DNA from: Methanobrevibacter millerae
GTDB taxonomy: Archaea; Methanobacteriota; Methanobacteria; Methanobacteriales; Methanobacteriaceae
Assembly (NCBI RefSeq): GCF_001477655.1
Contig: NZ_CP011266.1
Location: forward strand, 2,092,001-2,156,000
Length of the DNA stretch: 64,000 nucleotides
Reading direction: 5' to 3'
A program made the translations under genes and the position numbers. Below the pieces are notes generated by a model. That model saw nothing but the letters and a program-made list of their open reading frames with translations, was not told where the DNA came from and searched no databases. Of this stretch, positions 1-64,000 are shown piece after piece. The number at the start of each line of letters is the position of its first letter. Position 1 is the first letter of the stretch.

Positions 1-105
1 TATTCTGGACTCAAAAAGTCTTTCTGATTTCATGATATTTACTCTAGTCTTTCTAGAAATCCTTTCAATTTCTTTATCAACATCAAATTTTTCTTTTTTG
101 GCCAT
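1..105 (-). CDS. Partial hypothetical protein (N-terminus only)
   Basis: An open frame begins at the ATG at 105-103 and runs off the left edge of the window. The 35 visible residues are highly charged (MAKKEKFDVDKEIERISRKT and onward) with no membrane segment or recognisable motif. It lies 11 nt downstream of the GyrI-like gene on the same strand and has a GGTGATAG-type ribosome site just before the ATG, so the two may be cotranscribed. Too little is visible to name a family. Confidence 0.5.
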   Translation of the reverse strand, partial: MAKKEKFDVDKEIERISRKTRVNIMKSERLFESRI

Positions 106-115
106 TATCTATCAC

Positions 116-577
116 CTACATTTCAATAATAGGCAACTGAATTTCAGTAATGAATTCATTTTCATTAGAACAGTTATGGAAACTTTTGATTAAAACCTCT
201 TTTGGTGAACCTATAATATCGTAGTTATTAGCCTGAGAAACTTCAACCAACTCAGAATATGTATCTAAAATGTTATCCACCGGACCTTCATGAATTCCAG
301 TCAGCATTTTATGTTCAACCATGTCAACGACACGAATTATATCCTTGTCATCAGCATCAGTTTTAATGACGATTCCTACATCATAAACTGCATCCCCTTC
401 ATTTACTTCATGTCTTGGTGAATAGTAAACAACAAACGGTTCACCTTCAACTTCAATTTCTTCTGCTTCAACCCATCCCATTAATTTAGAAACCAATATA
501 TCCAAATCTTCAATAGGTCCTTTATAATTAATTACTGCTAATTTTTGATCGGGAATGATTTTTATTTCATGTTCCAT
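116..577 (-). CDS. GyrI-like / AraC-type effector-binding domain protein
   Basis: A 153-residue single-domain protein that fits the GyrI-like small-molecule-binding (SOUL/AraC effector) fold. It starts with a beta strand containing KIIPDQKLAVINYKG, has the typical YYSPRHEV segment near residue 50, and a second half beginning with the strand EHKMLTGIHEGP followed by a helix and the closing TEIQLPI strand, i.e. the two pseudo-symmetric SHS2 halves. It has no DNA-binding domain, so it probably acts as a stand-alone ligand binder or binds a separate target. It sits 27 nt downstream of moeA on the same strand. The ATG is preceded by a weak AAGGTG site. The ligand cannot be read from sequence. Confidence 0.75.
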   Translation of the reverse strand: MEHEIKIIPDQKLAVINYKGPIEDLDILVSKLMGWVEAEEIEVEGEPFVVYYSPRHEVNEGDAVYDVGIVIKTDADDKDIIRVVDMVEHKMLTGIHEGPVDNILDTYSELVEVSQANNYDIIGSPKEVLIKSFHNCSNENEFITEIQLPIIEM

Positions 578-604
578 AATTACACCTTCAATATTAATTT
601 TAAT

Positions 605-1828
605 TTAATTGAATAAATAAACTTCTACTTCTTCTCCTTCATCCAACAATTCAACAGACTTTTCTACTTTCACATAACCATCGGCGGTTGATAATGAAAA
701 TATTGCACCAGAATCTTTAAATATAGGATGTATATCATCACCATCAACTTTCACAAGCTGATACTGCATACGGCCAACAGGAGAGTGGATTCTTCTAGTC
801 ATGACTCCCTTTACAACTTTTTTCTCGAAATCTTTTTTAATTCCAGAAAGACTGGTCAGAGGAGGTGCCACGAATGCATTGAATATCATTAAAGCAGATA
901 CAGGATTACCTGGCAAACCAATAACTAATTTTTCATCGATTACACCAACAATAGTTGGTTTTCCAGGTTGAACAGATATTCCATGAATATGAACTTCACC
1001 CAATTCATCAAGAACATGTTTTATAACATCTCCAAGACCTGCTGAAGTTCCGCCAGAACATAAAAGAATATCAACATCTTTTAAGGAATCCTGAATTTTT
1101 TCTTTAACTTGTTCATAGTTGTCACGGACAACTCCTAAAAATTTAGCATCAGCACCGCAGGACACAGCATCATTTTTAATCATGTTACCATTGACATCAT
1201 AGATTTTACCGAACGGCAAATCCTCACCCTGCATAGTGATTTCATTTCCAGATGAAATTACTCCAACAGTAGGTTTTTTATATACTTCAATAGTTTTAAA
1301 GCCCTGTGACAACAATACTCCAATTTTACCTGGATTTAAAACATCACCTTTTTTAAGAATTAAATTTCCTTCCTCAATGTCTGAACCTTTTTTAGCAACA
1401 TCCTGTGATGGAGTTGCTGTAGTAAGCAAATTAACTTTATCATCAAATTTTTCAGAGTACTCTACCATTACAACAGCATTTGCACCTTCAGGCATTGCTG
1501 CACCAGTACTTATTTCTACGCATTTTCCTTTTTCTACAACCTTATCTGTGATGGAACCCGCTTCAAGAAAATCAATGATTTCCAAAGTATTCGGTGATTC
1601 TTCACTTGCACCATAACTGTCTTCAGATAAAATTGCAAATCCATCTTTTAAAGCTTTATCAAAAGGTGGAAAATCCATTCTACTATAAACGTCATTGAAT
1701 AATACTCTTCCATAAGCATCTTCACAGTCAATTTCTTCACTTTCAGGCTTACAGTACTTATCAAATAAATCTTGAATAATATCTTGTGCTTCATCGCACT
1801 CTTTTATTTTTAAAAATTCGGTACCCAT
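605..1828 (-). CDS. moeA: Molybdopterin molybdenumtransferase MoeA
   Basis: MoeA inserts molybdate (or tungstate) into adenylated molybdopterin, the last step of molybdenum-cofactor synthesis. In methanogens the cofactor serves formylmethanofuran dehydrogenase and, where present, formate dehydrogenase. The 407 residues are the usual length. Visible motifs are FPPFDKALKDGFA near residue 55, STGAAMPEGANAVVMVE near 105-125, the MoCF-binding loop LLCSGGTSAGLGD near 255, and GLPGNPVSALMIF near 305, followed by the small C-terminal domain. The start ATG has AGGTG seven nt upstream. It is divergent from aIF1A across about 110 nt. No second moeA or molybdopterin gene is nearby. Confidence 0.95.
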   Translation of the reverse strand: MGTEFLKIKECDEAQDIIQDLFDKYCKPESEEIDCEDAYGRVLFNDVYSRMDFPPFDKALKDGFAILSEDSYGASEESPNTLEIIDFLEAGSITDKVVEKGKCVEISTGAAMPEGANAVVMVEYSEKFDDKVNLLTTATPSQDVAKKGSDIEEGNLILKKGDVLNPGKIGVLLSQGFKTIEVYKKPTVGVISSGNEITMQGEDLPFGKIYDVNGNMIKNDAVSCGADAKFLGVVRDNYEQVKEKIQDSLKDVDILLCSGGTSAGLGDVIKHVLDELGEVHIHGISVQPGKPTIVGVIDEKLVIGLPGNPVSALMIFNAFVAPPLTSLSGIKKDFEKKVVKGVMTRRIHSPVGRMQYQLVKVDGDDIHPIFKDSGAIFSLSTADGYVKVEKSVELLDEGEEVEVYLFN

Positions 1829-1891
1829 TAAAACACCTTTTTATAAAATCCAATAAATTAATATATAGTATATTGATAAATATATAAATAA

Positions 1892-1899
1892 TTTATATA
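1892..1899 (+). promoter_or_regulatory. TATA box upstream of aIF1A
   Basis: TTTATATA sits about 40 nt upstream of the TTG start codon, which places a transcript start near 1920 and leaves a short leader carrying the GGAGGA ribosome site at 1927-1932. It matches the archaeal TATA consensus. The BRE region upstream is A-rich. Confidence 0.6.
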
Positions 1900-1938
1900 A
1901 AATTGTGAAAGTTATCTTAAAATTTTGGAGGAGAGTAT

Positions 1939-2244
1939 TTGTCTAAATCTAATAACAATAACCAACAAGAATATAGAAGAGTAAGAACTCCTAAAAAAGG
2001 AGAAATTCCTGGAGTAGTCGAACAAATTATGGGTCACGGTAAATTAAAAGTTAGATGTGCTGATGGCCATATCAGAATGACTAGAATTCCGGGAAAAATG
2101 AAAAAACGTATTTGGATTCGTGAAGGAGACGTAATCCTTGTAAAACCATGGGATTTCCAATCCGATGAAAAAGGAGACGTAATCTGGAGATACACCAAAA
2201 CCGAATCTAACTGGCTTGAAAGAAAAGGTTACTTAAAAATGTAA
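1939..2244 (+). CDS. eif1A: Translation initiation factor aIF1A
   Basis: aIF1A occupies the ribosomal A site during initiation. The 101 residues contain an S1-like OB fold: GEIPGVVEQIMGHGKLKV, then DGHIRMTRIPGKMKKRIWI and GDVILVKPWDFQ, all typical of the family. The start is TTG at 1939; GGAGGA at 1927-1932 fixes it, and there is no nearer ATG. The gene is followed 31 nt later by rio1. A T-run at about 2257-2265 lies between them and could end some transcripts. This gene pair normally precedes the Dim2-like KH gene and topoisomerase VI in related methanogens, but here that order is interrupted after rio1. Confidence 0.96.
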   Translation: MSKSNNNNQQEYRRVRTPKKGEIPGVVEQIMGHGKLKVRCADGHIRMTRIPGKMKKRIWIREGDVILVKPWDFQSDEKGDVIWRYTKTESNWLERKGYLKM

Positions 2245-2275
2245 CCTCACCATTTACTTTTTTTTACTGATTTCA

Positions 2276-3049
2276 ATGGATCCCAAAGTAGCAAAAGCTG
2301 ACGCGAAGCACCAACAAATACACTCACAAAAAAGAAAAAAAGACAGTGAAGACAGAAAAGTTGGTAATGAAATTTTTGATAAATTAACCTTGGAAACATT
2401 GTATAAAATAGCTAATCAAGGATATATTGATGTTTTAAATGGAGCCATAAGTACCGGAAAAGAAGCCAATGTACTTACAGGCATCAATAAAAATGATGAA
2501 TTTGTAGCTGTAAAAATATATAGGGTCGCTACTTCTGATTTTAAGAAGATGAATTATTATCTTCATGGAGATCCAAGATTCAATGTTAAAACCAAAAATA
2601 AACGTAAAATCATTTATTCTTGGGTTACAAAAGAATTTAAAAACTTAAAAAGATTATACGATGCGGGAGTTAATGTTCCTGAACCATATACAAGTTCCAA
2701 TAATGTATTATTAATAGAATTTATTGGAGATGAAAATGGAAACCCCGCACAGCCTGTCAAAAATAAAAATCCAAAAAATCCTGATGAATTTTTCAACAAA
2801 TTGTTAGTGGAGTTGAAAAAATTCGTCAATGATGCAAAATTAGTGCATGGGGACTTATCCAACTACAATATTTTGAATAATAATGAGATTCCCGTTATAA
2901 TAGATGTTTCTCAATCAGTAGTTCTTGACAATCCAATATCAAAGGAATTGCTTGAAAGAGACATTAACACCCTCGTTAATGAATATACAAGATTAGGTGT
3001 GAAAACTAGTTTTGATGAAGTTTGGGAATATGTGAGCCCAAAATTTTAG
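2276..3049 (+). CDS. rio1: RIO-type serine protein kinase Rio1
   Basis: Rio1 is an atypical kinase/ATPase acting in late small-subunit ribosome maturation. The 257 residues match the archaeal length. ISTGKEANV (near residue 60) is the RIO glycine-rich loop, VAVKIYR holds the ATP-contacting lysine, VHGDLSNYNIL is the catalytic loop with D and N, and VIIDVSQSV carries the metal-binding aspartate. The protein ends KTSFDEVWEYVSPKF. Degenerate versions of this C-terminal coding segment recur at 4600-4641 and 5399-5440. No Shine-Dalgarno site precedes the ATG. Rio1, aIF1A and the KH protein at 11738 form one functional set for small-subunit translation and maturation. Confidence 0.95.
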   Translation: MDPKVAKADAKHQQIHSQKRKKDSEDRKVGNEIFDKLTLETLYKIANQGYIDVLNGAISTGKEANVLTGINKNDEFVAVKIYRVATSDFKKMNYYLHGDPRFNVKTKNKRKIIYSWVTKEFKNLKRLYDAGVNVPEPYTSSNNVLLIEFIGDENGNPAQPVKNKNPKNPDEFFNKLLVELKKFVNDAKLVHGDLSNYNILNNNEIPVIIDVSQSVVLDNPISKELLERDINTLVNEYTRLGVKTSFDEVWEYVSPKF

Positions 3050-3366
3050 ATAATACCCTTAGGAATTCTAATTCATCACTAACTTTTGAAAAAAATAAGT
3101 TTAACCCATTTTATCATTAATGCATTGTCATCATCCACAATTTTTATTTGAAATTAACATGATTTAAAAAGAGAATATACATTTTTGCAAAAGTCATAAA
3201 AGTATAAGCTGAAAACTCAAACATGAAATTCATTAAGGAGTCATGTTTTAATGAACATATATGAAAATGGCAACTTATTTTATAAAGATAAATATCTTCT
3301 AATGAAATTCTACAAAAGACCCATCACCATGACTTAGCATATTACTTTGCAAAAGCTCTCTAATCT
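3050..3366. other. AT-rich gap after rio1, probable insertion junction
   Basis: No convincing gene is present between rio1 and the rhuM promoter. ATTCATCACTAA at 3071-3082 recurs at 5441-5452, directly after the second rio1 3'-end remnant, which marks this stretch as former rio1 downstream flank. A 28-codon open frame from an ATG near 3251 has an AAGGAGT 13 nt before it but no recognisable content, and I read it as debris or chance. Confidence 0.5.
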
Positions 3367-3374
3367 TTTATATA
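3367..3374 (+). promoter_or_regulatory. TATA box of rhuM
   Basis: TTTATATA about 54 nt upstream of the rhuM ATG predicts a transcript start near 3398. The leader contains the ribosome site GGGAG at 3415-3419, eight nt from the start codon. The inserted gene therefore carries its own archaeal expression signals. Confidence 0.55.
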
Positions 3375-3427
3375 CATTATAAACCTACATATTATTATAG
3401 CAATTAGGATACTCGGGAGCTTATAAT

Positions 3428-4459
3428 ATGAATAATGAAATTGTAAAAACATTATTATATACCAGTGAAGATGGGGCAGTGGCGATAAAGGTAATTATTG
3501 ATTCCGAAAATGACACAATGTGGACTACACAAAAAACCATGGCAGAATTATTTGGTAAAAATATCAAAACCATAAGTAAACATTTAACTAATATTTTTGA
3601 GTCTGAAGAGTTGGTAAAATCGGAAGTTACATTCAATCCGAACGATTCCACTAATAGTGGAATCGTTATTATAAATCCTGATGCTAAAACACAGCCAATA
3701 TTATACAACCTGGATGCCATTATCTCTGTTGGCTATCGTGTAAACAGCAAACAGGCAACACACTTCCGCAGATGGGCAACAGGCGTGCTTAGAGAGTATA
3801 TTATAAAAGGTTTTGCACTGGATGATGAGTTACTGAAAAAAGGCTCAAGATTCGGGAAAGATTACTTTGACCATTTGCTTTCAAGAATCAGAGAAATACG
3901 TGCATCAGAAAGAAGATTCAATCAAAAAATCACGGATTTGTATGCAACAAGTGCAGATTACAATCTGGATGCTGATGAAACAAAAGACTTCTTTGCCACC
4001 GTACAGAACATGCTACTCTTTGCCATAACCGGTCAAACCGCTGCTGAAATCATAAAATCCCGCAGCGACAAAACTAAAGTTAACATGGGACTGACAACAT
4101 GGGAAGATGCTCCCCATGGAAAAATTCTACAGGCAGATGTGGTAATTTCAAAAAACTACTTAAACGAAATGGAATTGGATTCACTGAATACACTGGTTGA
4201 CGGTTTTTTAACATTGGCCGAGACAAGGGCAAATTCCCAAAAACCAACATTCATGAAAGACTGGAAAACATTGCTTTACGGATATCTTGAATTAAGCCAA
4301 TTGCCACTATTGGAAGGAAAAGGCAAAATTTCAGCTGTTGAAGCAAAAACTTATGCGATTAACGAGTATAATGAATTCAGAATAAATCAAGATAAGAATT
4401 ATGAATCTGATTTTGATAACCTTATCAAATCCATCAAACGGATGGAAGGTAAAAAATAA
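3428..4459 (+). CDS. rhuM: RhuM family protein
   Basis: The 343 residues match the RhuM family, named from a Salmonella pathogenicity island and common in bacterial and archaeal accessory regions. The biochemical role is unsettled. The N-terminal third has a helix-turn-helix-like segment (TMAELFGKNIKTISKHLTNI) and the family motif QATHFRRWATGVLREYIIKGFALDDELLK near residues 110-140 (long motif, split here by description). The C-terminal half is helical and ends in a lysine-rich tail. GGGAG at 3415-3419 sets the ATG. It lies between rio1 and a rio1 3'-end remnant, so it arrived as an insertion. No integrase accompanies it. Confidence 0.88.
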   Translation: MNNEIVKTLLYTSEDGAVAIKVIIDSENDTMWTTQKTMAELFGKNIKTISKHLTNIFESEELVKSEVTFNPNDSTNSGIVIINPDAKTQPILYNLDAIISVGYRVNSKQATHFRRWATGVLREYIIKGFALDDELLKKGSRFGKDYFDHLLSRIREIRASERRFNQKITDLYATSADYNLDADETKDFFATVQNMLLFAITGQTAAEIIKSRSDKTKVNMGLTTWEDAPHGKILQADVVISKNYLNEMELDSLNTLVDGFLTLAETRANSQKPTFMKDWKTLLYGYLELSQLPLLEGKGKISAVEAKTYAINEYNEFRINQDKNYESDFDNLIKSIKRMEGKK

Positions 4460-4578
4460 TACGTATCTGGAGAATACTCGTCCCCAGATACTTTTAAAAT
4501 TTTTTAAAGAGTTTAGGTTTAGTGGACATATAATGTATTGATATGACATATTAAGTACTATATTACTTATAATAACAA

Positions 4579-4641
4579 ATGTTACACAGAGAAGTAAATA
4601 AAACATCTTTCCTACGGGAATATGTGAGCCCGAAGTTTTAA
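4579..4641 (+). pseudogene. Degenerate rio1 3'-end remnant (copy B)
   Basis: The stretch after rhuM encodes KTSFLREYVSPKF and a stop in one frame (4600-4641). The real Rio1 end is KTSFDEVWEYVSPKF and a stop. The DNA around GGGAATATGTGAGCCC (4616-4631) is identical to rio1 at 3024-3039. Upstream residues are no longer Rio1-like. The remnant ends 3 nt before the stop of the convergent HEPN gene. Such a partial 3'-end copy is what site-specific insertion at a gene end leaves behind. Confidence 0.7.
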
Positions 4642-4643
4642 AA

Positions 4644-4979
4644 CTATAATAATTTTTCCAGATATTCCTTAAGTTCTGGAAGCTCAACTTTCATAGTTTC
4701 CCAAACCAGATGCTCAATAACATTTTCATAATCATGAGCATGAATATTTCTCATTGCCTTTAAACTATTCCAAGCTATTTCAGGATGCTTGTCTTTGAAC
4801 TCATCAGACAATCTGCCAATATACTCCCCAATTTGGATAATATTAAACGCACATGCCCTTTGGTAATGATCATTGGTTAAGTATTCATTAAAATCATCAC
4901 CAAAATACTCAATGTCACTTGCTGTCGCTTCACAGTATTCTATGATTTTCTTAATATGTTTTTCATCTTTAGCGTTCAT
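4644..4979 (-). CDS. hepT: HEPN/HepT-like (DUF86) toxin
   Basis: A 111-residue all-helical HEPN protein of the DUF86/HepT group. The RNase-type signature R-x4-H-x-Y is visible as RNIHAHDY near residues 83-90. Family members are usually the toxin of a two-gene system, cleaving RNA or being switched off by AMPylation from the partner nucleotidyltransferase. The start ATG lies inside the 3' end of the upstream mntA gene (11-nt overlap), the standard arrangement with antitoxin first. The unit is bracketed by rio1 3'-end remnants on both sides, so it seems to be a separate insertion from rhuM. Confidence 0.87.
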   Translation of the reverse strand: MNAKDEKHIKKIIEYCEATASDIEYFGDDFNEYLTNDHYQRACAFNIIQIGEYIGRLSDEFKDKHPEIAWNSLKAMRNIHAHDYENVIEHLVWETMKVELPELKEYLEKLL

Positions 4980-5262
4980 AGATTATAACCACATCTTTTT
5001 TGATTTTGTTTAAAAATTCCTTATTATGACTGCATGATGAAACCAAATCAACATGACATTTAAATTCATCTTCCAAGTCTTGAACAAAAGACATATATTT
5101 AATTAAAGAAGTCACATCCCCATCATCCATTATGAAGTCCAAATCACTGTCATCACTTGCCTCATTTCTAGCATAAGATCCAAAAAGGCATAACCTATTA
5201 ACCCCATGCTTAATGGCTATTGGAATGGTTCTTTTTGTGATTTCTTCAATAGTAAATATCAT
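4969..5262 (-). CDS. mntA: MNT-type nucleotidyltransferase antitoxin MntA
   Basis: A minimal nucleotidyltransferase of 97 residues, the antitoxin of the HEPN protein that follows. The polymerase-beta-like motif GSYARNEASDDSDLDF (G-S-x-D-x-D) is complete, and a third acidic residue is in CHVDLV, so catalysis (AMPylation of the toxin) is plausible. The frame is open to a GTG at 5271, but that GTG is part of the AGGTG ribosome site serving the ATG at 5262, which I take as the start. The next gene overlaps its end by 11 nt. Confidence 0.87.
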   Translation of the reverse strand: MIFTIEEITKRTIPIAIKHGVNRLCLFGSYARNEASDDSDLDFIMDDGDVTSLIKYMSFVQDLEDEFKCHVDLVSSCSHNKEFLNKIKKDVVIIYER

Positions 5263-5377
5263 TAAAAACACCTAATGAAAATTAATCTGATTAATATTTA
5301 CTTTTAATTTTATATTAAATAAATATTTTTTTATGCACAAAGTTAATTAAACAAATAATCCAAACTTTATTCAGACA

Positions 5378-5452
5378 AATGTTACAGAAAGTATTAGTAA
5401 AACATCTTTCTTACAGGAATATGTGAACCCTAAATTTTGAATTCATCACTAA
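5378..5452 (+). pseudogene. Degenerate rio1 3'-end remnant (copy C) with flank
   Basis: One frame reads KTSFLQEYVNPKF and a stop (5399-5440), matching the end of Rio1 in 11 of 13 aligned positions apart from a short gap. The following ATTCATCACTAA (5441-5452) recurs downstream of intact rio1 at 3071-3082. Copies B and C also share about 30 nt upstream (ACAAATGTTACA and following), so they derive from a common ancestor that differs from the resident rio1. Confidence 0.68.
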
Positions 5453-5528
5453 TCAAATATCATGACATTCCCCATAGACAACACCAATTTACAAAAGAAG
5501 TATTTACAATATAATCAATACATTTTTA

Positions 5529-6494
5529 ATGTTCAAATCAAAAATTAATATCATGAAAAGGATTTTTGAATTAGTCGAAAAATATTTTTTTATAATAATA
5601 TTGGTGGCAGTAGCTATTTCTTTAGTTTATCCAAATTCATTTAAATGGGTTTTAAGTGAGTATAATGGCATCAACATTATCAATTTACTTTTAAGTATTG
5701 TTCTTTTTACAATGGGAACCACATTAAAAGTAGATGACTTCATTAATGTGTTCAAAAATCCTAAGGCAATTGCGGTTGGAATTTCAGCGCAATATATTAT
5801 AATGCCCATCATAGCATTTGCTCTTGCAAGCGCATTTTCTCTAGATACTGCATTGACAGTGGGACTCATTCTTGTTGGAACAGTACCTGGAGGAACCGCG
5901 TCTGACGTCATTACTTTTCTTGCAAAGGGAGATGTGGCATTATCCGTTTCTTTGACTGCGGTTTCTACTGTGATTTCACCCATATTAACCCCATTAATCA
6001 CATTATTATTAATAGGTAATCAAATTCATTTCAATCCAGTTGACATGTTCATTTCGATTGTTCAAATAGTAATTGTCCCAATTATTTTAGGTTTAATCTT
6101 GAATTACAAATTCCCTGATTTTTGTGATAAATTAAAAATTTATTTACCAACAATATCATCTATTGTGATTTGTTTAATCGTAGCAGGAGTAATTGGTGCC
6201 AATAAACAAGCCATTTTAACTTCATCCACCATAATATTCATTGTCATTTCACTGCAATATCTAATTGCAATGTTACTTGGATTTGGAATTGGTTACTTTG
6301 CAGGAATGGATAGAAAACAGAGAATTACAGTAGCTATCGAACTGGCATTTCAAAATTCAGGTTTGTCAACCAGCCTTGCAAAAACTCATTTTCCAAACCT
6401 ATCCCAAGCAACAGTTCCCGGAGCACTTTATTCTGTCTTGCAGAATTTTGCAGGATCAATTCTTGCCTATGTATTCAGAAAATATCAATCTTAA
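5529..6494 (+). CDS. BASS/SBF family (bile acid:sodium symporter-like) transporter
   Basis: A 321-residue membrane protein with about ten hydrophobic segments, fitting the bile acid:sodium symporter (BASS) superfamily, whose members move organic anions such as pantoate, pyruvate or keto acids with sodium. Family features are LVGTVPGGTASDVITFLAKGD in the first half (two crossing helices with GG) and ELAFQNSGLSTSLAKTHF in the second. The start could be ATG 5529 or ATG 5553; neither has a clear ribosome site. It stands alone on the plus strand beyond the last rio1 remnant. The substrate is not predictable from sequence. Confidence 0.85.
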   Translation: MFKSKINIMKRIFELVEKYFFIIILVAVAISLVYPNSFKWVLSEYNGINIINLLLSIVLFTMGTTLKVDDFINVFKNPKAIAVGISAQYIIMPIIAFALASAFSLDTALTVGLILVGTVPGGTASDVITFLAKGDVALSVSLTAVSTVISPILTPLITLLLIGNQIHFNPVDMFISIVQIVIVPIILGLILNYKFPDFCDKLKIYLPTISSIVICLIVAGVIGANKQAILTSSTIIFIVISLQYLIAMLLGFGIGYFAGMDRKQRITVAIELAFQNSGLSTSLAKTHFPNLSQATVPGALYSVLQNFAGSILAYVFRKYQS

Positions 6495-6778
6495 TTGCAA
6501 GAATAGACATATTCTTCATGTCAATGCAAACCAATATTTTTTTATTCTTTCATTGGTTGGCAAAATCCTCTATTTATAGAAGAATTCTTTTTAAATTTTT
6601 TTCAGGATTTTCAGGAGTTTTCTTAATGAAAATTAGACACTTTTCAAGAATTCAAAAATAATAATATGTTAAATTTTTAGAAAATACATTACCAAAAAAC
6701 ATTTTTTTACAAAAAAATATATTAATATATAAACAAATTATATATAATTAAAAAAATTATAAAATATGGGGAGATAGC
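6495..6778. other. AT-rich intergenic region with promoter for the aminomutase gene
   Basis: No gene is supported here. The stretch 6715-6765 has several TATA-like runs (ATATATTAATATATAAAC, TATATAATT) upstream of GGGGAG at 6768-6773, which appears to be the ribosome site of the next gene. Confidence 0.4.
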
Positions 6779-8005
6779 ATAAACACAAATAGAAAAAAAT
6801 CATTAATTCGCTCAAATGAACTCGATAGAATTGCGATTAATGATATGAAACATAAAACAAAAATTAGATTAGGATTCAGTGAGTTTTCTAAGAAATTATA
6901 TGTGGATACAAAAAATAAAATTCTAACAGAATTAAATGCAAGTGAAAAAGATTGGAACAATCCCAAATGGCAATTAAAAAATCGTATCAGCGATGTAAGT
7001 GAAATTTCAAATTACATTAATCTTACAGATGAAGAATATGAAAATATAAAAGATGTCAGTGAAACATACCGATTTGCAATAACACCGTATTATTTTTCAT
7101 TGATTGATTTTGAAAATCCGAATTGTCCAATTAAATTGCAGTCAATACCAAATATTAAAGAACTTGATGAATCAGGCCAATTGGATCCCATGAATGAAGA
7201 ACAATCAAATCCCTCCGGAAAAATCACCCGAAGATATCCCAATAAATTAATCATCAATGTTACTAATGCATGCCCCATGTACTGCAGACACTGCCAGCGC
7301 CGCAGATTGATAGGCGGATTTGATAAAAATACCTCCAAAAGAGCTATCGATGAATCAATAGATTTTATAAAAAATAATCCTACAATCAGAGAAGTATTGA
7401 TTACTGGAGGAGATGCATTATTATTATCAAATAAACGATTGAAAGAAATATTTAATAAATTATCCGGTATTGATCATGTGGAAGTATTGAGGATTGGTAC
7501 AAGAACATTGGCAACACTACCATTTAGAATAAATGATGAACTGGCCGTTCTGCTTAGAAAATACAGGGTGAATATTTCAACACAATTCAATCATGCCTGT
7601 GAAATTACTCCTGAAGCTGTTCAGGCAATTGATACACTTGTCGACCATGGAATACTTGTGAGAAACCAAATGGTATTATTACATAATATTAATGACGATA
7701 AATATTGCATTCAAAAAACTAATGAAGAATTGCAAAAATACCGAGTAATTCCATATTATTTATTCCATCCAAAAGATATTAAAGGCACCAAACATTTCCA
7801 AGTGGATATTTCCAAAGGTTTAGAAATTATGAAGCATTTGGAAGGCAGAACAAGCGGCATGTGCAAACCTACATATGTATATAATTCACCGCTTGGTTTG
7901 GGCAAAGTTCCTTTAGTACCAATGGAAAATATCGAACATGATGAAAACGGATATAAATTCACAACATGGGAAAATAAAATAGTTAAAAAAGATTATATGG
8001 AATAA
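6779..8005 (+). CDS. eam: Predicted glutamate 2,3-aminomutase (KamA-type radical SAM/PLP enzyme)
   Basis: This is a lysine-2,3-aminomutase family enzyme: radical SAM cysteines C-PMY-C-RH-C at residues 143-150 (counted from the ATG at 6845) and the PLP lysine K354 in PLGLGK. In lysine aminomutase two aspartates (D293, D330 of the clostridial enzyme) hold the substrate side-chain amine. Here the aligned residues are K310 and N347, with the same 37-residue spacing, which is the known signature of glutamate 2,3-aminomutase. The product would be beta-glutamate, an osmolyte of methanogens. The strong GGGGAG at 6768-6773 points to an ATA start at 6779, in frame and adding 22 residues; the ATG at 6845 has no ribosome site. 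An acidic amino acid symporter is next door. Confidence 0.8.
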   Translation: MNTNRKKSLIRSNELDRIAINDMKHKTKIRLGFSEFSKKLYVDTKNKILTELNASEKDWNNPKWQLKNRISDVSEISNYINLTDEEYENIKDVSETYRFAITPYYFSLIDFENPNCPIKLQSIPNIKELDESGQLDPMNEEQSNPSGKITRRYPNKLIINVTNACPMYCRHCQRRRLIGGFDKNTSKRAIDESIDFIKNNPTIREVLITGGDALLLSNKRLKEIFNKLSGIDHVEVLRIGTRTLATLPFRINDELAVLLRKYRVNISTQFNHACEITPEAVQAIDTLVDHGILVRNQMVLLHNINDDKYCIQKTNEELQKYRVIPYYLFHPKDIKGTKHFQVDISKGLEIMKHLEGRTSGMCKPTYVYNSPLGLGKVPLVPMENIEHDENGYKFTTWENKIVKKDYME

Positions 8006-8075
8006 ACGGAAATATTTTTTTAATTTATAAGAAAAGAAATATTGCATTTTATAATAAATGCAATATCCATTAATC

Positions 8076-9365
8076 TCATATAATTTTTGTCTCTTTTTCT
8101 GCTTCCTTCTTGCCATTGAAAATATCAATGTCCATGGCTTTATTTCTAAATGAAACAATCATTGAACAAATTGCATCACCAGTGACATTGACTGCTGTTC
8201 TAAACATATCGAGAATATGGTCTATTCCGAAAATTATACCAATTGCATCAATCGGCAATCCAATTGAATTAAATACCATTGTTAATGTAACAAGTCCGAC
8301 AGAAGGAACACTTGCTGTTCCAATTGATGCCATCACAGCAGTGAAAATTACAGTCAATAATGCAGAAGTGCCTAAATCAACACCATATGCCTGGGCTGCA
8401 AACATTACAGCAACACCCTGCATAATAGCAGTACCGTCCATATTTATTGTAGCACCCAAAGGAATTGTAAATGAAGACACATCACGTGACACTCCCATTT
8501 CAGACAGTTTTTCTATATTTAAAGGGATAGTTGCATTGGATGTTGAAGATGAAAATGCAAAAAATATGACCGGCATGAATTTTCTAAAGAAGTGGATTGG
8601 ATTTAATCTTGTAAATATCACAAGCAAGGATGGGTAAACTACAAATGCCTGAATTGCCAAACCTATAAGAACACAAACAAAATATTTGGAAAGAGGCAAT
8701 ATTCCTTCTATTCCCAAACTTCCAAATGTTTTTGCCATAAGACAAAATACTCCAATAGGTGCAAATTTCATAACAATGGAAGTCATTTCCATCATAATCC
8801 TATTACCCTCTTTGAAAAAATCATTGAACAATTTCGTTTCATTTTTTAATTTAGCCAAAATAATACCAGTTAAAAGTCCAAAAATTATCACAGGCAACAT
8901 GTCCCCATTAGCCAATGAATTAAATGGATTATCTGGCACAATATTTAAAACAGTATCAGCCATCGTTTGATTAATAGCTACATCAGCAGTTTGAACTACA
9001 TGAGACATGTCCAAACCCAAACCGGGTTTAATTAAAATGCCTATGGATAAAGCAACTGTTACTGCAATTGCAGTTGTAATAAGATAAATCAATATTGTTG
9101 TTCCACCGATAGAACCTAATGTCTTAATATCTGAAATCGAAGCTACACCAACAACAATAGAACAAAAAACAAGAGGAACAACAAGCATTTTCATTAATTT
9201 AATGAATAAGTTACCACCCAAATAAAAAACATTCTCCATTAAAATTACATCTTTTATAAATGGGTTATGAACCCAAAAATTCAATATCAAACCGAAAATT
9301 AGGCCCAGTACCATACCAATTAATATCCAGTTACCTAAACTAATACTTCTTAATTTGTTTATCAT
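8076..9365 (-). CDS. Dicarboxylate/amino acid:cation symporter (DAACS), acidic amino acid type
   Basis: The 429 residues match the glutamate/aspartate symporter family. The HP1 serine-rich loop is AFSSSTSNATIPLN, the sodium/substrate motif NMDGTAIMQ is present, and TM8 reads DMFRTAVNVTGD. In this helix D386 and R389 align with the aspartate and arginine that bind the amino group and side-chain carboxylate in GltPh, so an acidic amino acid substrate is likely. The protein would import glutamate or aspartate with sodium or protons. GTGTGATG precedes the ATG. It converges on the predicted glutamate aminomutase gene (70-nt gap), a functional match, and is divergent from the GNAT gene. Confidence 0.92.
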   Translation of the reverse strand: MINKLRSISLGNWILIGMVLGLIFGLILNFWVHNPFIKDVILMENVFYLGGNLFIKLMKMLVVPLVFCSIVVGVASISDIKTLGSIGGTTILIYLITTAIAVTVALSIGILIKPGLGLDMSHVVQTADVAINQTMADTVLNIVPDNPFNSLANGDMLPVIIFGLLTGIILAKLKNETKLFNDFFKEGNRIMMEMTSIVMKFAPIGVFCLMAKTFGSLGIEGILPLSKYFVCVLIGLAIQAFVVYPSLLVIFTRLNPIHFFRKFMPVIFFAFSSSTSNATIPLNIEKLSEMGVSRDVSSFTIPLGATINMDGTAIMQGVAVMFAAQAYGVDLGTSALLTVIFTAVMASIGTASVPSVGLVTLTMVFNSIGLPIDAIGIIFGIDHILDMFRTAVNVTGDAICSMIVSFRNKAMDIDIFNGKKEAEKETKII

Positions 9366-9446
9366 TAAACATCACACATATTTAATATTTGAACATTATA
9401 TTAAATAAAATTTATATGTATCGGACACTAAATAGAATTAGAAAAC

Positions 9447-9995
9447 ATGAAAATCAGAAAATCCAAACCTCAGGATATTGGCAGAATAATGGAAATATAT
9501 GGCATTGCAAGAGATTTCATGGAAAAACATGGAAATCCAAATCAATGGGGGGCAACTAACTGGCCACCAACAGAACTGATAGCCAATGATATTGAAAATG
9601 GCAATAGTTATGTTTGTTCAAACAACAACAAAATCATAGCCACATTCTTTTTTGTACAAGGTAAAGATATTGAACCAACATATGCTGAAATCACTAACGG
9701 TTCATGGATTGATGATGCACTCTATGGAGTTATACACAGAATAGCTAGCGACGGAACTAAAAGAGGTGTCGGATCTTTTTGTATCAACTGGGCTTATGAA
9801 CAGTGCAATCATCTCCGCATCGATACTCATGTAGATAACTTAATTATGCAGAACCTTTTAGAAAAACTTGGATTTATTCATTGCGGTACTATTTATGTAG
9901 AAAAAGATAATTATCCAAGATTAGCTTATGAAAAACAAGAAAATAGATTAATTATCACTAATTTTAAACAATATGGCAAAAAACTTATTTTTTAA
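9447..9995 (+). CDS. GNAT family N-acetyltransferase
   Basis: A 182-residue GNAT protein. It begins MKIRKSKPQDIGRIMEIYGIARDFM, has the acetyl-CoA binding segment IASDGTKRGVGSFCINWAYE near residue 110 (R/Q-x-x-G-x-G/A type, here KRGVGS), and ends with LLEKLGFIHCGTIYV, the usual final strand. It is too short and different in layout to be the beta-lysine acetyltransferase AblB. The substrate is unknown; its position beside the aminomutase and symporter makes a free amino acid or amino-acid-derived substrate possible, but that is inference. No ribosome site is visible. Confidence 0.8.
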   Translation: MKIRKSKPQDIGRIMEIYGIARDFMEKHGNPNQWGATNWPPTELIANDIENGNSYVCSNNNKIIATFFFVQGKDIEPTYAEITNGSWIDDALYGVIHRIASDGTKRGVGSFCINWAYEQCNHLRIDTHVDNLIMQNLLEKLGFIHCGTIYVEKDNYPRLAYEKQENRLIITNFKQYGKKLIF

Positions 9996-10518
9996 TGATA
10001 ATTTTTAACCTCCGAAATAATCATATTAATCTAAAAATATGATGTATAAATGATAATTTATTGTAATCTTTTAAACATATGATATGCATTATTTTATAAA
10101 ATAATATACTACCAACATATTTAAATAACAATTTTTTAATTATTTATCTTTTATAAAGCATAATAATAAATTAAAATTATTATTTTTAAAATTAATCCCC
10201 GAATTTAAAATGAAATCATAAAATCATGATTAATCATTAATAATAAATTATTTTTCATAATTTAAAACTATTTCAAGAAAAATAAAAAATAATAAGCTAT
10301 TTTCAATTTTAATTAATAAATATTAAATAATTCTTTATTTGAGAACAGTATATTTTTTTATTTTAAAATTAAACATTCATAAATAAATTTAAAAAAATAC
10401 TGAAAATAATATAGAAAAGTATAAATATATTTAAAATAAACAATTTAATAGATTCAACTTTATTTAAACTTAAATAGATTTGAATAAGTTGGATCAAAAA
10501 TATAGAGGTTATTAAAAA
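9996..10518. other. 522-nt extremely AT-rich leader region upstream of mtrH
   Basis: No open frame of note and no tRNA-like structure. It is nearly all A/T. The best TATA box is TATAAATATAT at 10420-10430, which predicts a leader of about 70 nt for mtrH, with AGAGGTT at 10504-10510 as the ribosome site. Such long AT-rich upstream regions often precede highly expressed genes in these archaea. Confidence 0.5.
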
Positions 10519-11457
10519 ATGTTTAAATTTGATAAAGAACAAGAAGTTTTTGACTTCGCTGGAGTCAAAATGGGTGGACAACCTGGAGAATACCCTACTG
10601 TTTTAGCAGGTACTATTTTCTATGGTGGACACAATATTCTTAATGATGAATTAACTGGTGACTTCGACAAAAGCAAAGCCGAAGAATTGGTTAATGATAT
10701 GGCATCAATTTCAGACGTAACTGGAAACCCATATATTGTGCAAGTTTTCGGACAAACCGAAGAAGCACTTCCAAAATATATTGAATATATAGGTGAAATA
10801 TGTGATGCTCCTTTCCTTATAGATTCAACATCTGGAGACGCCAGGGTTGCTGGTGCACAATATTCCGATGAGGTCGGATTAACTGATAGAGCAATCTATA
10901 ACTCAATCAATATGGCAGCGGACAAATCTGAATTAGAAGCACTTGCAGATACCGATATTTCCGCATCAATCATTCTTGGATTCAACCCAATGAATGCTAC
11001 TGTAGAAGGTAAAATGAACATGTGGGAAAACGGGGACGATGGTGCATATGAAAAAGGTTTATTAGAAGTGGCTGCCGAATGTGGTATTGACAAATTTATG
11101 ATGGATACCGCTGTAACTCCATTAGGACAGGGTGCGGGCATTGCTGCAAGAACTTCCTTTGCAGAAAAAGCTAAATGGGGATATCCTGTTGGATCAGGAA
11201 TACACAACGTACCATCCGCATGGGATTGGTTAAGAGAATATAAAAAACAAGGAAATAAAACCGCATTTACTGTATGTGATATCGGTGCAAATATTGTACA
11301 GGTAATGTGTGCAGGAGACTTTGTTCTATTTGGACCTATTGAAAATGCAAAAATTGCATTCCCTGCTGTTGCACAAACTGATATGTTCATATCAGAAGCA
11401 GCAAAACCATTAGGTACTGAACCTGTAGATTTCCACCCTATGAACAATTTGTTATAA
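10519..11457 (+). CDS. mtrH: Tetrahydromethanopterin S-methyltransferase subunit H (MtrH), stand-alone
   Basis: MtrH transfers the methyl group from methyl-tetrahydromethanopterin to the corrinoid of MtrA within the Mtr complex. The 312 residues are full length for a canonical MtrH; MFKFDKEQEVFDFAGVKMGG at the start and GFNPMNATVEGKMNMWE, FMMDTAVTPLGQGAGIAAR in the TIM barrel are family features. What is odd is the setting: mtrH usually ends an mtrEDCBAFGH operon, but no other mtr gene is within the window, and it has its own promoter region. It may be the second copy in the genome or have separated from the operon. A GC-rich hairpin follows at 11565. Confidence 0.93.
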   Translation: MFKFDKEQEVFDFAGVKMGGQPGEYPTVLAGTIFYGGHNILNDELTGDFDKSKAEELVNDMASISDVTGNPYIVQVFGQTEEALPKYIEYIGEICDAPFLIDSTSGDARVAGAQYSDEVGLTDRAIYNSINMAADKSELEALADTDISASIILGFNPMNATVEGKMNMWENGDDGAYEKGLLEVAAECGIDKFMMDTAVTPLGQGAGIAARTSFAEKAKWGYPVGSGIHNVPSAWDWLREYKKQGNKTAFTVCDIGANIVQVMCAGDFVLFGPIENAKIAFPAVAQTDMFISEAAKPLGTEPVDFHPMNNLL

Positions 11458-11564
11458 CTTATCAAAAGTTTAATCTATTTTCAAACCTCAACATCAATTT
11501 GTTCTTAATATCTTTAATAGATATTAGACAAATCTTAAAAAATATAATCCAAAAATACCAAATT

Positions 11565-11586
11565 AGCACCGGAAACATCCGGTGCT
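11565..11586 (+). terminator. GC-rich hairpin downstream of mtrH
   Basis: AGCACCGGA and TCCGGTGCT form a perfect 9-bp stem around the 4-nt loop AACA, an unusually GC-rich structure in an AT-rich gap. It lies 108 nt after the mtrH stop. There is no T-run directly behind it, so it may stabilise the mtrH 3' end or belong to another element rather than being a simple terminator. Confidence 0.5.
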
Positions 11587-11737
11587 TAATACCTATCAAC
11601 CAAAAAAAACATTAATTTTAATTACTGAATAATATCCTTACTGATTTTAGCTACCAATCCCATGAAAAAATAATACTAAAAACAAGTATAAATAGAATTT
11701 CAAACAAAGAATATAATAATTAACGAAGGTGATAAAA

Positions 11738-12358
11738 ATGCCTGAAACAGATTATTTAAAAATACCTCAAAATAGAGTCGGTGCTTTGATTGGTCCTAAT
11801 GGAGAAGTGAAAAAATCCATTGAGAAATTAACCGGCACAATACTCGACATTGATAGTGATGATGGGACTGTTTATATCACTCCCCGTGAGGATATGGAGG
11901 ATCCTTTAGGTGTTTGGAATGCTAATCATATTGTAAAAGCCATTGCACGTGGTTTTAATCCGGAAGTTGCAAAAAAGTTAATTCACGACGACATCTATCT
12001 TGAAATCATGAAATTGCCACTATATATCGGAAAATCCAAAAAGGCATTGGCAAGATATAAAGGCAGAATAATAGGCAAAAATGGTAAAACCCGTGAACTC
12101 ATTACTGAATTAGCTGAAGTGGATATGGCAGTTTATGGTAAAACCGTTTCATTAATTGGTGAAATGGATAATGTTATGGTAGCTAAAGAAGCAGTAGAAA
12201 TGCTTTTAAACGGTTCCAGACACAAAACAGTTTATGCATTTTTAGAAAATAAAAAAGAAACACTAAAACTTAAAGAATTTAAAGACCTCGTCGGAATCCA
12301 TGACGATAAAATTGAGTTCAAAGACGGAATTGAATTCGACGAAGAAACATTAGAGTAA
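11738..12358 (+). CDS. KH-domain RNA-binding protein (Dim2/Pno1-like)
   Basis: An archaeal homologue of Dim2/Pno1, an RNA-binding factor of small-subunit rRNA processing. Two KH domains are visible: KIPQNRVGALIGPNGEVKKSIEK near the N-terminus and YKGRIIGKNGKTRELITELAEV near residue 105 (GXXG loops IGPNGE and IGKNGK). The frame is open from GTG 11729, but AAGGTGATAAAA places the ribosome site before ATG 11738, giving 206 residues. In related methanogens this gene directly follows rio1; here 8.7 kb of accessory genes lie between. Top6B follows after 314 nt. Confidence 0.92.
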   Translation: MPETDYLKIPQNRVGALIGPNGEVKKSIEKLTGTILDIDSDDGTVYITPREDMEDPLGVWNANHIVKAIARGFNPEVAKKLIHDDIYLEIMKLPLYIGKSKKALARYKGRIIGKNGKTRELITELAEVDMAVYGKTVSLIGEMDNVMVAKEAVEMLLNGSRHKTVYAFLENKKETLKLKEFKDLVGIHDDKIEFKDGIEFDEETLE

Positions 12359-12672
12359 CATTATTATATGTTACTATTTTACTTTTTTTATATGCTATTA
12401 TTACAACACCATTAAAATAATTACATAAGAGTAAAAAATTATAAAAGTTAATAGCAAACTATTATATACTTCAACCAACATATATAGGTAACATAGTATA
12501 AATACTATATTTTCAACAATTTTTATTATTATTTTATTGTATATTTTTCAACAAATTAGCCAAGGTACTGTAAAAATATTACTTATCAAATGCTCTCGGA
12601 TGTTATTTATATACTTTTAAAATTAATAATTTAATTATAAAAAAATATTTAAAAATTAAAGGAGGACACATT
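12359..12672 (+). promoter_or_regulatory. Intergenic region with top6B promoter
   Basis: A poly-T tract (TTTACTTTTTTTAT, about 12379-12391) ends the KH gene. The TATA box TTTATATA at 12606-12613 lies 60 nt before the top6B start, predicting a leader of about 35 nt that carries AAAGGAGGA at 12658-12666. A second TATA-like run with a short palindrome, AGTATAAATACT at 12497-12508, could give a longer transcript. No gene is seen. Confidence 0.5.
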
Positions 12673-14373
12673 TTGGTACAAACTGATGCAGGACTTGATT
12701 GGCAAAAGGATTTCCAACACTTAACACCATCAGAGTTCTTTCGTAAAAATAAGCAGATGTTAGGTTTTACCGGTAAAATTCGTTCATTAACTATTGTTTT
12801 CCACGAATTGATTACAAACAGTTTTGATGCAGCCGAAGAATCTGGAATATTACCTGATATCGATATTGAATTAAAACGTGTTGACAAAGAACACTACATA
12901 TTAAGACACAAAGATAACGGACCAGGTATTCCTGAAGACTATGTAATGCAGGTATATTGTAGTATGTTTGCAGGATCCAAATTCAGAAACATCCAATCCA
13001 GAGGACAACAGGGTTTAGGTTGTAGTGGTTGTGTATTATTATCACAAATGACTACAGGTAAACCTGCCCGCGTAATTTCATGCTATAAAGATGGAGATGA
13101 AATTAAGGGAGTTAAAATGAAGTTCCAAATGGATGTTAAAAACAATACCGGAATTTTAATGGAAAGAGAGGATTATGCTGGTGAGTCAACCGGTGTTTGT
13201 ATTGAATTGCAATTTAAAGAAGTTTCCTACTCAATGGCGGAACAAGGTGCATTCGAATACATCAGAAGAACCATGATTGGAAACCCTCATGCAAAAATCA
13301 CATTCAGAGACCCGACCGGACACAAATATATCTTCAAAAGAGCAGCAGATGTTGTTCCTACACTCCCAAAAGAAGTATTGCCACACCCTAAAGGTGTAAG
13401 TGCAGACGATTTAATGACAATGGCACAAAATACTGATAAAAGAAGATATAAAAGTATGTTAACCGCTTCAATGTCAAGGATGTCTAATAAAAGAGTAGAT
13501 GAAATAGCTGAGATGACAGGAATTGACATGAACAAACGTCCTAAAGACATGACATTTCCAGAAGCAGAGGCTATAGTTCAATGCTTTAAGAAAATGAAAT
13601 TCATGGCTCCTCCTACCGACGGTCTTATACCAATCGGGTCAGAGCAAATTGAAAAAGGTATGAAACAAATCCTAAAACCCGAATTTGTAACAACAATTAC
13701 CAGAAAACCTGTTACTTATGCGGGTGGGGTATCATTCATTATCGAAGCAGGACTTGCATACGGTGGAGATTCAGGAAGAATCGTTAATGAACAAAGAAAA
13801 TCAGAAATCATGAGATTTGCTAACAGAGTTCCATTGACTTTCGATGCAGGAAGCTGTGCTATTACCGAAGCTTTAAAAAGTATAGACTGGAAACGTTACG
13901 GTCTTAAAGATTTAGATAATACTCCGTTAACTTTATTCGTTAATATTATTTCTACACAAGTTCCTTACCTTTCCACAGGTAAACAAAGTGTTTCTCCAGA
14001 ACCTGAAATTGTTCAAGAAATCAGACAGGCTACAATGAAATTAGCTCGTCAATTACAAAAACACCTCAGAGCAAAAAGAGCAGCAAAAGAAAAAGAAAAA
14101 CGTTCCAAAGTATTTGAAGAATATGTTCCAGTTATTATCGAAGAAGCTGCTAAACTTGGTGAAACCGGAGTCCCTGAATACCAGGAAGTCCTTGCTAAAG
14201 TAACCAAAAGGGCTCTTGCAGAATTACTTGGTGAAAAAGTTGAGGAAGAAGAGGAAGAAGAAGAACTTGATGCAATCATCATGGAAGAGCTTGATGAACA
14301 CGGATATGCAGTAGATGAAGAGCACAGTAATCTCAACTTCGATGAAGATGAAGATGAAGAGGATATTGAATAG
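12673..14373 (+). CDS. top6B: DNA topoisomerase VI subunit B
   Basis: Subunit B is the GHKL ATPase of topoisomerase VI, which passes one DNA duplex through another and relaxes supercoils with subunit A. Bergerat-fold motifs are visible: [12 protein letters not shown] (N box), KDNGPGIP (G1) and [14 protein letters not shown] (G2). The transducer domain follows, and the protein ends in a tail rich in Glu and Asp (residues 515-566). The start is TTG at 12673, fixed by GGAGGA at 12661-12666. Top6A begins 8 nt after the stop, so the two subunits are cotranscribed. Confidence 0.97.
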
Positions 14374-14381
14374 GTGATTAG

Positions 14382-15479
14382 ATGGCTGATGAAGTAAAAC
14401 AAGAAGGCAAATCACATAAAGAGCTCAGAAAAGAATATACATTTAACAAATTAAAAGGTTTAGGACAAGAAATTATTGAAGAAATTGAAAAACAAAAAGT
14501 TCCATCCCTTAGAGTTCCATCAAGAGGAACCGGAAACATCGTATATGATGATGCTAAAAGATACTATGTTTTAGGAGACAGATACGGTAGAAGATCTCTT
14601 GGTAATGTTAAGCAAATTAGAAAATTAGGTCAAATGGTATATGTTGCAAACTTCTGTAAAGATTTAGTTGCAAGAGAAAAAACAGCTACCATCAGGGAAA
14701 TGTATTATGTTTCCGAAGGTTGGGGAATCAGCTTTAAAACGCAACAGGAATCAAACATTGTTGGAGAAGACTTGGAAGTTACATTAGGTACTACACGTGA
14801 AGATTTAGGATTAATGCCTGAAGAAGACGGTGCATCCGTTTACGGAGACATCACCCTTTTAGATGATGATGTTGAAATTAATGCTGCAAAAGCCGGAAAA
14901 TCAGGTTATACAATATCTCCTACTATCGATCAGGTAGAGTTCTTGGATCATGGTGTTGAAAGAGTTATTGCTGTGGAAACCATGGGAATGTTCCACAGGA
15001 TGGTTCAGGAAAATGCTCACGACAGATTCAATACTTTAATTATTGGACTTAAAGGACAAGCTGCTCGTGCTACAAGAAGATTCATTAAAAGAGTTAATGA
15101 AGAATTAAATTTACCTGTTTATATCTGTAACGACGGAGACCCTTGGGGATTCCACATTGCACAAGTTATTATTTCTGGAAGTGCAAAATTAGCTCACGTT
15201 AATCATGATTTAGCAACTCCTGATGCTAAATTCATGGGAGTAACAGCATCTGATATTATTAATTACGATTTACCTACAGATAAACTTAAAGATGTTGACG
15301 TAATGAGGTTAAAAGAGCTTTCTAAAGACCCAAGGTATAAAAACGATTTCTGGCAAACTGAAATCAAAAAGATGCTTAAAATTGGTAAAAAAGCAGAACA
15401 GCAATCTTTCTCAAAATATGGGCTTGAGTACGTTGTAGATACTTACTTCCCAGAAAAATTAGAACAATTGGAAAATTAA
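14382..15479 (+). CDS. top6A: DNA topoisomerase VI subunit A
   Basis: Subunit A carries the DNA-cleaving tyrosine and is the relative of Spo11. The 365 residues show the winged-helix catalytic motif [14 protein letters not shown] (catalytic tyrosine at 108 or 109) and the Toprim metal site: the glutamate in [10 protein letters not shown] and the D-x-D in [10 protein letters not shown]. The ribosome site GGTGATTAG sits directly before the ATG. Length and order after top6B are normal. Confidence 0.97.
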
Positions 15480-15530
15480 ATCTAAAATTTTCCTTCTTTT
15501 TTATTTTTTATAAATTTTTTTAAGACAAAC

Positions 15531-15568
15531 TTTATATACTATTTTTCATATATACCCTAGTAGGTATA
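15531..15568 (+). promoter_or_regulatory. csoR promoter with TATACC-N6-GGTATA operator
   Basis: The TATA box TTTATATA at 15531-15538 is followed by a perfect inverted repeat, TATACC (15551-15556), spacer CTAGTA, GGTATA (15563-15568). The repeat covers the predicted transcript start, where a repressor would block initiation. The same half-sites with the same 6-nt spacer occur before the ATPase gene, which supports autoregulation by the CsoR-like protein. Confidence 0.75.
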
Positions 15569-15580
15569 GGTTGTGATATT

Positions 15581-15853
15581 TTGAAAAAATGTATGGATAG
15601 TGAAAATCTGCATAGAAGACTTAAAAAAATCATTGGTCAAATCAATGCAATTGACCGTATGATTGATGAAGATATTCCCTGCGAGCAAATATTGATGCAA
15701 GTTAATGCTTCTAAGTCTGCACTACATAAAGTTGGGCATATTATTGTAGAAGGACATTTGGAACATTGCGTTAAAGACGCCATTGATGAAGGAGATGCAG
15801 ATGATGCATTAGGTGATATTTCATCAATTTTAGAATACTATTCAAGAATTTAA
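15581..15853 (+). CDS. csoR: CsoR/RcnR family metal-sensing repressor
   Basis: A 90-residue all-helical repressor of the DUF156 (CsoR/RcnR/FrmR) family. In CsoR, Cu(I) is bound by a Cys, His and Cys across the dimer; here the matching residues are C34 in DEDIPCEQIL and the HLEHC segment near residues 59-63. The N-terminus LHRRLKKIIGQINAIDRMID is typical of the DNA-binding helix. The start is TTG at 15581 with GTTGTGATA upstream. It heads a cassette with a P1B ATPase and a CopZ-like chaperone, and an operator lies over its own promoter. Copper is likely; nickel or other sensing cannot be excluded by sequence. Confidence 0.88.
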   Translation: MKKCMDSENLHRRLKKIIGQINAIDRMIDEDIPCEQILMQVNASKSALHKVGHIIVEGHLEHCVKDAIDEGDADDALGDISSILEYYSRI

Positions 15854-15872
15854 TTTTTTTTAAAATTAGACA

Positions 15873-15898
15873 TATACCATAAGGGGTATACCTATACC
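15873..15898 (+). promoter_or_regulatory. Second TATACC-N6-GGTATA operator upstream of the metal ATPase
   Basis: TATACC (15873-15878), spacer ATAAGG, GGTATA (15885-15890) repeats the csoR operator with the same spacing. A further TATACC at 15893-15898 makes an overlapping palindrome GGTATACC (15885-15892), so two repressor dimers might bind side by side. The site is 16 nt upstream of the likely start codon of the ATPase at 15914. Confidence 0.72.
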
Positions 15899-15913
15899 AT
15901 GGGGCTGTTTAAA

Positions 15914-17782
15914 ATGAATTTAAAGTTTGGCAAAAGTGAAATCAAAGACATAATATTCATTGCAGTTTCAGCCATGAGTGTAATATTAAGTTTTGTACTG
16001 AATATTAATTACTTATCCTGGATTGCAATAATATTATGTGGAATTCCAATATTTAAAGATTGTATCGAAGGATTAATAACAGAATTCGATATTAAAGCAG
16101 ATTTACTGGTAACAATAGCAATTATCGCTTCAATTATGATTGGAGAAATATTTGCTGCAGGTGAAATTGCAACAATTATGGCAATTGGAGGATTTTTAGA
16201 AGAATACACAATGGGTAAAACTCAATCAAAAATCGAAGAACTTATTAAGATAACACCACAAGTTGCAAGAAGAATTAAAAATGGAATCGAAGAGGAAATA
16301 AATGTTGAAGATGTTAAAATCGGAGATATCCTAAAGGTTCTTCCAGGAGAAAATATCCCTACCGATGGAATAATAGTTAAAGGTGAAACATCAATTAACC
16401 AATCCACATTGACCGGAGAATCATTACCTGTAGATAAAAAAGAAAATGATGAAGTATATAGTGGAACTACAAATCTTTATGGATCTTTTTCAATGAAAAC
16501 AACAAAAGAAAGTGAAGACAGTTCCCTTCAAAAGTTAATCAGATTAGTTAAGACATCTTCACCAGAAAATGCAAAAATCGTTAAAGTTGCAGACAAATGG
16601 GCAACAATGATTGTAGTGATTGCTTTTACAGCAGCAATATTAACATACTTATTTACATTTGAAATAACAAGAAGTGTAACCATATTAGTAGTTTTCTGCC
16701 CATGTGCATTGGTTTTGGCTACACCCACAGCAATATCTGCAGCAATTGGAAATCTAACAAGCCATGGTATTTTAGTTAAAGACGGAGCATCAATAGAAGA
16801 ACTAGCTCATGTAAATGAATTAATATTTGACAAGACAGGAACATTAACACACGGAACACCCAAAGTAATTGAAGTTGAGTCAAATGATAAAAATATGCTA
16901 AAATTACTTGCATCTCTAGAATCTCAATCAGAACATCCCCTATCAAAATCAATTGTAAATTATTATAACAATAATGACTTATATGAAGTTGATGATTTTA
17001 AAATGTTAATTGGAAAAGGAGTAATTGGAAAAATAAATGGTTCTAAAATAATAGCTGGTAACAAGAAGCTTATGAGTATAGAAAATATTCATATTGAAAA
17101 TGAAAAAGAAAATAATGATAGATCAATTGAAATTTATGTTGCAAAAGATGAAAAGATTATTGGAAAAGTATCTTTATCAGATACATTACGCAGTAATGCC
17201 AAAAAAACAATTAAAAAGTTAAAAAAACTAAATATGAAAACAACACTGCTTAGTGGAGACAACGAAAAAACAGGAGAAATCATTGCCAAAAAAGTAAATG
17301 TAGACAATTACAAATTCAATTGCCTTCCTGAAGACAAAACAGAATACATTCGCCAAAGACAACTAAAAGAAAATAAGGTTGCCATGATTGGAGATGGGAT
17401 AAATGATGCACCATCCCTTAAAAAAGCCAATGTCGGAATAGCTATGGGAAGCATAGGAAGCGATTTAACAATTGAAGCGGCAAATATTGCACTGATTAAT
17501 GATGATATTAAAGAAGTTCCCCATTTGATTGCAATATCAAGAAAAACATTGAAAGTAATCAATATAAATATCGCATTTTCTTTAACATTAAACATTATAG
17601 CAATGATATTAGCCATGTTAGGATTATTAGACCCCATTGCAGGAGCATTGGTTCACAACATTGGATCAGTAATTGTAATAATATATTCATCAACATTAAT
17701 GAACTTTAAACTTTCACGAAATGAACTGGAAAAATCAGAAAAATTAGGTATGACTAAACATTTAAATAAATCAACAACATAA
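15914..17782 (+). CDS. copA: Heavy-metal P1B-type ATPase (probable Cu(I) exporter)
   Basis: An ATP-driven metal pump. Core motifs are complete: TGES in the actuator domain, CPCALVLATP in the transport helix, DKTGTLTHG with the phosphorylated Asp, the HP motif in SEHPLSKS, and GDGINDAPSLKKANVG. There is no N-terminal metal-binding HMA domain; a separate HMA protein follows. The last helices read GALVHNIGSVIVIIYSS and lack both the copper-class and the zinc-class signatures I know, so metal choice rests on the CsoR/CopZ neighbours. The frame is open from ATG 15899, but GGGGCT at 15901-15906 favours ATG 15914. Confidence 0.88.
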   Translation: MNLKFGKSEIKDIIFIAVSAMSVILSFVLNINYLSWIAIILCGIPIFKDCIEGLITEFDIKADLLVTIAIIASIMIGEIFAAGEIATIMAIGGFLEEYTMGKTQSKIEELIKITPQVARRIKNGIEEEINVEDVKIGDILKVLPGENIPTDGIIVKGETSINQSTLTGESLPVDKKENDEVYSGTTNLYGSFSMKTTKESEDSSLQKLIRLVKTSSPENAKIVKVADKWATMIVVIAFTAAILTYLFTFEITRSVTILVVFCPCALVLATPTAISAAIGNLTSHGILVKDGASIEELAHVNELIFDKTGTLTHGTPKVIEVESNDKNMLKLLASLESQSEHPLSKSIVNYYNNNDLYEVDDFKMLIGKGVIGKINGSKIIAGNKKLMSIENIHIENEKENNDRSIEIYVAKDEKIIGKVSLSDTLRSNAKKTIKKLKKLNMKTTLLSGDNEKTGEIIAKKVNVDNYKFNCLPEDKTEYIRQRQLKENKVAMIGDGINDAPSLKKANVGIAMGSIGSDLTIEAANIALINDDIKEVPHLIAISRKTLKVININIAFSLTLNIIAMILAMLGLLDPIAGALVHNIGSVIVIIYSSTLMNFKLSRNELEKSEKLGMTKHLNKSTT

Positions 17783-17814
17783 TATTAAATATAAATAAAT
17801 AAGGAGAATAAAAT

Positions 17815-18027
17815 ATGGCAATTGAAGAAAAAGAAGTAAAAGTTGTAGGAATGCACTGTAATTCATGTGTAAACGCTGTACAATTATCATTGACTGATGT
17901 TGATGGTATTGAAGATGCTAAAGCAGATTTAGATACCGGAATTACTAAAATTAAATTAGATACCGACAAAGTTTCTGATGATGATATCAAAGAAGCTGTC
18001 GAAGAAGCAGGATTTAACGTAGAATAA
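17815..18027 (+). CDS. copZ: CopZ-like heavy-metal-associated (HMA) chaperone
   Basis: A 70-residue single HMA domain. The metal motif GMHCNSCVNAV (M-x-C-x-x-C) is intact, and the rest fits the ferredoxin-like fold ending in AVEEAGFNV. It would carry Cu(I) to the ATPase, substituting for the HMA domain the pump lacks. AAGGAG lies 8 nt before the ATG. It follows the ATPase by 32 nt on the same strand. Confidence 0.92.
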   Translation: MAIEEKEVKVVGMHCNSCVNAVQLSLTDVDGIEDAKADLDTGITKIKLDTDKVSDDDIKEAVEEAGFNVE

Positions 18028-18138
18028 ATCCTTCATTTTTATTTTTTAAAATATTTTAACCAACACCAAAAATAGCATATAACAAACTCATTTTACCTAA
18101 AATAGAAAAATCAAAAAAAGAAAAAATAAATGGTTTAT

Positions 18139-18849
18139 TTATACATTTGAGTATAATAAACCGGTTGCTCTAGCAACGAAGAATACTAGGTAAACACCAA
18201 CAATACCTAATATTACTCCACCAACATATGAATTCCATCTAGCAATTAATGCAGCAATGAAAATTAATATGAAAGCAATTACAAAAGCAATGACAACAAA
18301 TATTAAAAGGTTGAGAATACCTACTCTAGATACATCACCAATAGCTTCACCAATAGCTAAAGCATAGCCTATGTCTTCAGTTTTAGCTAATCTACATTGA
18401 GCCATGAATTGTGCTAATGCGAAAATTACATACAAAATGAATGTAATTACAAGCATAATCCAATCTCTGAGGAATATTGATAAAACTGAAACAATAATGA
18501 ACGGAATAATGTAATATACTATAGATACCACAAACATTTTTAAACCATTGAGTAGTTGCCTTACAGGATCAATAGCTGGACCATCAGGACTTCTTTGAAT
18601 ACCTGATTTAATAATATCCAATTGATAACCAGAAATGAAAAAGGATACGACAAGAGCTACAACAAATCCTACAAATCCAGAACCAAGAACAGTAAATACA
18701 TTATTGGAATTCATTCCTAAAACTACACCTGCAAGTGCTCCACCAATAGCAATTCCTGCAATAATTCCTAAAACAATGAAAATTATTAATGAAACGATGT
18801 TATTGATTGGGAAAGATAATGCATCACCGAATATATCACGAAAATCCAT
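18139..18849 (-). CDS. DUF4013 multi-pass membrane protein
   Basis: A 236-residue membrane protein with about six hydrophobic segments. It matches the DUF4013 family, common in Methanobrevibacter and relatives: the N-terminal helix NNIVSLIIFIVLG, GYQLDIIKSGIQRSPDGPAI and the two C-terminal helices are typical. Function is unknown. A strong GGAGG ribosome site precedes the ATG, and an 8-bp inverted repeat lies in its promoter region (18899-18920). It is the first of two DUF4013 proteins in the window. Confidence 0.8.
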   Translation of the reverse strand: MDFRDIFGDALSFPINNIVSLIIFIVLGIIAGIAIGGALAGVVLGMNSNNVFTVLGSGFVGFVVALVVSFFISGYQLDIIKSGIQRSPDGPAIDPVRQLLNGLKMFVVSIVYYIIPFIIVSVLSIFLRDWIMLVITFILYVIFALAQFMAQCRLAKTEDIGYALAIGEAIGDVSRVGILNLLIFVVIAFVIAFILIFIAALIARWNSYVGGVILGIVGVYLVFFVARATGLLYSNV

Positions 18850-18898
18850 GTTTTTTCCTCCTTAAATTAATTTAAAAAAAACTCGATAGAGAGTCATT

Positions 18899-18920
18899 TA
18901 GTAGTATATTATTACTACTA
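18899..18920 (-). promoter_or_regulatory. Candidate operator TAGTAGTA-N6-TACTACTA
   Basis: A perfect 8-bp inverted repeat with a 6-nt spacer lies 50-71 nt upstream of the DUF4013 start. Read on the minus strand it follows the TATA-like stretch TTTTAAATA, i.e. near the expected transcript start. A DNA-binding dimer is the simplest reading. I saw no second copy in the window. Confidence 0.5.
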
Positions 18921-19085
18921 TTTAAAAGTAATATTTAAAATAAGAAAATATGTTTAATTTATCAATGAATTATAATTTTAAAACATATTAAACCACCATT
19001 CCAATTAAATATCAAATTATATATAATTAAAAAGATAAATTTTAAAACATAGAATTAAATTCTAAATTTTTAAAAAGGGATTGAA

Positions 19086-20102
19086 ATGAAATCTGTTGCA
19101 ATTAATGGATATGGAACAATAGGAAAAAGAGTTGCTGATGCTGTTGCAGCTCAAGATGACATGAAAGTAATAGGTGTAAGTAAAACTAGACCAAACTACG
19201 AAGCAAGAACTGCTGTTGAAGAAAAAGAATACCCATTATACATTGGAATTCCTGAAAGAGAACAAATGTTTAAAGATGCAGGAATTGAAATTGCAGGTAC
19301 TGTTGAAGACATGATTCAAGAAGCAGATGTTGTAGTTGACTGTACTCCTGGAAGTATCGGTCCGCAAAACCTTGAAATGTATAAGAAAGCTGGTGTTAAG
19401 GCAATTTACCAAGGTGGAGAAGACCATGACTTGACTGGTCTTTCATTCAATGCAATTTCCAATTATGATGATTCATATGGTGCAGATTATACTAGAGTAG
19501 TTTCATGTAACACAACAGGTCTTACCCGTACATTATCTACTATTGACCCAATAGCAGATATTAAAAAAGTAAGAGCTGTAATGGTTAGAAGAGGATCAGA
19601 CCCATCTGAAGTTAAAAAAGGTCCAATCAACTCTATCGTACCTAACCCTCCAAAAGTACCTTCTCACCATGGCCCTGATGTAAAAACCGTTATGAAGGGC
19701 ATTGATGTTACTACAATGGCATTACTTGTACCTACAACATTAATGCACCAACACAACATTATGGTAGAAATTAATAATGAAGTTGAAACTGAAGAAATTG
19801 TTGAAGCTTTAGAAAAACGTTCAAGAGTTATTGTTGTTGATGCATCAGAAGGTCTTGGTTCAACTGCAGAGTTAATGGAGTATGCTAAGGAATTAGGTAG
19901 AAACAGAAATGACTTATACGAAATTCCAGTATGGAGAGAATCCATCAATGTTGTAGGCAATGAACTGTTCTACATGCAGGCAGTACACCAAGAATCAGAT
20001 GTAATACCTGAAAATATTGATGCTATTCGTGCACTTCTTGAAATGGAAAGTGACAACGAAAAATCAATAGCAAAAACTAATAAAGCAATGGGAATTTTAT
20101 AA
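19086..20102 (+). CDS. gap: Glyceraldehyde-3-phosphate dehydrogenase, archaeal type II
   Basis: The archaeal phosphorylating GAPDH, working mainly in gluconeogenesis in methanogens. The 338 residues start [20 protein letters not shown] (dinucleotide-binding loop GYGTIG), and the catalytic cysteine is in SCNTTGLTR near residue 140. [20 protein letters not shown] and HHGPDVKTV are family hallmarks of the archaeal enzyme. A TATA-like run near 19018-19026 and AGGGATTGA before the ATG give ordinary expression signals. It is monocistronic. Confidence 0.96.
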
Positions 20103-20112
20103 TTCCCTCATT

Positions 20113-20457
20113 TTACTCTTTTTTTATTTTCTTAACCTCATCAATTGTTAAATCCAAAACATCTGCAATTATCCCAATATCCAAATCCACCAAAGTCAAA
20201 TATTTTGCAAATTCAATACTCTGAGATTTATCAAAATTAAATTTTAATCCTGGACGAAAGAAATAATCCAAATCCATAAGATTCAATAATCTTTTCATTA
20301 CATAAGGCTTATTAACATCTTCTTCATCCAATGCTACAAAATAGAACAAAATTGAAGTAAATAATGCAGAATTTTTACTGCTTTTAGATTCATGTTTTGC
20401 TTTTTCCAACAAATCCATCATTTCATCAAAATCTTTTTTAAATTCTTTATTATCCAT
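20113..20457 (-). CDS. Hypothetical protein, 114 residues
   Basis: I do not recognise this protein. It is soluble and largely helical, with an acidic N-terminal half (KDFDEMMDLLEKAKHE) and a C-terminal segment resembling a small helix-turn-helix: DLDIGIIADVLDLTIDEVKKIKK. The frame has normal codon use and a GGTTATGAT ribosome-like site before the ATG. It converges on gap with a 10-nt gap. A DNA-binding role through the C-terminus is possible but unproven. Confidence 0.6.
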   Translation of the reverse strand: MDNKEFKKDFDEMMDLLEKAKHESKSSKNSALFTSILFYFVALDEEDVNKPYVMKRLLNLMDLDYFFRPGLKFNFDKSQSIEFAKYLTLVDLDIGIIADVLDLTIDEVKKIKKE

Positions 20458-20671
20458 AATATCATAACCTTCATATACAAGGTTATATTTAATTTATCAT
20501 ATTTAAATTGTGTAGTTTACTTTTAAAACAATTTTACTTCTTAATTATAAAAATATAACCATTTTAAAAAATTATTAACTTAAAACAATATTATTTTAAG
20601 GTTATAACAATTCTAAAAAATTATCATCTCTTGTAAAAAATATAATTACTATTAAGAATAATAGTATTTTT

Positions 20672-21508
20672 ATGAAAAATAAAGTCTTTTTTGGACCTGC
20701 CGGAAGTCCAGTTAATTATAAGGGTGCAGCATACAAAGCTCCAAAATACATTCAAAGAATTGGACTCGACTCTTATGAATACCAATCCCCATATGGAGTA
20801 AGAATTGGTGAAAAGTCTGCAAGAATATTAAAACAGGAAGCTGAAAAATTTGACATACTAATTTCAATGCATGGCCCATATTACATTAATTTATGTGCAA
20901 AGGAAAGTGAAAAAATTGATAAAAGCATTGGACATCTAATAGCCACAGCCCGTGCAGGCGAGTGGATGGGTGCTTATAGACTAGTATTCCACCCAGGTTT
21001 TTATACTAACCAGAAACCAGAAAAAGCAATGGAAATATCCAAACAAACGATTAATCGATTATTTGAAGAACTTGAAGCAGAAGGTATTGAAGATTTCACA
21101 TTTGCTCCTGAAACTACAGGCAAAAGAACTCAACAAGGAAATATCCAAGAAATCGTGGAGTTATGTGCCAGTTTTGATCATTTTGAACCGACAATAGATT
21201 TCGCACATATCCATGCCCGTGGAAGAGGATATCTTACTAAAAAAGATGATTACAATTGCATCTTTTCAACAATTGAAAATAAATTAGATATTGACCGTCT
21301 GCACTGCCACTTCACCACCATCGAATATGGTCATGGCGGAGAAGTAAAACATCACACTTTAGATGAAAGTGATGAATATGGACCTCAAATCGAAGATTTA
21401 TTGGCAAATCTTATTGATAACGGATGGAATGCAAATATTATTTGTGAAACTCCACTAAGAGATATTGATGCATTAAAGATGAAAGAATTATACGAAAGTA
21501 TGATTTAA
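20672..21508 (+). CDS. nfo: Deoxyribonuclease IV (AP endonuclease family 2)
   Basis: A TIM-barrel endonuclease that cuts at abasic sites in base excision repair. The 278 residues carry the zinc ligands of the family in order: SMHGPYYINL (His near 69), RLVFHPGF (His near 110), FAPETTG (Glu near 148), PTIDFAHIHAR (Asp and His near 180-184), DRLHCHFTTIEYG (His near 213-216), HHTL and ICETPL (Glu near 259). The ATG has no ribosome site, and the TATA-like AAAATATAATT lies about 25-30 nt upstream, so the mRNA is probably leaderless. Its stop overlaps the convergent phosphoesterase stop by 4 nt. Confidence 0.93.
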   Translation: MKNKVFFGPAGSPVNYKGAAYKAPKYIQRIGLDSYEYQSPYGVRIGEKSARILKQEAEKFDILISMHGPYYINLCAKESEKIDKSIGHLIATARAGEWMGAYRLVFHPGFYTNQKPEKAMEISKQTINRLFEELEAEGIEDFTFAPETTGKRTQQGNIQEIVELCASFDHFEPTIDFAHIHARGRGYLTKKDDYNCIFSTIENKLDIDRLHCHFTTIEYGHGGEVKHHTLDESDEYGPQIEDLLANLIDNGWNANIICETPLRDIDALKMKELYESMI

Positions 21509-22578
21509 TTTTTCTTTAATTTTAGAATTACTATTTCAGAGTCTGTTCCCCACCTTATTGGCTGATCCATTGAACCAACTCCAGTTGTTACATGCAGATA
21601 ATGATTCAAATCATCCTTGAATAATCCAATATTATATTTGAAGATTAATTCAGATACCCATTTCAAAGGATAGAATTGTCCCCCGTGAGTGTGTCCTGAC
21701 AATTGAATATCAAAACCTATTTTAGAATGCTTTGACCAGCCATAAGGCACATGATAATTAATTATATTGACTTTATCTTCTTTTATTTGACTTTTTAATT
21801 CATCATCACTAGGCATTTCAATATCACCAAAGCTAAAAGTCAACCCATAGATATTTAAATTATTTATTTCTATTGATTCATTATCCAAAACGATTATCCC
21901 CGCATTTTTACATGCAGCAACAACATTTTTAATTCCAGGATAATAGTCATGATTTCCAGGAGTGAAAATGATTGGAATTTTAACATCCCTTAACGGCAGA
22001 AAATCATCTTTTGATACGACTGAAGATCCATCAGCCAAATCTCCGGAGATAATGGCAACATCACAGATATCAGAAACATCATTTAATGCATCCCTAATTT
22101 GAGTTATGATTTTTTTATATCTTACCGCACCAAAGTGAACATCAGACAAATGAGCAATATTAACATCATTTTCCAAATCATCAAATTTAATTGTCTTTTC
22201 ATTTATAATCAGTTTATGAGCTTTCCAATAAGCATGAACACCAATTAAAGGTACTGCCAAAAGCATTAGAAGACAAAGTGATAAACTTAATTCAATAAAT
22301 TGCCCTAAAACATAAATTACAATAATATCAATTAAAAACATCAGTGATGCCCACATCCATGTTGTGGATATTTCAGTTAATAATCTTGTAATAAATCGGG
22401 TTTTTTTCTCTTCTGCAATCATAGGCACAACATTTAATATTCCCACAATAATTGTTAAAATAAGCAATGTTAAATCATCTAATGGATAAAATAACATGAA
22501 AATATACTTGAATAAGAAAAATTCAAAGAGCATGTAAAATGGTGTCATAAAAATTACTCTGCGTGTTCTGAAACTCAT
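21505..22578 (-). CDS. Membrane-anchored metallophosphoesterase
   Basis: A calcineurin-type phosphoesterase with an N-terminal membrane domain of about four helices (to about residue 120). The metal-binding motifs are in order: AHLSDVHFG, GDLADG, GNHDYYPG, NYHVPYG and SGHTHGGQ. This layout is that of the YkuE-like family, membrane proteins with the catalytic domain next to the membrane; substrates are poorly known. The frame is open from a TTG at 22593, but TTGGAG itself is the ribosome site, and ATG 22578 at nine nt spacing fits best. It converges on nfo with a 4-nt overlap. Confidence 0.88.
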   Translation of the reverse strand: MSFRTRRVIFMTPFYMLFEFFLFKYIFMLFYPLDDLTLLILTIIVGILNVVPMIAEEKKTRFITRLLTEISTTWMWASLMFLIDIIVIYVLGQFIELSLSLCLLMLLAVPLIGVHAYWKAHKLIINEKTIKFDDLENDVNIAHLSDVHFGAVRYKKIITQIRDALNDVSDICDVAIISGDLADGSSVVSKDDFLPLRDVKIPIIFTPGNHDYYPGIKNVVAACKNAGIIVLDNESIEINNLNIYGLTFSFGDIEMPSDDELKSQIKEDKVNIINYHVPYGWSKHSKIGFDIQLSGHTHGGQFYPLKWVSELIFKYNIGLFKDDLNHYLHVTTGVGSMDQPIRWGTDSEIVILKLKKN

Positions 22579-22645
22579 CAGCATTAACTCCAAAATTTTA
22601 TATATTACTACATAATATATCTTAAATATTATTTAAAATAAAAAT

Positions 22646-23779
22646 ATGTTGAGTGATTTTTTGAAAAATAATTCTAAAAAAAGCGAACCTAAAAGTCAAA
22701 GCCAAAAATCAGCAGTCTTCACAAAGGACAACAAAAACAATGCACAATGTATTGTTTTAAAAGCTGTAGGCTACCCATTTGAGTTTGAAATGATGGAAAA
22801 TAGCTTAGAAATCACTGATGAAGGATTGTTTGAACAGTATGCTCGTGACCAGTGGCTAGGCATGGAAGTCAATAGTGAAACATATCTCTTTGATCAAAAA
22901 ATCATCCCCGATTTTGCATTCAAGGTAATATCTGCAGAACCTGAAAATTCAATAATTTCAGAAAAAACAAAAATAGAAATAATTATTGACAAAAAAAATA
23001 ACAAAACAGATTTGACTGAAAGCACTGTTAAACTATCAGATGTTGTTGGTCAAACAAATGCAAAAAACAAAATTAAAGTTATTGAAAAATTTTTGTTAGA
23101 CCCTGAAAGCTTTGGTGTGTGGGCTCCAAAAAATATTCTATTTTATGGTCATCCAGGTACTGGTAAAACCATGCTTGTCAAGGGACTTGCTGGAGAGGTT
23201 GAAGTTCCTTTGCATTTAGTTAAGGCAACTTCATTAATCGGCGAACATGTTGGTGATGCTGCATCTAAAATACATGATTTATTTGAAAAGGCATCTAAAA
23301 ATTCACCATCAATCATATTTATTGATGAAATTGATGCAATTGCACTTCACAGATCATTCCAGTCATTGAGAGGGGATGTTTCTGAAATTGTTAATGCACT
23401 TCTAACCGAATTAGATGGAATTGATGAAAATAAGTTCGTCATTACTATTTGTGCTACAAATAACCCCTCTTCATTGGATAGTGCGGTTAGAAGCCGTTTT
23501 GAAGAGGAAATCGAATTCATCCTCCCAAATGATAAAGACAGATATGAAATATTTAAAAGAAACATTGAAACTCTTCCTATTGATTGTGATTTGAATATTG
23601 GGAAATTAGTTAAATTATCTAAAAATATGTCCGGAAGAGACATTAAAGAAAAGATACTTAAAACCGCACTCCATCATGCAATAGCTAATGATAAAGATAT
23701 TGTTGATATGAGTGATATTGATTATGCTTTTGAATCAAGTAAAATCCGAACAGAAAATATAAAAGGAATGTTTGAATGA
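22646..23779 (+). CDS. AAA family ATPase (classical AAA, archaeal uncharacterised type)
   Basis: A single AAA module follows an N-terminal domain of about 130 residues. Walker A is GHPGTGKT, Walker B is IIFIDEID, sensor 1 is CATNNP, and the arginine-finger region is SSLDSAVRSRFEEEIEF. It looks like proteasomal or Cdc48-type ATPases but is shorter and lacks a C-terminal HbYX tail. Substrates are unknown. The DUF4013 membrane gene starts inside its stop codon (ATGA overlap), so the two are translated together. No ribosome site and a TATA-like run about 30 nt upstream suggest a leaderless mRNA. Confidence 0.87.
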   Translation: MLSDFLKNNSKKSEPKSQSQKSAVFTKDNKNNAQCIVLKAVGYPFEFEMMENSLEITDEGLFEQYARDQWLGMEVNSETYLFDQKIIPDFAFKVISAEPENSIISEKTKIEIIIDKKNNKTDLTESTVKLSDVVGQTNAKNKIKVIEKFLLDPESFGVWAPKNILFYGHPGTGKTMLVKGLAGEVEVPLHLVKATSLIGEHVGDAASKIHDLFEKASKNSPSIIFIDEIDAIALHRSFQSLRGDVSEIVNALLTELDGIDENKFVITICATNNPSSLDSAVRSRFEEEIEFILPNDKDRYEIFKRNIETLPIDCDLNIGKLVKLSKNMSGRDIKEKILKTALHHAIANDKDIVDMSDIDYAFESSKIRTENIKGMFE

Positions 23780-24465
23780 ATTTATACGATAATGTTCACA
23801 ATGCATTTAAATTTACCATAAAAAACTGGAAAGTCATTATATTATTGGGAATAATATTAAGTATTGGTGCTTCACTAACAGAAATGAAAACTGATAATTC
23901 AATTTTATTAACAATATCAATAATAATATCAACAATATTATTATTTTTTGAAGAATCATATCGTTATAAGATAATTGAAAATACTATTATGGGCGATAAC
24001 AACCCACCTAAACCTGAATTTAATACTAGATTTTTAAAAGAAGGGATGATTGAATCTTCCATTTTGTTCATTTATACAGTCATTGCATTAGTAATATCCC
24101 AATTAATAGACATGATTAGTGATTTTTCAATCCAAACAATTTTATCTATTTTAGGAATTATAATATTTTTTTCAGTTATCGCATCAGGCATTAACAAAGC
24201 TCTGCATGACGGTAAATTTAAATCTGCATTCAACTTAATTGAAATATTTGCATTTTATAAAAATATAGGATTTAAAAATGCATTATTTTTAATTATTACC
24301 GGAACAATAAGTTATACATTAATTATAGAATGTGTCTTTGATTTTGGTAATTTAAATTTAACTGGTTTTATAGATATTATAATATCATTCTTTTTAAGTC
24401 CAATACTATTAGTGTTCCTGACCAGATTAATGGCTCTTTTTGGAAGAGAAGCCGTTAATGATTAA
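23776..24465 (+). CDS. DUF4013-like membrane protein coupled to the AAA ATPase
   Basis: A 229-residue membrane protein with about six hydrophobic helices. Layout and the short basic N-terminus (YDNVHNAFKFTIKNWKV) match DUF4013. The start overlaps the AAA ATPase stop by 4 nt, so translation is coupled and a functional link is likely. It converges on hemA with an 11-nt overlap of coding ends. Family function is unknown. Confidence 0.75.
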   Translation: MNLYDNVHNAFKFTIKNWKVIILLGIILSIGASLTEMKTDNSILLTISIIISTILLFFEESYRYKIIENTIMGDNNPPKPEFNTRFLKEGMIESSILFIYTVIALVISQLIDMISDFSIQTILSILGIIIFFSVIASGINKALHDGKFKSAFNLIEIFAFYKNIGFKNALFLIITGTISYTLIIECVFDFGNLNLTGFIDIIISFFLSPILLVFLTRLMALFGREAVND

Positions 24466-25657
24466 AATCAAATATATACTCTGCTGAGTTTAAAACATCC
24501 TTTTTATCTTCACATGCGGCGTTTTTTAAATTTTGTGAAATGTCAAAAAATATTTTATTCACAATGGAATTTGTTAAATTATTTAAAATTTTACTACTAC
24601 CATCTACATCAGACAACTTTGAAGATGCTTTTTTTGTTTCACGTTGTCTTATTTCTTCCATAGACATTCTTAAACTAGATAGTAAATCTTCAACTTCCAT
24701 TATTTTAAATGAATCTTTAAGTAAATGATATTCTTCGTTGATGATAATTTCGGCTTCATCGAATTCTTTCACACGAAGTTTTGTGTTATAATCCGCAATT
24801 TCGCGCAAATCATCAATATTAAACAGTTTAACATCCAATTCCTTAACATCATCAGAAATATCTCGAGGATTAGCAATATCAACCATCATTAAATCAGAAT
24901 TAGTCAAACCAATATTTTCAAGCCTTTGTTTAGTTATTATTGAATGAGGTGCACTCGTAGCACTTATGACCAAATCAGCAGTTCTTAAATATTCATCGAG
25001 CTGTGAAAACAAAATTGCAGTTCCATCCAAATCCTCTGCAAGTTCAACTGCAACATAATAAGTCCTATTAGCTACAAAAATTGCATTCAAATCCTTTTCA
25101 GCAAGTGCTTTAGCTACCAATTTACCCATTTTTCCAGCACCAATGACCAGAACAGATTTACCTTTTAAATCACCCAAATGAGATTCTGCCAAATCAACAG
25201 CTGCAGAACCGATTGAAACAGAACCCTTATTGATATTGGTTTTATTCCTAACAACCTGCCCCACATGAATAGCTTTTGTAAAAATTAAGTCAAGAGATTT
25301 TCCGCAGTGGCGTTCCTTTGTAGCTTTAGCCTTGGAATCCTTTACCTGTCCCAATATCTGGTCTTCACCGACAATCATTGATTCCAGACCAGAGGTCATA
25401 CGAAGCAAATGCATAACAGACGCATCACCATATTCAATTATAATGCTTTGATTTTCATGAGAAAGCAGATCATCATCCGGTGAAATATAATCATTGTGAA
25501 TATAATATTCCTTACGATTGCAGGTGGAAATTTCAACATATTCATTGATGGAATACTTTTCCTGCAATTCATCAAATAAATCATCGATTTGTTTTGAAAT
25601 ATTCTCCATTGATTGAATATCTGCAATTTTATGGTCAACTCTTAAATTAAGTATCAT
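24455..25657 (-). CDS. hemA: Glutamyl-tRNA reductase
   Basis: HemA reduces glutamyl-tRNA(Glu) to glutamate-1-semialdehyde, the entry to tetrapyrroles (siroheme, cobamides and F430 in methanogens). The 400 residues show the catalytic cysteine motif STCNRKEYYI near residue 50, GLESMIVGEDQILGQVK near 95, and the NADPH-binding VLVIGAGKMGKLVAKAL near 175, then the C-terminal dimerisation helix. AGGGGG six nt upstream sets the start at ATG 25657; the open frame extends one codon further to TTG. It overlaps the end of the precorrin-2 dehydrogenase gene and is the last gene of that operon. Confidence 0.96.
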   Translation of the reverse strand: MILNLRVDHKIADIQSMENISKQIDDLFDELQEKYSINEYVEISTCNRKEYYIHNDYISPDDDLLSHENQSIIIEYGDASVMHLLRMTSGLESMIVGEDQILGQVKDSKAKATKERHCGKSLDLIFTKAIHVGQVVRNKTNINKGSVSIGSAAVDLAESHLGDLKGKSVLVIGAGKMGKLVAKALAEKDLNAIFVANRTYYVAVELAEDLDGTAILFSQLDEYLRTADLVISATSAPHSIITKQRLENIGLTNSDLMMVDIANPRDISDDVKELDVKLFNIDDLREIADYNTKLRVKEFDEAEIIINEEYHLLKDSFKIMEVEDLLSSLRMSMEEIRQRETKKASSKLSDVDGSSKILNNLTNSIVNKIFFDISQNLKNAACEDKKDVLNSAEYIFDFNH

Positions 25658-26276
25658 CAAAATCCCCCTGTATTAACTCAAAAATAACTGATTTTGCTTC
25701 ATCAATTTTTCTAGATTTAATTAATTCCTGAATCTCTTCATTTTCAAAAATTTCATATAAATAATCCCGTCTGTCCTTTTGATTGGAAACATATTCCTTT
25801 AAAAGTGAACGTGAATAATCCTGCAGTTCAATTTCTAAAATATCATCTTCAGTGATGATTGATTGTATTCTTTTTCTTAGTTGTTTTGCCATCAATGGAC
25901 TTTTGCCATTGGTAAAAATAGAAATTTCAATATCTCCAATATTAAAACTTGTTGGAACAATTATATCCCCATTATCCGGAAAATCAGCACGATTTACTAA
26001 TTTATCTTTAGATATATCTGCAACATAATCAGACAATTTTCTATCACCGCTTGCTATTACAACCAAATCTGACCAATCAACCAAATCATCCACATCATCA
26101 GTGGAATATAATTCAGCCCCATTTTTGGACAGTTCTTCATTGATTGAATTACCTGCAAGTTTTACAATTGCCCCATGATTTAAAAATTTATTTGCTCTTC
26201 TGGTTGCAACTTCACCAGTACCTAAAATAAATACTTTCAAAGCTGAAGTTTTTAAATAAAGAGCAGTCCAATCCAT
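25647..26276 (-). CDS. Precorrin-2 dehydrogenase / sirohydrochlorin-forming enzyme (Met8/CysG-N type)
   Basis: This NAD-dependent enzyme oxidises precorrin-2 to sirohydrochlorin, the precursor of siroheme and F430. The dinucleotide loop VFILGTGEVATRRANKFLNHGA sits at the N-terminus, and TNGKSPLMAKQLRKRIQ near residue 150 is the family motif. The likely start is ATG 26276, 1 nt after the upstream gene's stop; the frame is open 13 codons further, inside that gene. Its end overlaps hemA by 11 nt. It has no C-terminal methyltransferase domain of the CysG fusion. Confidence 0.92.
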   Translation of the reverse strand: MDWTALYLKTSALKVFILGTGEVATRRANKFLNHGAIVKLAGNSINEELSKNGAELYSTDDVDDLVDWSDLVVIASGDRKLSDYVADISKDKLVNRADFPDNGDIIVPTSFNIGDIEISIFTNGKSPLMAKQLRKRIQSIITEDDILEIELQDYSRSLLKEYVSNQKDRRDYLYEIFENEEIQELIKSRKIDEAKSVIFELIQGDFDDT

Positions 26277-26277
26277 T

Positions 26278-26760
26278 TTAATCAGAATCTTGTAATGATT
26301 TTGCCTTAAGAACACTGACCGCTTTTCTCAAGTCATTATTACAATCAGTTAACACATTCATAGCTTCAAGTTTTGAAATGTTGAATGTTTCGGCAAGAGC
26401 TTCGGCTTTTGCATCCGGTGCTGGCTTTTGAACACCAATCAACTTTTCTGCAAGTTCTTTTTTCAAATCCAAATACTCATCATAACTCATTCCCATATTT
26501 CTTAAGGTCATATCCCTTAATGGACAAGGTTTAGATGGTTTGCAACACCAAATTAATGAGCCAAAACAAGTGCCTGCTCCTTCGCCCAATCTTGTATTTT
26601 TGCCAAATTCTGTTTTAATTTGAATATATTCCTGAGGAGTTAAGTTTACCTCCTCCAATGCATTTAAAACAGGACATGGCTTTACAGGAGGACAGCAGAA
26701 AGCAAGTCCCCTTATATCTCCACCTCTACATATATGAGATGGTGCATCTTCCCAAGTCAT
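26278..26760 (-). CDS. Methanogenesis marker 9 domain protein with C-terminal UBA-like domain
   Basis: The 160-residue protein has eight cysteines in its first 85 residues, including two related motifs FCCPPVKPC and WCCKPSKPC. This is the hallmark of the methanogenesis marker 9 domain, present in methanogens and of unknown function (metal binding has been proposed). The last 40 residues, with [21 protein letters not shown], look like a UBA-type three-helix domain. It is first in a tight operon with precorrin-2 dehydrogenase and hemA (1-nt and overlapping junctions), which ties it to tetrapyrrole/F430 supply. GGAGA precedes the ATG. Confidence 0.85.
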
Positions 26761-26910
26761 AATAATTCTCCATAAAAATATAATATTTTAATTTATCTTA
26801 ATGGCAATATATAATACTTTGTAAAAATTGACCTGATTTAAGCAATCTTTTACTTTTGCAAAAATTACTATTATATATGGAAAACATATATTATTTTTGG
26901 AGATTATTTT

Positions 26911-27348
26911 ATGAAATTATGGAATCCTGTTGCATTTTTTATTAGCTTAATTATGAGTATTGTAATGGCTTTAATCTTTTCATACCCTCAGGGAATGCCT
27001 GTTTGGTTATGTTTTGCATTATGGCCCGTGAGATGGCCTGTGGCATACTTTTTTGCTAACTTCATTTGTAATCCTTTAGGATTTAAACTGGCCGTTAAAG
27101 TTTTTAACTTTGATCCTCAAAAGGAATATGGTATCTGGAACCCTGTTCCATTCTTCATTAGCATGCAGATGAGTTTTATCATCCCCTTAATCTTTGCTGC
27201 AGGATTTGGAGGAATGAGCTTTGATGCATTCATCTATATGTGGCCAGTAAGATGGTTTGTAGCATACTGTTTAATTAACTTCATTGTTAGAAAGCTTGCA
27301 TTTAAATTAGCAATTAAAGTATTCAATTATAATCCTGAGGCACATTAA
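26911..27348 (+). CDS. Tandem DUF2798 membrane protein
   Basis: A 145-residue membrane protein made of two similar halves (about residues 2-68 and 74-140). Each has WNPVxFFIS at the start, WPVRWxVAY in the middle and GFKLAVKVFN or AFKLAIKVFN at the end, with two membrane helices per half. This fits DUF2798. Function is unknown. GGAGATTATTTT precedes the ATG. The next gene starts in the last base of its stop codon. Confidence 0.78.
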   Translation: MKLWNPVAFFISLIMSIVMALIFSYPQGMPVWLCFALWPVRWPVAYFFANFICNPLGFKLAVKVFNFDPQKEYGIWNPVPFFISMQMSFIIPLIFAAGFGGMSFDAFIYMWPVRWFVAYCLINFIVRKLAFKLAIKVFNYNPEAH

Positions 27349-28013
27349 TGGAAATAAACGGAATAAACATTACAGTTCAAAGAAAAAATATCAAAAACAT
27401 GTACCTTCGAGTGCTTCCGCCCGAAGGTAGTGTAAAAATTTCAGCGCCTTATTTTATAAGCGATGATGCAATAATCGAGTTTGTAAATTCCAGAATGGAT
27501 TGGATTTTAGACAAGCAAGCTAAAATTAAAAATAAGGAGTATATTCCACCTTTAAAGTATGTAAACGGTGAAAAACACATGCTTTGGGGTGATGAATATA
27601 ATCTGCAGTTAATATCCAATAACATCAAAACCGCTTTTGTAAAAGAAAATACTCTATATTTGCCCGTTTCAAAAAGAAGCAAACAAAAAAATCGCCAAAA
27701 GACCTTAGAAGACTTTTACAGAATAGAACTTCAAAAGGAAATAGCCAACATTTATGACAAGTGTACGGGAATTGTTGGAATGGAACCCTATGAAGTTAAG
27801 ATTCGTAAAATGAAAAACTGGGGCAACTGCAAGCAAAACAAAATTATTACTCTTAACTTAAATTTAGCAAAAAAGCCTAAAATCTGTTTAGAATACGTTT
27901 TTATTCATGAATTATGTCATTTGATTGAATTCAATCATTCAAAAAATTTTAAAATACTGATGGATAAGAATTGCCCTAATTGGCGTGAAATAAAAAAAAT
28001 ATTGAATAGTTAA
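27348..28013 (+). CDS. YgjP-like (DUF45, M48-type) metallopeptidase-fold protein
   Basis: A 221-residue member of the YgjP/DUF45 family with a zincin motif: IHELCHLIEFNHSKNF (HExxH with a third His). The preceding WGNCKQNKIITLNLNLAKKP is also typical. Members have been linked both to SprT-like proteases and to nucleotide pyrophosphatase activity, so the reaction is open. It shares one base with the DUF2798 gene upstream, indicating coupled translation, and converges on atwA with a 10-nt gap. Confidence 0.88.
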   Translation: MEINGINITVQRKNIKNMYLRVLPPEGSVKISAPYFISDDAIIEFVNSRMDWILDKQAKIKNKEYIPPLKYVNGEKHMLWGDEYNLQLISNNIKTAFVKENTLYLPVSKRSKQKNRQKTLEDFYRIELQKEIANIYDKCTGIVGMEPYEVKIRKMKNWGNCKQNKIITLNLNLAKKPKICLEYVFIHELCHLIEFNHSKNFKILMDKNCPNWREIKKILNS

Positions 28014-28023
28014 AAGAGAATAA

Positions 28024-29625
28024 TTATCCTCTTTTAAGCATGTCTTCTTTTTCGTCCGGAGTGAGTTGATTAACGATATCTTCAGGAGTACCAATATCCA
28101 ACAATTTTCCTCCTCTCATTAAAGCAGCCCTATCACAAACATCCAATACAAAGTCCATATCGTGAGAAATAATAATAAATGTTTGTTCTAATTCAGTACG
28201 TGCTTTTAATATTGAATCTGTAACAACTACACGAGTAATCGGATCCATTGTTCCTGTAGGTTCATCCAATACAATAAGCTTAGGTTCCTTGATTAATACC
28301 TGCGCAAGAGCTACCCTATGTTTTTCTCCCACACTTAACTCATCAGGATGCTTATCCAAAATGGATGTTGCAGTTGATTCATCAAATCCTACAGTAGTCA
28401 ATGCATGAATTGCTTTGATTTTACCGAACTCTGCAGGAAGTTCTAAACTGATAGCATCAGTCAAGTTTCCTAAAATAGTTCTATGAGGATATAAGGAATA
28501 TTCCTGGTGCAATAATCCGATATATGGCATGATACGTCCACGGTTAAGAGGTCCCACCTTTGTCATGTCAACCCATTCATCTTCACCAAGCCTGATTTCA
28601 ATTTTACCGCTGCTTGGATCAGTCAGACCCATCAACATTCTTGTCGTGGTAGTCTTACCTGAACCGCTTAAACCTACAATACCGAATATTTCCTCTTTGT
28701 TAATGGTTAAGGTTACACCGTCAACAGCCTTGATAACTCCTCTTTCAATAGAGTAGTAATGTTTTTTAACGTCTTCCAATACAACTTCAGGTTCACCGAA
28801 TTCTGGAATCTCCGGTTTTTCCGGAACAGGAACAGTGGCCATAAAGTTGTCTACAACAGTTTGTGGTTCCCCTTCCTCTTTGATTTCACCATTTTCAAAC
28901 CATACAACCTTATCTGCAAGTTCTGTCATGACTTCTGGCCAGTGTGAAGTAATCAGCATTGTGATTCCTTCATCCTTTACACCTTCTTTTAAGGTATTGT
29001 GAAGTTTTACTGCAGTTTGTGGGTCTAGTGTACCTGTCGGTTCATCTGCTAAAAACATCATTGGGTCTTTAGCAAGCTGTCTTGCAAGCACAACTCTCTG
29101 TTTTTCCCCACCACTTAAATCACGTGCAATGTGTGTAATACGATGGTTCATTTGAACCATTTCTAATAAATCTAATGCTTTGTAGAGGCCTTCTTCATAA
29201 TCGATTCCATCACCCATAGCTCTCATTACATTTTCAATTACAGTTTCTTCATCATATAATGCAAAGTTACGTTGCAACATGATGGAAATTCTTCTTTTTA
29301 TCGCAGCGAATAATTTTCTGTCACAATTAAAGAAATCAACTTCCTGAACTGAAAGATCACATCCGCAACTGCATTTTTCACCATCTTTTGATGGCGGTTC
29401 AATAGTCAAACAGTTAGGACATACTGCAACATTCATTAACACTTTACCGGAATCTGGCTTATAATCAAGTGTTCCTCTGAGCATGTTGATTAAAACAGAT
29501 TTTCCACTTCCACTACGACCTAAAATACCTAAGGTCTCTCCCTCATCAATTGTTAAGTTAATATCCTTTAAAACATCAACACCATTAAAAGATTTTGTAA
29601 TGTTTTTAAGAGTTATAAAATTCAT
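28024..29625 (-). CDS. atwA: Methyl-coenzyme M reductase activating component A2 (AtwA), twin ABC ATPase
   Basis: AtwA is an ATPase of the complex that reduces the nickel of F430 and activates methyl-coenzyme M reductase. Two ABC domains are present: Walker [12 protein letters not shown] and [13 protein letters not shown], signature motifs [11 protein letters not shown] and [11 protein letters not shown], Walker B MMFLADEP and LIVLDEP. Between Walker A and signature of the first domain is a zinc-type insert with CPNC and CSCGC (residues about 67-88), a trait of this protein and not of transport ABC proteins. No permease is nearby. AGGTGATG precedes the ATG. Confidence 0.93.
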
Positions 29626-29689
29626 TGAACATCACCTATTGTATATACTAATAATAGTTTTAATTTTAAATATTAATAAGACTTTTGTT

Positions 29690-30418
29690 TTAAAAATTAG
29701 CAATATCAAAATTTAATGTTCCGGAAATTACTCCACGAGCTATTGAAAACCCATAAACTCCAGATCGATACATTTTTCTTATTTTTTCAGGAGAATCAAT
29801 TGAATTATTTCCAATAACTTTAATATTCGTATTATTACAAACATTTTCCAGCAATTTCCAGTCTGCATCAAAAACATTGGGATCCATTGCGTCCAAATGC
29901 AGGTAATCTGCGCCGGCACTTTCTATTGCCCTTGCAATTTCTAATGTATCAATTCCTTCAACATTTGCACGTATCTTCACAGACACTTCACTTTCTGCAT
30001 CATCAACAATTTTAGAGATAAAATCAACCAAATCAGGCCTTTTTAACATCTCCTGACCACAACCAATAGAAGTTATTTCTTCTTGACGGCAATGACAGTT
30101 TATTTCTATAATATCCAAATTATTTATTTTTGAAGCTTCAATTATTGGTTGGGGGATTGTTGAACGTACATTAGCACTGACCACCACATCAGGATGAACT
30201 TCCTTTATCAGATTTACTTCATTTTCTATATGGGGAATGATTTCATCCAGTTCAAAGTGAAATTCCTTTCTTCCCCTTTCAATGATTTTTTGAGATGCTT
30301 CTATAGTTTTTTCATCCAAACTATATCCGCCTAAAGTAACCGCATCAAAACCATATGGAATAACCTTGTTTAAGAACTTTGAATCCGTTATTCCTGCCAT
30401 TGGTGCAACTACTTTTAT
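29690..30418 (-). CDS. NifR3/Dus-like TIM-barrel protein, apparent AUA start
   Basis: A flavin-type TIM barrel of the NifR3/Dus superfamily: KVVAPMAGITDSKF at the N-terminus, IEINCHCRQEEITSIGCGQ, SVKIRANVEG, YLHLDAMD and VIGNNSID with GVYGFSIARG at the phosphate site. It lacks the tRNA-binding C-terminal domain of true Dus enzymes. KVVAP, expected in such barrels, lies before the first ATG (30400). The only way to include it is ATA at 30418-30416, since TAA precedes it in frame, and GGGGTG (30430-30425) sits six nt upstream. A relative of this barrel is fused to the marker 9 domain in some methanogens. It is the last gene of the F420 operon. Confidence 0.78.
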   Translation of the reverse strand: MKVVAPMAGITDSKFLNKVIPYGFDAVTLGGYSLDEKTIEASQKIIERGRKEFHFELDEIIPHIENEVNLIKEVHPDVVVSANVRSTIPQPIIEASKINNLDIIEINCHCRQEEITSIGCGQEMLKRPDLVDFISKIVDDAESEVSVKIRANVEGIDTLEIARAIESAGADYLHLDAMDPNVFDADWKLLENVCNNTNIKVIGNNSIDSPEKIRKMYRSGVYGFSIARGVISGTLNFDIANF

Positions 30419-30432
30419 TTAAAACACCCCAA

Positions 30433-31194
30433 TCAGTATTCTTTTTCTACTACCCAAGTCCAAGGTTCATTATCACGTTCGCGTATTTCTTCAAGACCAA
30501 TATCCGCCATATATGCTGCATCTTCGGCATTCTTGCCTCTTCCGATTCCGGCCTTAAGACCGATACCAATCTCTTCATCAATTTCAACCAGCATATCCTT
30601 AATCTCTTCTTCACTTAATCCGTTACATGGAGACATGAAGTTATCTCCACCAATGAAAAATAATAATGCTCCTTTTTTAATTAATTTAGTCATCAAGTAA
30701 TGTTGAGCTTTATTGACCATGAAACTTGTATCAAAAGCAGATTCTATATCAGTTAAAGTTTCAGTTACACTATTAATATCAATATGTGCAGCTTGAACAA
30801 AGCTGTCTTCTTCAGAAACCAAACTATCAATAGCTAGAATTTCTTTTCTTTTTGAAGATTGTGCTCCGCCTTCTTTTTGAAGTGCAATAGTAGCTAATCT
30901 TTGAGCCTCATGAGGAGTTTCTGCAGCTCCAACACCCATACTTATAGTTATTGGATATCTGTTTCTGATTGATCTTTGAATTCTTAAATGATCCTCTTCA
31001 TCCAAACCGTTTGAAATAGCTAGCAAATTGTCAAACCTTGTGAAAAAAACTAAACCTTTTTTATTTCCAAAATGATTATTCAAGTCTGCAAATAAATTTG
31101 CTTGTAACATTTGTAAATCTGATTCAGTACGTGGTCTTGGAGTCACTGTCCATGGACCATAATTGTCAATTTGTATCAAAGTCATTTGTATCAT
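30433..31194 (-). CDS. gch3: GTP cyclohydrolase III
   Basis: This archaeal enzyme opens GTP to a formylated pyrimidine (FAPy) that feeds riboflavin and the deazaflavin FO of coenzyme F420. The 253 residues show [19 protein letters not shown] at the start and two GGDEF-like palm domains with [12 protein letters not shown] and [11 protein letters not shown]. It is third in a minus-strand operon after cofE and cofD (17 nt after cofD), a fit with F420 synthesis. AGGCGGT precedes the ATG. Confidence 0.94.
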
Positions 31195-31211
31195 TACATT
31201 ACCGCCTATTA

Positions 31212-32117
31212 TTATACGATGCTATCCAAAATTTTTTTAGCCAAATTAATTTTAGCATCTGAACTATTCATTATAGTATTTGTAATTATTACTTTATTAA
31301 TAATTTCGATTAAATTTTCTTTCAAATTTTCATCTTGTTCATCAATAACCAAAACATCTAAAAATTCCTGATACAATTTTGCAACACCAACTGATGAAAC
31401 TTCAATATCCAAAGCTTTCATAAATTTGGATGCTGGTCCTGAAACTGAGTCATTTCCAATTATTGGTGAAACCGCAACAACAAAAGTATCTTTTAAAGCT
31501 TCTTTTACACCATCAAGAGAAAGTATTGGCAATATTGAAGTTATTGGATTTGATGGTCCAATTATTACCGCCTCGGAATTTTTGATTGCATCAATTACAC
31601 CGTCAGCCGGTTTGACCTTTGAAAAAACAACATCCTTCACTTCAGGTTCTGACTGATGTTTAATTAAAAAATCGTGGAATTCCAATTCACCAATATCAGT
31701 TACAATTTTAATTTCAGAATTTTCATTGCTCATTGGAATAATTTTAGAATTAATACCCATATGTTTCGCTTGAATATTAACACTTTCTTCAAGCGAATGA
31801 TTTTGCATCAATAGAGTCTTTTGTATTTTGGTAGCTCTGTCAATATCACCTATTCTAAGCAACTCTGGAGATGATAATTCTGCAAGTCTTTTATTGGTGA
31901 TAAACGTATCGCCCTTAACGCCATACCATGTCTCGTCATTAATCATGTCAGCCATTGTGTATAAGACAGTATCAATGTCTGCAGACACATAAACTCCTGA
32001 AAAATAATCATTTTCCAAAGTATTAACTATGATAGACAAATCTTTAGTGTCAACAACTTCCTTAATTCCCTGTAACAATTTTGGAGTACCCGTCCCTCCA
32101 GATAAAACAGTGATCAT
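31212..32117 (-). CDS. cofD: 2-phospho-L-lactate transferase CofD
   Basis: CofD joins FO with the phospholactyl (or related) group to make F420-0. The 301 residues begin [18 protein letters not shown], the nucleotide-binding loop of the family, and contain [20 protein letters not shown] and [14 protein letters not shown]. It follows cofE by 6 nt and precedes gch3. AAGGTAG is the ribosome site. Confidence 0.95.
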
Positions 32118-32123
32118 AATAAA

Positions 32124-32888
32124 CTACCTTCTAAATACATCAAATTCTTTTGGTCTGAGCAAAGGCCTAATATCTGAATCGGTTTTTCTTAAATGATTAA
32201 AAGCACTGAACCCAGAAATAATAACCACAGGAAGGCCCTCATCAGCCTGACCCATAATTAATGAAGCGGCACTAGCCAATTCATCAGCCGTTGCAATTTC
32301 TGTTGTTTCAAGTTCACGCCCATACAAATCTTTTTCACCAACTCTAACCCATAAAGGATTGATACCGCTGCATCCGATGGCAGTGCCTATTGCACCGATA
32401 CGAAATGCTCTTCCCTGAGTATCAGTTATAATAACAGCCAAATCCTTTTCAAATTCAGATTCCAAAAATTCACGAATTTCTCTCGCTGATTGGTCAGGGT
32501 TTTCGGGAACTGGAGTTGCAAGACCATCTTCAACATTGGACTCATCAATTGCGGCATTTGCACAGACAAAACCCTGTTTTGTTTCGGTTACAATAAAATT
32601 TGGTCCGACTTCAACTATTTCCGTTGAATTTTGTAAAATTACTTCAACCAATTTAGGATCTTTTTTACAGATTTTTGCAACTTCCACAGCCTTATCAGAT
32701 GGAACAATATCATCCAATTTAATAATGTTTCCTTCAGCCTTTGAAATTAATGTCTCAGCAATTAAAATAATATCCCCATCACATAAATCATAATCAGAAT
32801 TTAAAATAGCTTCTTTAATTATTTTGGAAATATCATCACCAGATTTAACTAAAGGAATACCTTCTAAGCCAATTAACTTAATTTCCAT
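32124..32888 (-). CDS. cofE: Coenzyme F420-0:L-glutamate ligase CofE
   Basis: CofE adds the gamma-linked glutamate tail to F420-0 using GTP. The 254 residues show [64 protein letters not shown] and [14 protein letters not shown], all standard. It precedes cofD by 6 nt and follows purO by 25 nt on the minus strand. A paralogue of the wider family is at 47343. Confidence 0.95.
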
Positions 32889-32913
32889 AGTATCATCTTA
32901 AAAAAATAAAAAA

Positions 32914-33540
32914 TTATGGATTATGAACTGCTATAGTCCATTCTCCATCAAAAACAGTAGCACAGGATGTTACCGGTTTTTTATAATTCGCAAAAGTGCC
33001 TTCATCAAAAATAAATTTGGCAGCTTCCTGAGAGGTCTTTGCTGAAAATTCAACAGAATCATGAACCTGACTGCCGTAAGTTGATATGAATACGGCTTCC
33101 CCATAAGGCACTTCTTCAACCAACAATTTTTTATCGTTAGCAATTCCAACATAACAAGCATATTCATCCTTTTTGTTTGTAGATGTTACAACACCTGCAA
33201 TACGTGGAGTATGATAATCATCCTTTTCATAGTCCATAGTTAGTAAAGAATATGCTATTGCATCCTTGATATTCATTCCCAAAGATATTTTATCTGCAAT
33301 TACATCAGTATGGGATCCATTTGATACAATCGCAGTATCACGAACAATACGCAGGCTATTGTAAGTGATATATGTATTTTCATAAATATCCTTTTCAAAA
33401 CCTTCCTTTGGAACAACAGCTGCCCTATTATCAAATTTTATGCATTGCCTATTCGGAAATGACCTACTAGACACTCTGTATGCTGCAAAAGGTTTTCCAT
33501 CACTATTCATTCCTATTGACAATATTCTACCAGTATACAT
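32914..33540 (-). CDS. purO: Archaeal IMP cyclohydrolase PurO
   Basis: PurO closes FAICAR to IMP, the last step of purine synthesis, replacing the bacterial PurH domain. The 208 residues start [31 protein letters not shown] (family start) with [15 protein letters not shown] and [10 protein letters not shown]-like [11 protein letters not shown] later. GGGAGAG sets the ATG. It lies 14 nt after exbD and 25 nt before cofE, so purine and F420 genes may share a transcript; GTP from this pathway is the substrate of gch3. Confidence 0.94.
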
Positions 33541-33554
33541 ACAATCTCTCCCTA

Positions 33555-33965
33555 TTAGACTTTTGGACGTTGAACTGCTTGATCTGGAGAAATTCCATTA
33601 GGAGTATTGATGATAATTTCACCAGGTTTAATCGATATCTGTCCCTCATCCATAACCTTCGCCTGAACTCCAACAGCACCGCCGCTAATGGCATCTGAAC
33701 GGTCAACACCATTAACAGTAACCTTATGCAAATTAGCAACAGGCACAATATAATACTCAGCATTACCTGATGTATCAGTTACATTAGGTTTACCGGTTGC
33801 ACCACTGTCTGTAGCATCCATTGGTGCATCCACAGCTGAAAAATTACTAGTAACAACTAGAAAAATCATTATTGTAAATAAAATATCAATAAATGGAACT
33901 AAATTAATATTCGGTTTTTGATTATCCAAAAACCTTTTTTTATAAGATTTAACATCAATTGACAT
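33555..33965 (-). CDS. exbD: ExbD/TolR-type transport protein
   Basis: A 136-residue protein with a single N-terminal membrane helix: [20 protein letters not shown], including the conserved aspartate of ExbD/TolR, followed by a soluble domain outside. ExbD with ExbB forms a proton-driven motor. The frame is open to GTG 33974, but GTGGTTGAT looks like the ribosome site of ATG 33965. The gene directly abuts exbB. The client of the motor in an archaeon without an outer membrane is not evident. Confidence 0.85.
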
Positions 33966-33974
33966 ATCAACCAC

Positions 33975-34814
33975 TTATTGTCTCAATTTACTTTCAGTAA
34001 TTTCTGCATTCACATTACATTTTTCTAAAATAATATTAGAAATACTCTTATCCAACATACTCGGTTTAAATGAAACCTTGATATTTGCATAAGGATCTGA
34101 AATCAATCTTGTATTGACAACACCTTCTGCTTCCTGAAGTGCTGAAACAGCACATTCAACATTAGCTTCCACCCTAACTTTTACGACAGCAAAACCCCAG
34201 TTGGTCATTTTTGTAGCAAGCTCAATCTTATCCATTTCAGCTTCAATGAGACCTTGGATATAAGTATATAACGGTAAAAGAATAATAACAACCAAAAGAC
34301 CCATAATGGTAGTGGTAAGTGCTACATAAATACCTTCAGCCATAGCAGCTGAGTTAGGGTTAACACCCAATGATTTGAAAGTCATCCAGATACCAATAAC
34401 GGTACCGATTAACCCGATGAAAGGAGCTAGTTCAGTAATAGTTTTAATAGTGCTTAAACCTTTAGTCATTTTAGCAACTTCAACAATAAAGATTTGTTCC
34501 ATACTTTCTTCAACTTCAGTTTTGTTCTTATAACCAATTTTTAAAGTTTCTGAAATAATCCTGGAAACAGGATTTTTAAATCTGTTAATTTGTTTTAGCG
34601 CTTCCACTGCACCTCCTCTTTCCATGGATGCAGTTACAACACCAAATATTTCAGTGGTGTCTACACGACTAATTTTTCTAAGATACGCAATTTTTCTAAG
34701 AGCGATAATAAGACCATAAATACCTATAAAAAGGATAATATATGTAATAATTCCTCCCTGAGTAAATATATCCATTATCCCATTAAAAACTGGCGTAATA
34801 TATTCCATAACCAT
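33975..34814 (-). CDS. exbB: MotA/TolQ/ExbB proton channel protein
   Basis: A 279-residue membrane protein: one helix at residues 17-37, then a cytosolic segment, then two helices with TITELAPFIGLIGTVIGIWMTF and AEGIYVALTTTIMGLLVVIILL, the MotA/ExbB signature. It forms the ring around ExbD. The C-terminal extension of about 80 residues (VEANVECAVSALQEAEGVV...) is longer than in bacterial ExbB. The ATG is preceded by a weak GAGG. The partner gene exbD follows without a gap. Confidence 0.87.
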   Translation of the reverse strand: MVMEYITPVFNGIMDIFTQGGIITYIILFIGIYGLIIALRKIAYLRKISRVDTTEIFGVVTASMERGGAVEALKQINRFKNPVSRIISETLKIGYKNKTEVEESMEQIFIVEVAKMTKGLSTIKTITELAPFIGLIGTVIGIWMTFKSLGVNPNSAAMAEGIYVALTTTIMGLLVVIILLPLYTYIQGLIEAEMDKIELATKMTNWGFAVVKVRVEANVECAVSALQEAEGVVNTRLISDPYANIKVSFKPSMLDKSISNIILEKCNVNAEITESKLRQ

Positions 34815-34901
34815 ATTTTTCCTCTATATAAATTATATTAAAATAATCATTTATAAGAATAATATATTATTTCATATACTTAAAAATAGCTATTTATAAA
34901 A

Positions 34902-35537
34902 TTAGATTAAAGTGGTTTGAACATCCTTAAGCTTTGCAACAGTTGACCATGACTTGCGAACAAAGACGGGCATTTCGTTATAGGTATAATTTGATAGAAA
35001 TTTTTTTGTTGTTGGATCTGAAGGATATCCTGAGCCAATTCCACCAACATCTTCAAAGCATTTGTTGATTTCGGCGATTGCCTCATCCCTTGTTTGTTTT
35101 GCAATGATTGATGCTGCGCTTACTTCAATGTATTTGTCATCAGCCTTGTGTTCAGCTTTTACATGCTTTCCGGTTGCTCTTTGAAGCTTGTCCTGAAACC
35201 TTTGAGGCTTAACATCAACTGCATCAACAATAGCTTCATCAAAATCAAGTTTTTGAATAAGTTCCTGCATTCCTTTGCGCTCAATTTCATTTAAATTAAC
35301 ACCCTTAGCTCTTAAATTATCAATATCCTGTGCAGAATATACTACAGTATCAAAAACAAACATCTTTTTAAGTTTACGGGCCAGAACTTCCCTTCTTTGA
35401 GGAGTTAATTTTTTTGAGTCCTTGACACCCATATTGTCCAAAATAGCTTCCTTGCGTTTGTCAATTACAACGCCAGCAATAACAAGCGGGCCTAAAACAG
35501 AACCGCGTCCCGCCTCATCAATGCCTAAAATATCCAT
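34902..35537 (-). CDS. rnhB: Ribonuclease HII
   Basis: RNase HII cuts RNA in RNA-DNA hybrids, including single ribonucleotides in DNA. The 211 residues show the active site: MDILGIDEAGRGSVLGPL (D and E), the aspartate in EAIVDAVDVKPQ, and the C-terminal aspartate in GSGYPSDPTT. Length is normal. It lies about 40 nt downstream of mreB on the same strand. Confidence 0.95.
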   Translation of the reverse strand: MDILGIDEAGRGSVLGPLVIAGVVIDKRKEAILDNMGVKDSKKLTPQRREVLARKLKKMFVFDTVVYSAQDIDNLRAKGVNLNEIERKGMQELIQKLDFDEAIVDAVDVKPQRFQDKLQRATGKHVKAEHKADDKYIEVSAASIIAKQTRDEAIAEINKCFEDVGGIGSGYPSDPTTKKFLSNYTYNEMPVFVRKSWSTVAKLKDVQTTLI

Positions 35538-35578
35538 ATTATCAAAAAAAAGTAAAAAAAAGAAATAATTTATTGGAA

Positions 35579-36652
35579 TTATTTCATAGCTCTTAAACGT
35601 ACTTCCGGTTCTAATGCAAGTGGTTCTGCTGCAACAATAGCAGTTCCTTTTGCAACCACAGTCATTGGATCGTCAGATATTTCGATTGGAATGGAAATTT
35701 CATCAAAAATTCTTTCTTTGATACCGCGAAGTCTTGAACTTCCACCAACTGCAACAGAGTTATTGTATACACCCATCATTAATTCCGGAGATAATCTTTC
35801 TAAAACTACATTCAAACCATCAATGATATCTTGCATGAATGGTTCTACTGCATCCGCCACGAGCATTGAGTCAATGACAACTTTTTTAGGCCTGTTAGTT
35901 TCTAGGGATTTTCCAATTACTTCTACGCTTAAGTTTTCAAGTTGTTCTGAACAGTGTACCATACCAACTTCCATTTTTGCAGATTCCGCATCATGAATAC
36001 CAATTGCTACATCGTATTTTTCTGCTACAAGTTCGACAATCTTATTGTCGATGTCATCTCCACCACATCTAACGGTTTCTATATCATTAATACCACCGAG
36101 AGAAATGATAACAATATCAGTTGAACCTGCTCCGATATCAACAACCATTGTACCGTTTGGTTCAGCTATAGGAAGTCCGGCACCAATAGCTGCTGCAAGA
36201 CCTTCACTAATAACAAGAATGTTTTGTGCACCTGCTTTTCTTCCAATTTCTTCAGCTGCATTCTTTTCCACTTCAGATGCGTCACCAGGAATACCAATAA
36301 CTATTCTTCCAACACTTTCGCCTTCATTGATACCAATTTGCATTGCTTTAATGAGTAAAGCTTGTGCCTGTACAACGTTTTCAATTACACCTTTTTTAAG
36401 TGGTCTTACTGCAAGAATATCTTCAGGAGTTCTTCCCAACATTTTTTTAGCTTCTTCACCAACAGCTAAAACTTCACTTGGATCATCTTTTTTAACTGCA
36501 ACAACTGATGGAATTTGGTATAAATCAAATTTATCGCCTGATGGTTTGGCTATAACAGTGTTTAAAGTTCCCAAATCTATCCCTAAACTATTACTAATAA
36601 CTCTGGTATCAACAACTTCTTGTTCTTCCTCATCATTTCCGAAAATATTCAT
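35579..36652 (-). CDS. mreB: MreB/actin-like ATPase
   Basis: A 357-residue actin-fold protein. Phosphate 1 is SLGIDLGTLNTVIA, connect 1 is around RIVIGIPGDASEVEKNAA, phosphate 2 is MVVDIGAGSTDIVI, and the adenosine motif is SVAVGGSSRLRGI. MreB-like proteins occur in rod-shaped Methanobacteriales; a role in cell shape or wall synthesis is likely but not shown. An acidic 14-residue N-terminal extension (GNDEEEQEVVD) precedes the fold. It follows an unknown gene by 2 nt, so the two are one operon. Confidence 0.88.
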   Translation of the reverse strand: MNIFGNDEEEQEVVDTRVISNSLGIDLGTLNTVIAKPSGDKFDLYQIPSVVAVKKDDPSEVLAVGEEAKKMLGRTPEDILAVRPLKKGVIENVVQAQALLIKAMQIGINEGESVGRIVIGIPGDASEVEKNAAEEIGRKAGAQNILVISEGLAAAIGAGLPIAEPNGTMVVDIGAGSTDIVIISLGGINDIETVRCGGDDIDNKIVELVAEKYDVAIGIHDAESAKMEVGMVHCSEQLENLSVEVIGKSLETNRPKKVVIDSMLVADAVEPFMQDIIDGLNVVLERLSPELMMGVYNNSVAVGGSSRLRGIKERIFDEISIPIEISDDPMTVVAKGTAIVAAEPLALEPEVRLRAMK

Positions 36653-36654
36653 GA

Positions 36655-37293
36655 CTAATCCTCCGTTATAATATCTTTAAAATCTATAACAAATATTTTA
36701 TTAGATGTAGCAATACTTTGAACCTTTTCAACGTCTTCATCATTTTCTACTGAAATAAGTATTGTTGACAAAACAACCTCATTTGCATTATAAAATGGTT
36801 TTAAAGCAGATTTAATAAAACCGGGTAGTTTAACATCATCATTTATATCAACATCAATGAATCCTGTAGTTTGAGATTCCTGCAAAATCGCAAATGGAAT
36901 TCTTGACTTTTCTATAACTGATACAGAATCCCTTATTGTATCATCAGGCGCAACAAAAGCCATTAGTTTGGAGCCTTCATTCAAGTAGAAGTGTGAAACC
37001 TTAATAAATGCTCCTCCCTTGGAAATGGAAACTCTGCCAAATTCTTCAATCTTTCGAGAGTTACCGTAAAGCATGATAAAATCAAACTTTTTACTTAATT
37101 TGCCTTCCTTTAATACAACATGTTCTCTGAATAGAATTTTTACGCTATTTTTGGATGCTATGGCCTTATAAGCTATATCATCTATCAAACCGACATTGCC
37201 TGCAACAATACACCATATATTATCATCAATTTTATCTTCATCAGAAGTAATCCTTGCTGCTTGTCTGAGAATGCGTATATTATCTTCTATCAT
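36655..37293 (-). CDS. Hypothetical protein preceding mreB
   Basis: I do not recognise this 212-residue soluble protein. It alternates strands and helices in a Rossmann-like pattern (IWCIVAGNVGLID, SVKILFREHVV, FDFIMLYGN, KLMAFVAPD, KIFVIDFKDI) with no catalytic signature visible. It starts at an ATG after GTGAG and ends 2 nt before mreB, so tight cotranscription suggests a partner or regulator of the actin homologue. Confidence 0.65.
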   Translation of the reverse strand: MIEDNIRILRQAARITSDEDKIDDNIWCIVAGNVGLIDDIAYKAIASKNSVKILFREHVVLKEGKLSKKFDFIMLYGNSRKIEEFGRVSISKGGAFIKVSHFYLNEGSKLMAFVAPDDTIRDSVSVIEKSRIPFAILQESQTTGFIDVDINDDVKLPGFIKSALKPFYNANEVVLSTILISVENDEDVEKVQSIATSNKIFVIDFKDIITED

Positions 37294-37760
37294 CTAACTA
37301 CTCACAATTATATTAATATAAGTTCCAAATACTTTTAATCAATAGTTAAATTAATTAAAAAACCCGATTTAGCTTTGAAAAAAATCGCTGAAATAAGGCA
37401 CTATTAATTAAGGTCTAACAATATTAAATTACTTTAAATTATTATATATATTTTATCTTTAATTGAAATTTTTTTAATTTTTAAAGCAATATTTGGCAGC
37501 CCAATCAATTTTTTTAACTTGATAAAAATTACTTATTTTATAAAAAATAACCAAATATTAGTCAAAATAATTTAAATAAGTAATTATAATCTTTTATATA
37601 AGTTAAACTTAATAATCACAAGATTAATAATAATATTAAAGCTTTTTAGAAATTTTTTATAAAATTATTAAAAAAGCTTCCTAAGTATTTGGATACCTAT
37701 CACAGCATTACCTCTTTAATCCAAATACTTAGTTTTTATTAAAGTTAATGAGGGTTTAGT
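37294..37760. other. Gap upstream of the DUF515 gene with two tandem hairpins
   Basis: The first 345 nt are almost pure A/T and hold no gene. At the downstream end are two inverted repeats in series. AAGCTTTTT (37639-37647) pairs with AAAAAGCTT (37671-37679). CTAAGTATTTGGAT (37681-37694) pairs perfectly with ATCCAAATACTTAG (37719-37732) around a 24-nt loop, followed by TTTTTATT. The second hairpin ends 28 nt before the ATG of the next gene. Confidence 0.6.
37681..37738 (+). promoter_or_regulatory. 14-bp stem hairpin with T-run in the leader of the DUF515 operon
   Basis: A perfect 14-bp inverted repeat with a 24-nt loop and a trailing TTTTTATT, located just before the ribosome site GAGGG (37750-37754) of the next gene. 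It could be an attenuator, the end of a small RNA transcribed from the gap, or a protein-binding site. The sequence does not decide between these. Confidence 0.5.
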
Positions 37761-38921
37761 ATGATAAAACCAGACAAACCGAATTATCCGAAAGGATTCG
37801 GCGAACTTGATGATTTAAAAAATAATGAAATTCCAAGACCGAAACCAAAACAAGAAAAAGAATTAACAGCGATTGAAGTCTTCAACAATAAATTAGGTTC
37901 ATTATTCAAAAACAGAAAATCTGAGGATATCAGTGATGAGAAAAAAAGAAAAATCGGAAAGATTATCACAACAATAATCATCCTGACACTAATAATTTCA
38001 GCATATTATTTTATTATTTATGAACCGACACAGCAGGAACTTAATGAAGCGAAAACCTCAAAATTAAATGAACTGCATTCCCTCTACAAAGGCCCAATGG
38101 CAGATGCAGGAAATGTTTATACATTAGAATCCAAAATAAATGATGCTAATAACATTTATGAAGTTCAATCAATAAACATTGTCAAGCTTGCAACAACGGA
38201 CTGGAAAAAATTCCATATTAAAAGCATTCATGAAAATACAGATCAGTTTAACCGGACAATGGCAGTTTATGAAAATAATTCAAGAAACACAATAATGCCT
38301 GCCAGTGAAGCAATAGACTTTGTAAATTCAAACAATGTTGAAAAGTTATCTGAAGTCATATTTGAAAAGCCAAATACAGTATCAGTCCCGATAATGGTAT
38401 CCCGCCTGCAGGCAGGAGCCGGACTTGTAAGCGTCGGAAGCATTGTTGACATCTACAAAAACAACAATGATACTTTCAATGACTCAGCAGATACGAACAA
38501 AAGCGAGGCCGATGTCAGTGGATGTACTGTATTATCAATAATGAGATACGAAGACAATGGCGAAATAGATTCACAATATTCTAAAGGAAATACAATTGTG
38601 GAAGGAAACAACACTAATCCAAATGAAAATACACAAACTTTTACTTCAAATGTTTTGGAGATGCTTAAAGGAGCAATTATTAAAGGATATGATGAAAAAA
38701 CTACAATGGACATGTTAAAGGATTATGGTATTAAGCTATCAAATTATGAAAGACAGATTAACCTTGGAGATTTGGATGCGGAATATATGCTTTTAATCGA
38801 AGTACCGCAAGACAAGGTATCTTTTATAATAAATAATATGGACAGCATTGTCCTGACAATACCAACTACAAAAGCACCGTCATGGATGTCCACTGAAATC
38901 AATTCAACATATGCCGGATAG
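37761..38921 (+). CDS. DUF515-type membrane protein with SAF/CpaB-like region
   Basis: A 386-residue protein with a basic, proline-rich cytosolic start, one membrane helix at about residues 70-92 (IITTIIILTLIISAYYFIIY) and a large outside domain. The part TVSVPIMVSRLQAGAGLVSVGSIVDIY near residues 210-235 resembles the SAF/RcpC region of CpaB pilus proteins. I assign it to DUF515, a methanogen family of unknown function, with moderate certainty. It is followed by a sortase gene 36 nt on, suggesting a role at the cell surface. Confidence 0.7.
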   Translation: MIKPDKPNYPKGFGELDDLKNNEIPRPKPKQEKELTAIEVFNNKLGSLFKNRKSEDISDEKKRKIGKIITTIIILTLIISAYYFIIYEPTQQELNEAKTSKLNELHSLYKGPMADAGNVYTLESKINDANNIYEVQSINIVKLATTDWKKFHIKSIHENTDQFNRTMAVYENNSRNTIMPASEAIDFVNSNNVEKLSEVIFEKPNTVSVPIMVSRLQAGAGLVSVGSIVDIYKNNNDTFNDSADTNKSEADVSGCTVLSIMRYEDNGEIDSQYSKGNTIVEGNNTNPNENTQTFTSNVLEMLKGAIIKGYDEKTTMDMLKDYGIKLSNYERQINLGDLDAEYMLLIEVPQDKVSFIINNMDSIVLTIPTTKAPSWMSTEINSTYAG

Positions 38922-38957
38922 AAAAATTATATTAATAAAATTAACAAAAATGATACT

Positions 38958-39680
38958 ATGGCAAAATCAGTTATTTCAACAGTTATTGTAATCATATGTA
39001 TTATAATAATAGGTTTATATGCAGCAGGAGAAGTTAATTATTTTTCACAAAAAACCGTGAGTGAGAAAAATATAACCTCTCCAGTAGTATTGATTGAAAA
39101 AGTAGGAATTAATGAGAAAATAAATAATGTTAGTTTATCACAGGGAGTAATGCTTGATGAAAAATCAGGCATCCCAACACAGGGCGATGTTGTGCTGTTT
39201 GGACATAGAACACTTCAGGGCTCACCATTCCTAAGATTAAATGAAGTGAATAATGGAGATACCATAACATTGGAATGGCCGGGAATCGGTGAAGTCAAAT
39301 ATAGCGTAACGAACAAAAAGATAGTACCTGCAACATATAAATTGGAAACCAATCAAAGCGGAAACCATATTTTGTTGATTACTTGTGACCCAATTGGTTC
39401 TACAGAAAACAGATTGATTATTGAAGGTGAACAAACAAATGTTAGTGGAGTGAATGAAAAAATCATTTCAGACAATCCGCAGCAATCCAATGCATTTATA
39501 ATTACAGGAATATTCTCGATTATTGGTCTTATAATATCATTTATTTATCCAAAGGACTCCAGACCTTATATTTTAGCCACTGTATTAATAATAACAATAA
39601 TGCTTGTGTATTTCTGCTTTAATCCGATGTCTTCACAGTTTATTTATGACAATATTATCATTTTGAATGGTGGAATTTAA
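38958..39680 (+). CDS. Sortase family transpeptidase
   Basis: A 240-residue sortase with an N-terminal membrane helix and, after the catalytic domain, two more C-terminal helices. The catalytic residues are visible: His in VLFGHRTLQGSPF, Cys in LLITCDPIGSTENR and the following Arg. Sortases link surface proteins to the cell wall or to each other; in pseudomurein-walled methanogens the acceptor is uncertain. Next gene mptD starts right at its stop codon, though its function is unrelated. Confidence 0.88.
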   Translation: MAKSVISTVIVIICIIIIGLYAAGEVNYFSQKTVSEKNITSPVVLIEKVGINEKINNVSLSQGVMLDEKSGIPTQGDVVLFGHRTLQGSPFLRLNEVNNGDTITLEWPGIGEVKYSVTNKKIVPATYKLETNQSGNHILLITCDPIGSTENRLIIEGEQTNVSGVNEKIISDNPQQSNAFIITGIFSIIGLIISFIYPKDSRPYILATVLIITIMLVYFCFNPMSSQFIYDNIIILNGGI

Positions 39681-40034
39681 ATGGACGTTAATGAAAAGTA
39701 TTTCTCAAACATAACTTCCCGTGAAAGGGCAATATTTGAAGGTGGAATCAGCATGGGTGCACTATTCCATCAATTTGTTGGAACACCAGTCAATATCAAA
39801 ACAAAAGAAGGATTGGAAAGAACAATCGAAGAGTCATTTAAACTTCAGCCGGCAATTGAGGATGTTGAAGTCAAAATCAACTTAAATGACAATACTGGCT
39901 TTGATTATATTTCACTTTCCGGAGATATGCTTGATGTTAGAATACATACTGTAGTGGATGACGTTAAAGCAATAATCAGAATAGAGTATATTGAAGAGTT
40001 GAATTATCCTTTAATGTATGTTGAAGAAATTTAG
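39681..40034 (+). CDS. mptD: Archaeal dihydroneopterin aldolase MptD
   Basis: MptD (DUF372) makes 6-hydroxymethyl-dihydropterin from dihydroneopterin in tetrahydromethanopterin synthesis. The 117 residues show [24 protein letters not shown] near the start, the family signature (split across positions 14-37), and a C-terminal [29 protein letters not shown]. Its ATG follows the sortase TAA without a gap, with GGTGGA as the ribosome site. Its 3' end overlaps that of mfnA by 4 nt. Confidence 0.87.
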
Positions 40035-41191
40035 AATAACTCTTCCAAATCATTTAAAAATTCTTCTAAATGAGTTTTAGTTACATGGTTCATCAGAACA
40101 ATCCTGATTGCTTTTGGACAGTTTGCAACTGAAACTTTCCACCCATTTATTTTTTCTAATTCTTTTGATAATTCATCCGGACTTTTTTTAGGATGGTTAA
40201 AAGCAACAATATTCAATTCGGGCTCGACTATAACATCATAACCTATTTTTTCAAGAGATTCTTTTAAAAAGAGAGTGTTTTGCATCAGTTGGTCTGCAAG
40301 TTCAGCATAACCGGAACGACCGAAATATTTTAAAAGTGCATATGTTGCAACAGTTGATGCTCCAAGTCTAGTTCCAACAATTGTTGATTGAGTTTTTACA
40401 GTCAAATATGGAGAATCTACTGCCATAACTTCAAGATATTCTTTTTTTCTAAAGATTATTCCTCCTGCAGGAATCGGTGCAAGACCCATTTTATGAGGAT
40501 CTACTGTTATTGAACAGACTCCAGGAAGCTTAAAGTCAAACTCTGGAAAATCATAGCCAATATCCTTTAAAAAAGGTATTGAAAAGCCACCGAATGCAGC
40601 ATCAACATGAAAATAGATATTGTTTTCATAAGCAATTTGAGATATTTCTTCAATTGGATCGATCAGTCCCAATTCAGTTGTACCAGCAATTGCTACAATC
40701 GCAACAGTATTATCAGTAATTTTATTTTTAACAGATTTAACATCGATTTTATAATTTTCATCCAAATCCGCTTCAATGATTTTCAGATTCATCATGTCCG
40801 CTGCCTTTTTAAATGAAAAATGAGCTGATCTTGGAAGGATTATTTCACCATTTTTAATTCCTTTATATTTTCTTGCATGATTTCTTGCAGCCCTTACAGC
40901 CATAATATTGGCTTCAGTTCCGCCAGTTACAATATTTCCATAAGCATTATCCAAGTTCAACAATTTACCAATGATTTTAATTGTTTTGTCTTCCGTGGCT
41001 TTTGTTCCCTTAAAAAGACCTGGATCTCCAAGGTTGCTGTCAAGAAATTTAGTGTAAACTTCCTTTGCAAAAGGATGTGCTTCTGTACACATTGATCCTA
41101 AAATACGGCCACTGGAATATTTTAAATCTTCATTTTGAATTGAATCCAATTCTTTTAAAATTTCATCTTTATCTATTGGCAAATCATTCAT
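40031..41191 (-). CDS. mfnA: L-tyrosine decarboxylase MfnA
   Basis: A PLP-dependent decarboxylase that makes tyramine for methanofuran (the archaeal enzyme may also act on aspartate). The 386 residues carry the PLP lysine in [16 protein letters not shown] and [13 protein letters not shown] with the cofactor-binding aspartate. [15 protein letters not shown] is also typical. It converges on mptD with a 4-nt overlap: methanofuran and methanopterin genes end against each other. Confidence 0.92.
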
Positions 41192-41240
41192 AAAATCATC
41201 TATTAATAATTAAAATTAAAAAAAGAAAAAAAGAAAAAAT

Positions 41241-43517
41241 TTATTCTAGACGCTTACGGGCAGCTTCTAAAATAATTTTTTGTTCAGCTCTAGCTACGGT
41301 TTTTCTAACTTCAGCTACAGCATCAGCATTGGAACTAACAGAGGTAATTCCAAATTTAACGAGTTTTTCAACTATGTGTGGAACACTACCTGCTTGACCA
41401 CAGATACTGCATGTTACACCTGCTTCAGCACATTTCTTAATAGTTCTTTCTATTAATTTCATTACTGCAGGGTGTTCTTCAGTATAGTGTTTAGCTACGA
41501 ATTCATTGTTTCTGTCAACTGCAAGAGTGTATTGGGTTAAGTCATTAGTTCCTAAACTTACAAAGTCAACTCCAATAGCCAAGTAGTCTTCAATAGTCAA
41601 TGCAGCTGCTGGGATTTCAACCATCATACCAAAGTCAACATCCTTGTGAGGTTCAAGGCCTACTTCAGAACATAATGCCTTAGCCTGGATTAATTCAGAT
41701 GGGCTTTGTGATAATGGAATCATAATACCAATGTTTGTGTATCCTTGTTCGTGTAATTTTTTAATAGCTTTGAATTCACATTTAAGGATTTCAGGTTGAT
41801 CCAATTCTCTCCTGATACCTCTCCAACCAAGCATTGGGTTGTGTTCTTCAGGTTCGTTTTCTCCACCTTCCAAGGTAATGAATTCATCTGTTGGTGCATC
41901 CAATGTTCTGTACCATACAGGTTTTGGATAGAATGCATCAGCTACAATCTGTACGTTTTCAGCAATTGTATTAATCAATTCATCTTCTTTACCGTCAGCG
42001 ATGAATTTTCCAGGGTGAATTCCTGCAGTTAACATCAAGTGTTCGGTTCTTAAAAGTCCGACACCATCTGCACCTGTTGCTGCTGCACGTTCTGCTGCTT
42101 CAGGCATACTTACATTTGCTTTAACTTCAGTTACAGTTAAGATTGGTGCTTCAGCTGCTACTGCAGTTGCTTGAGGAGCTTCTTCTTCAACTTTTTTAAT
42201 TCCTTCAAATACTAATCCTTTTTTACCGTCCAAGGTAACTCCAGTATTTTCTTTTAATGTTTTTGTAGCATCTCCGGTTCCTACAACACAAGGAATACCT
42301 AATTCACGGGAAATGATTGAAGCGTGACAGGTTACTCCACCTTCATCTGTTATGATACCGCTTGCCCTTCTCATAGCAGGCACCATATCAGGAGTGGTCA
42401 TTGTTGTAACCATTACATCTCCTTCTTCGATTTTGTCTAATTCATCGATGTCTAAAACAATTTTTACATTACCTGTTGCGATACCTGGACTTGCACCTAA
42501 ACCTCTAACGAGAACTTCACCTTCAACTCCAGCATCATCATCTGCTGCAGGAGCATCGCCGTCTAAGGTAGTGATTGGTCTAGCCTGGAGAAGGAATAGG
42601 TTATCTCTTTCAAATGCCCATTCGGTATCCATTGGTTCGCCGTAGTGAGCTTGCACTCTTTTACCCATTTCAGTCAATTCAATGAGTTCGTCATCAGATA
42701 AAACACGTTCCATTCTTAAGTTTTCAGGAACATTGACTTTTACACTGGTTCCGCTTTCATCATTAGTGTACATTACTTTCTTATCAGAAATGGTTACATT
42801 GATTATTTCATTGTTGGTTTTGTCAACCTGATAGTTATCAGGAGTTACATCTCCAGACACTACTGCTTCACCAAGACCCCATGATCCTTCGATTAAAGCA
42901 ATTTCTTCACCGGTTGATGGGTTTACGGTAAACATTACACCAGCTTTATCTGCAATAGCCATTTTTTGAACAACAACAGCAATCAATACTTTTGAGTGTT
43001 CAAAGTTGTTTTCTTCACGGTAGAAAATAGCTCTTGCTTCAAATAATGATGCCCAACATTTTCTGATGTATTCGATTACTTCTTCATCACCACTTACGTG
43101 TAAGAAAGTATCTTGCTGACCTGCAAATGAAGCTTCAGGTAAATCTTCAGCGGTTGCTGATGATCTGATAGCCACATCAGTGTCATCTTCGCCTACTCTT
43201 TGACAGAGCTGATTGTAAGCTTCTTTAATAAACATTACCATATCCTCTGGAATAGGAGTTTCAATAATGATAGATTTAATTTCTTCAGCTGCAGATTGAA
43301 GAGCTTTTGTATCATTGATATCAATTTGATCTAGGATATCTAAAACTTTATCATTAATTCCAGAGTCTTCCATGAATTTTTCATAAGTTTCTGCTGTTAC
43401 TACAAAACCCGGCGGGACAGGGATGCCTGCTTGAGTGAGTTCACCCAAATTAGCTCCTTTACCACCTGCAATTCCAATATCAGACTTATTTAAATCTTCA
43501 AATTTTTGTACGTACAT
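41241..43517 (-). CDS. ppsA: Phosphoenolpyruvate synthase
   Basis: PpsA makes PEP from pyruvate and ATP for gluconeogenesis. The 758 residues show the N-terminal ATP-binding domain (GGKGANLGELTQAGIPVPPGFV, RSSATAEDLPEASFAGQQDT), the phosphohistidine domain GGVTCHASIISRELGIPCVVG near residue 395, and the C-terminal PEP-binding barrel with FVSLGTNDLTQYTLAVDRN and a cysteine in CSICGQAGS. AGAGGTTA precedes the ATG. Length and order are normal. It is monocistronic; an insertion element lies about 340 nt upstream of its start. Confidence 0.96.
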   Translation of the reverse strand: MYVQKFEDLNKSDIGIAGGKGANLGELTQAGIPVPPGFVVTAETYEKFMEDSGINDKVLDILDQIDINDTKALQSAAEEIKSIIIETPIPEDMVMFIKEAYNQLCQRVGEDDTDVAIRSSATAEDLPEASFAGQQDTFLHVSGDEEVIEYIRKCWASLFEARAIFYREENNFEHSKVLIAVVVQKMAIADKAGVMFTVNPSTGEEIALIEGSWGLGEAVVSGDVTPDNYQVDKTNNEIINVTISDKKVMYTNDESGTSVKVNVPENLRMERVLSDDELIELTEMGKRVQAHYGEPMDTEWAFERDNLFLLQARPITTLDGDAPAADDDAGVEGEVLVRGLGASPGIATGNVKIVLDIDELDKIEEGDVMVTTMTTPDMVPAMRRASGIITDEGGVTCHASIISRELGIPCVVGTGDATKTLKENTGVTLDGKKGLVFEGIKKVEEEAPQATAVAAEAPILTVTEVKANVSMPEAAERAAATGADGVGLLRTEHLMLTAGIHPGKFIADGKEDELINTIAENVQIVADAFYPKPVWYRTLDAPTDEFITLEGGENEPEEHNPMLGWRGIRRELDQPEILKCEFKAIKKLHEQGYTNIGIMIPLSQSPSELIQAKALCSEVGLEPHKDVDFGMMVEIPAAALTIEDYLAIGVDFVSLGTNDLTQYTLAVDRNNEFVAKHYTEEHPAVMKLIERTIKKCAEAGVTCSICGQAGSVPHIVEKLVKFGITSVSSNADAVAEVRKTVARAEQKIILEAARKRLE

Positions 43518-43856
43518 GAAATATAACCTCTTGGTTTATAAAAATTGAAAAAGTTAAAACTTAGTCAATAATACTATTATTTTTAATTTCTATATTTAAA
43601 ATACTTTGTTATGTTATTTTCAATTAAGAAATAGGATGAAAAAAAGTTATTGAATAGTTAAAGAAATGGTTGATTAAAATTGCATTAGTTATTATTGTTG
43701 CTATTATATTTTATCATTACTTGAATTTAAGTATATTTGTAAATAAAAAAAGAAAAAAATTTAGATAATATATGCATGTAATTAAGAACATTGTGATATT
43801 TCAAATCCATGCCCATAAAAAATAACATTTTCCCATAAATTTAAAACTATTTATAA
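43518..43856. other. Gap between ppsA and the insertion sequence
   Basis: An AT-rich stretch with the ppsA promoter at its left end. The only coding candidate is a 32-residue open frame at 43670-43768. GGGCAT and nearby runs do not form a tRNA. The right edge ends in ATAA (43853-43856), the target duplication of the insertion element. Confidence 0.45.
43670..43768 (+). CDS. Possible 32-residue single-helix membrane peptide
   Basis: From a TTG at 43670 the frame encodes MIKIALVIIVAIIFYHYLNL, then SIFVNKKRKKFR and a stop: a hydrophobic helix followed by a basic tail, the usual form of small membrane peptides. There is no clear ribosome site and a TTG start, so chance in AT-rich DNA is quite possible. 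Confidence 0.2.
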   Translation: MIKIALVIIVAIIFYHYLNLSIFVNKKRKKFR

Positions 43857-45642
43857 GGGTGTCCGCCAAAATTAATTTTTGAATTTTGTGCAAAAAAATT
43901 TTAGCATTATTTTATACTATTTTTTAAATATTTTAATTCATTATTCTTAAATTTTAATTTTATATATTAAATTTTTGTTTTATTTGTTTTTAATTAATTA
44001 TGAGTTTTTGTTTTGGATTTAACTGTTTTTTAAATAGTTAAGTTTATATACTTTGTTATACATATTTTATATTAGGTATAAGTTATTTTGGTGTTGTTGT
44101 TTATGGTTAAAAGAAAATTTGACAAGAATCAGACAAAATTAGGCATTAAGACATTAGATTGGAATGTTCCGAAGGATCATATTTCTCGTTTTGTCGTTGA
44201 TTTTATTGAAGATGTTTTTCCTCTTTTGGAAATTGATGAACCTAAGAAAAAGAAAAGAAGAGAGCCTTTACCTCTAGATTCAATGTTAAAATTGCTTGTT
44301 TATGCTAAAATCCAGCATATTGATAGAACATCCATAATTGCGGATATGGCAAGGTACCATGATATTTTTAGGTTCGTTTGTGACGATATTAGACCATCTG
44401 AACGTTCAATTCAAAGGTATCGAAGAGAATACGGTCGTTATTTCGAAGTATTATTACAAATGACATTGAAAAAGGCATTTGATGAAGGTTTTACGGAATT
44501 TAATCACGTTGCTATTGATGGAACCATCAAAAAAGCATATAATTCCAACAACAACACAATCTCCAAAAAAGAAACCAAAATATTGGTTGATTACTACGAA
44601 GGACGCCCAGTTAGTCCTGAAAGCCTTGAAAAACTCCATAAACCTGCCCAAAGAATATTGGAAAAAAAGGACATGAGTGATGAAGATAAATTAGAACTAT
44701 TGTATGGAATAGAAACACAATTCACATTCACAGGACAAGATAGAATACCAGTAAACGATATTGAAGCACGTTTTATGAAAGGAAAGAAAGGAAATTACAT
44801 GGTTGCCTACAATATCCAATCTGCAGTCGATTACGACACCAAACTAATCTGCGCAATAAACGTCACACAAAGCCCAACAGACCATTATGAACTACCAGCA
44901 ATCGCTAAAAAAGCAATACAAAACGTAAACACCAAACCAAAATACATAAGCGCAGATACAATATATTTAAATCAAATATCACTATCATACCTAGCAGATG
45001 AAAAAATAGAAGGATTAATACCAACAAGAAAACAATCAAAAGAAAAAATAGGAAAATTAAACGAAAATCCATACCATAAAGACCACTTTGAATACGATTA
45101 TGAACAAGATGCATTTAAATGCCCAGAAAACCAATACTTACATTTCTACGCGAAATACACAGAACCACACAAAGATTCAAAAAAACCAGACAAAGTAAAA
45201 AGGATATACAACAATTACAATGCATGTAAAAACTGTAATGCACGAACAAAATGCTGTGCATCCTCACAAACACACAAAACAATCACAGAATACGGTTCAG
45301 AATTACAAAAAGCAATGAACCACAAAATGGAAAAACAAAAATATAAAGACGAATACGCAAAAAGATCAAGCGTTGAAGGACCATTCGGAATATTCAAAGA
45401 ACAATTCCAAATAGAAAAAGAAGTAGTCGTCGGAATGATAAAAACAGAAGAAAGAATAAACCTAGATGCATTAGCATACAATCTAATCAGATTATACAAC
45501 ATAAAACAAGAAATAGAAAATACAACGGAAGATTTAGAAGATTTCTGTGAAAGTACATCCATTAAAAATCAATTACAACTCACAGCAACCATATTCTAAA
45601 AAAATAGGGTTCAAAACTAAAATTTAATTTTGGCGGACACCC
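43857..45642 (+). mobile_element. Intact IS1182-type insertion sequence
   Basis: The element is 1,786 bp. The left end reads GGGTGTCCGCCAAAATTAA (43857-43875), and the right end is its inverse TTAATTTTGGCGGACACCC (45624-45642), a perfect 19-bp terminal repeat with further weaker matching inward. ATAA is directly repeated outside both ends (43853-43856 and 45643-45646). It carries one transposase gene. The open reading frame and ends are undamaged, so the copy may be active. It inserted about 30 nt upstream of the TATA box of the next gene. Confidence 0.9.
44103..45599 (+). CDS. IS1182 family transposase (DDE type)
   Basis: A 498-residue transposase. The N-terminal domain (KRKFDKNQTKLG to about residue 120) includes the helix-turn-helix part PSERSIQRYRREYG. 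The first acidic residue is in HVAIDGTIKKA, the second in KYISADTIYLN, and the glutamate in KRSSVEGPFGIFKE, the order of IS1182/IS5-like DDE enzymes. A zinc-knuckle-like CKNCNARTKCC lies at about residue 385. The frame is open to TTG 44088; I choose ATG 44103. No ribosome site is obvious. The coding end is 43 nt from the right terminal repeat. Confidence 0.92.
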   Translation: MVKRKFDKNQTKLGIKTLDWNVPKDHISRFVVDFIEDVFPLLEIDEPKKKKRREPLPLDSMLKLLVYAKIQHIDRTSIIADMARYHDIFRFVCDDIRPSERSIQRYRREYGRYFEVLLQMTLKKAFDEGFTEFNHVAIDGTIKKAYNSNNNTISKKETKILVDYYEGRPVSPESLEKLHKPAQRILEKKDMSDEDKLELLYGIETQFTFTGQDRIPVNDIEARFMKGKKGNYMVAYNIQSAVDYDTKLICAINVTQSPTDHYELPAIAKKAIQNVNTKPKYISADTIYLNQISLSYLADEKIEGLIPTRKQSKEKIGKLNENPYHKDHFEYDYEQDAFKCPENQYLHFYAKYTEPHKDSKKPDKVKRIYNNYNACKNCNARTKCCASSQTHKTITEYGSELQKAMNHKMEKQKYKDEYAKRSSVEGPFGIFKEQFQIEKEVVVGMIKTEERINLDALAYNLIRLYNIKQEIENTTEDLEDFCESTSIKNQLQLTATIF

Positions 45643-45673
45643 ATAAATATTAAAAAAATTAAATAAATACACA

Positions 45674-45681
45674 TTTATATA
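45674..45681 (+). promoter_or_regulatory. TATA box of the UDP-sugar dehydrogenase gene beside the IS end
   Basis: TTTATATA lies 32 nt beyond the right end of the insertion element and 45 nt before the start codon at 45726. The core promoter was therefore spared, but anything further upstream was displaced by 1.8 kb. Confidence 0.55.
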
Positions 45682-45725
45682 AAAATATTCAGTTAAAATA
45701 AGTAAAACAAAAAAGAGGTTTAAAA

Positions 45726-46949
45726 ATGAAAATCACAGTTGCAGGTGTTGGATATGTGGGACTTTCACTTGCTGTTTTACTTGCTCAAAAACATGAAGTT
45801 ACAGCAATTACAACAACAGAATCAAAAGCAGAAAAACTTAATCAGTTCATTAGCCCTATTCAGGATGATGAAATAGAAAGATTTTTTAAAGAAGCTCGTG
45901 AAGGCAAACGTGAACTTAATCTTTATACAACCACCGACAAAGAAGCAGCATATAAAAGTGCAGAACTTGTTATTATAGCCACCCCAACGAATTATGATGA
46001 TGTTAACCATTTCTTTGATACATCTGCTGTTGAAGATGCTATAGAATGGACCCTAAAAGTAAATCCTGATGTTTTAATGGTTATCAAATCAACAATTCCT
46101 GTTGGATATACTGAATCTGTTCGTGAAAAGTATGGGGTTAATAATATTATATTCTCTCCAGAATTCCTTCGTGAGTCAAAAGCGCTTTATGACAATCTCC
46201 ACCCGAGCAGAATAGTCGTTGGATGCGATGATGAACAAAAAGAAGAAGGACAGATGTTTGCAGATTTACTTCTTGAAGGTGCAAGAGAAGAAGAAAAAAG
46301 AGCAGGAGTTACCGAACAGGACATTCCAATATTATTAGCTCATTTAACAGAAGCTGAAGCTATCAAGCTTTTTGCTAATACCTATCTTGCAGTAAGGGTG
46401 AGCTATTTTAATGAACTTGATACATATGCCCAGACCAAAGGCCTGGATACTCAGATGATTATAGATGGTGTCTGTATGGATCCACGTATTGGCGGACACT
46501 ATAACAATCCATCATTTGGATATGGGGGATACTGCTTGCCTAAAGATACAAAACAGCTATTGGCAAACTATAAGGATGTTCCACAGACCATGATAAAAGC
46601 TGTTGTGAGCTCTAATGTGGTGCGTAAGGATTTCATTGCAAATCAGATTATTTCAAGAAATCCGAAAACAGTTGGAGTTTATAGACTCACTATGAAAAGT
46701 AATAGTGACAATTTCCGTGCATCTGCTATACAGGACGTTATGAAAAGCATAAGGGCAGAAGGAATTCCAATAATTATTTATGAACCAACATTAGATGATG
46801 GAAGTGAATTCTTCAGATCTGAAGTTGTAAATGATATTGACCGTTTCAAGAGTGAAAGTGATGTAATTCTTGCAAATCGTTTTGACTCAGACATACTTGG
46901 TGATGTTGAAGATAAGGTATATACAAGAGACCTATTTAGAAGAGATTGA
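45726..46949 (+). CDS. ugd: UDP-glucose/GDP-mannose dehydrogenase family protein (short, streptococcal-type)
   Basis: A nucleotide-sugar 6-dehydrogenase of 407 residues that oxidises a UDP-hexose to the uronic acid. The NAD-binding loop is [41 protein letters not shown] is the middle motif, and the catalytic cysteine is in [15 protein letters not shown]. The layout resembles the short streptococcal enzyme rather than the longer second copy at 51345. AAAGAGGTTTAAAA sets the ATG. It is followed by a strong terminator hairpin. The exact sugar is not known. Confidence 0.9.
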
Positions 46950-46971
46950 TAAAAATAATCTTTTTCAAACT

Positions 46972-46999
46972 GTGCTTAATTAATTAAGCACATTTTTTT
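46972..46999 (+). terminator. Palindromic hairpin and T-run after ugd
   Basis: GTGCTTAATTAATTAAGCAC (46972-46991) is a perfect 20-bp palindrome followed by a run of seven T (46993-46999). It starts 22 nt after the ugd stop. The form is like a bacterial intrinsic terminator; T-runs alone also end archaeal transcripts. Confidence 0.75.
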
Positions 47000-47342
47000 G
47001 ATTTTTATATGAACCATTTATTATATTACACAATTAACTTTAAAAGACAACCCCTGAATTAATCATTATTAGAATATTAAAAAATTAATTAGAGAATACA
47101 ATTTTCAAGCAAAAATGACAACAGTCATGAAATTAATCATTAAATTATATAAATAATTTATTTTTTATTTTTAATATGAAAAAATAATGTATTCTAAATT
47201 TATAAAAAATTTAAATTCAGAATAATAAAATATATCACCCACATTATTTTTAGAAATAAAAAGCGAAGTAAATTTTTAAGTTTATATAATTTAAATTATA
47301 AAAACTAAATAGGTGAATCCAAGATTTGAGGAGTTATCAAAA
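47000..47342 (+). promoter_or_regulatory. AT-rich gap with promoter of the CofE-like gene
   Basis: No gene is seen. TTTATATA at 47281-47288 is the TATA box of the next gene, placing the transcript start near 47310. GAGGAG at 47328-47333 is the ribosome site. Confidence 0.5.
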
Positions 47343-48527
47343 ATGAGAAATGTTGGTACTGTTGTACGTGGAATAAGGACACCTATTATTAAAGAAAACG
47401 ACGATTTAGCAAGCATAGTCATTGATTCATTAATGGCTGCAAAAGAAAGTGAAGGATTCGAATTTAAAGACAAGGACATTGTTGCAATCACAGAAGCCGT
47501 TGTAGGAATTTCAGAAGGAAACTACGTAACCGTAGACGACATCGCAGAGGATTTAAAGGACAAATTCCCATCCAAAAAAATCGGTGTTGTAAACCCTATT
47601 TTAAGCAGGAACAGATTTTCAATAGTCCTTAAAGGTATTGCAAGAGGAATGGACAAAATCACATTATTAACATCATTTCCCGCAGACGAAGTTGGAAACG
47701 GCATATTAGACGAAAGAATTTTAGATGAAAGCAAATTCAACCTCGCAAGCGTAATATCCGAGAAAGAATACTATGAAACATTCGGTTCATGGATACACCC
47801 ATTTACCGGAATCAACATGATCGACTTCTACAAGGAACTGATTGAAAGCGAAGACTGTGAAGTGGAATTCGTATTCTCCAATGACATAAAAACCATCCTA
47901 GATTACACAAATGATGTTTTAACCTGTGACATTCACACAAGAGAAAAAAGCACAAAATTATTAAAAGAAAAAGGAGCTAACGTTTACGGCCTCCACCAGG
48001 TATTAACAGAACCTATCGGAGATTCCGGATCCAATCCAGATTACGGACTTTTAGGATCAAACAAGGCAACCGAAGAAAAATTAAAACTATTCCCAAAAAC
48101 CGGTGATGAACTGGTAATGGAAGTGCAAAAAAGACTAATCGATTTAACAGGAAAACAAATCGAAGTAATGGTTTATGGTGACGGAGCATTCAAAGACCCT
48201 GTAGGACACATCTGGGAGCTAGCAGACCCGGTAGTCTCACCAGCACACACACCAGGACTCGTAGGAACTCCAAACGAAATCAAACTAAAATATGTTTCAG
48301 ACAATAAGTTCGCAGACCTAAAAGGAGACGAACTAAAAGAAGCAATAAAAAAAGAAATTAAACATAAAGACAAAGACCTGACTGGACAAATGATTACAGA
48401 AGGAACCACACCAAGAGTACTGACCGATTTAATCGGATCATTATGCGACCTCACAAGCGGTTCCGGAGACAAAGGAACACCAGTCATATTCATACAAGGA
48501 TACTTTGACAATTTAGCAAACGACTAA
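47343..48527 (+). CDS. CofE-like (F420-0:glutamate ligase family) protein
   Basis: A 394-residue distant relative of CofE. The family motif is EFKDKDIVAITEAVVGISEGNYV near residue 45. Compared with CofE it has a long extra C-terminal part (about residues 235-394) with VMVYGDGAFKDPVGHIWELADP and ends with SGSGDKGTPVIFIQGYF. It probably ligates glutamate or another amino acid to a methanogen coenzyme, but substrate is unknown. ATG 47343 follows GAGGAG by nine nt; an upstream in-frame GTG at 47313 is less likely. Codon use favours C-ending codons, as in well-expressed genes here. Confidence 0.75.
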   Translation: MRNVGTVVRGIRTPIIKENDDLASIVIDSLMAAKESEGFEFKDKDIVAITEAVVGISEGNYVTVDDIAEDLKDKFPSKKIGVVNPILSRNRFSIVLKGIARGMDKITLLTSFPADEVGNGILDERILDESKFNLASVISEKEYYETFGSWIHPFTGINMIDFYKELIESEDCEVEFVFSNDIKTILDYTNDVLTCDIHTREKSTKLLKEKGANVYGLHQVLTEPIGDSGSNPDYGLLGSNKATEEKLKLFPKTGDELVMEVQKRLIDLTGKQIEVMVYGDGAFKDPVGHIWELADPVVSPAHTPGLVGTPNEIKLKYVSDNKFADLKGDELKEAIKKEIKHKDKDLTGQMITEGTTPRVLTDLIGSLCDLTSGSGDKGTPVIFIQGYFDNLAND

Positions 48528-48727
48528 ATTTTCTAAAAAAAATCCTTTAATTTATTTTTTTTAAACACCACAATATAAATTAAATTTAACAGCCAAACAT
48601 CAAAAATTTAATTTTAATAGCTAAAACATTAAAAATAGAAAAACTAAATCAATCATTGAATAAAAAAATATGAAAACCATCTACATAAAAAAAAGATAAA
48701 AAAAGAGACTTACTTTAAAAGTAAGCT

Positions 48728-49900
48728 TTATTGTTTAATGTATTTTTTCAAGTCTTCAACTTTGTCTGTTTTTTCCCATGGAAGACCTTCAATACCGAAG
48801 TGTCCGTATTTAGCGGTTTGTTTGTATTGAGTGTCTCTTAAACCTAAGGTTTCGATGATTCCGTCCGGAGTTAATCTGAAGTTTTCACGAACGATTTCTT
48901 CCATTTTTTTGGTTGTTTCAACACCAGTTCCGAAAGTGTCCACCATAACAGAAGTTGGCTCTGCAACACCGATTGCATAGGACAATTGAATTTCACATTT
49001 TTCAGCAAGTCCGCTTGCTACGATATTTTTAGCGATGTATCTTGCCATGTAGCATGCGCTTCTGTCTACTTTAGTGCAGTCTTTTCCGGAAAATGCTCCT
49101 CCACCATGTCTTGCATATCCACCATAGGTGTCTACAATGATTTTACGTCCGGTAAGACCTGCATCTCCATGAGGACCACCGATTTCGAACTTACCTGTTG
49201 GATTGATATGTTCTTTGGTGTTTTCTGTCATCAATTCCTGTGGAATTACTGCTTTGAATAATTTTTCGCGAATGTCTTCTTTTAATCCTTCCTGATTTTC
49301 AGACATTGACTCGTCATGCTGGGTTGACAATACAACAGCATCCAAGGAAATCACATTTCCTTTTTCATCATAGTTAACAGAGACTTGAGCTTTTCCATCA
49401 GGTCTTAAGTATGGAATTTCACCAGATTCCCTAAGTTCAGTCAATTTATTAGTTAATTTACGTGCCAAATCAATCGGGAAAGGCATCAATGAATCAGTCT
49501 CATTGGTTGCATAACCAAACATCATACCCTGATCTCCTGCACCGGTTTCATCTTCACCACGATCAACACCCTGATTAATATCAGGAGACTGTGAATGAAG
49601 CATGTTTACAACTTCACATTTATGACCATCAAATTCCAAATCAGGATTATCATAACCGATTTCAATGATAGTATCTCTAATAATTTTTTCAATATCATCA
49701 TCAGATAACTGAGCAGTTGAAGTTATCTCACCAAATACCATACAGAAATCAGTTGTCACACAAGTCTCACAAGCAACATGTGAATTCTTATCCTGTGCCA
49801 TGTATGCATCCAATATAGCATCAGAAATAATATCTGCAACCTTATCCGGATGTCCTTGAGTTACAGACTCAGAAGTAAAAGTTCTATAAATTTCACTCAT
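48728..49900 (-). CDS. metK: S-adenosylmethionine synthetase, bacterial type
   Basis: MetK makes SAM from methionine and ATP. The 390 residues show the bacterial/eukaryotic motifs [27 protein letters not shown] and [17 protein letters not shown]. Archaea usually have a very different SAM synthetase, so this copy is probably a bacterial acquisition. It follows ahcY by 16 nt on the same strand, with AGGTGA before the ATG. The operon couples SAM formation with removal of its by-product. Confidence 0.96.
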
Positions 49901-49916
49901 TTATTTCACCTAAATT

Positions 49917-51167
49917 TTATGTTCCTTCTTGCCAGTTTGCCATGTAAGCTTTTTGTTTGTCTGTTAATGAGTCGATTTCAATGTCCATTGCTTGTAGTTT
50001 TAAGCTTGCTACATTGTAGTCGATTTCATCAGGTGCTTTGGTTACACCGACAGGTAAATCATTTTCAAGAATGTGTTTTGCGGATAGTGCTTGTACTGCA
50101 AAACTCATGTCCATGATTTCAGCAGGATGTCCTTGTCCACGTGCTGCAGATAAGTTTACTAAACGACCGTCTGCGAGCAAGTAGATTTTTCTTCCATCTT
50201 TAGTTGTAAACTCTTCGATACTTTCTCTTACTTCTTTTACTTCGGTTGAGATTGCTTCGAGGTCTTGTCTGTTGATTTCTACATTGAAGTGTCCGGAGTT
50301 TGCAAGCATGCATCCGTTTTTCATGTATTTAAAGTCATCACCAGAGATGATATCAGCGTTACCGGTTACAGTAATGATTAAGTCTGCTTGTTTTACTGCT
50401 TCTCTTATGGTCATTACTCTGTATCCGTCCATTCTTGCTTCTAATGCTCTGATTGGGTCGACTTCTGTTACGATTACGTCTGCTCCGAGTCCTGCTGCTC
50501 TGAGTGCGAGTCCTCTTCCGCACCATCCGTATCCGCAGACTACGACGGTTTTTCCTGCAATTACCATGTTAGTGGTTCCCATTATTGCGTCAAAGCTTGA
50601 TTGACCAGTTCCGTAACGGTTATCGAATAAGTATTTGGTGTATGCGTCGTTTACTGCGATTACTGGGAATTTTAATGCGCCGTCTGCATGCATTGCCTGT
50701 AATCTATGTACTCCAGTTGTGGTTTCTTCACATGCTCCTTTGATGTGGCTTAGCAATTCTGTTCTTTCGTTGTGAAGTACCATAATCATGTCTGCTCCGT
50801 CATCGATGATTATGTCCGGTTTGTGGTCTAATACCATGTTAATGGTTTGGTAGTATTCTTCATCATCTTGTTCTCTCCAACCGTAAACATTTAATCCTAA
50901 GTCTGCAGCTCCAGCTACAGCATCATCATGAGTGGATAATGGGTTACAACCAGTCATTGCAACTTCAGCTCCACCAGCCATTAAAGTTAAACCTAAATTA
51001 ATTGTCTTAGGTTCTAAGTGTAAACATGATCCAATAGTAATTCCTTTGAAAGGTCGAGTTTCCAAATATTCTTCTTTAATGTGTTCTAAAACAGGCATGT
51101 GTTTTTGAACCCATTCAATCTTTCTGACACCCTCAGGTGCAAGAGACATATCTTTAACTTTACTCAT
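49917..51167 (-). CDS. ahcY: S-adenosylhomocysteine hydrolase (archaeal type)
   Basis: The enzyme splits S-adenosylhomocysteine to recycle homocysteine; in some methanogens the preferred substrate is S-inosylhomocysteine. The 416 residues lack the long insertion of bacterial forms. Seen are YLFDNRYGTGQSSFDAIMG, the NAD-binding VVVCGYGWCGRGLALRAAG, ANSGHFNVEI and RLVNLSAARGQGHPAEIMDMSF. GGAGG precedes the ATG. The middle of the gene (about 50430-50570) has a local GC peak with C-ending codons, which fits high expression. It heads an operon with metK. Confidence 0.95.
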   Translation of the reverse strand: MSKVKDMSLAPEGVRKIEWVQKHMPVLEHIKEEYLETRPFKGITIGSCLHLEPKTINLGLTLMAGGAEVAMTGCNPLSTHDDAVAGAADLGLNVYGWREQDDEEYYQTINMVLDHKPDIIIDDGADMIMVLHNERTELLSHIKGACEETTTGVHRLQAMHADGALKFPVIAVNDAYTKYLFDNRYGTGQSSFDAIMGTTNMVIAGKTVVVCGYGWCGRGLALRAAGLGADVIVTEVDPIRALEARMDGYRVMTIREAVKQADLIITVTGNADIISGDDFKYMKNGCMLANSGHFNVEINRQDLEAISTEVKEVRESIEEFTTKDGRKIYLLADGRLVNLSAARGQGHPAEIMDMSFAVQALSAKHILENDLPVGVTKAPDEIDYNVASLKLQAMDIEIDSLTDKQKAYMANWQEGT

Positions 51168-51344
51168 AAATAAATACCTCCAAAATAAAAAAATAGTTGT
51201 ATATTTAATATATAATCAACCTATGAATACATTAATTTTTAAATTAAATAAAAGTATGCATTAATTATTTTAAATATATTTTCAATAACTTTAAAAAAAT
51301 GTGAGAATTATTAGGAATATGAATCCCCCACTTATTGTAAACAA

Positions 51345-52649
51345 TTAGCAACCAATTTGGAAAAGTTCAAATCCTTCATCTTCAATACGCTTAGAATAAA
51401 TATTTCTCCCATCAAAAATAATTTTTTGATTTAATCTTTTTGAAAGTTCATCTAAATCCAAACTTCTAAATTCTTTCCATTCAGTTATTAATATTAATGC
51501 ATCAGCATTATCCAACGCGTCATATTTTGATGAAGTAAAATCAATATTTTCATCATCAATTTCTCTTTTAAATGTTTCAATAGCCTTAGAATCATATGCT
51601 TTAATTTTTGCTCCCCTTTTTAAAAGTTCGCTGACAATAGTGATTGAAGGAGCACATCTAACATCATCAGTTTGGGGTTTGAATGCAAGTCCCCAAATAG
51701 CAAAGGTTAAATCACTCAAATCAGGACCAAATCTATTAATTATTTTATCAATAATAACCATTTTTTGAGTTTCGTTAACTTCATCGACCATAGACAATAT
51801 CCTTGGAATATAACCTTTTTCAACTGAAGTATTAATTAAACCTTTAACATCTTTTGGAAAACAAGACCCCCCATAACCACAACCGGCATAAATAAACTTA
51901 TATCCAATGCGCTTATCAGAACCAATACCTAAACGAACAGATTGTACATTAGCCCCTGTTTTTTCACAAATATTAGCTATTTCATTCATGAAAGATATTT
52001 TAGTTGCAAGCATTGCATTAGCAACATATTTAGTCATTTCGGCACTTTTTACATCCATAAAAATAAAACGGTCATGATTTGCAACAAAAGGTTCATATAA
52101 TTCTTTTAAAACATTTGCCACTTTTTCATCTTCAGTCCCAATAATAACTCTATCAGGATGTAAACAGTCTTCAATTGCAACACCTTCCTTTAAAAATTCA
52201 GGATTTGAAGCAATATCAATATTAACGTTATTTAATTTATTTTCATTAATAATCTTTTTAACTTCAAAACCCGTACCTACAGGAACAGTAGACTTAGTGA
52301 CAATTAAAGAATCTTTAGAAATAACCTCCGCAATTTGATTTGCAACAACATAAACAAAATCTAAATTAACACTACCATCATCTGCTTGAGGAGTACCTAC
52401 AGCAATAAAAATGATATTTGAATTATCCAAAGCTTCTTTTAAATCTGTTGTAAAAAATAAATTATTTTTAGCTTGGTTATCAATAACCATTGTAGCTAAA
52501 TGAGGTTCATAAATAGGAATAATGCCTTTTTTTAAGTTTTCAATTTTATCTTCATCAATATCCACACAATAAACTTTATTACCCATTTCAGCAAAACAAG
52601 TCCCAGTTACGAGTCCAACATAACCCGTTCCAATAACAGTCAAATTCAT
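51345..52649 (-). CDS. UDP-glucose/GDP-mannose dehydrogenase (long form)
   Basis: A second nucleotide-sugar dehydrogenase, 434 residues, of the common bacterial UDP-glucose 6-dehydrogenase type: MNLTVIGTGYVGLVTGTCFAEMG, SNPEFLKEGVAIEDCLHPDRVIIG and the catalytic cysteine in GCGYGGSCFPKDVKGL, then the C-terminal UDP-binding domain AIWGLAFKPQTDDVR. It probably makes a UDP-uronic acid for surface glycans. It stands at the edge of the polysaccharide cluster and shares only general similarity with the ugd at 45726. Its stop lies about 178 nt from the ahcY start. Confidence 0.92.
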   Translation of the reverse strand: MNLTVIGTGYVGLVTGTCFAEMGNKVYCVDIDEDKIENLKKGIIPIYEPHLATMVIDNQAKNNLFFTTDLKEALDNSNIIFIAVGTPQADDGSVNLDFVYVVANQIAEVISKDSLIVTKSTVPVGTGFEVKKIINENKLNNVNIDIASNPEFLKEGVAIEDCLHPDRVIIGTEDEKVANVLKELYEPFVANHDRFIFMDVKSAEMTKYVANAMLATKISFMNEIANICEKTGANVQSVRLGIGSDKRIGYKFIYAGCGYGGSCFPKDVKGLINTSVEKGYIPRILSMVDEVNETQKMVIIDKIINRFGPDLSDLTFAIWGLAFKPQTDDVRCAPSITIVSELLKRGAKIKAYDSKAIETFKREIDDENIDFTSSKYDALDNADALILITEWKEFRSLDLDELSKRLNQKIIFDGRNIYSKRIEDEGFELFQIGC

Positions 52650-52717
52650 AATAGTATTTATGTGTTTAAATTATAAATAATTTTAGAAAATAATACTTGA
52701 AAAAATATGGTGATAAA

Positions 52718-53326
52718 ATGAATGAAAATGAAAATAAGGTATTCTTTGAATCAGAAATTGACGAACTAATTGAATTAAAAGAAAAATTACATGAAAAATT
52801 TGAAAATATTAGCGAAAATGTGACTATAGGAGATTATACTTATGGTAACTTCGAAATAAGGGAATGGGATGATAAAACAAAATTAAACATTGGAAAATTT
52901 TGTTCAATAGCAAATGGAGTTATTTTTTTATTAGGTGGAGAGCATAGAAGTGATTTTATAACAACATACCCATTTAATGCATTATTAAAAAATTTTGAGT
53001 ATATAGAAGGACATCCACATACAAAAGGAGATATAACTATTGGAAATGATGTATGGATTGGTAGTGAAGCAAAAATACTTTCAGGAGTTACAATTAATGA
53101 TGGTTCTATAATTGGTGCTAATTCAATTGTGACAAAAGATGTCCCACCATATTCCATAGTTGCAGGAAATCCTGCAATTATAATAAAATACCGATTTGAA
53201 GAAGAAACAATTGAAAAATTACTTAAAATAAAGTGGTGGGATTTTGATGAAAAAGAAATTATAAATATAATACCATTATTACAATCAGAAGATATAAGCG
53301 AATTAATTAAAAGATATGGAAAATAA
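52718..53326 (+). CDS. Hexapeptide-repeat (LbH) O-acetyltransferase
   Basis: A 202-residue left-handed beta-helix acyltransferase of the CatB/Vat-like group: [31 protein letters not shown] near residue 60 includes the catalytic histidine region, followed by hexapeptide turns [20 protein letters not shown] and [26 protein letters not shown]. Antibiotic enzymes share this fold, but the setting beside sugar-nucleotide genes points to acetylation of a sugar. GGTGATAAAA sets ATG 52718. It is the only plus-strand gene here and ends 2 nt from the rfbB stop. Confidence 0.85.
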
Positions 53327-53328
53327 TT

Positions 53329-54336
53329 TTATTTATTTCCATACATCTTTTCATAGTATTGTTGGTATTGGCCGCTTTTGACCTGATCCATCCAATCCTG
53401 ATTATCAAGATACCATTGAATTGTTTCTTTAATTCCAGTTTCAAAGGTATATTTTGGTTCCCAACCAAGTTCATTGCGGATTTTATCAGCATCAATAGCA
53501 TAACGGCGGTCGTGACCAAGACGGTCTGCAACAAACTCAATCAATGATTCATCTTTTCCTAATGCTTCAAGAATCAATTTTACAATTTGAATATTCTGTC
53601 TTTCGTTGTGCCCACCAATATTATAAACTTCACCAAGTTTTCCTTCATGCAAAACAAGATCTATAGCCTGGCAGTGGTCATATACATGCAACCAGTCACG
53701 AATGTTTTTACCGTCACCATAAATCGGTAATTTCTTATCTTCAAGCGCATTGGAAATCATTAAAGGTATTAACTTTTCAGGGAACTGATAAGGACCATAA
53801 TTATTAGAACAGCGTGTAATATTTACAGGTAAATCAAAAGTCTCAAAGTATGCTCTTGTAATCAAGTCTCCACCAGCTTTGGAAGCAGAATAAGGACTAT
53901 TAGGTTGTAAAGGAGTAGTTTCACAAAAATAACCTGTTTCGCCTAATGTTCCGTAAACCTCATCTGTTGAAATTTGAATGTATTTTTCAACACCAAATTC
54001 TTTTGCAGCATTTAACAAAACCTGAGTACCTAAAACATTTGACTTAATGAAAATCTCAGGATCAGTGATACTTCTGTCAACATGACTTTCAGCTGCAAAA
54101 TTAATAACAAAATCAGATTTAGAAACCAAATCATCAACAAGTTCCTTATCGCGAATATCACCTTTAACAAAAGAGTAATTATCCATATCTTCAATATCTT
54201 TCAAATTCTCCAGGTTACCGCAATAAGTCAAAGCATCTAAATTAATAATATCATAATCGCAATACTTATCCAACATGTATTTGACAAAATTGCTTCCAAT
54301 AAAACCTGCTCCACCAGTAATTAAAATAGTACTCAT
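53329..54336 (-). CDS. rfbB: dTDP-glucose 4,6-dehydratase
   Basis: RfbB converts dTDP-glucose to dTDP-4-keto-6-deoxyglucose. The 335 residues start MSTILITGGAGFIGSNFVKY (NAD loop), with the catalytic YSASKAGGDLITRAY, ISTDEVYG, and RCSNNYGPYQFPEKLIP. GGTGAGATATTT before ATG 54336 fixes the start; the frame is open 19 codons further into rfbC. It is the last gene of an rfbA-rfbC-rfbB operon. Confidence 0.95.
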   Translation of the reverse strand: MSTILITGGAGFIGSNFVKYMLDKYCDYDIINLDALTYCGNLENLKDIEDMDNYSFVKGDIRDKELVDDLVSKSDFVINFAAESHVDRSITDPEIFIKSNVLGTQVLLNAAKEFGVEKYIQISTDEVYGTLGETGYFCETTPLQPNSPYSASKAGGDLITRAYFETFDLPVNITRCSNNYGPYQFPEKLIPLMISNALEDKKLPIYGDGKNIRDWLHVYDHCQAIDLVLHEGKLGEVYNIGGHNERQNIQIVKLILEALGKDESLIEFVADRLGHDRRYAIDADKIRNELGWEPKYTFETGIKETIQWYLDNQDWMDQVKSGQYQQYYEKMYGNK

Positions 54337-54349
54337 AAATATCTCACCA

Positions 54350-54907
54350 TTAGTATTTGATTTGTGATTCTGCAAATGTTGGCCATTTTTCATCCTTTTC
54401 AGAAAATATCAACTCATCAATATCATCAATAGGCCAGTCAATACCAATATCAGGATCATTCCAAATAATTCCACCCTCATCATCACCATGATAAAATTCA
54501 GTACATTTGTATGCAAACTCAGCCTCATCAGACAAAACTACAAAACCATGAGCAAAACAAGGAGGAATATACAACTGCTTCTTATTCTCATCAGACAAAA
54601 TAGCACCAAACCACTTACCATAAGTAGGAGAATCAGCTCTTAAATCAACACCAACATCAAACACTTCCCCTTTCAACACACGAACTAACTTACCCTGAGG
54701 ATACTTTAACTGCAAATGAAGACCTCTTAAAACTCCTTTTGATGAAGAAGACTGATTATCCTGAACAAAAGTCAAATCATAACCCGCATCCTTAAAATCA
54801 TTCTCATTATAAGTCTCCATAAAATAACCACGATTATCACCAAAAACCGCAGGCTCCACCAAAAACATACCTTCAATATCACACTCAGTAAATTTAAATT
54901 GACCCAT
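54350..54907 (-). CDS. rfbC: dTDP-4-dehydrorhamnose 3,5-epimerase
   Basis: RfbC epimerises dTDP-4-keto-6-deoxyglucose. The 185 residues fit the cupin fold: EPAVFGDNRGYFMETYN, VQDNQSSSSKGVLRGLHLQ with the catalytic His, and IPPCFAHGFVVLSDEAEFAYKCTEFY. AGGTGATT precedes the ATG. It lies 6 nt after rfbA and 13 nt before rfbB. Confidence 0.95.
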   Translation of the reverse strand: MGQFKFTECDIEGMFLVEPAVFGDNRGYFMETYNENDFKDAGYDLTFVQDNQSSSSKGVLRGLHLQLKYPQGKLVRVLKGEVFDVGVDLRADSPTYGKWFGAILSDENKKQLYIPPCFAHGFVVLSDEAEFAYKCTEFYHGDDEGGIIWNDPDIGIDWPIDDIDELIFSEKDEKWPTFAESQIKY

Positions 54908-54913
54908 AAATAA

Positions 54914-55780
54914 TCACCTTTCCGCTAAACCAAATAAATATTGTCCATAATCAGTTTTCTTAAGCTCTTCAGCGGTTTCAAGTAATTGTTCTTTTGAAAT
55001 ATATCCTTTAAGAAAAGCAATTTCCTCAAGACAAGCAATGTATAAACTTTGTCTTTTTTGAACCGTTTCAATAAAATTAGCAGCTTCCAAAAGACCAGCA
55101 TGAGTTCCAGTATCCAGCCAAGCCATTCCACGACCCAAAAGCTCAACTTTAAGCTTTCCACGATTCAAATACTCCTCATTAACAGAAGTGATTTCAACTT
55201 CACCCCTATCAGAAGGTTTAACATTTTTCGCAATCTCAATTACATCATTATCATAAAAATACAAACCCGGCACAATATAATTAGACTTTGGTTTTTCAGG
55301 CTTTTCCTCAACAGACAAAACATTCCAATCATCATCAAACTCAACAACACCAAAAGCTTCAGGATTATTAGTGTAATAACCAAAAATAACAGCACCCTCT
55401 TCAAGACTAGTTGCATGCTCTAAAATCTCAGAAAACCTATGGCCATGGAAAATATTATCCCCAAGAATCAAAGCAACATTATCATCACCAATAAAGTCCT
55501 CACCAACAATAAAAGCCTCAGCAAGACCATTAGGATGCTTCTGAACAGCATACTCAAAACTAATACCCAAAGAAGACCCATCACCCAACAAATCCCTATA
55601 CATAGGCAAATCACGAGGAGTGGAAATAATCAAAATCTCCTTAATTCCAGCAAGCATAAGGACAGAAACCGGGTAATAAATCATAGGCTTATCATATAAT
55701 GGCAACAACTGCTTAGAAACGGCTTTAGTAATAGGATACAAACGAGTTCCAGAACCACCAGCAAGTACAATACCTTTCAT
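54914..55780 (-). CDS. rfbA: Glucose-1-phosphate thymidylyltransferase
   Basis: RfbA makes dTDP-glucose, the first step of the dTDP-sugar route. The 288 residues start [18 protein letters not shown], with [35 protein letters not shown] and [23 protein letters not shown] sets ATG 55780; the frame is open seven codons further. First gene of the operon. No rfbD (the final reductase) is seen in the window, so the end product may be a 4-keto sugar derivative or rfbD may be elsewhere. Confidence 0.96.
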
Positions 55781-56023
55781 GAAAATCCACCTCACATACA
55801 ATAAATAATTTTAACAAAAAATATTTGCTAAGTACTCTTATGAACTACATCATAAATTAATGTTTTCATAATTGTTTTTGAATTTTCAATGCAAAGATTT
55901 TTTTGAATTATATCTCCATATATGATTAACTCATATAAAACTATGAATCAAAATTTTTATCCATCTTAAGAATCCCATATATCTCACCAAAAAAATATTA
56001 ATAATCATAACTCAAACCAATAT

Positions 56024-56968
56024 TTAAAATTTTTTTATATCATTTATTTTTTTCTTTAGTTGAATATTTTCATAAATAATATGTCTAGCATCAAACTCAA
56101 ATCTGTTCTTTTGAATGTTTTCACATATCTCATGAATATTATTAATTTGGATTTTTCTAAGTTCAATATCTTCTTTAATAAACTTATTCAATTCAAAAAT
56201 TAAACCAAAAGTATTATCAAAATGAGCAGTTGGATAAAAAGCACTGAGCGTAAATGGAATTAAATTAAATTTAAACAAATTTTCTATAATTTTTAAAAAG
56301 GATATATCTGTGAAAACCCAAAGATGACCATCAAAAATATGATTATTAAAATCATTCACATAATTTGAATAATTATCTAAACAGGCTTTAACATTAGGAT
56401 TTGGATATTGATCCAACTCTTTATTCCAAAAAATTATGGGATTATTAACATTAACCGAATCAATCATACTATCCAATACCAATCGTGGAGTATTAATTTC
56501 ATCACCTCTTAAATACATATCAAATAAATCTGCAAATGATGAATTTTCTCGAAAATGATCAAATGTAAATTCTTTATTTGGAAGCAATAAACAAAGTTTG
56601 CCATTATCAGATAGTATTTTACTTATATCTATCAAATGTTGTATTGGATCTGGAACATGCTCTAAAACATGACTAGAAAATACATAATCAAATTTTTCGC
56701 CACTATCTTTAAATGTATCCTCATAAGATTCTTTAATAACATAATCAATATCAACAATACTATTAATAAATTCTTCATTAGAATTATACGATGAATATAT
56801 ACTTTTAACATCCTCAGTACTATTTATATCAGCATAATATACATTAAAATCAGATTTATGAAAAAAAGGTTTATTTAATGGACCAATTTCTAAAATTTTT
56901 CCATCATTTTTAATTTCATTTTTCATCCGATCATGTGCACGAACATCTAATGATAAATTGTTGTTCAT
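56024..56968 (-). CDS. SAM-dependent methyltransferase (class I)
   Basis: A 314-residue protein with a class I methyltransferase domain: GKILEIGPLNKPFF (SAM loop), VYYADIN, FDYVFSSHVLEHVPDPIQHLIDISKIL and GKLCLLLPNKEFTFDHFR. The rest (about residues 165-314) has no recognisable fold and ends in a helical region. The ATG overlaps the stop of the upstream AlgX-like gene by 4 nt (ATGA), so the two are translated together. It likely methylates a sugar or a glycan end. Confidence 0.82.
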   Translation of the reverse strand: MNNNLSLDVRAHDRMKNEIKNDGKILEIGPLNKPFFHKSDFNVYYADINSTEDVKSIYSSYNSNEEFINSIVDIDYVIKESYEDTFKDSGEKFDYVFSSHVLEHVPDPIQHLIDISKILSDNGKLCLLLPNKEFTFDHFRENSSFADLFDMYLRGDEINTPRLVLDSMIDSVNVNNPIIFWNKELDQYPNPNVKACLDNYSNYVNDFNNHIFDGHLWVFTDISFLKIIENLFKFNLIPFTLSAFYPTAHFDNTFGLIFELNKFIKEDIELRKIQINNIHEICENIQKNRFEFDARHIIYENIQLKKKINDIKKF

Positions 56969-58467
56969 AAACTATCACCAAAAATATTAATATTACTCCA
57001 AAAATATATTTTTTTGTTTTTTACCCAATCAGGAGTTGCTAAATTATCAATAAATCTTTCAACTCTTGCTTCTATAATAACATCAGGATTAATAAATTTT
57101 ATTAAATTTTCATCAACAGTTGCATGGTCCCAACATAAAAATATATCTCGATAATAAAATGAAAAATACCATTTTAATAAATCAAAAGTTGAATCCCTAA
57201 ATATTAATACAGATTTATCTGAGAAACTATATGGATTATACCAATGAAATGATTCTCGTTTATGATAAAATTTAAACTTATCGGGGATGGGAATGGAACT
57301 AAGAACAAGAGGTTTTAAAACTAAATTAAATTTCTCAGTAGGAATATTTTTAAGTTCCAATTGCTCTTTTTTTGAATATGACCAATTTTTATCCGAAAGT
57401 AAATCACTATCCCAAAATTCATTAATTTCTTTAACATTTGTGTCTAAAAGATTATTCCATGCCCCCATAGTTAATTTTTTATCCATATGATTTAAAAATT
57501 TAAATGAAAGAACATGACCTCCAAAATAATTAATATGAGTATCAAATTTAAAATAATGAAGATGATTTAAATAATCTTTAAAATCTATAATTTCTTTAAC
57601 AGAATCCACATTACGTTTAATTTTATCAAAATGGAATGGAAGAAAATCTTTACATACTATACTTTTATCAGGAATGCAAAAAAAGAAGTACTCAATACCA
57701 TTATCTTCAAATAATTCCTTTTTAAAATAATATTCCTCTAAAAAATGTGATTTATTAAATTTATTTTCATAAGTAAAATCAAAATGTTGTCTAATCTCAT
57801 TATTTTCATCATTGATTAAGAATAAATAATTATCTTTACCCTTTAAGCAAAGTTTAAGATTTTGAGATAAAATTTCATCTATTGAAAAATTTTTAGTTAA
57901 TACATTAGAAGAATCATATTTTAAATAAAAAATAAATGGATTAATATTAAAATTTTGTATATTAGGATTTTGACTTAAATAATAATTAGTATCAAAATTC
58001 GGATTAGGATTAAAACCTTTATGAACACCAACCTCTAAAAAATGAATAATCGGATTAACATCACTATCCAAACCATATTTTTCACAATAATACTCAGAAT
58101 CAAAAAGATTTGAATTTAATATAATTAAATAATCTTCAACATCTTGAATATTTGAAAAATTCATATTAAATATTTCCTCAATAGATAAAAATTTAGTTAA
58201 TCTATGTTCATCTAATCCATATTTAATATAATGAACAAAAGGATTAATGTTCTTCTCGTATATGTCAGGATATCTATTACAATAAAAATTAGTATCAAAA
58301 TTCGGATTAGGATTAAAACCTTTATGAACACCAACCTCTAAAAAATGAATAATCGGATTAACATCACTATCCAAACCATATTTTTCACAATAATACTCAG
58401 AATCAAAAAGATTTGATTCATTTATAATTTTATAATCCTCAGAAAAATTCATAAAAACACAACTCAT
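56965..58467 (-). CDS. AlgX/AlgJ-like SGNH-fold protein with duplicated glycan-cluster repeats
   Basis: Two parts are visible. Residues 18-200 hold two copies of a repeat (FDSEYYCEKYGLDSDVNPII..., 43 residues identical at 18-60 and 119-161), each followed by a shorter unit of the same type. Such FD-YY-NP-HYL repeats occur at the N-termini of bacterial glycosyltransferases. Residues 205-500 resemble AlgX/AlgJ-type O-acetyltransferases: LKGKDNYLFLIND, CIPDKSIVCKDFLPFH, FDTHINYFGGH (catalytic Asp/His) and IFRDSTFD (candidate nucleophile Ser 426). No signal peptide or membrane helix is present, unlike exported bacterial AlgX, so it would act in the cytosol. The start could also be ATG 58452. Confidence 0.72.
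   Translation of the reverse strand: MSCVFMNFSEDYKIINESNLFDSEYYCEKYGLDSDVNPIIHFLEVGVHKGFNPNPNFDTNFYCNRYPDIYEKNINPFVHYIKYGLDEHRLTKFLSIEEIFNMNFSNIQDVEDYLIILNSNLFDSEYYCEKYGLDSDVNPIIHFLEVGVHKGFNPNPNFDTNYYLSQNPNIQNFNINPFIFYLKYDSSNVLTKNFSIDEILSQNLKLCLKGKDNYLFLINDENNEIRQHFDFTYENKFNKSHFLEEYYFKKELFEDNGIEYFFFCIPDKSIVCKDFLPFHFDKIKRNVDSVKEIIDFKDYLNHLHYFKFDTHINYFGGHVLSFKFLNHMDKKLTMGAWNNLLDTNVKEINEFWDSDLLSDKNWSYSKKEQLELKNIPTEKFNLVLKPLVLSSIPIPDKFKFYHKRESFHWYNPYSFSDKSVLIFRDSTFDLLKWYFSFYYRDIFLCWDHATVDENLIKFINPDVIIEARVERFIDNLATPDWVKNKKIYFWSNINIFGDSL
57984..58113. repeat. 130-bp direct repeat, copy 1
   Basis: A 130-bp stretch identical to 58287-58416, offset 303 bp (101 codons), inside the AlgX-like gene. Identity at synonymous positions shows a recent duplication or gene conversion. 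Confidence 0.9.
58287..58416. repeat. 130-bp direct repeat, copy 2
   Basis: The second copy of the repeat at 57984-58113. It encodes the N-terminal 43-residue unit of the AlgX-like protein. Recombination between the copies would delete exactly 101 codons and keep the frame. Confidence 0.9.
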
Positions 58468-58473
58468 TTAATA

Positions 58474-59076
58474 TTAATCAATATATTCATCCAAATTATT
58501 TAACTTATACTCTATATTATTTACTTTTTTTTCTAAATAATCACTGTTAAAATTAAGAATGCCCTTCTTCTTACAAACTAAACAATTATCAAACCAAGGT
58601 TTCGCATTTTCATTAATTGATATATGTAAAATGTCAAAATTTACATATTCAGCAATAGCTTTCATACCATTTTCATTAAATCTATAACCATCAAATCCAG
58701 AATCCCCATGTTTTGGACCATTACTTGGAACAATAATACAACAAAATCCTCCCGGCTTTAAAATTCTATCAATTTCATCCATAATAATCCAAAAAAAAGC
58801 CAAATGCTCAAATAATTGACCAGAAATTACTACATCATATGAACTATCAGGTATTTCATCCCAATGATAAATATTATTCACAAGAATATCAACATTATCC
58901 CCCGGATTAAAATCCAATCCAACATAATTCCAATTAAGTTTATCAAATAAAAATCGATAATTATAATTATTTCCAGAATTATCTAATGATCCAACATCCA
59001 AAATATTAATATTATCAAAATCATTCAAAAACTTATTTTTAAACCAATTCATTTTATCCATAGAAGATTTATGCAT
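58474..59076 (-). CDS. SAM-dependent methyltransferase (class I), 200 residues
   Basis: A small methyltransferase: INILDVGSLDNSGNN (SAM loop), WNYVGLDFNPGDNVDI, YDVVISGQLFEHLAFFWIIMDEIDRIL and KPGGFCCIIVPSNGPKHGDSGFDGYRF. The last 25 residues form a helix with a hydrophobic heptad (LEKKVNNIEYKLNNLDEYI), perhaps for pairing with another coiled coil. It is 6 nt upstream of the AlgX-like gene and 28 nt after the coiled-coil methyltransferase, in one minus-strand run. Confidence 0.83.
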   Translation of the reverse strand: MHKSSMDKMNWFKNKFLNDFDNINILDVGSLDNSGNNYNYRFLFDKLNWNYVGLDFNPGDNVDILVNNIYHWDEIPDSSYDVVISGQLFEHLAFFWIIMDEIDRILKPGGFCCIIVPSNGPKHGDSGFDGYRFNENGMKAIAEYVNFDILHISINENAKPWFDNCLVCKKKGILNFNSDYLEKKVNNIEYKLNNLDEYID

Positions 59077-59104
59077 TTTAACACCACTATTAAAATAAAC
59101 TAAA

Positions 59105-60502
59105 TTAATTCCACAATTTACCTCTTACTTTAAATAAAAAACGTTTAATAGAAAATTTATCATTTACATTATCATTCTCTAGAGATAATTTATTAATATA
59201 TTCTTTTTGATTATTATTCTCAATCCTATATTGAGATATTGACGCTTTAAGAGAATTAATAGACTTAATTAACATATTATTTTGTTCAAGCAAGTTTAAA
59301 TAATCGTTCAATAAACTAACTTTTTCTCCATTTAATTTTTTATTTTCATTATATAAAATTACTTTAGTTTGAGTTAAAATATTATTCCTATTTAATAATT
59401 TTTCATTCTCCATAGATAACCCATCACATTTATCTAGCAAAACACACTTAGATTTAACTAAATCAACATTACGATTAGCCAACTTCTCATTTTCATCAAC
59501 TAAATCATTATATTTATTTAACAAATCATTATTAGAATTAACTAAATCAACAATACGATTAGCCAACTTCTCATTTTCATCAACTAAATCATCACGTTGA
59601 TTTAATACAATTTGCCTAGACTTAACCAAAGAAGAATTAATATTATTTAAAGTTTTATTAGTTTCCATAAGATTATTATTTTCATCAATAAATTTGATTT
59701 TTTCTTGAGTTAATTCTTTATTTAATAAAACAATAGAACTTTCTAATTCTGAAATTTTATCCATAGATAATATCATATTTCTCAAATAACTTTTTTCTAA
59801 TAGAAAAGTAATATCACTTTTTTCAATTATATTATTTATTTTAGATTTTAAACTTGATTCATTTGGATAAATAATTCCCAATCCATTAAAAGCCATAATA
59901 GTAGAAAAAGATAAATCATTTTTAGATTCATGTAAAAAATCCTCAATGGCAGTCAAAACCCCATTTTTAGCACCATTTTCATAAATTGCATTATTTAAAT
60001 TACAGTTTAATCCTCCTTTTTCTAATAATTCCGGTGTATCTGGTAACATGCCTTTTTTAGCATACTCATGCAAAAATTCTTTAGGAATTGTTTTGGGATT
60101 ATAATAAAGATCACGCCTACCATATGGCCATCCCACATCATGTAAAATAATAATTGGAAATTTTTTCCCAATGAATTTTTTTTCAATTAATTTGAGTTCA
60201 TTATATACAGTATACCAATTATGATCCCCATCAATTAATATTACATCATAATCATTAATTTCTTGAAGACAATTTAAACTTAAATCTTTAATTAATTTAA
60301 AATGGTCCCCATATTGATTTGAAAATTTATTTTCATCAAAAAGAGGGTGGGGATCAATTGTAATTAAATAAGAATTATTTTTAATACAATAACTCAAAAT
60401 TTTTTCAGTGTTGATTCCATCTTCAGAACCTATTTCAACAATATTTTTAGGTTTTAACTCTTTAAATAAAGGTAAAACAATAATTTCCCACATACGTCGC
60501 AT
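59105..60502 (-). CDS. CmcI-type methyltransferase-fold protein with long coiled coil (possible chain-length ruler)
   Basis: Residues 1-215 fit a SAM-methyltransferase or CmcI-like fold: KNIVEIGSEDGINTEKIL, YLITIDPHPLF, YDVILIDGDHNWYTVYNEL and IIILHDVGWPYGRRD. Residues 245-450 are a long coiled coil made of 28-residue units (four heptads): DLVDENEKLANRIVDLVNSN and two following variants line up at about 307, 335 and 363, with a weaker one before. The protein ends with a basic, hydrophobic tail (FSIKRFLFKVRGKLWN). Methyltransferase plus coiled coil is the plan of WbdD, which caps and measures O-antigen. ATG 60502 is preceded by GTGATATTT. Numbering counts from the GTG at 60511. Confidence 0.72.
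   Translation of the reverse strand: MRRMWEIIVLPLFKELKPKNIVEIGSEDGINTEKILSYCIKNNSYLITIDPHPLFDENKFSNQYGDHFKLIKDLSLNCLQEINDYDVILIDGDHNWYTVYNELKLIEKKFIGKKFPIIILHDVGWPYGRRDLYYNPKTIPKEFLHEYAKKGMLPDTPELLEKGGLNCNLNNAIYENGAKNGVLTAIEDFLHESKNDLSFSTIMAFNGLGIIYPNESSLKSKINNIIEKSDITFLLEKSYLRNMILSMDKISELESSIVLLNKELTQEKIKFIDENNNLMETNKTLNNINSSLVKSRQIVLNQRDDLVDENEKLANRIVDLVNSNNDLLNKYNDLVDENEKLANRNVDLVKSKCVLLDKCDGLSMENEKLLNRNNILTQTKVILYNENKKLNGEKVSLLNDYLNLLEQNNMLIKSINSLKASISQYRIENNNQKEYINKLSLENDNVNDKFSIKRFLFKVRGKLWN
59453..59596. repeat. 84-bp-periodic direct repeats coding for coiled-coil units
   Basis: ACGATTAGCCAACTTCTCAT and its continuation TTTCATCAACTAAATCAT occur at 59471 and again at 59555, an offset of 84 bp or 28 codons. 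Similarity extends about 18 nt to the left of each copy. The repeats change coiled-coil length in whole four-heptad steps when gained or lost. Confidence 0.85.
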
Positions 60503-60586
60503 AAATATCACATTTAATCCTATTAAAACTATTAATCATAGGTTTTATCAAATAGAAATTATATAAAGTAAAAAAAATCTATTTAA

Positions 60587-63500
60587 TCAATCCCCCCAAT
60601 CAAAAATATTCTTATCTGCAATGTTATAAACAAAGGCATCTGAAATATGATAAATCTTTAAACATTTAACATATCGAATATAATCAGATAAAATATTAGA
60701 TAAAGACAAATCTTCAAAAGAATTATTAACATCAAATTGGAATGAATCCAATACTTCAGATTTTAAATAAACACAGAATAAAGGTGCCCAATTTAATTCT
60801 AAGATTTTTCCATCATGATAATTTTCCATATTTATAATATTATCATAAAATATTGATGGCGTAATATCACATTTAAAATATGGATTAGCATATGGAACAT
60901 GAGATTTAATATTTTTATCACCATCAGGCAAAATTTGCTGAGAAACAATCATACCAGAATCTGAAAGTTCATAAGCATATTTTTGCATGAATTCAATAGC
61001 CCCTTCCGTTAAAACTGCGTTAACATCCAATATTAATAAATCGAAGTTAACATCATGCAACCCCTGAAGTTTAGTAAACAAAGATGATTCATCAAAATCA
61101 TCATCAACCAAAGATAAAACTTCTATACTATTATTCAATTCAAGATAATCCAAATATTCTTTTATAGAAGTATTTAAATCATTATCAATAACAACAATAT
61201 CCAACATATCATCCAAATTTAATTTAAATAACCTATTAATTGCTTCATGAATATCGATTAAAGATTTAATATTATGAAGTATAACTTTAATTTTTTTATT
61301 TAATTGATAATAAGGCTTCTTAATAATCATGTTATTATTATGAATATTATGAGCATAATTTTTAAATAATTCCATCATTTTTTCATGATTTTTAGAAGAA
61401 TAATCACTAATTCTATTTTTTGCGGCATCAAAATAATATTTTGAAAGAATAAAAGGAACAGAATATATTTTAAAATAATTAGAAATTTTTAAAACAAAAT
61501 CCCAATCAACTAAACGATTTAAAGACTCGTTAAATCCACCCAACCTATTATACACTGTTTTCTTATGAGCAAGACAATTTAAATCTATATAATTTCCATT
61601 TAACAATAACGATTTATTAAATGATCCAAATCTAACTGCAAAAGGAGAATCGCCAAGATTCCTATAAAGAAATTGTCCAGAATAAATAGCATCAGCATCA
61701 GGTAATTCTAAAAAAGCACCCATAACAGCATCAATATAATTATATTCCCACTCATTATCAGAATCCAAATATAATATATAATCTCCATTAGCTTTACTCA
61801 AACCAATATTACGAGCAGCAGAAGAGCCACCATTAATTTTACTACATATAACTTTTACACGATCATCAGAAATAGATTTTAATACATCAACAGTATCATC
61901 AGTACTTGCATCATCAACGATAATTAATTCAAGATTTTTATATGATTGATTTAAAACTGTGCTGACAGCATTAAGAACAATATCCGCACGATTATAAACA
62001 GGCATGATAATAGAAACCAATGGTTTAAACTCATTATTTTGAGATTTATTTTTTAAATAATTAGCAATATTATCCATGATTAAAAAACATCTATTTTCAT
62101 ATTCTGTAAAAGGAGCATGAATTATTGGAGAAAGATATGAATTAACTAAAAATTGACTGAAATTTAGAATTGAATCATTTTTAATTTCAGAATTTAAAAA
62201 CGGTTTATCATCAATAATTTCTTTAGATGAATTATCACCAGAAATTGAATAAAGTTCTGAAAAACAACGAGTAATATTAATAATCATATTTTTTATATTT
62301 TCATCAGGATAATGAAGTTTTCTTATAATCTCATAATATTTTTCTGACGAAAACAAATTGAAAAGCCCAGAATAAGAATACTGATTAAAATACATAGGAA
62401 TATCATATGTATGATAATATTCATTAACTAAAGAACCAAAATTATTACTATCCAAAAGAACAGGAACACACATCTCCTTAGATTGGAAAATTACATCATA
62501 AAAACCTGAAAATTTATTAATAAGCACAACAAAATCCGGATTAATATCATGAGAAATATTTGAAAAGCGATTAATATCAAATAATCCATGATAAACACCA
62601 TACTCATCCAAATTTGAATTATCTGATAAGAAATGCAAATCCAAATAATTATTTAAATCTTCTTTTTTAAGATTATCGATTAATTTGATGCCTATTTCAT
62701 CAATATCCCCAACAAATAATAATGTTAAACTAATATTATCCTTATTAAATATATCAATAAGTTTATTATTTAATTTTGGAAAATCAATATATTTTACTAC
62801 ACCATTAGAATTATTTAAAAAGGGATTATAATCCATAGATTCATTTTTATCTATTATCAGATTAGAGTTACTTAATAATTCAGAAACATTAACCTGCCAA
62901 TTACTCCAAATATTCCTAAAAATATTACTATTACACTTTTTGAAATCACAATGAATAAAACAAGAATTTCCATTAAAAGGACATATTAGATAATCATTAT
63001 TACAATTTAATACCCGATTAATATTAAGCAAGTTACTAATATCCAATAAATCAAAAGAGTTATTTTTAAAATTAATTATATGAATAATATTGATATTTAA
63101 TAAAAATAATATATTAAAATAAAAATCTCTAAATAGTTCATTTCTCAATTCATTATTTTCAATATTTAATTTTAAATCCCATTTTTGAATTAAATTAAAG
63201 TTATCCCAAAGTTTAAAACCATCACCATTAGAAGTTAAGAAATAACAATCATAATATAACAAAGAATAATAACCCATGTAATCTTTAAAAGAACAAAATT
63301 CTTCCTCAGTCAATATATATAGTATTCTATTAGACAAAGTATAATCTCTTTTATCCAAAATTGCCAAATCCAAATCACGTTTGAAATCCTCATAAACAGA
63401 AGATTTTAAAAATTTATTCAATTTTAATTCAGAACAAAAATCATTAACATGATTATCAAATAAATGATAGTTATCTTCAAAAAATACATTATCATGATAA

Positions 63501-64000
63501 ATATAAGTAGAATCATCAATAACATGAAGACCTTTATGAATTGGTAAATAACAAGAACTATTCTTTGAATCAAAAACAAAAAACTTTTTATTGAATAAGA
63601 ATTCTTTAGAAAAATTAAACTTAACATAAATACAAAAAGCATCTGAAATTGAAGAATATATTAAATCATGATTTGAAGATTTTCTTAAAAAAGTATTAAT
63701 TCCATTGGTCACCAGCATATAATCATTATAATCAGATGCCTCTGAAAATGGAAAAATATCACTCATAAAATTAGAACATGGTGAAACAAAACCAATTTTT
63801 TGATTAGAATATGCTTTAACAATTAGTTTTGTTAACCAATTATAAGAAACTTCAGTATATGAATTTAACAAGACAAAATCACTATTTAAACCCAAAATGA
63901 ATTCATCAATATCCTCAAATAAAATATCATCATTACTATAAATTATTTCTATATTTTCTTTAAATAATAACTCACAATCATTAAATTCTTTTTCAAACAA
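60587..64000 (-). CDS. Giant multi-domain glycosyltransferase (N-terminus beyond window)
   Basis: At least 1,137 residues are visible and the frame runs off the right edge, so the true start is outside. Near residues 655-780 is a GT2 domain: PLVSIIMPVYNRADIVLNAV, LELIIVDDASTDDTVDVL, GGSSAARNIGLSKANGDY and the D-x-D site LYLDSDNEW. The first 200 residues resemble a partial second GT-A domain (FVLLNSYTEVSYNWLTKLI, IGFVSPCSNFMSD). The stretch around 420-600 looks GT-B-like (LTLLFVGDIDEIG, PDFVVLINKFSGFYD). The end (about 900-1137) is again GT-A-like (KIKVILHNIKSLIDIHEAI, LLILDVNAVLTEGA). It probably adds several linkages of one surface glycan. Confidence 0.85.
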   Translation of the reverse strand: MFEKEFNDCELLFKENIEIIYSNDDILFEDIDEFILGLNSDFVLLNSYTEVSYNWLTKLIVKAYSNQKIGFVSPCSNFMSDIFPFSEASDYNDYMLVTNGINTFLRKSSNHDLIYSSISDAFCIYVKFNFSKEFLFNKKFFVFDSKNSSCYLPIHKGLHVIDDSTYIYHDNVFFEDNYHLFDNHVNDFCSELKLNKFLKSSVYEDFKRDLDLAILDKRDYTLSNRILYILTEEEFCSFKDYMGYYSLLYYDCYFLTSNGDGFKLWDNFNLIQKWDLKLNIENNELRNELFRDFYFNILFLLNINIIHIINFKNNSFDLLDISNLLNINRVLNCNNDYLICPFNGNSCFIHCDFKKCNSNIFRNIWSNWQVNVSELLSNSNLIIDKNESMDYNPFLNNSNGVVKYIDFPKLNNKLIDIFNKDNISLTLLFVGDIDEIGIKLIDNLKKEDLNNYLDLHFLSDNSNLDEYGVYHGLFDINRFSNISHDINPDFVVLINKFSGFYDVIFQSKEMCVPVLLDSNNFGSLVNEYYHTYDIPMYFNQYSYSGLFNLFSSEKYYEIIRKLHYPDENIKNMIINITRCFSELYSISGDNSSKEIIDDKPFLNSEIKNDSILNFSQFLVNSYLSPIIHAPFTEYENRCFLIMDNIANYLKNKSQNNEFKPLVSIIMPVYNRADIVLNAVSTVLNQSYKNLELIIVDDASTDDTVDVLKSISDDRVKVICSKINGGSSAARNIGLSKANGDYILYLDSDNEWEYNYIDAVMGAFLELPDADAIYSGQFLYRNLGDSPFAVRFGSFNKSLLLNGNYIDLNCLAHKKTVYNRLGGFNESLNRLVDWDFVLKISNYFKIYSVPFILSKYYFDAAKNRISDYSSKNHEKMMELFKNYAHNIHNNNMIIKKPYYQLNKKIKVILHNIKSLIDIHEAINRLFKLNLDDMLDIVVIDNDLNTSIKEYLDYLELNNSIEVLSLVDDDFDESSLFTKLQGLHDVNFDLLILDVNAVLTEGAIEFMQKYAYELSDSGMIVSQQILPDGDKNIKSHVPYANPYFKCDITPSIFYDNIINMENYHDGKILELNWAPLFCVYLKSEVLDSFQFDVNNSFEDLSLSNILSDYIRYVKCLKIYHISDAFVYNIADKNIFDWGD

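Follow-up and report, generated by a model that had tools for sequence, protein, structure and literature searches.

Glutamate 2,3-aminomutase (EAM; NCBIfam TIGR04368) is an enzyme that Ruzicka and Frey reportedly characterised in Clostridioides difficile in 2007, and lysine 2,3-aminomutase (KAM or AblA; structure 2a5h, TIGR03820) is its counterpart for comparison here. In marine methanogens, beta-glutamate is a static compatible solute, and a glutamate aminomutase was excluded by NMR as its source, according to a review (PMC1224877). Bacterial eam genes are associated with Na+ riboswitches (PMC9337991). A third point of comparison is translational: infC, ccpN and cvfC1 of Staphylococcus aureus carry AUA or AUU start codons that are conserved across species behind strong Shine–Dalgarno (SD) sequences, and AUA starts with an extended SD gave approximately 10% of the expression seen with AUG when the medium was poor (PMC13009471).

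We analysed a 64,000-nucleotide stretch of the Methanobrevibacter millerae SM9 genome (bases 2,092,001–2,156,000 of 2,543,538 bp; hereafter, the window) that carries an eam-like gene. Its product resembles EAM in its Lys/Asn signature, N-terminal extension, CxxxCxxC motif, pyridoxal phosphate (PLP) lysine and clade, and differs from it in a profile score below the family cut-off (504 versus 650 bits), an archaeal host, a proposed AUA start and a lysine at the position of KAM R116; a riboswitch search of the window gave no match. With KAM it shares the predicted fold, cluster motif, PLP lysine and R134, whereas both lysine-binding aspartates are replaced and the protein falls outside the lysine clade. 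The gene is like the three S. aureus genes in having an apparently non-canonical start conserved across species and a strong SD, but is archaeal and encodes a metabolic enzyme rather than a regulator. Archaea also lack bacterial IF3, unlike the host of the S. aureus AUA and AUU starts.

Identity of the aminomutase

The frame at 6779–8005 is open over 408 codons. The gene, the residues discussed below and the flanking genes are as follows (window coordinates).

6779–8005, forward strand: eam-like gene for a KamA-family radical SAM aminomutase, probably a glutamate 2,3-aminomutase, 408 amino acids (profiles, match to 2a5h)
7271–7294, forward strand: CxxxCxxC motif for [4Fe-4S] and SAM, C165, C169 and C172 (aligned with KAM C125, C129 and C132; invariant in all rows)
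7772–7774, forward strand: K332, at the position of KAM Asp293, proposed to pair with the side-chain carboxylate of the substrate (alignment)
7883–7885, forward strand: N369, at the position of KAM Asp330 (alignment)
7904–7906, forward strand: K376, the PLP lysine, KAM K337 (alignment)
5529–6494, forward strand: neighbouring SBF sodium symporter-like protein (PF01758, 7e-43; missing beside eam in most relatives)
8076–9365, reverse strand: convergent neighbouring Na+:dicarboxylate (SDF) symporter (PF00375, 6e-126; not next to eam in the relatives read)

The closest solved structure to the 408-residue protein is 2a5h (E 3e-92), which is also the best fold match (TM 0.76) of its AlphaFold2 model (pLDDT 84). 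The protein scored 306.7 bits against the profile of the KamA radical SAM family (TIGR00238; cut-off 199.2), and no second KamA-family protein was found in the SM9 genome at E ≤ 0.001. Alignment with 2a5h placed Lys and Asn exactly at KAM D293 and D330, with the spacing of 37 residues, and the PLP lysine seven residues after the Asn, as the preliminary description had proposed; its numbering (K310 and N347) holds when counted from the first ATG (6845), and becomes K332, N369 and K376 when counted from the conserved N terminus (ATA, 6779). Both residues stay in register at the substrate site when clostridial relatives are included, and Arg134 (KAM numbering) and the three cluster cysteines are retained.

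That this pair separates glutamate from lysine enzymes was borne out by Lys/Asn in 55 of 55 glutamate-type rows (21 Methanobrevibacter orthologues and 34 others) and Asp/Asp in 19 of 19 lysine-type rows (18 clostridial controls and 2a5h). The signature is not a chance one, because it is present in 21 of 21 orthologues and in 34 of 34 other glutamate-type proteins, and all lysine-type proteins have the two aspartates. In the tree, the glutamate and lysine clades were split with support of 100/100, and the window protein lay in the glutamate clade.

The profile scores point the same way, with the glutamate profile ahead by 147 bits (TIGR04368, 504.2; TIGR03820, 357.2). Clostridial glutamate-type controls scored 713/489, 677/476 and 637/453 bits on TIGR04368/TIGR03820, and lysine-type controls 521/660, 503/640, 492/619 and 462/733, with the lysine profile ahead by 126–271. 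The TIGR04368 score on its own proves little, because lysine-type proteins reach 462–522 bits on that profile. The window protein, like its sister from a Clostridiales MAG (526 bits), lies below the equivalog cut-off of 650 bits, and we therefore describe it as probably a glutamate 2,3-aminomutase, from a divergent subclade, and not as a certified member. It also falls short of the lysine 2,3-aminomutase cut-off (525.4 bits) and lacks Asp293 and Asp330. Signature residues, profile scores and phylogeny thus all support a glutamate-type over a lysine-type identity.

A KamA-type aminomutase acting on another substrate (lysine, arginine, glutamine, aspartate or a peptide residue) would be in keeping with the sub-threshold TIGR04368 score and with a divergent subclade in which KAM R116 has become Lys. 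We consider this improbable, given that both lysine-anchoring aspartates are gone and that clade and profile difference both fit glutamate. Most likely, the window protein is a glutamate 2,3-aminomutase that would move the amino group of L-glutamate from C2 to C3 in a PLP- and SAM-dependent reaction, giving beta-glutamate. The [4Fe-4S] cluster on C165, C169 and C172 would cleave SAM to a 5'-deoxyadenosyl radical, and PLP on K376 would carry the migrating amino group. With K332 and N369 in place of the two aspartates that hold the side-chain amine of lysine, a side-chain carboxylate would fit; on these sequence grounds, glutamate is the predicted substrate.

A conserved ATA at the start of eam

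The true N terminus of the 408-residue frame lacks a canonical start codon (ATG, GTG or TTG), and the codon at 6779 is ATA, a non-canonical start that the preliminary description of the same frame had left unremarked. Three features define the region.

6779–6781, forward strand: proposed AUA start codon (ATA in 21 of 21 orthologues)
6779–6844, forward strand: N-terminal 22 codons, lost if translation starts at the first ATG, at 6845 (conserved protein, profile, clostridial starts, AlphaFold2)
6768–6775, forward strand: SD-like GGGGAGAT ahead of the ATA (duplex with the 16S 3' end, −7.2 kcal/mol)

All 21 orthologues (the window and L002–L021) have ATA at this position. Each of the 16 other invariant isoleucine columns uses two or three codons in these orthologues, with ATA at 38% overall. 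The codons that follow are conserved as protein: the motif I[ND]xNRKKSLIRSxELD is found in the 21 species and matches the start of the TIGR04368 profile from position 2, the ATG starts of clostridial homologues lie at roughly the position of the ATA, and AlphaFold2 predicts residues 2–26 of the extension as a helix (pLDDT 86–89). Across the 21 relatives, the SD duplex with the 16S 3' end averaged −8.1 kcal/mol, all being −7.0 or stronger, compared with −6.5 among 192 genes with an ATG start and −3.5 in random stretches; the SD ahead of the ATA is thus stronger on average than that of ordinary ATG-start genes. This gene thus has the marks of a conserved non-canonical start: the same codon across species (ATA in 21 of 21), an SD and, upstream in 14 of 21 and downstream in 8 of 21, the lack of an alternative ATG.

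As a control for other conserved ATA starts, we compared parts of two complete genomes, 0.8 Mb of SM9 and 1.2 Mb of one relative. Among the 390 orthologue pairs, no other gene had an equally long, well-scoring conserved frame ahead of the first canonical start codon, and most of the other matches were antisense shadows or conserved leaders. Whenever A or G follows ATA, TAA or TAG arises in another frame; an overlapping stop codon is nevertheless an unlikely reason for the conservation, as upstream frames usually stop earlier. Some relatives have mini-uORFs (ATG-RGG-TAG) before the ATA, which are not conserved across them.

Translation might instead begin downstream, at the ATG at 6845, or at an upstream ATG, the ATA being part of a conserved DNA or RNA element or an ordinary isoleucine codon. 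The codon-23 ATG is indeed present in 13 of the 21 orthologues, and seven have an open in-frame ATG 15–21 nt upstream, which leaves the start ambiguous in those seven relatives. Against this, the codon-23 ATG is missing in the other eight, 14 of 21 have no open in-frame ATG in the 45 nt preceding the ATA and no upstream one is conserved among the 21; moreover, the 22 codons are conserved as protein, clostridia included, and the SD spacing is right for the ATA. We regard initiation elsewhere as unlikely, and the sequence comparisons suggest that this archaeal gene has a conserved AUA start codon, with initiation predicted at 6779.

A single transition would convert ATA to ATG, yet this is absent in 21 lineages, which suggests that AUG is selected against at the eam start. 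AUA is a very rare start codon, and its apparent use in all 21 species further suggests that EAM output is limited or regulated. If bacterial AUA starts are a guide, translation from AUA behind a strong SD may hold expression low or adjustable, and the start may accordingly serve a regulatory purpose. On balance, we lean towards the view that an archaeal gene acquired from bacteria, with an AUG start in the source, was fixed clade-wide with AUA and a strong SD that dim or switch beta-glutamate synthesis at the level of translation, which would make it the first conserved AUA start in Archaea in the literature searched. That literature contained only bacterial or eukaryotic AUA starts, which is not proof that no archaeal case has been published.

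Distribution and origin

Of 139 Methanobacteriaceae genomes, 21 carry the gene, and these belong to a single genus out of 17; the other genera sampled from the phylum gave no match. The named matches were Methanobrevibacter MAGs, most of them labelled as rumen or ruminant, followed by a Clostridiales MAG at 64% identity and then by Lachnospiraceae and Clostridium at 47–49%. The 21 Methanobrevibacter rows formed one clade in the tree (100/99), inside the glutamate clade and with the Clostridiales MAG as its sister (100/100). A horizontal transfer from a clostridial donor is thus probable, and was most likely a single acquisition by an ancestor within rumen Methanobrevibacter.

In three Methanobrevibacter MAGs (L050:185–7512, L057 and L058; read by eye), eam lies near or beside glutamine synthetase-like and archaeal glutamate synthase-like genes, on opposite sides of this cluster in different MAGs; the proximity fits glutamate metabolism generally. 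An operon logic for SM9 eam and its flanking symporters was dropped, as neither symporter is retained next to eam by most relatives. Scans with bacterial promoter and terminator models gave no signal above chance.

Possible roles of the product

The preliminary description had pointed to beta-glutamate as a methanogen osmolyte whose synthesis gene is often unassigned, a link that is borne out only in part and is weaker than the enzyme assignment. An osmolyte role is plausible: a c-di-AMP riboswitch (RF00379) lies directly upstream of nine clostridial glutamate-type aminomutase genes (L088, L090–L094, L096, L097 and L118), pointing to osmotic control of bacterial eam. The gap in methanogen beta-glutamate synthesis is not filled by this gene, because eam is confined to one genus, its named matches come from ruminant guts and it was apparently transferred from clostridia. 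If glutamate-type, the window eam would be a separate, acquired route to beta-glutamate. Rumen salinity is modest, which, together with a window free of detected riboswitches and the NMR result in marine methanogens, counts against a simple osmolyte reading.

The same enzyme could instead supply beta-glutamate as a building block for non-ribosomal peptides. In the nearest bacterial relative, Clostridiales UBA1742 (L059:9017–15566), eam lies between an ATP-grasp gene and condensation–adenylation and reductase genes of a non-ribosomal peptide synthetase (NRPS), and in Methanobrevibacter MAG RUG14185 (L052:351–11045) a 3,125-residue NRPS with two adenylation and five condensation domains follows eam by 91 bp on the same strand. 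Within the genus, an NRPS was present in 20 of 21 eam-positive and 27 of 46 eam-negative genomes (Fisher p 0.003, uncorrected for phylogeny, habitat and genome size, which weakens the association), and incednine biosynthesis requires a radical SAM enzyme proposed to be a glutamate 2,3-aminomutase (PMC11284099). However, no NRPS lies beside eam in SM9 and most relatives (in SM9, neither an NRPS nor a glutamine synthetase or glutamate synthase gene is adjacent), the two eam-adjacent NRPSs are only 24–30% alike, and their adenylation cores retain, by eye, the FD of alpha-amino-acid domains. We consider a peptide-precursor role possible but doubtful, and judge the osmolyte role about twice as probable. 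Beta-glutamate would then most likely serve as an inert osmolyte. Taken as a whole, an account in which a glutamate 2,3-aminomutase was acquired from clostridia, is translated at a low or adjustable level from AUA and makes an osmolyte seems likely to us. The UBA1742 NRPS, which ends in a reductase domain, spans two reading frames, perhaps because of a frameshift in the MAG.

Implications

If these assignments are right, some rumen methanogens make beta-glutamate through an aminomutase acquired from clostridial neighbours, a route thought to be unused by marine methanogens. The conserved AUA start, absent from the preliminary description, is the most surprising part; if true, it would give Archaea a rare natural example of control through the start codon, and gene finders limited to ATG, GTG and TTG can truncate or mis-start the EAM protein. 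Beta-glutamate is also an under-studied gut metabolite: in a human cohort, stool beta-glutamate was raised in Parkinson's disease and correlated with Methanobrevibacter smithii (PMC12502400). The eam search returned no M. smithii locus, and the beta-glutamate in Parkinson's disease may therefore come from other organisms or another route.

Other genes in the window

A stand-alone MtrH-like gene (methyltransferase subunit H; 10519–11457, by eye) is located between the SDF/acetyltransferase genes and KH/Top6B genes, and was absent from the eam neighbourhoods of the relatives searched. On the reverse strand at 4644–5271, adjacent small genes resemble a HEPN/MNT (nucleotidyltransferase) toxin–antitoxin pair and lie beside a RhuM-family gene (3428–4459).

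Follow-up and report, generated by a model that had tools for sequence, protein, structure and literature searches.

A methyltransferase on a coiled-coil arm beside a giant glycosyltransferase in Methanobrevibacter millerae: a candidate split chain terminator of archaeal surface glycans

Coiled-coil terminators of glycan chains occur in fused or split form and, in the portions of the literature on which this account draws, are described as widespread in bacteria (PMC11231755). In the known examples the capping enzyme sits at the distal end of the coil and the polymerase near the membrane, with the parts laid out on one chain in O12 and O7, on two in O9a and on more in O4, and terminator orthologues that end after the coil exist as well (PMC11231755). 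The length of the WbdD coil sets the modal chain length, with a spacing of about 20 nm (PMC5082667), and the O8 WbdD is a methyltransferase without a kinase (PMC3482155). In WsaE an N-terminal methyltransferase makes a 2-O-methyl cap, and its methylation in vitro is independent of chain length (PMC2943079). The S-layer glycan of C. difficile carries a phosphate cap, with no link to the head described below in the portion of the source used (PMC6254364). Among open-access titles and abstracts I found no archaeal coiled-coil glycan terminator (subscription literature lay outside the scope of that search), and a broad search of the open-access literature on methyltransferase-coil-glycosyltransferase terminators yielded nothing useful.

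Here I describe a gene from a stretch of 64,000 nucleotides of the Methanobrevibacter millerae chromosome (the window) that encodes a methyltransferase head followed by a long coil. The family and fold of the head, the coil, the order of the surrounding genes, the relationship to fused proteins elsewhere and the sugar and SAM genes nearby (Table 1) were computed. The reading I prefer, at a probability of roughly 0.45, is that the protein may be a glycan-methylating, chain-capping enzyme that the coil spaces from a giant polymerase.

Table 1. Features at and around the methyltransferase-coiled coil gene, in positions of the window
Feature	Position	Strand	Remarks
Methyltransferase-coiled coil gene	59105..60502	-	one open frame, 465 aa from ATG 60502
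Head, residues 1-229	59816..60502	-	class I SAM-dependent O-methyltransferase by family and predicted fold, PF13578
Coiled coil, about residues 239-445	59168..59788	-	heptad periodicity and predicted helices
Three alike 28-residue units, residues 295-378	59369..59620	-	block comparison
84-bp direct repeat, 2.2 copies	59422..59605	-	tandem-repeat listing, 86% matches, score 277
Basic, aromatic C-terminus, residues 448-465	59108..59161	-	place of the coil-end motif; Trp motif absent
Giant glycosyltransferase, C-terminal 1137 aa	60587..64000	-	upstream neighbour; whole gene to 65899, 1770 aa
Second methyltransferase, PF08241	58474..59076	-	28 nt downstream of the methyltransferase-coil gene
500-aa protein	56965..58467	-	two N-terminal YYC..YGLDSDVNP-type repeats; no Pfam match
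Third methyltransferase, PF13489	56024..56968	-	4-nt overlap with the gene of the 500-aa protein
RmlA-type nucleotidyltransferase, PF00483	54914..55801	-	
RmlC, dTDP-4-dehydrorhamnose 3,5-epimerase, PF00908	54350..54907	-	
RmlB-type sugar-nucleotide dehydratase, PF16363	53329..54393	-	
UDP-glucose/GDP-mannose dehydrogenase family	51345..52649	-	
S-adenosylhomocysteine hydrolase	49917..51167	-	near; perhaps outside the cluster
S-adenosylmethionine synthetase	48728..49900	-	near; perhaps outside the cluster

A GTG at 60511 also opens the frame, and the M-R-R-M-W start of the protein agrees with the M-x-R-[FLM]-W of its relatives. Residues 22-123 match PF13578 (Methyltransf_24) in Pfam with an E-value of 9e-11 and 43 bits, against a curated cut-off of 26.3, and span the whole 105-position profile. 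In an alignment of 56 head sequences E23, G25, D91, D93, H94, H121 and D122, among others, are invariant, and the SAM motif, D91-x-x-H94 and H121-D122 are likewise unvarying. The AlphaFold2 model built on this alignment has a mean pLDDT of 82, with values above 90 over most of the head and low confidence at residues 342-378. Structure comparison shows a COMT-like fold, with catechol-type O-methyltransferases matching at Z of about 15 over 155-178 residues. The top Foldseek match of the head is PaMTH1, and a weak alignment (E 0.087) pairs D91 and H94 with the D and K of its D-A-N-K; by analogy with COMT, the two residues would be the metal ligand and the general base. The methyltransferase-type head of the original prediction thus holds, and by family and predicted fold the head is a SAM-dependent methyltransferase. 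Searched against PDB chains at E 0.01, among which is the WbdD of O9a, the head profile found no sequence match, and a search by sequence for solved relatives gave chance-level matches only; WbdD is also absent among the structural matches listed, which excludes nothing. Pfam finds no kinase domain in the 465-aa protein, and a search of a plasmid collection returned one distant match from Rhizobium.

The upstream neighbour, a protein with a GT4-type module, YYL..PDV repeats and a GT2 module, ends 84 nt before the methyltransferase-coil gene, and from this giant down to RmlB the genes are spaced by 84, 28, 6, -4, 222, 6 and -44 nt; the first four of these spacings give the surroundings of the gene an operon-like appearance. 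The C-terminal part of the 500-aa protein is, as I take it by eye, AlgX/SGNH acetyltransferase-like. A repeat of the form LFDxxYYxxxxPDVxxxxxNPxxHYxxxGxxE occurs in this protein (56965-58467, where it matches no Pfam family), at about residues 400-560 of the giant and at the C-termini of the proteins of loci L004, L005, L007 and L008. Besides glycosyltransferases and the acetyltransferase-like protein, divergent methyltransferase-coil proteins bear this repeat, at their far end, and it is perhaps a shared docking domain.

The presence of three methyltransferases in one operon favours the main rival of capping, which I consider nearly as likely. According to it, the head decorates: it methylates within the glycan, on a nucleotide sugar or on a lipid-linked unit, and gives no stop signal, while the coil only tethers and oligomerises the enzyme at the complex of glycosyltransferases and is loosely constrained in length. 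The WsaE methyltransferase, indifferent to chain length in vitro (PMC2943079), also suits this alternative, and the relatives of the head bear on it from both sides.

The best 80 of 185 confirmed relatives of the head, mostly bacterial, were kept, and 86 loci were sorted. As many as 42 loci hold a stand-alone head with no coil, 6 have tails of 40-79 residues, 23 have tails of at least 80, and in 15 glycosyltransferase modules, detected with stricter in-house queries, share the frame of the head; the last two classes overlap, as L016 and L043 of the tail class have glycosyltransferase domains by Pfam. When eight long-tail proteins were submitted to Pfam, seven had such domains behind the coil (GT2 together with GT4-type in six, GT4-type only in L043) and L054 had none. 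One methyltransferase head is thus reused in three layouts, namely alone, with a coil, and with a coil and a polymerase. Since the stand-alone head is the commonest form, methylation needs no coil, which again favours decoration, and so does the distance to the end of the coil, which varies widely, from 65 to 338 residues, across the 23 proteins where its motif could be placed. This motif, similar to S-x-x-W-[RK]-x-[TGS], stands between the coil and the glycosyltransferase modules or at the end of unfused proteins, and is found in 24 of 40 tails where about one is expected from shuffles, a count that is descriptive, as the pattern was written after seeing the sequences. The close archaeal relatives of L002, L009, L022 and L058 and the protein of genome G094 end with it; it is missing in the window protein, in L014 and in the short-tailed L003. 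However, the retention of coil and motif across phyla argues against mere decoration, as does their place in the fusions: they fill just the stretch that separates the head from the polymerase modules, as the coils of known terminators do.

Some neighbours of the relatives deserve mention. Very large open reading frames stand beside the short-tailed relatives in L121 (7122-14996, 2624 aa, with no match to the queries used) and L091 (7718-14950, 2410 aa); both are probably adhesin-like. The Methanosphaera methyltransferase-coil gene is followed by LicD, phosphoenolpyruvate mutase and further phosphonate-type genes (L009:8001-15277), and a phosphonate decoration of the glycan there is possible.

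The link between head and giant comes from proteins in which both are joined, and this evidence, which lies outside the gene itself, weighs most. Compared with the open reading frames of the fetched loci, the giant matches methyltransferase-coil-glycosyltransferase fusions best (L029, with E-values of 3e-47 and 2e-43, L011, L012, L018 and L087). As this pool of loci had been gathered around the head, whole genomes were searched instead. A fused methyltransferase protein is the best genome-wide match of the giant in five of 14 bacterial genomes, six of these 14 having been picked because they already scored among the fetched loci, whereas another glycosyltransferase is the best match in the other nine; in one genome (G064) the matching frame has stops read through, and the match falls in the open reading frame of L018. 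Within the archaeal family of the window, a search of 138 genomes found 15 that have the head at an E-value of 1e-25 or better. One of them, G089, encodes a methyltransferase-coil-GT2-GT4 protein of 1050 aa (L119:5690-8842) that is also the best match of the giant in that genome (E 7e-31, the next best being 1e-12). With G089 added to the 14 bacterial genomes, the fusion protein is the best match in 6 of the 15 genomes that hold one. In G094 the methyltransferase-coil gene adjoins rmlA-rmlC-rmlB, as in the window cluster, and the best match of the giant lies 3.8 kb from it; in four other archaeal genomes searched with the giant, the best match lies elsewhere than the methyltransferase-coil locus. 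The fusions in bacteria and in G089, together with the best match in the latter, suggest that the window holds a split methyltransferase-coil-polymerase system, and the likening to bacterial coiled-coil chain terminators, originally made by analogy with WbdD, is now better founded, with GT2 and GT4 modules seen joined to a homologous head and coil in one protein.

Alternatively, the coil could be an unrelated scaffold that oligomerises or localises an enzyme acting on a substrate outside the glycan cluster. Coiled coils are common, and PF13578 is a broad family with no substrate known for it here; however, the position in the operon and the glycosyltransferase fusions, known from several phyla and from one archaeon, make this explanation highly improbable.

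The coil of about 200 residues that had been predicted is confirmed, as its hydrophobic periods of 3.5 and 7 residues (residues 246-447) exceed those in 5000 of 5000 shuffles, and AlphaFold2 places helices at residues 231-350 and 392-464. By arithmetic, the coil of about 207 residues would measure about 31 nm as one continuous helix. A canonical a/d heptad was expected but is not seen: hydrophobic residues fill position d in 28 of 29 heptads (Leu in 22) and e in 18, but a in only 7, and Asn occupies a in 14 of 29. With its Asn-rich a and hydrophobic e positions, this coil (59168-59788) has an unusual, non-canonical core. The end behind it, proposed to be basic and amphipathic, is basic, but shows no clear amphipathicity as a helix over its full length: the helical hydrophobic moment of the last 18 residues is 0.22, no better than shuffled (p 0.66). 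In shorter spans the moment reaches 0.51, with the pattern stronger at a strand-like angle. A contact of this end with the membrane is thus unsupported for the window protein.

The coil was further thought to consist of four-heptad units, with direct DNA repeats at exactly 84 bp. The repeats are present and outscore every other entry among the window's 93 tandem-repeat rows. As to the units, they account for the roughly 84 residues from 295 to 378, where the blocks 295-322, 323-350 and 351-378 give 19, 14 and 12 of 28 identical residues, but the remainder of the coil is made of ordinary heptads; of the eight 28-residue blocks, clear likeness is confined to these three, and the flanking blocks fall to 6-9 identical residues and then to background. 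The identity at lag 28 is 0.32 against 0.21 in heptad-preserving shuffles (z 5.0), an excess that is not significant outside the DNA array (p 0.135) and still significant when one array copy is cut out (p 0.0013). The two best 84-bp copies agree in 74 of 84 bases (10 differ) and in 20 of 28 residues, which points to an old duplication and no recent step.

One could see in the 84-bp repeat and the lag-28 signal a genuine molecular ruler adjusted by 28 residues, or 4 nm, at a time (28 residues being, by arithmetic, 4.2 nm of helix), for which the WbdD coil is a precedent (PMC5082667) and the weaker signals at lags 14, 28 and 56 in the G094 relative (z 2.6, 3.2 and 3.4, respectively) lend some weight. 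However, the confinement of the unit to residues 295-378, the age of the copies and the other periods used by relatives leave this ruler with very little chance. In lag tests with heptad-preserving shuffles on the relatives with long heptad stretches and on eight archaeal coils, the long-heptad relatives show signals mostly at lags 7, 14, 21, 35 or 42. Lag 28 is accompanied by a stronger 14 or 7 in L051 and L088, and by 14 and 56 in G094; the remaining relatives have lags 7, 14, 21, 35 or 42, other lags or no signal. As the window coil is the only one with a signal at lag 28 by itself, the 28-residue unit was rejected as a conserved ruler mark. The proposed tuning of length by gain or loss of such units is likewise unsupported, near-identical copies being absent and relatives repeating at other multiples of the heptad. 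I read this as coils that lengthen when whole heptads are duplicated in frame, in units of no fixed size; the 28-residue repeat is simply the way in which part of the window coil grew.

A Wzm and Wzt pair lies within the fetched flanks in 19 of 27 loci with long tails or fusions, against 1 of 47 without a long tail (Fisher p 1.8e-10) and none of the 42 stand-alone heads. Excluded from this count were 12 of the 86 loci, shorter than 9.8 kb, the second homologues in L041, L052, L054 and L074 and, by a filter on length and start, L006, L022 and a fragment in L067; L083, with the ATPase at the contig edge, was scored as having no exporter. In the head tree the association goes back mostly to a single split, the independent-pairs test having 1 pair on supported branches and 5 in all, and it supports a functional link without proving it to be causal. 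Often the Wzm and Wzt genes immediately precede the fusion gene (L011, L012, L016, L069). In L012, L016, L023, L029, L030, L031, L033 and L043, Wzt is about 500-574 residues long with two ATPase modules per chain, and these genes stand beside methyltransferase-coil(-glycosyltransferase) genes.

Wherever the flanks of close archaeal relatives could be read, Wzm and Wzt are not found together beside the gene: L009 and L119-L121 lack the pair, and L090 gives an ATPase-like match only. The window cluster contains no exporter genes, and its genome has no Wzt_C domain, the reader of caps, which again speaks for decoration. Pairs similar to Wzm/Wzt but without Wzt_C are located at about 2192 kb and 2487 kb, the nearest about 40 kb off and the latter adjoining another RmlA gene, and three flippase-type genes occur elsewhere in this genome. 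As a Wzm relative is found at E 1.1e-54 or better in 36 of 37 genomes of the genus, including that of the window, its presence is not specific to the methyltransferase-coil system. On one contig of G036, a Wzm gene lies about 12 kb from a divergent relative. Two Wzt-like ATPases on the window's chromosome lack Wzt_C and are extended at the N-terminus, by about 205 residues in L097:16109-17476 and by about 335, which look beta-rich by eye, in L099:5643-7412; these extensions are possibly an archaeal substitute for the cap-reading domain.

Returning to capping, the protein would be a SAM-dependent sugar O-methyltransferase borne on a coiled-coil arm, forming one assembly with the multi-module glycosyltransferase encoded upstream. 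Working on a surface glycan that is built in the cytoplasm, the head would cap the chain by methylating a sugar at the growing, non-reducing end. The coil would oligomerise and keep the head away from a polymerase bound near its far end, a spacing that would let short chains escape capping. Substrate, capping, oligomeric state and spacing as a control of length I infer; recruitment of the polymerase by the coil protein is indirectly supported by gene order and fusion, and, by analogy with some bacteria, the stalk could possibly set chain length. Several observations weigh against capping, namely the missing Wzt_C, the exporter pair some 40 kb off, the three methyltransferases of the operon, the nine of 14 bacterial genomes where the giant's best match lies elsewhere, the Asn at half of the a positions, the tails of archaeal relatives in L003 and L121, of only about 45-50 residues, the single tree split behind most of the exporter association, and the lack of a Wzm and Wzt pair next to the gene in close archaeal relatives. 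A wider claim, which I hold to be rather doubtful, is that in the Methanobrevibacter group of archaea a coil spacer between a capping methyltransferase and a separate multi-module polymerase controls how long methyl-capped surface glycans become, without Wzt_C and with a methyltransferase of a family other than that of WbdD. If true, chain-length control of archaeal surface glycans could be tested by insertion or deletion of heptads, and rumen methanogens, where a methyltransferase-coil protein lies beside a polymerase, offer a natural fusion in one relative.

Among described proteins, the stand-alone PF13578-type methyltransferases of Paenibacillus and relatives have a homologous head (about 43-56% identity) and, in contrast to the window protein, no coil and no glycosyltransferase modules. 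WbbB of O12 has a different terminator, Kdo. WsaE of Geobacillus stearothermophilus NRS 2004/3a, with a methyltransferase joined to two rhamnosyltransferase modules and with Rml genes, is likened to the window protein by layout, a coil not being mentioned in the part of the source used (PMC2943079). ORF6 of K. pneumoniae O7 and WbbB share the order terminator-coil-glycosyltransferase-glycosyltransferase with the fused relatives in bacteria and G089, although the O7 ORF6 has an added kinase and CBM where the window protein has only the PF13578 methyltransferase (PMC11231755). WbdD (E. coli O8/O9a, K. pneumoniae O5/O3) resembles the window system in its N-terminal methyltransferase, long coil and separate WbdA-like multi-module glycosyltransferase. 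The O8 enzyme also shares the absence of a kinase (PMC3482155), whereas the O9a and O3 enzymes have one. WbdD ends in a membrane-associated amphipathic helix in place of a basic end without clear helical amphipathicity, and the window differs further in its archaeal host and in a genome without Wzt_C. On the evidence of the sequences compared here, I favour seeing the window cluster as a split archaeal form with the general layout of WbdD/WbdA, which is split, and of the Klebsiella O7 ORF6, which is fused.
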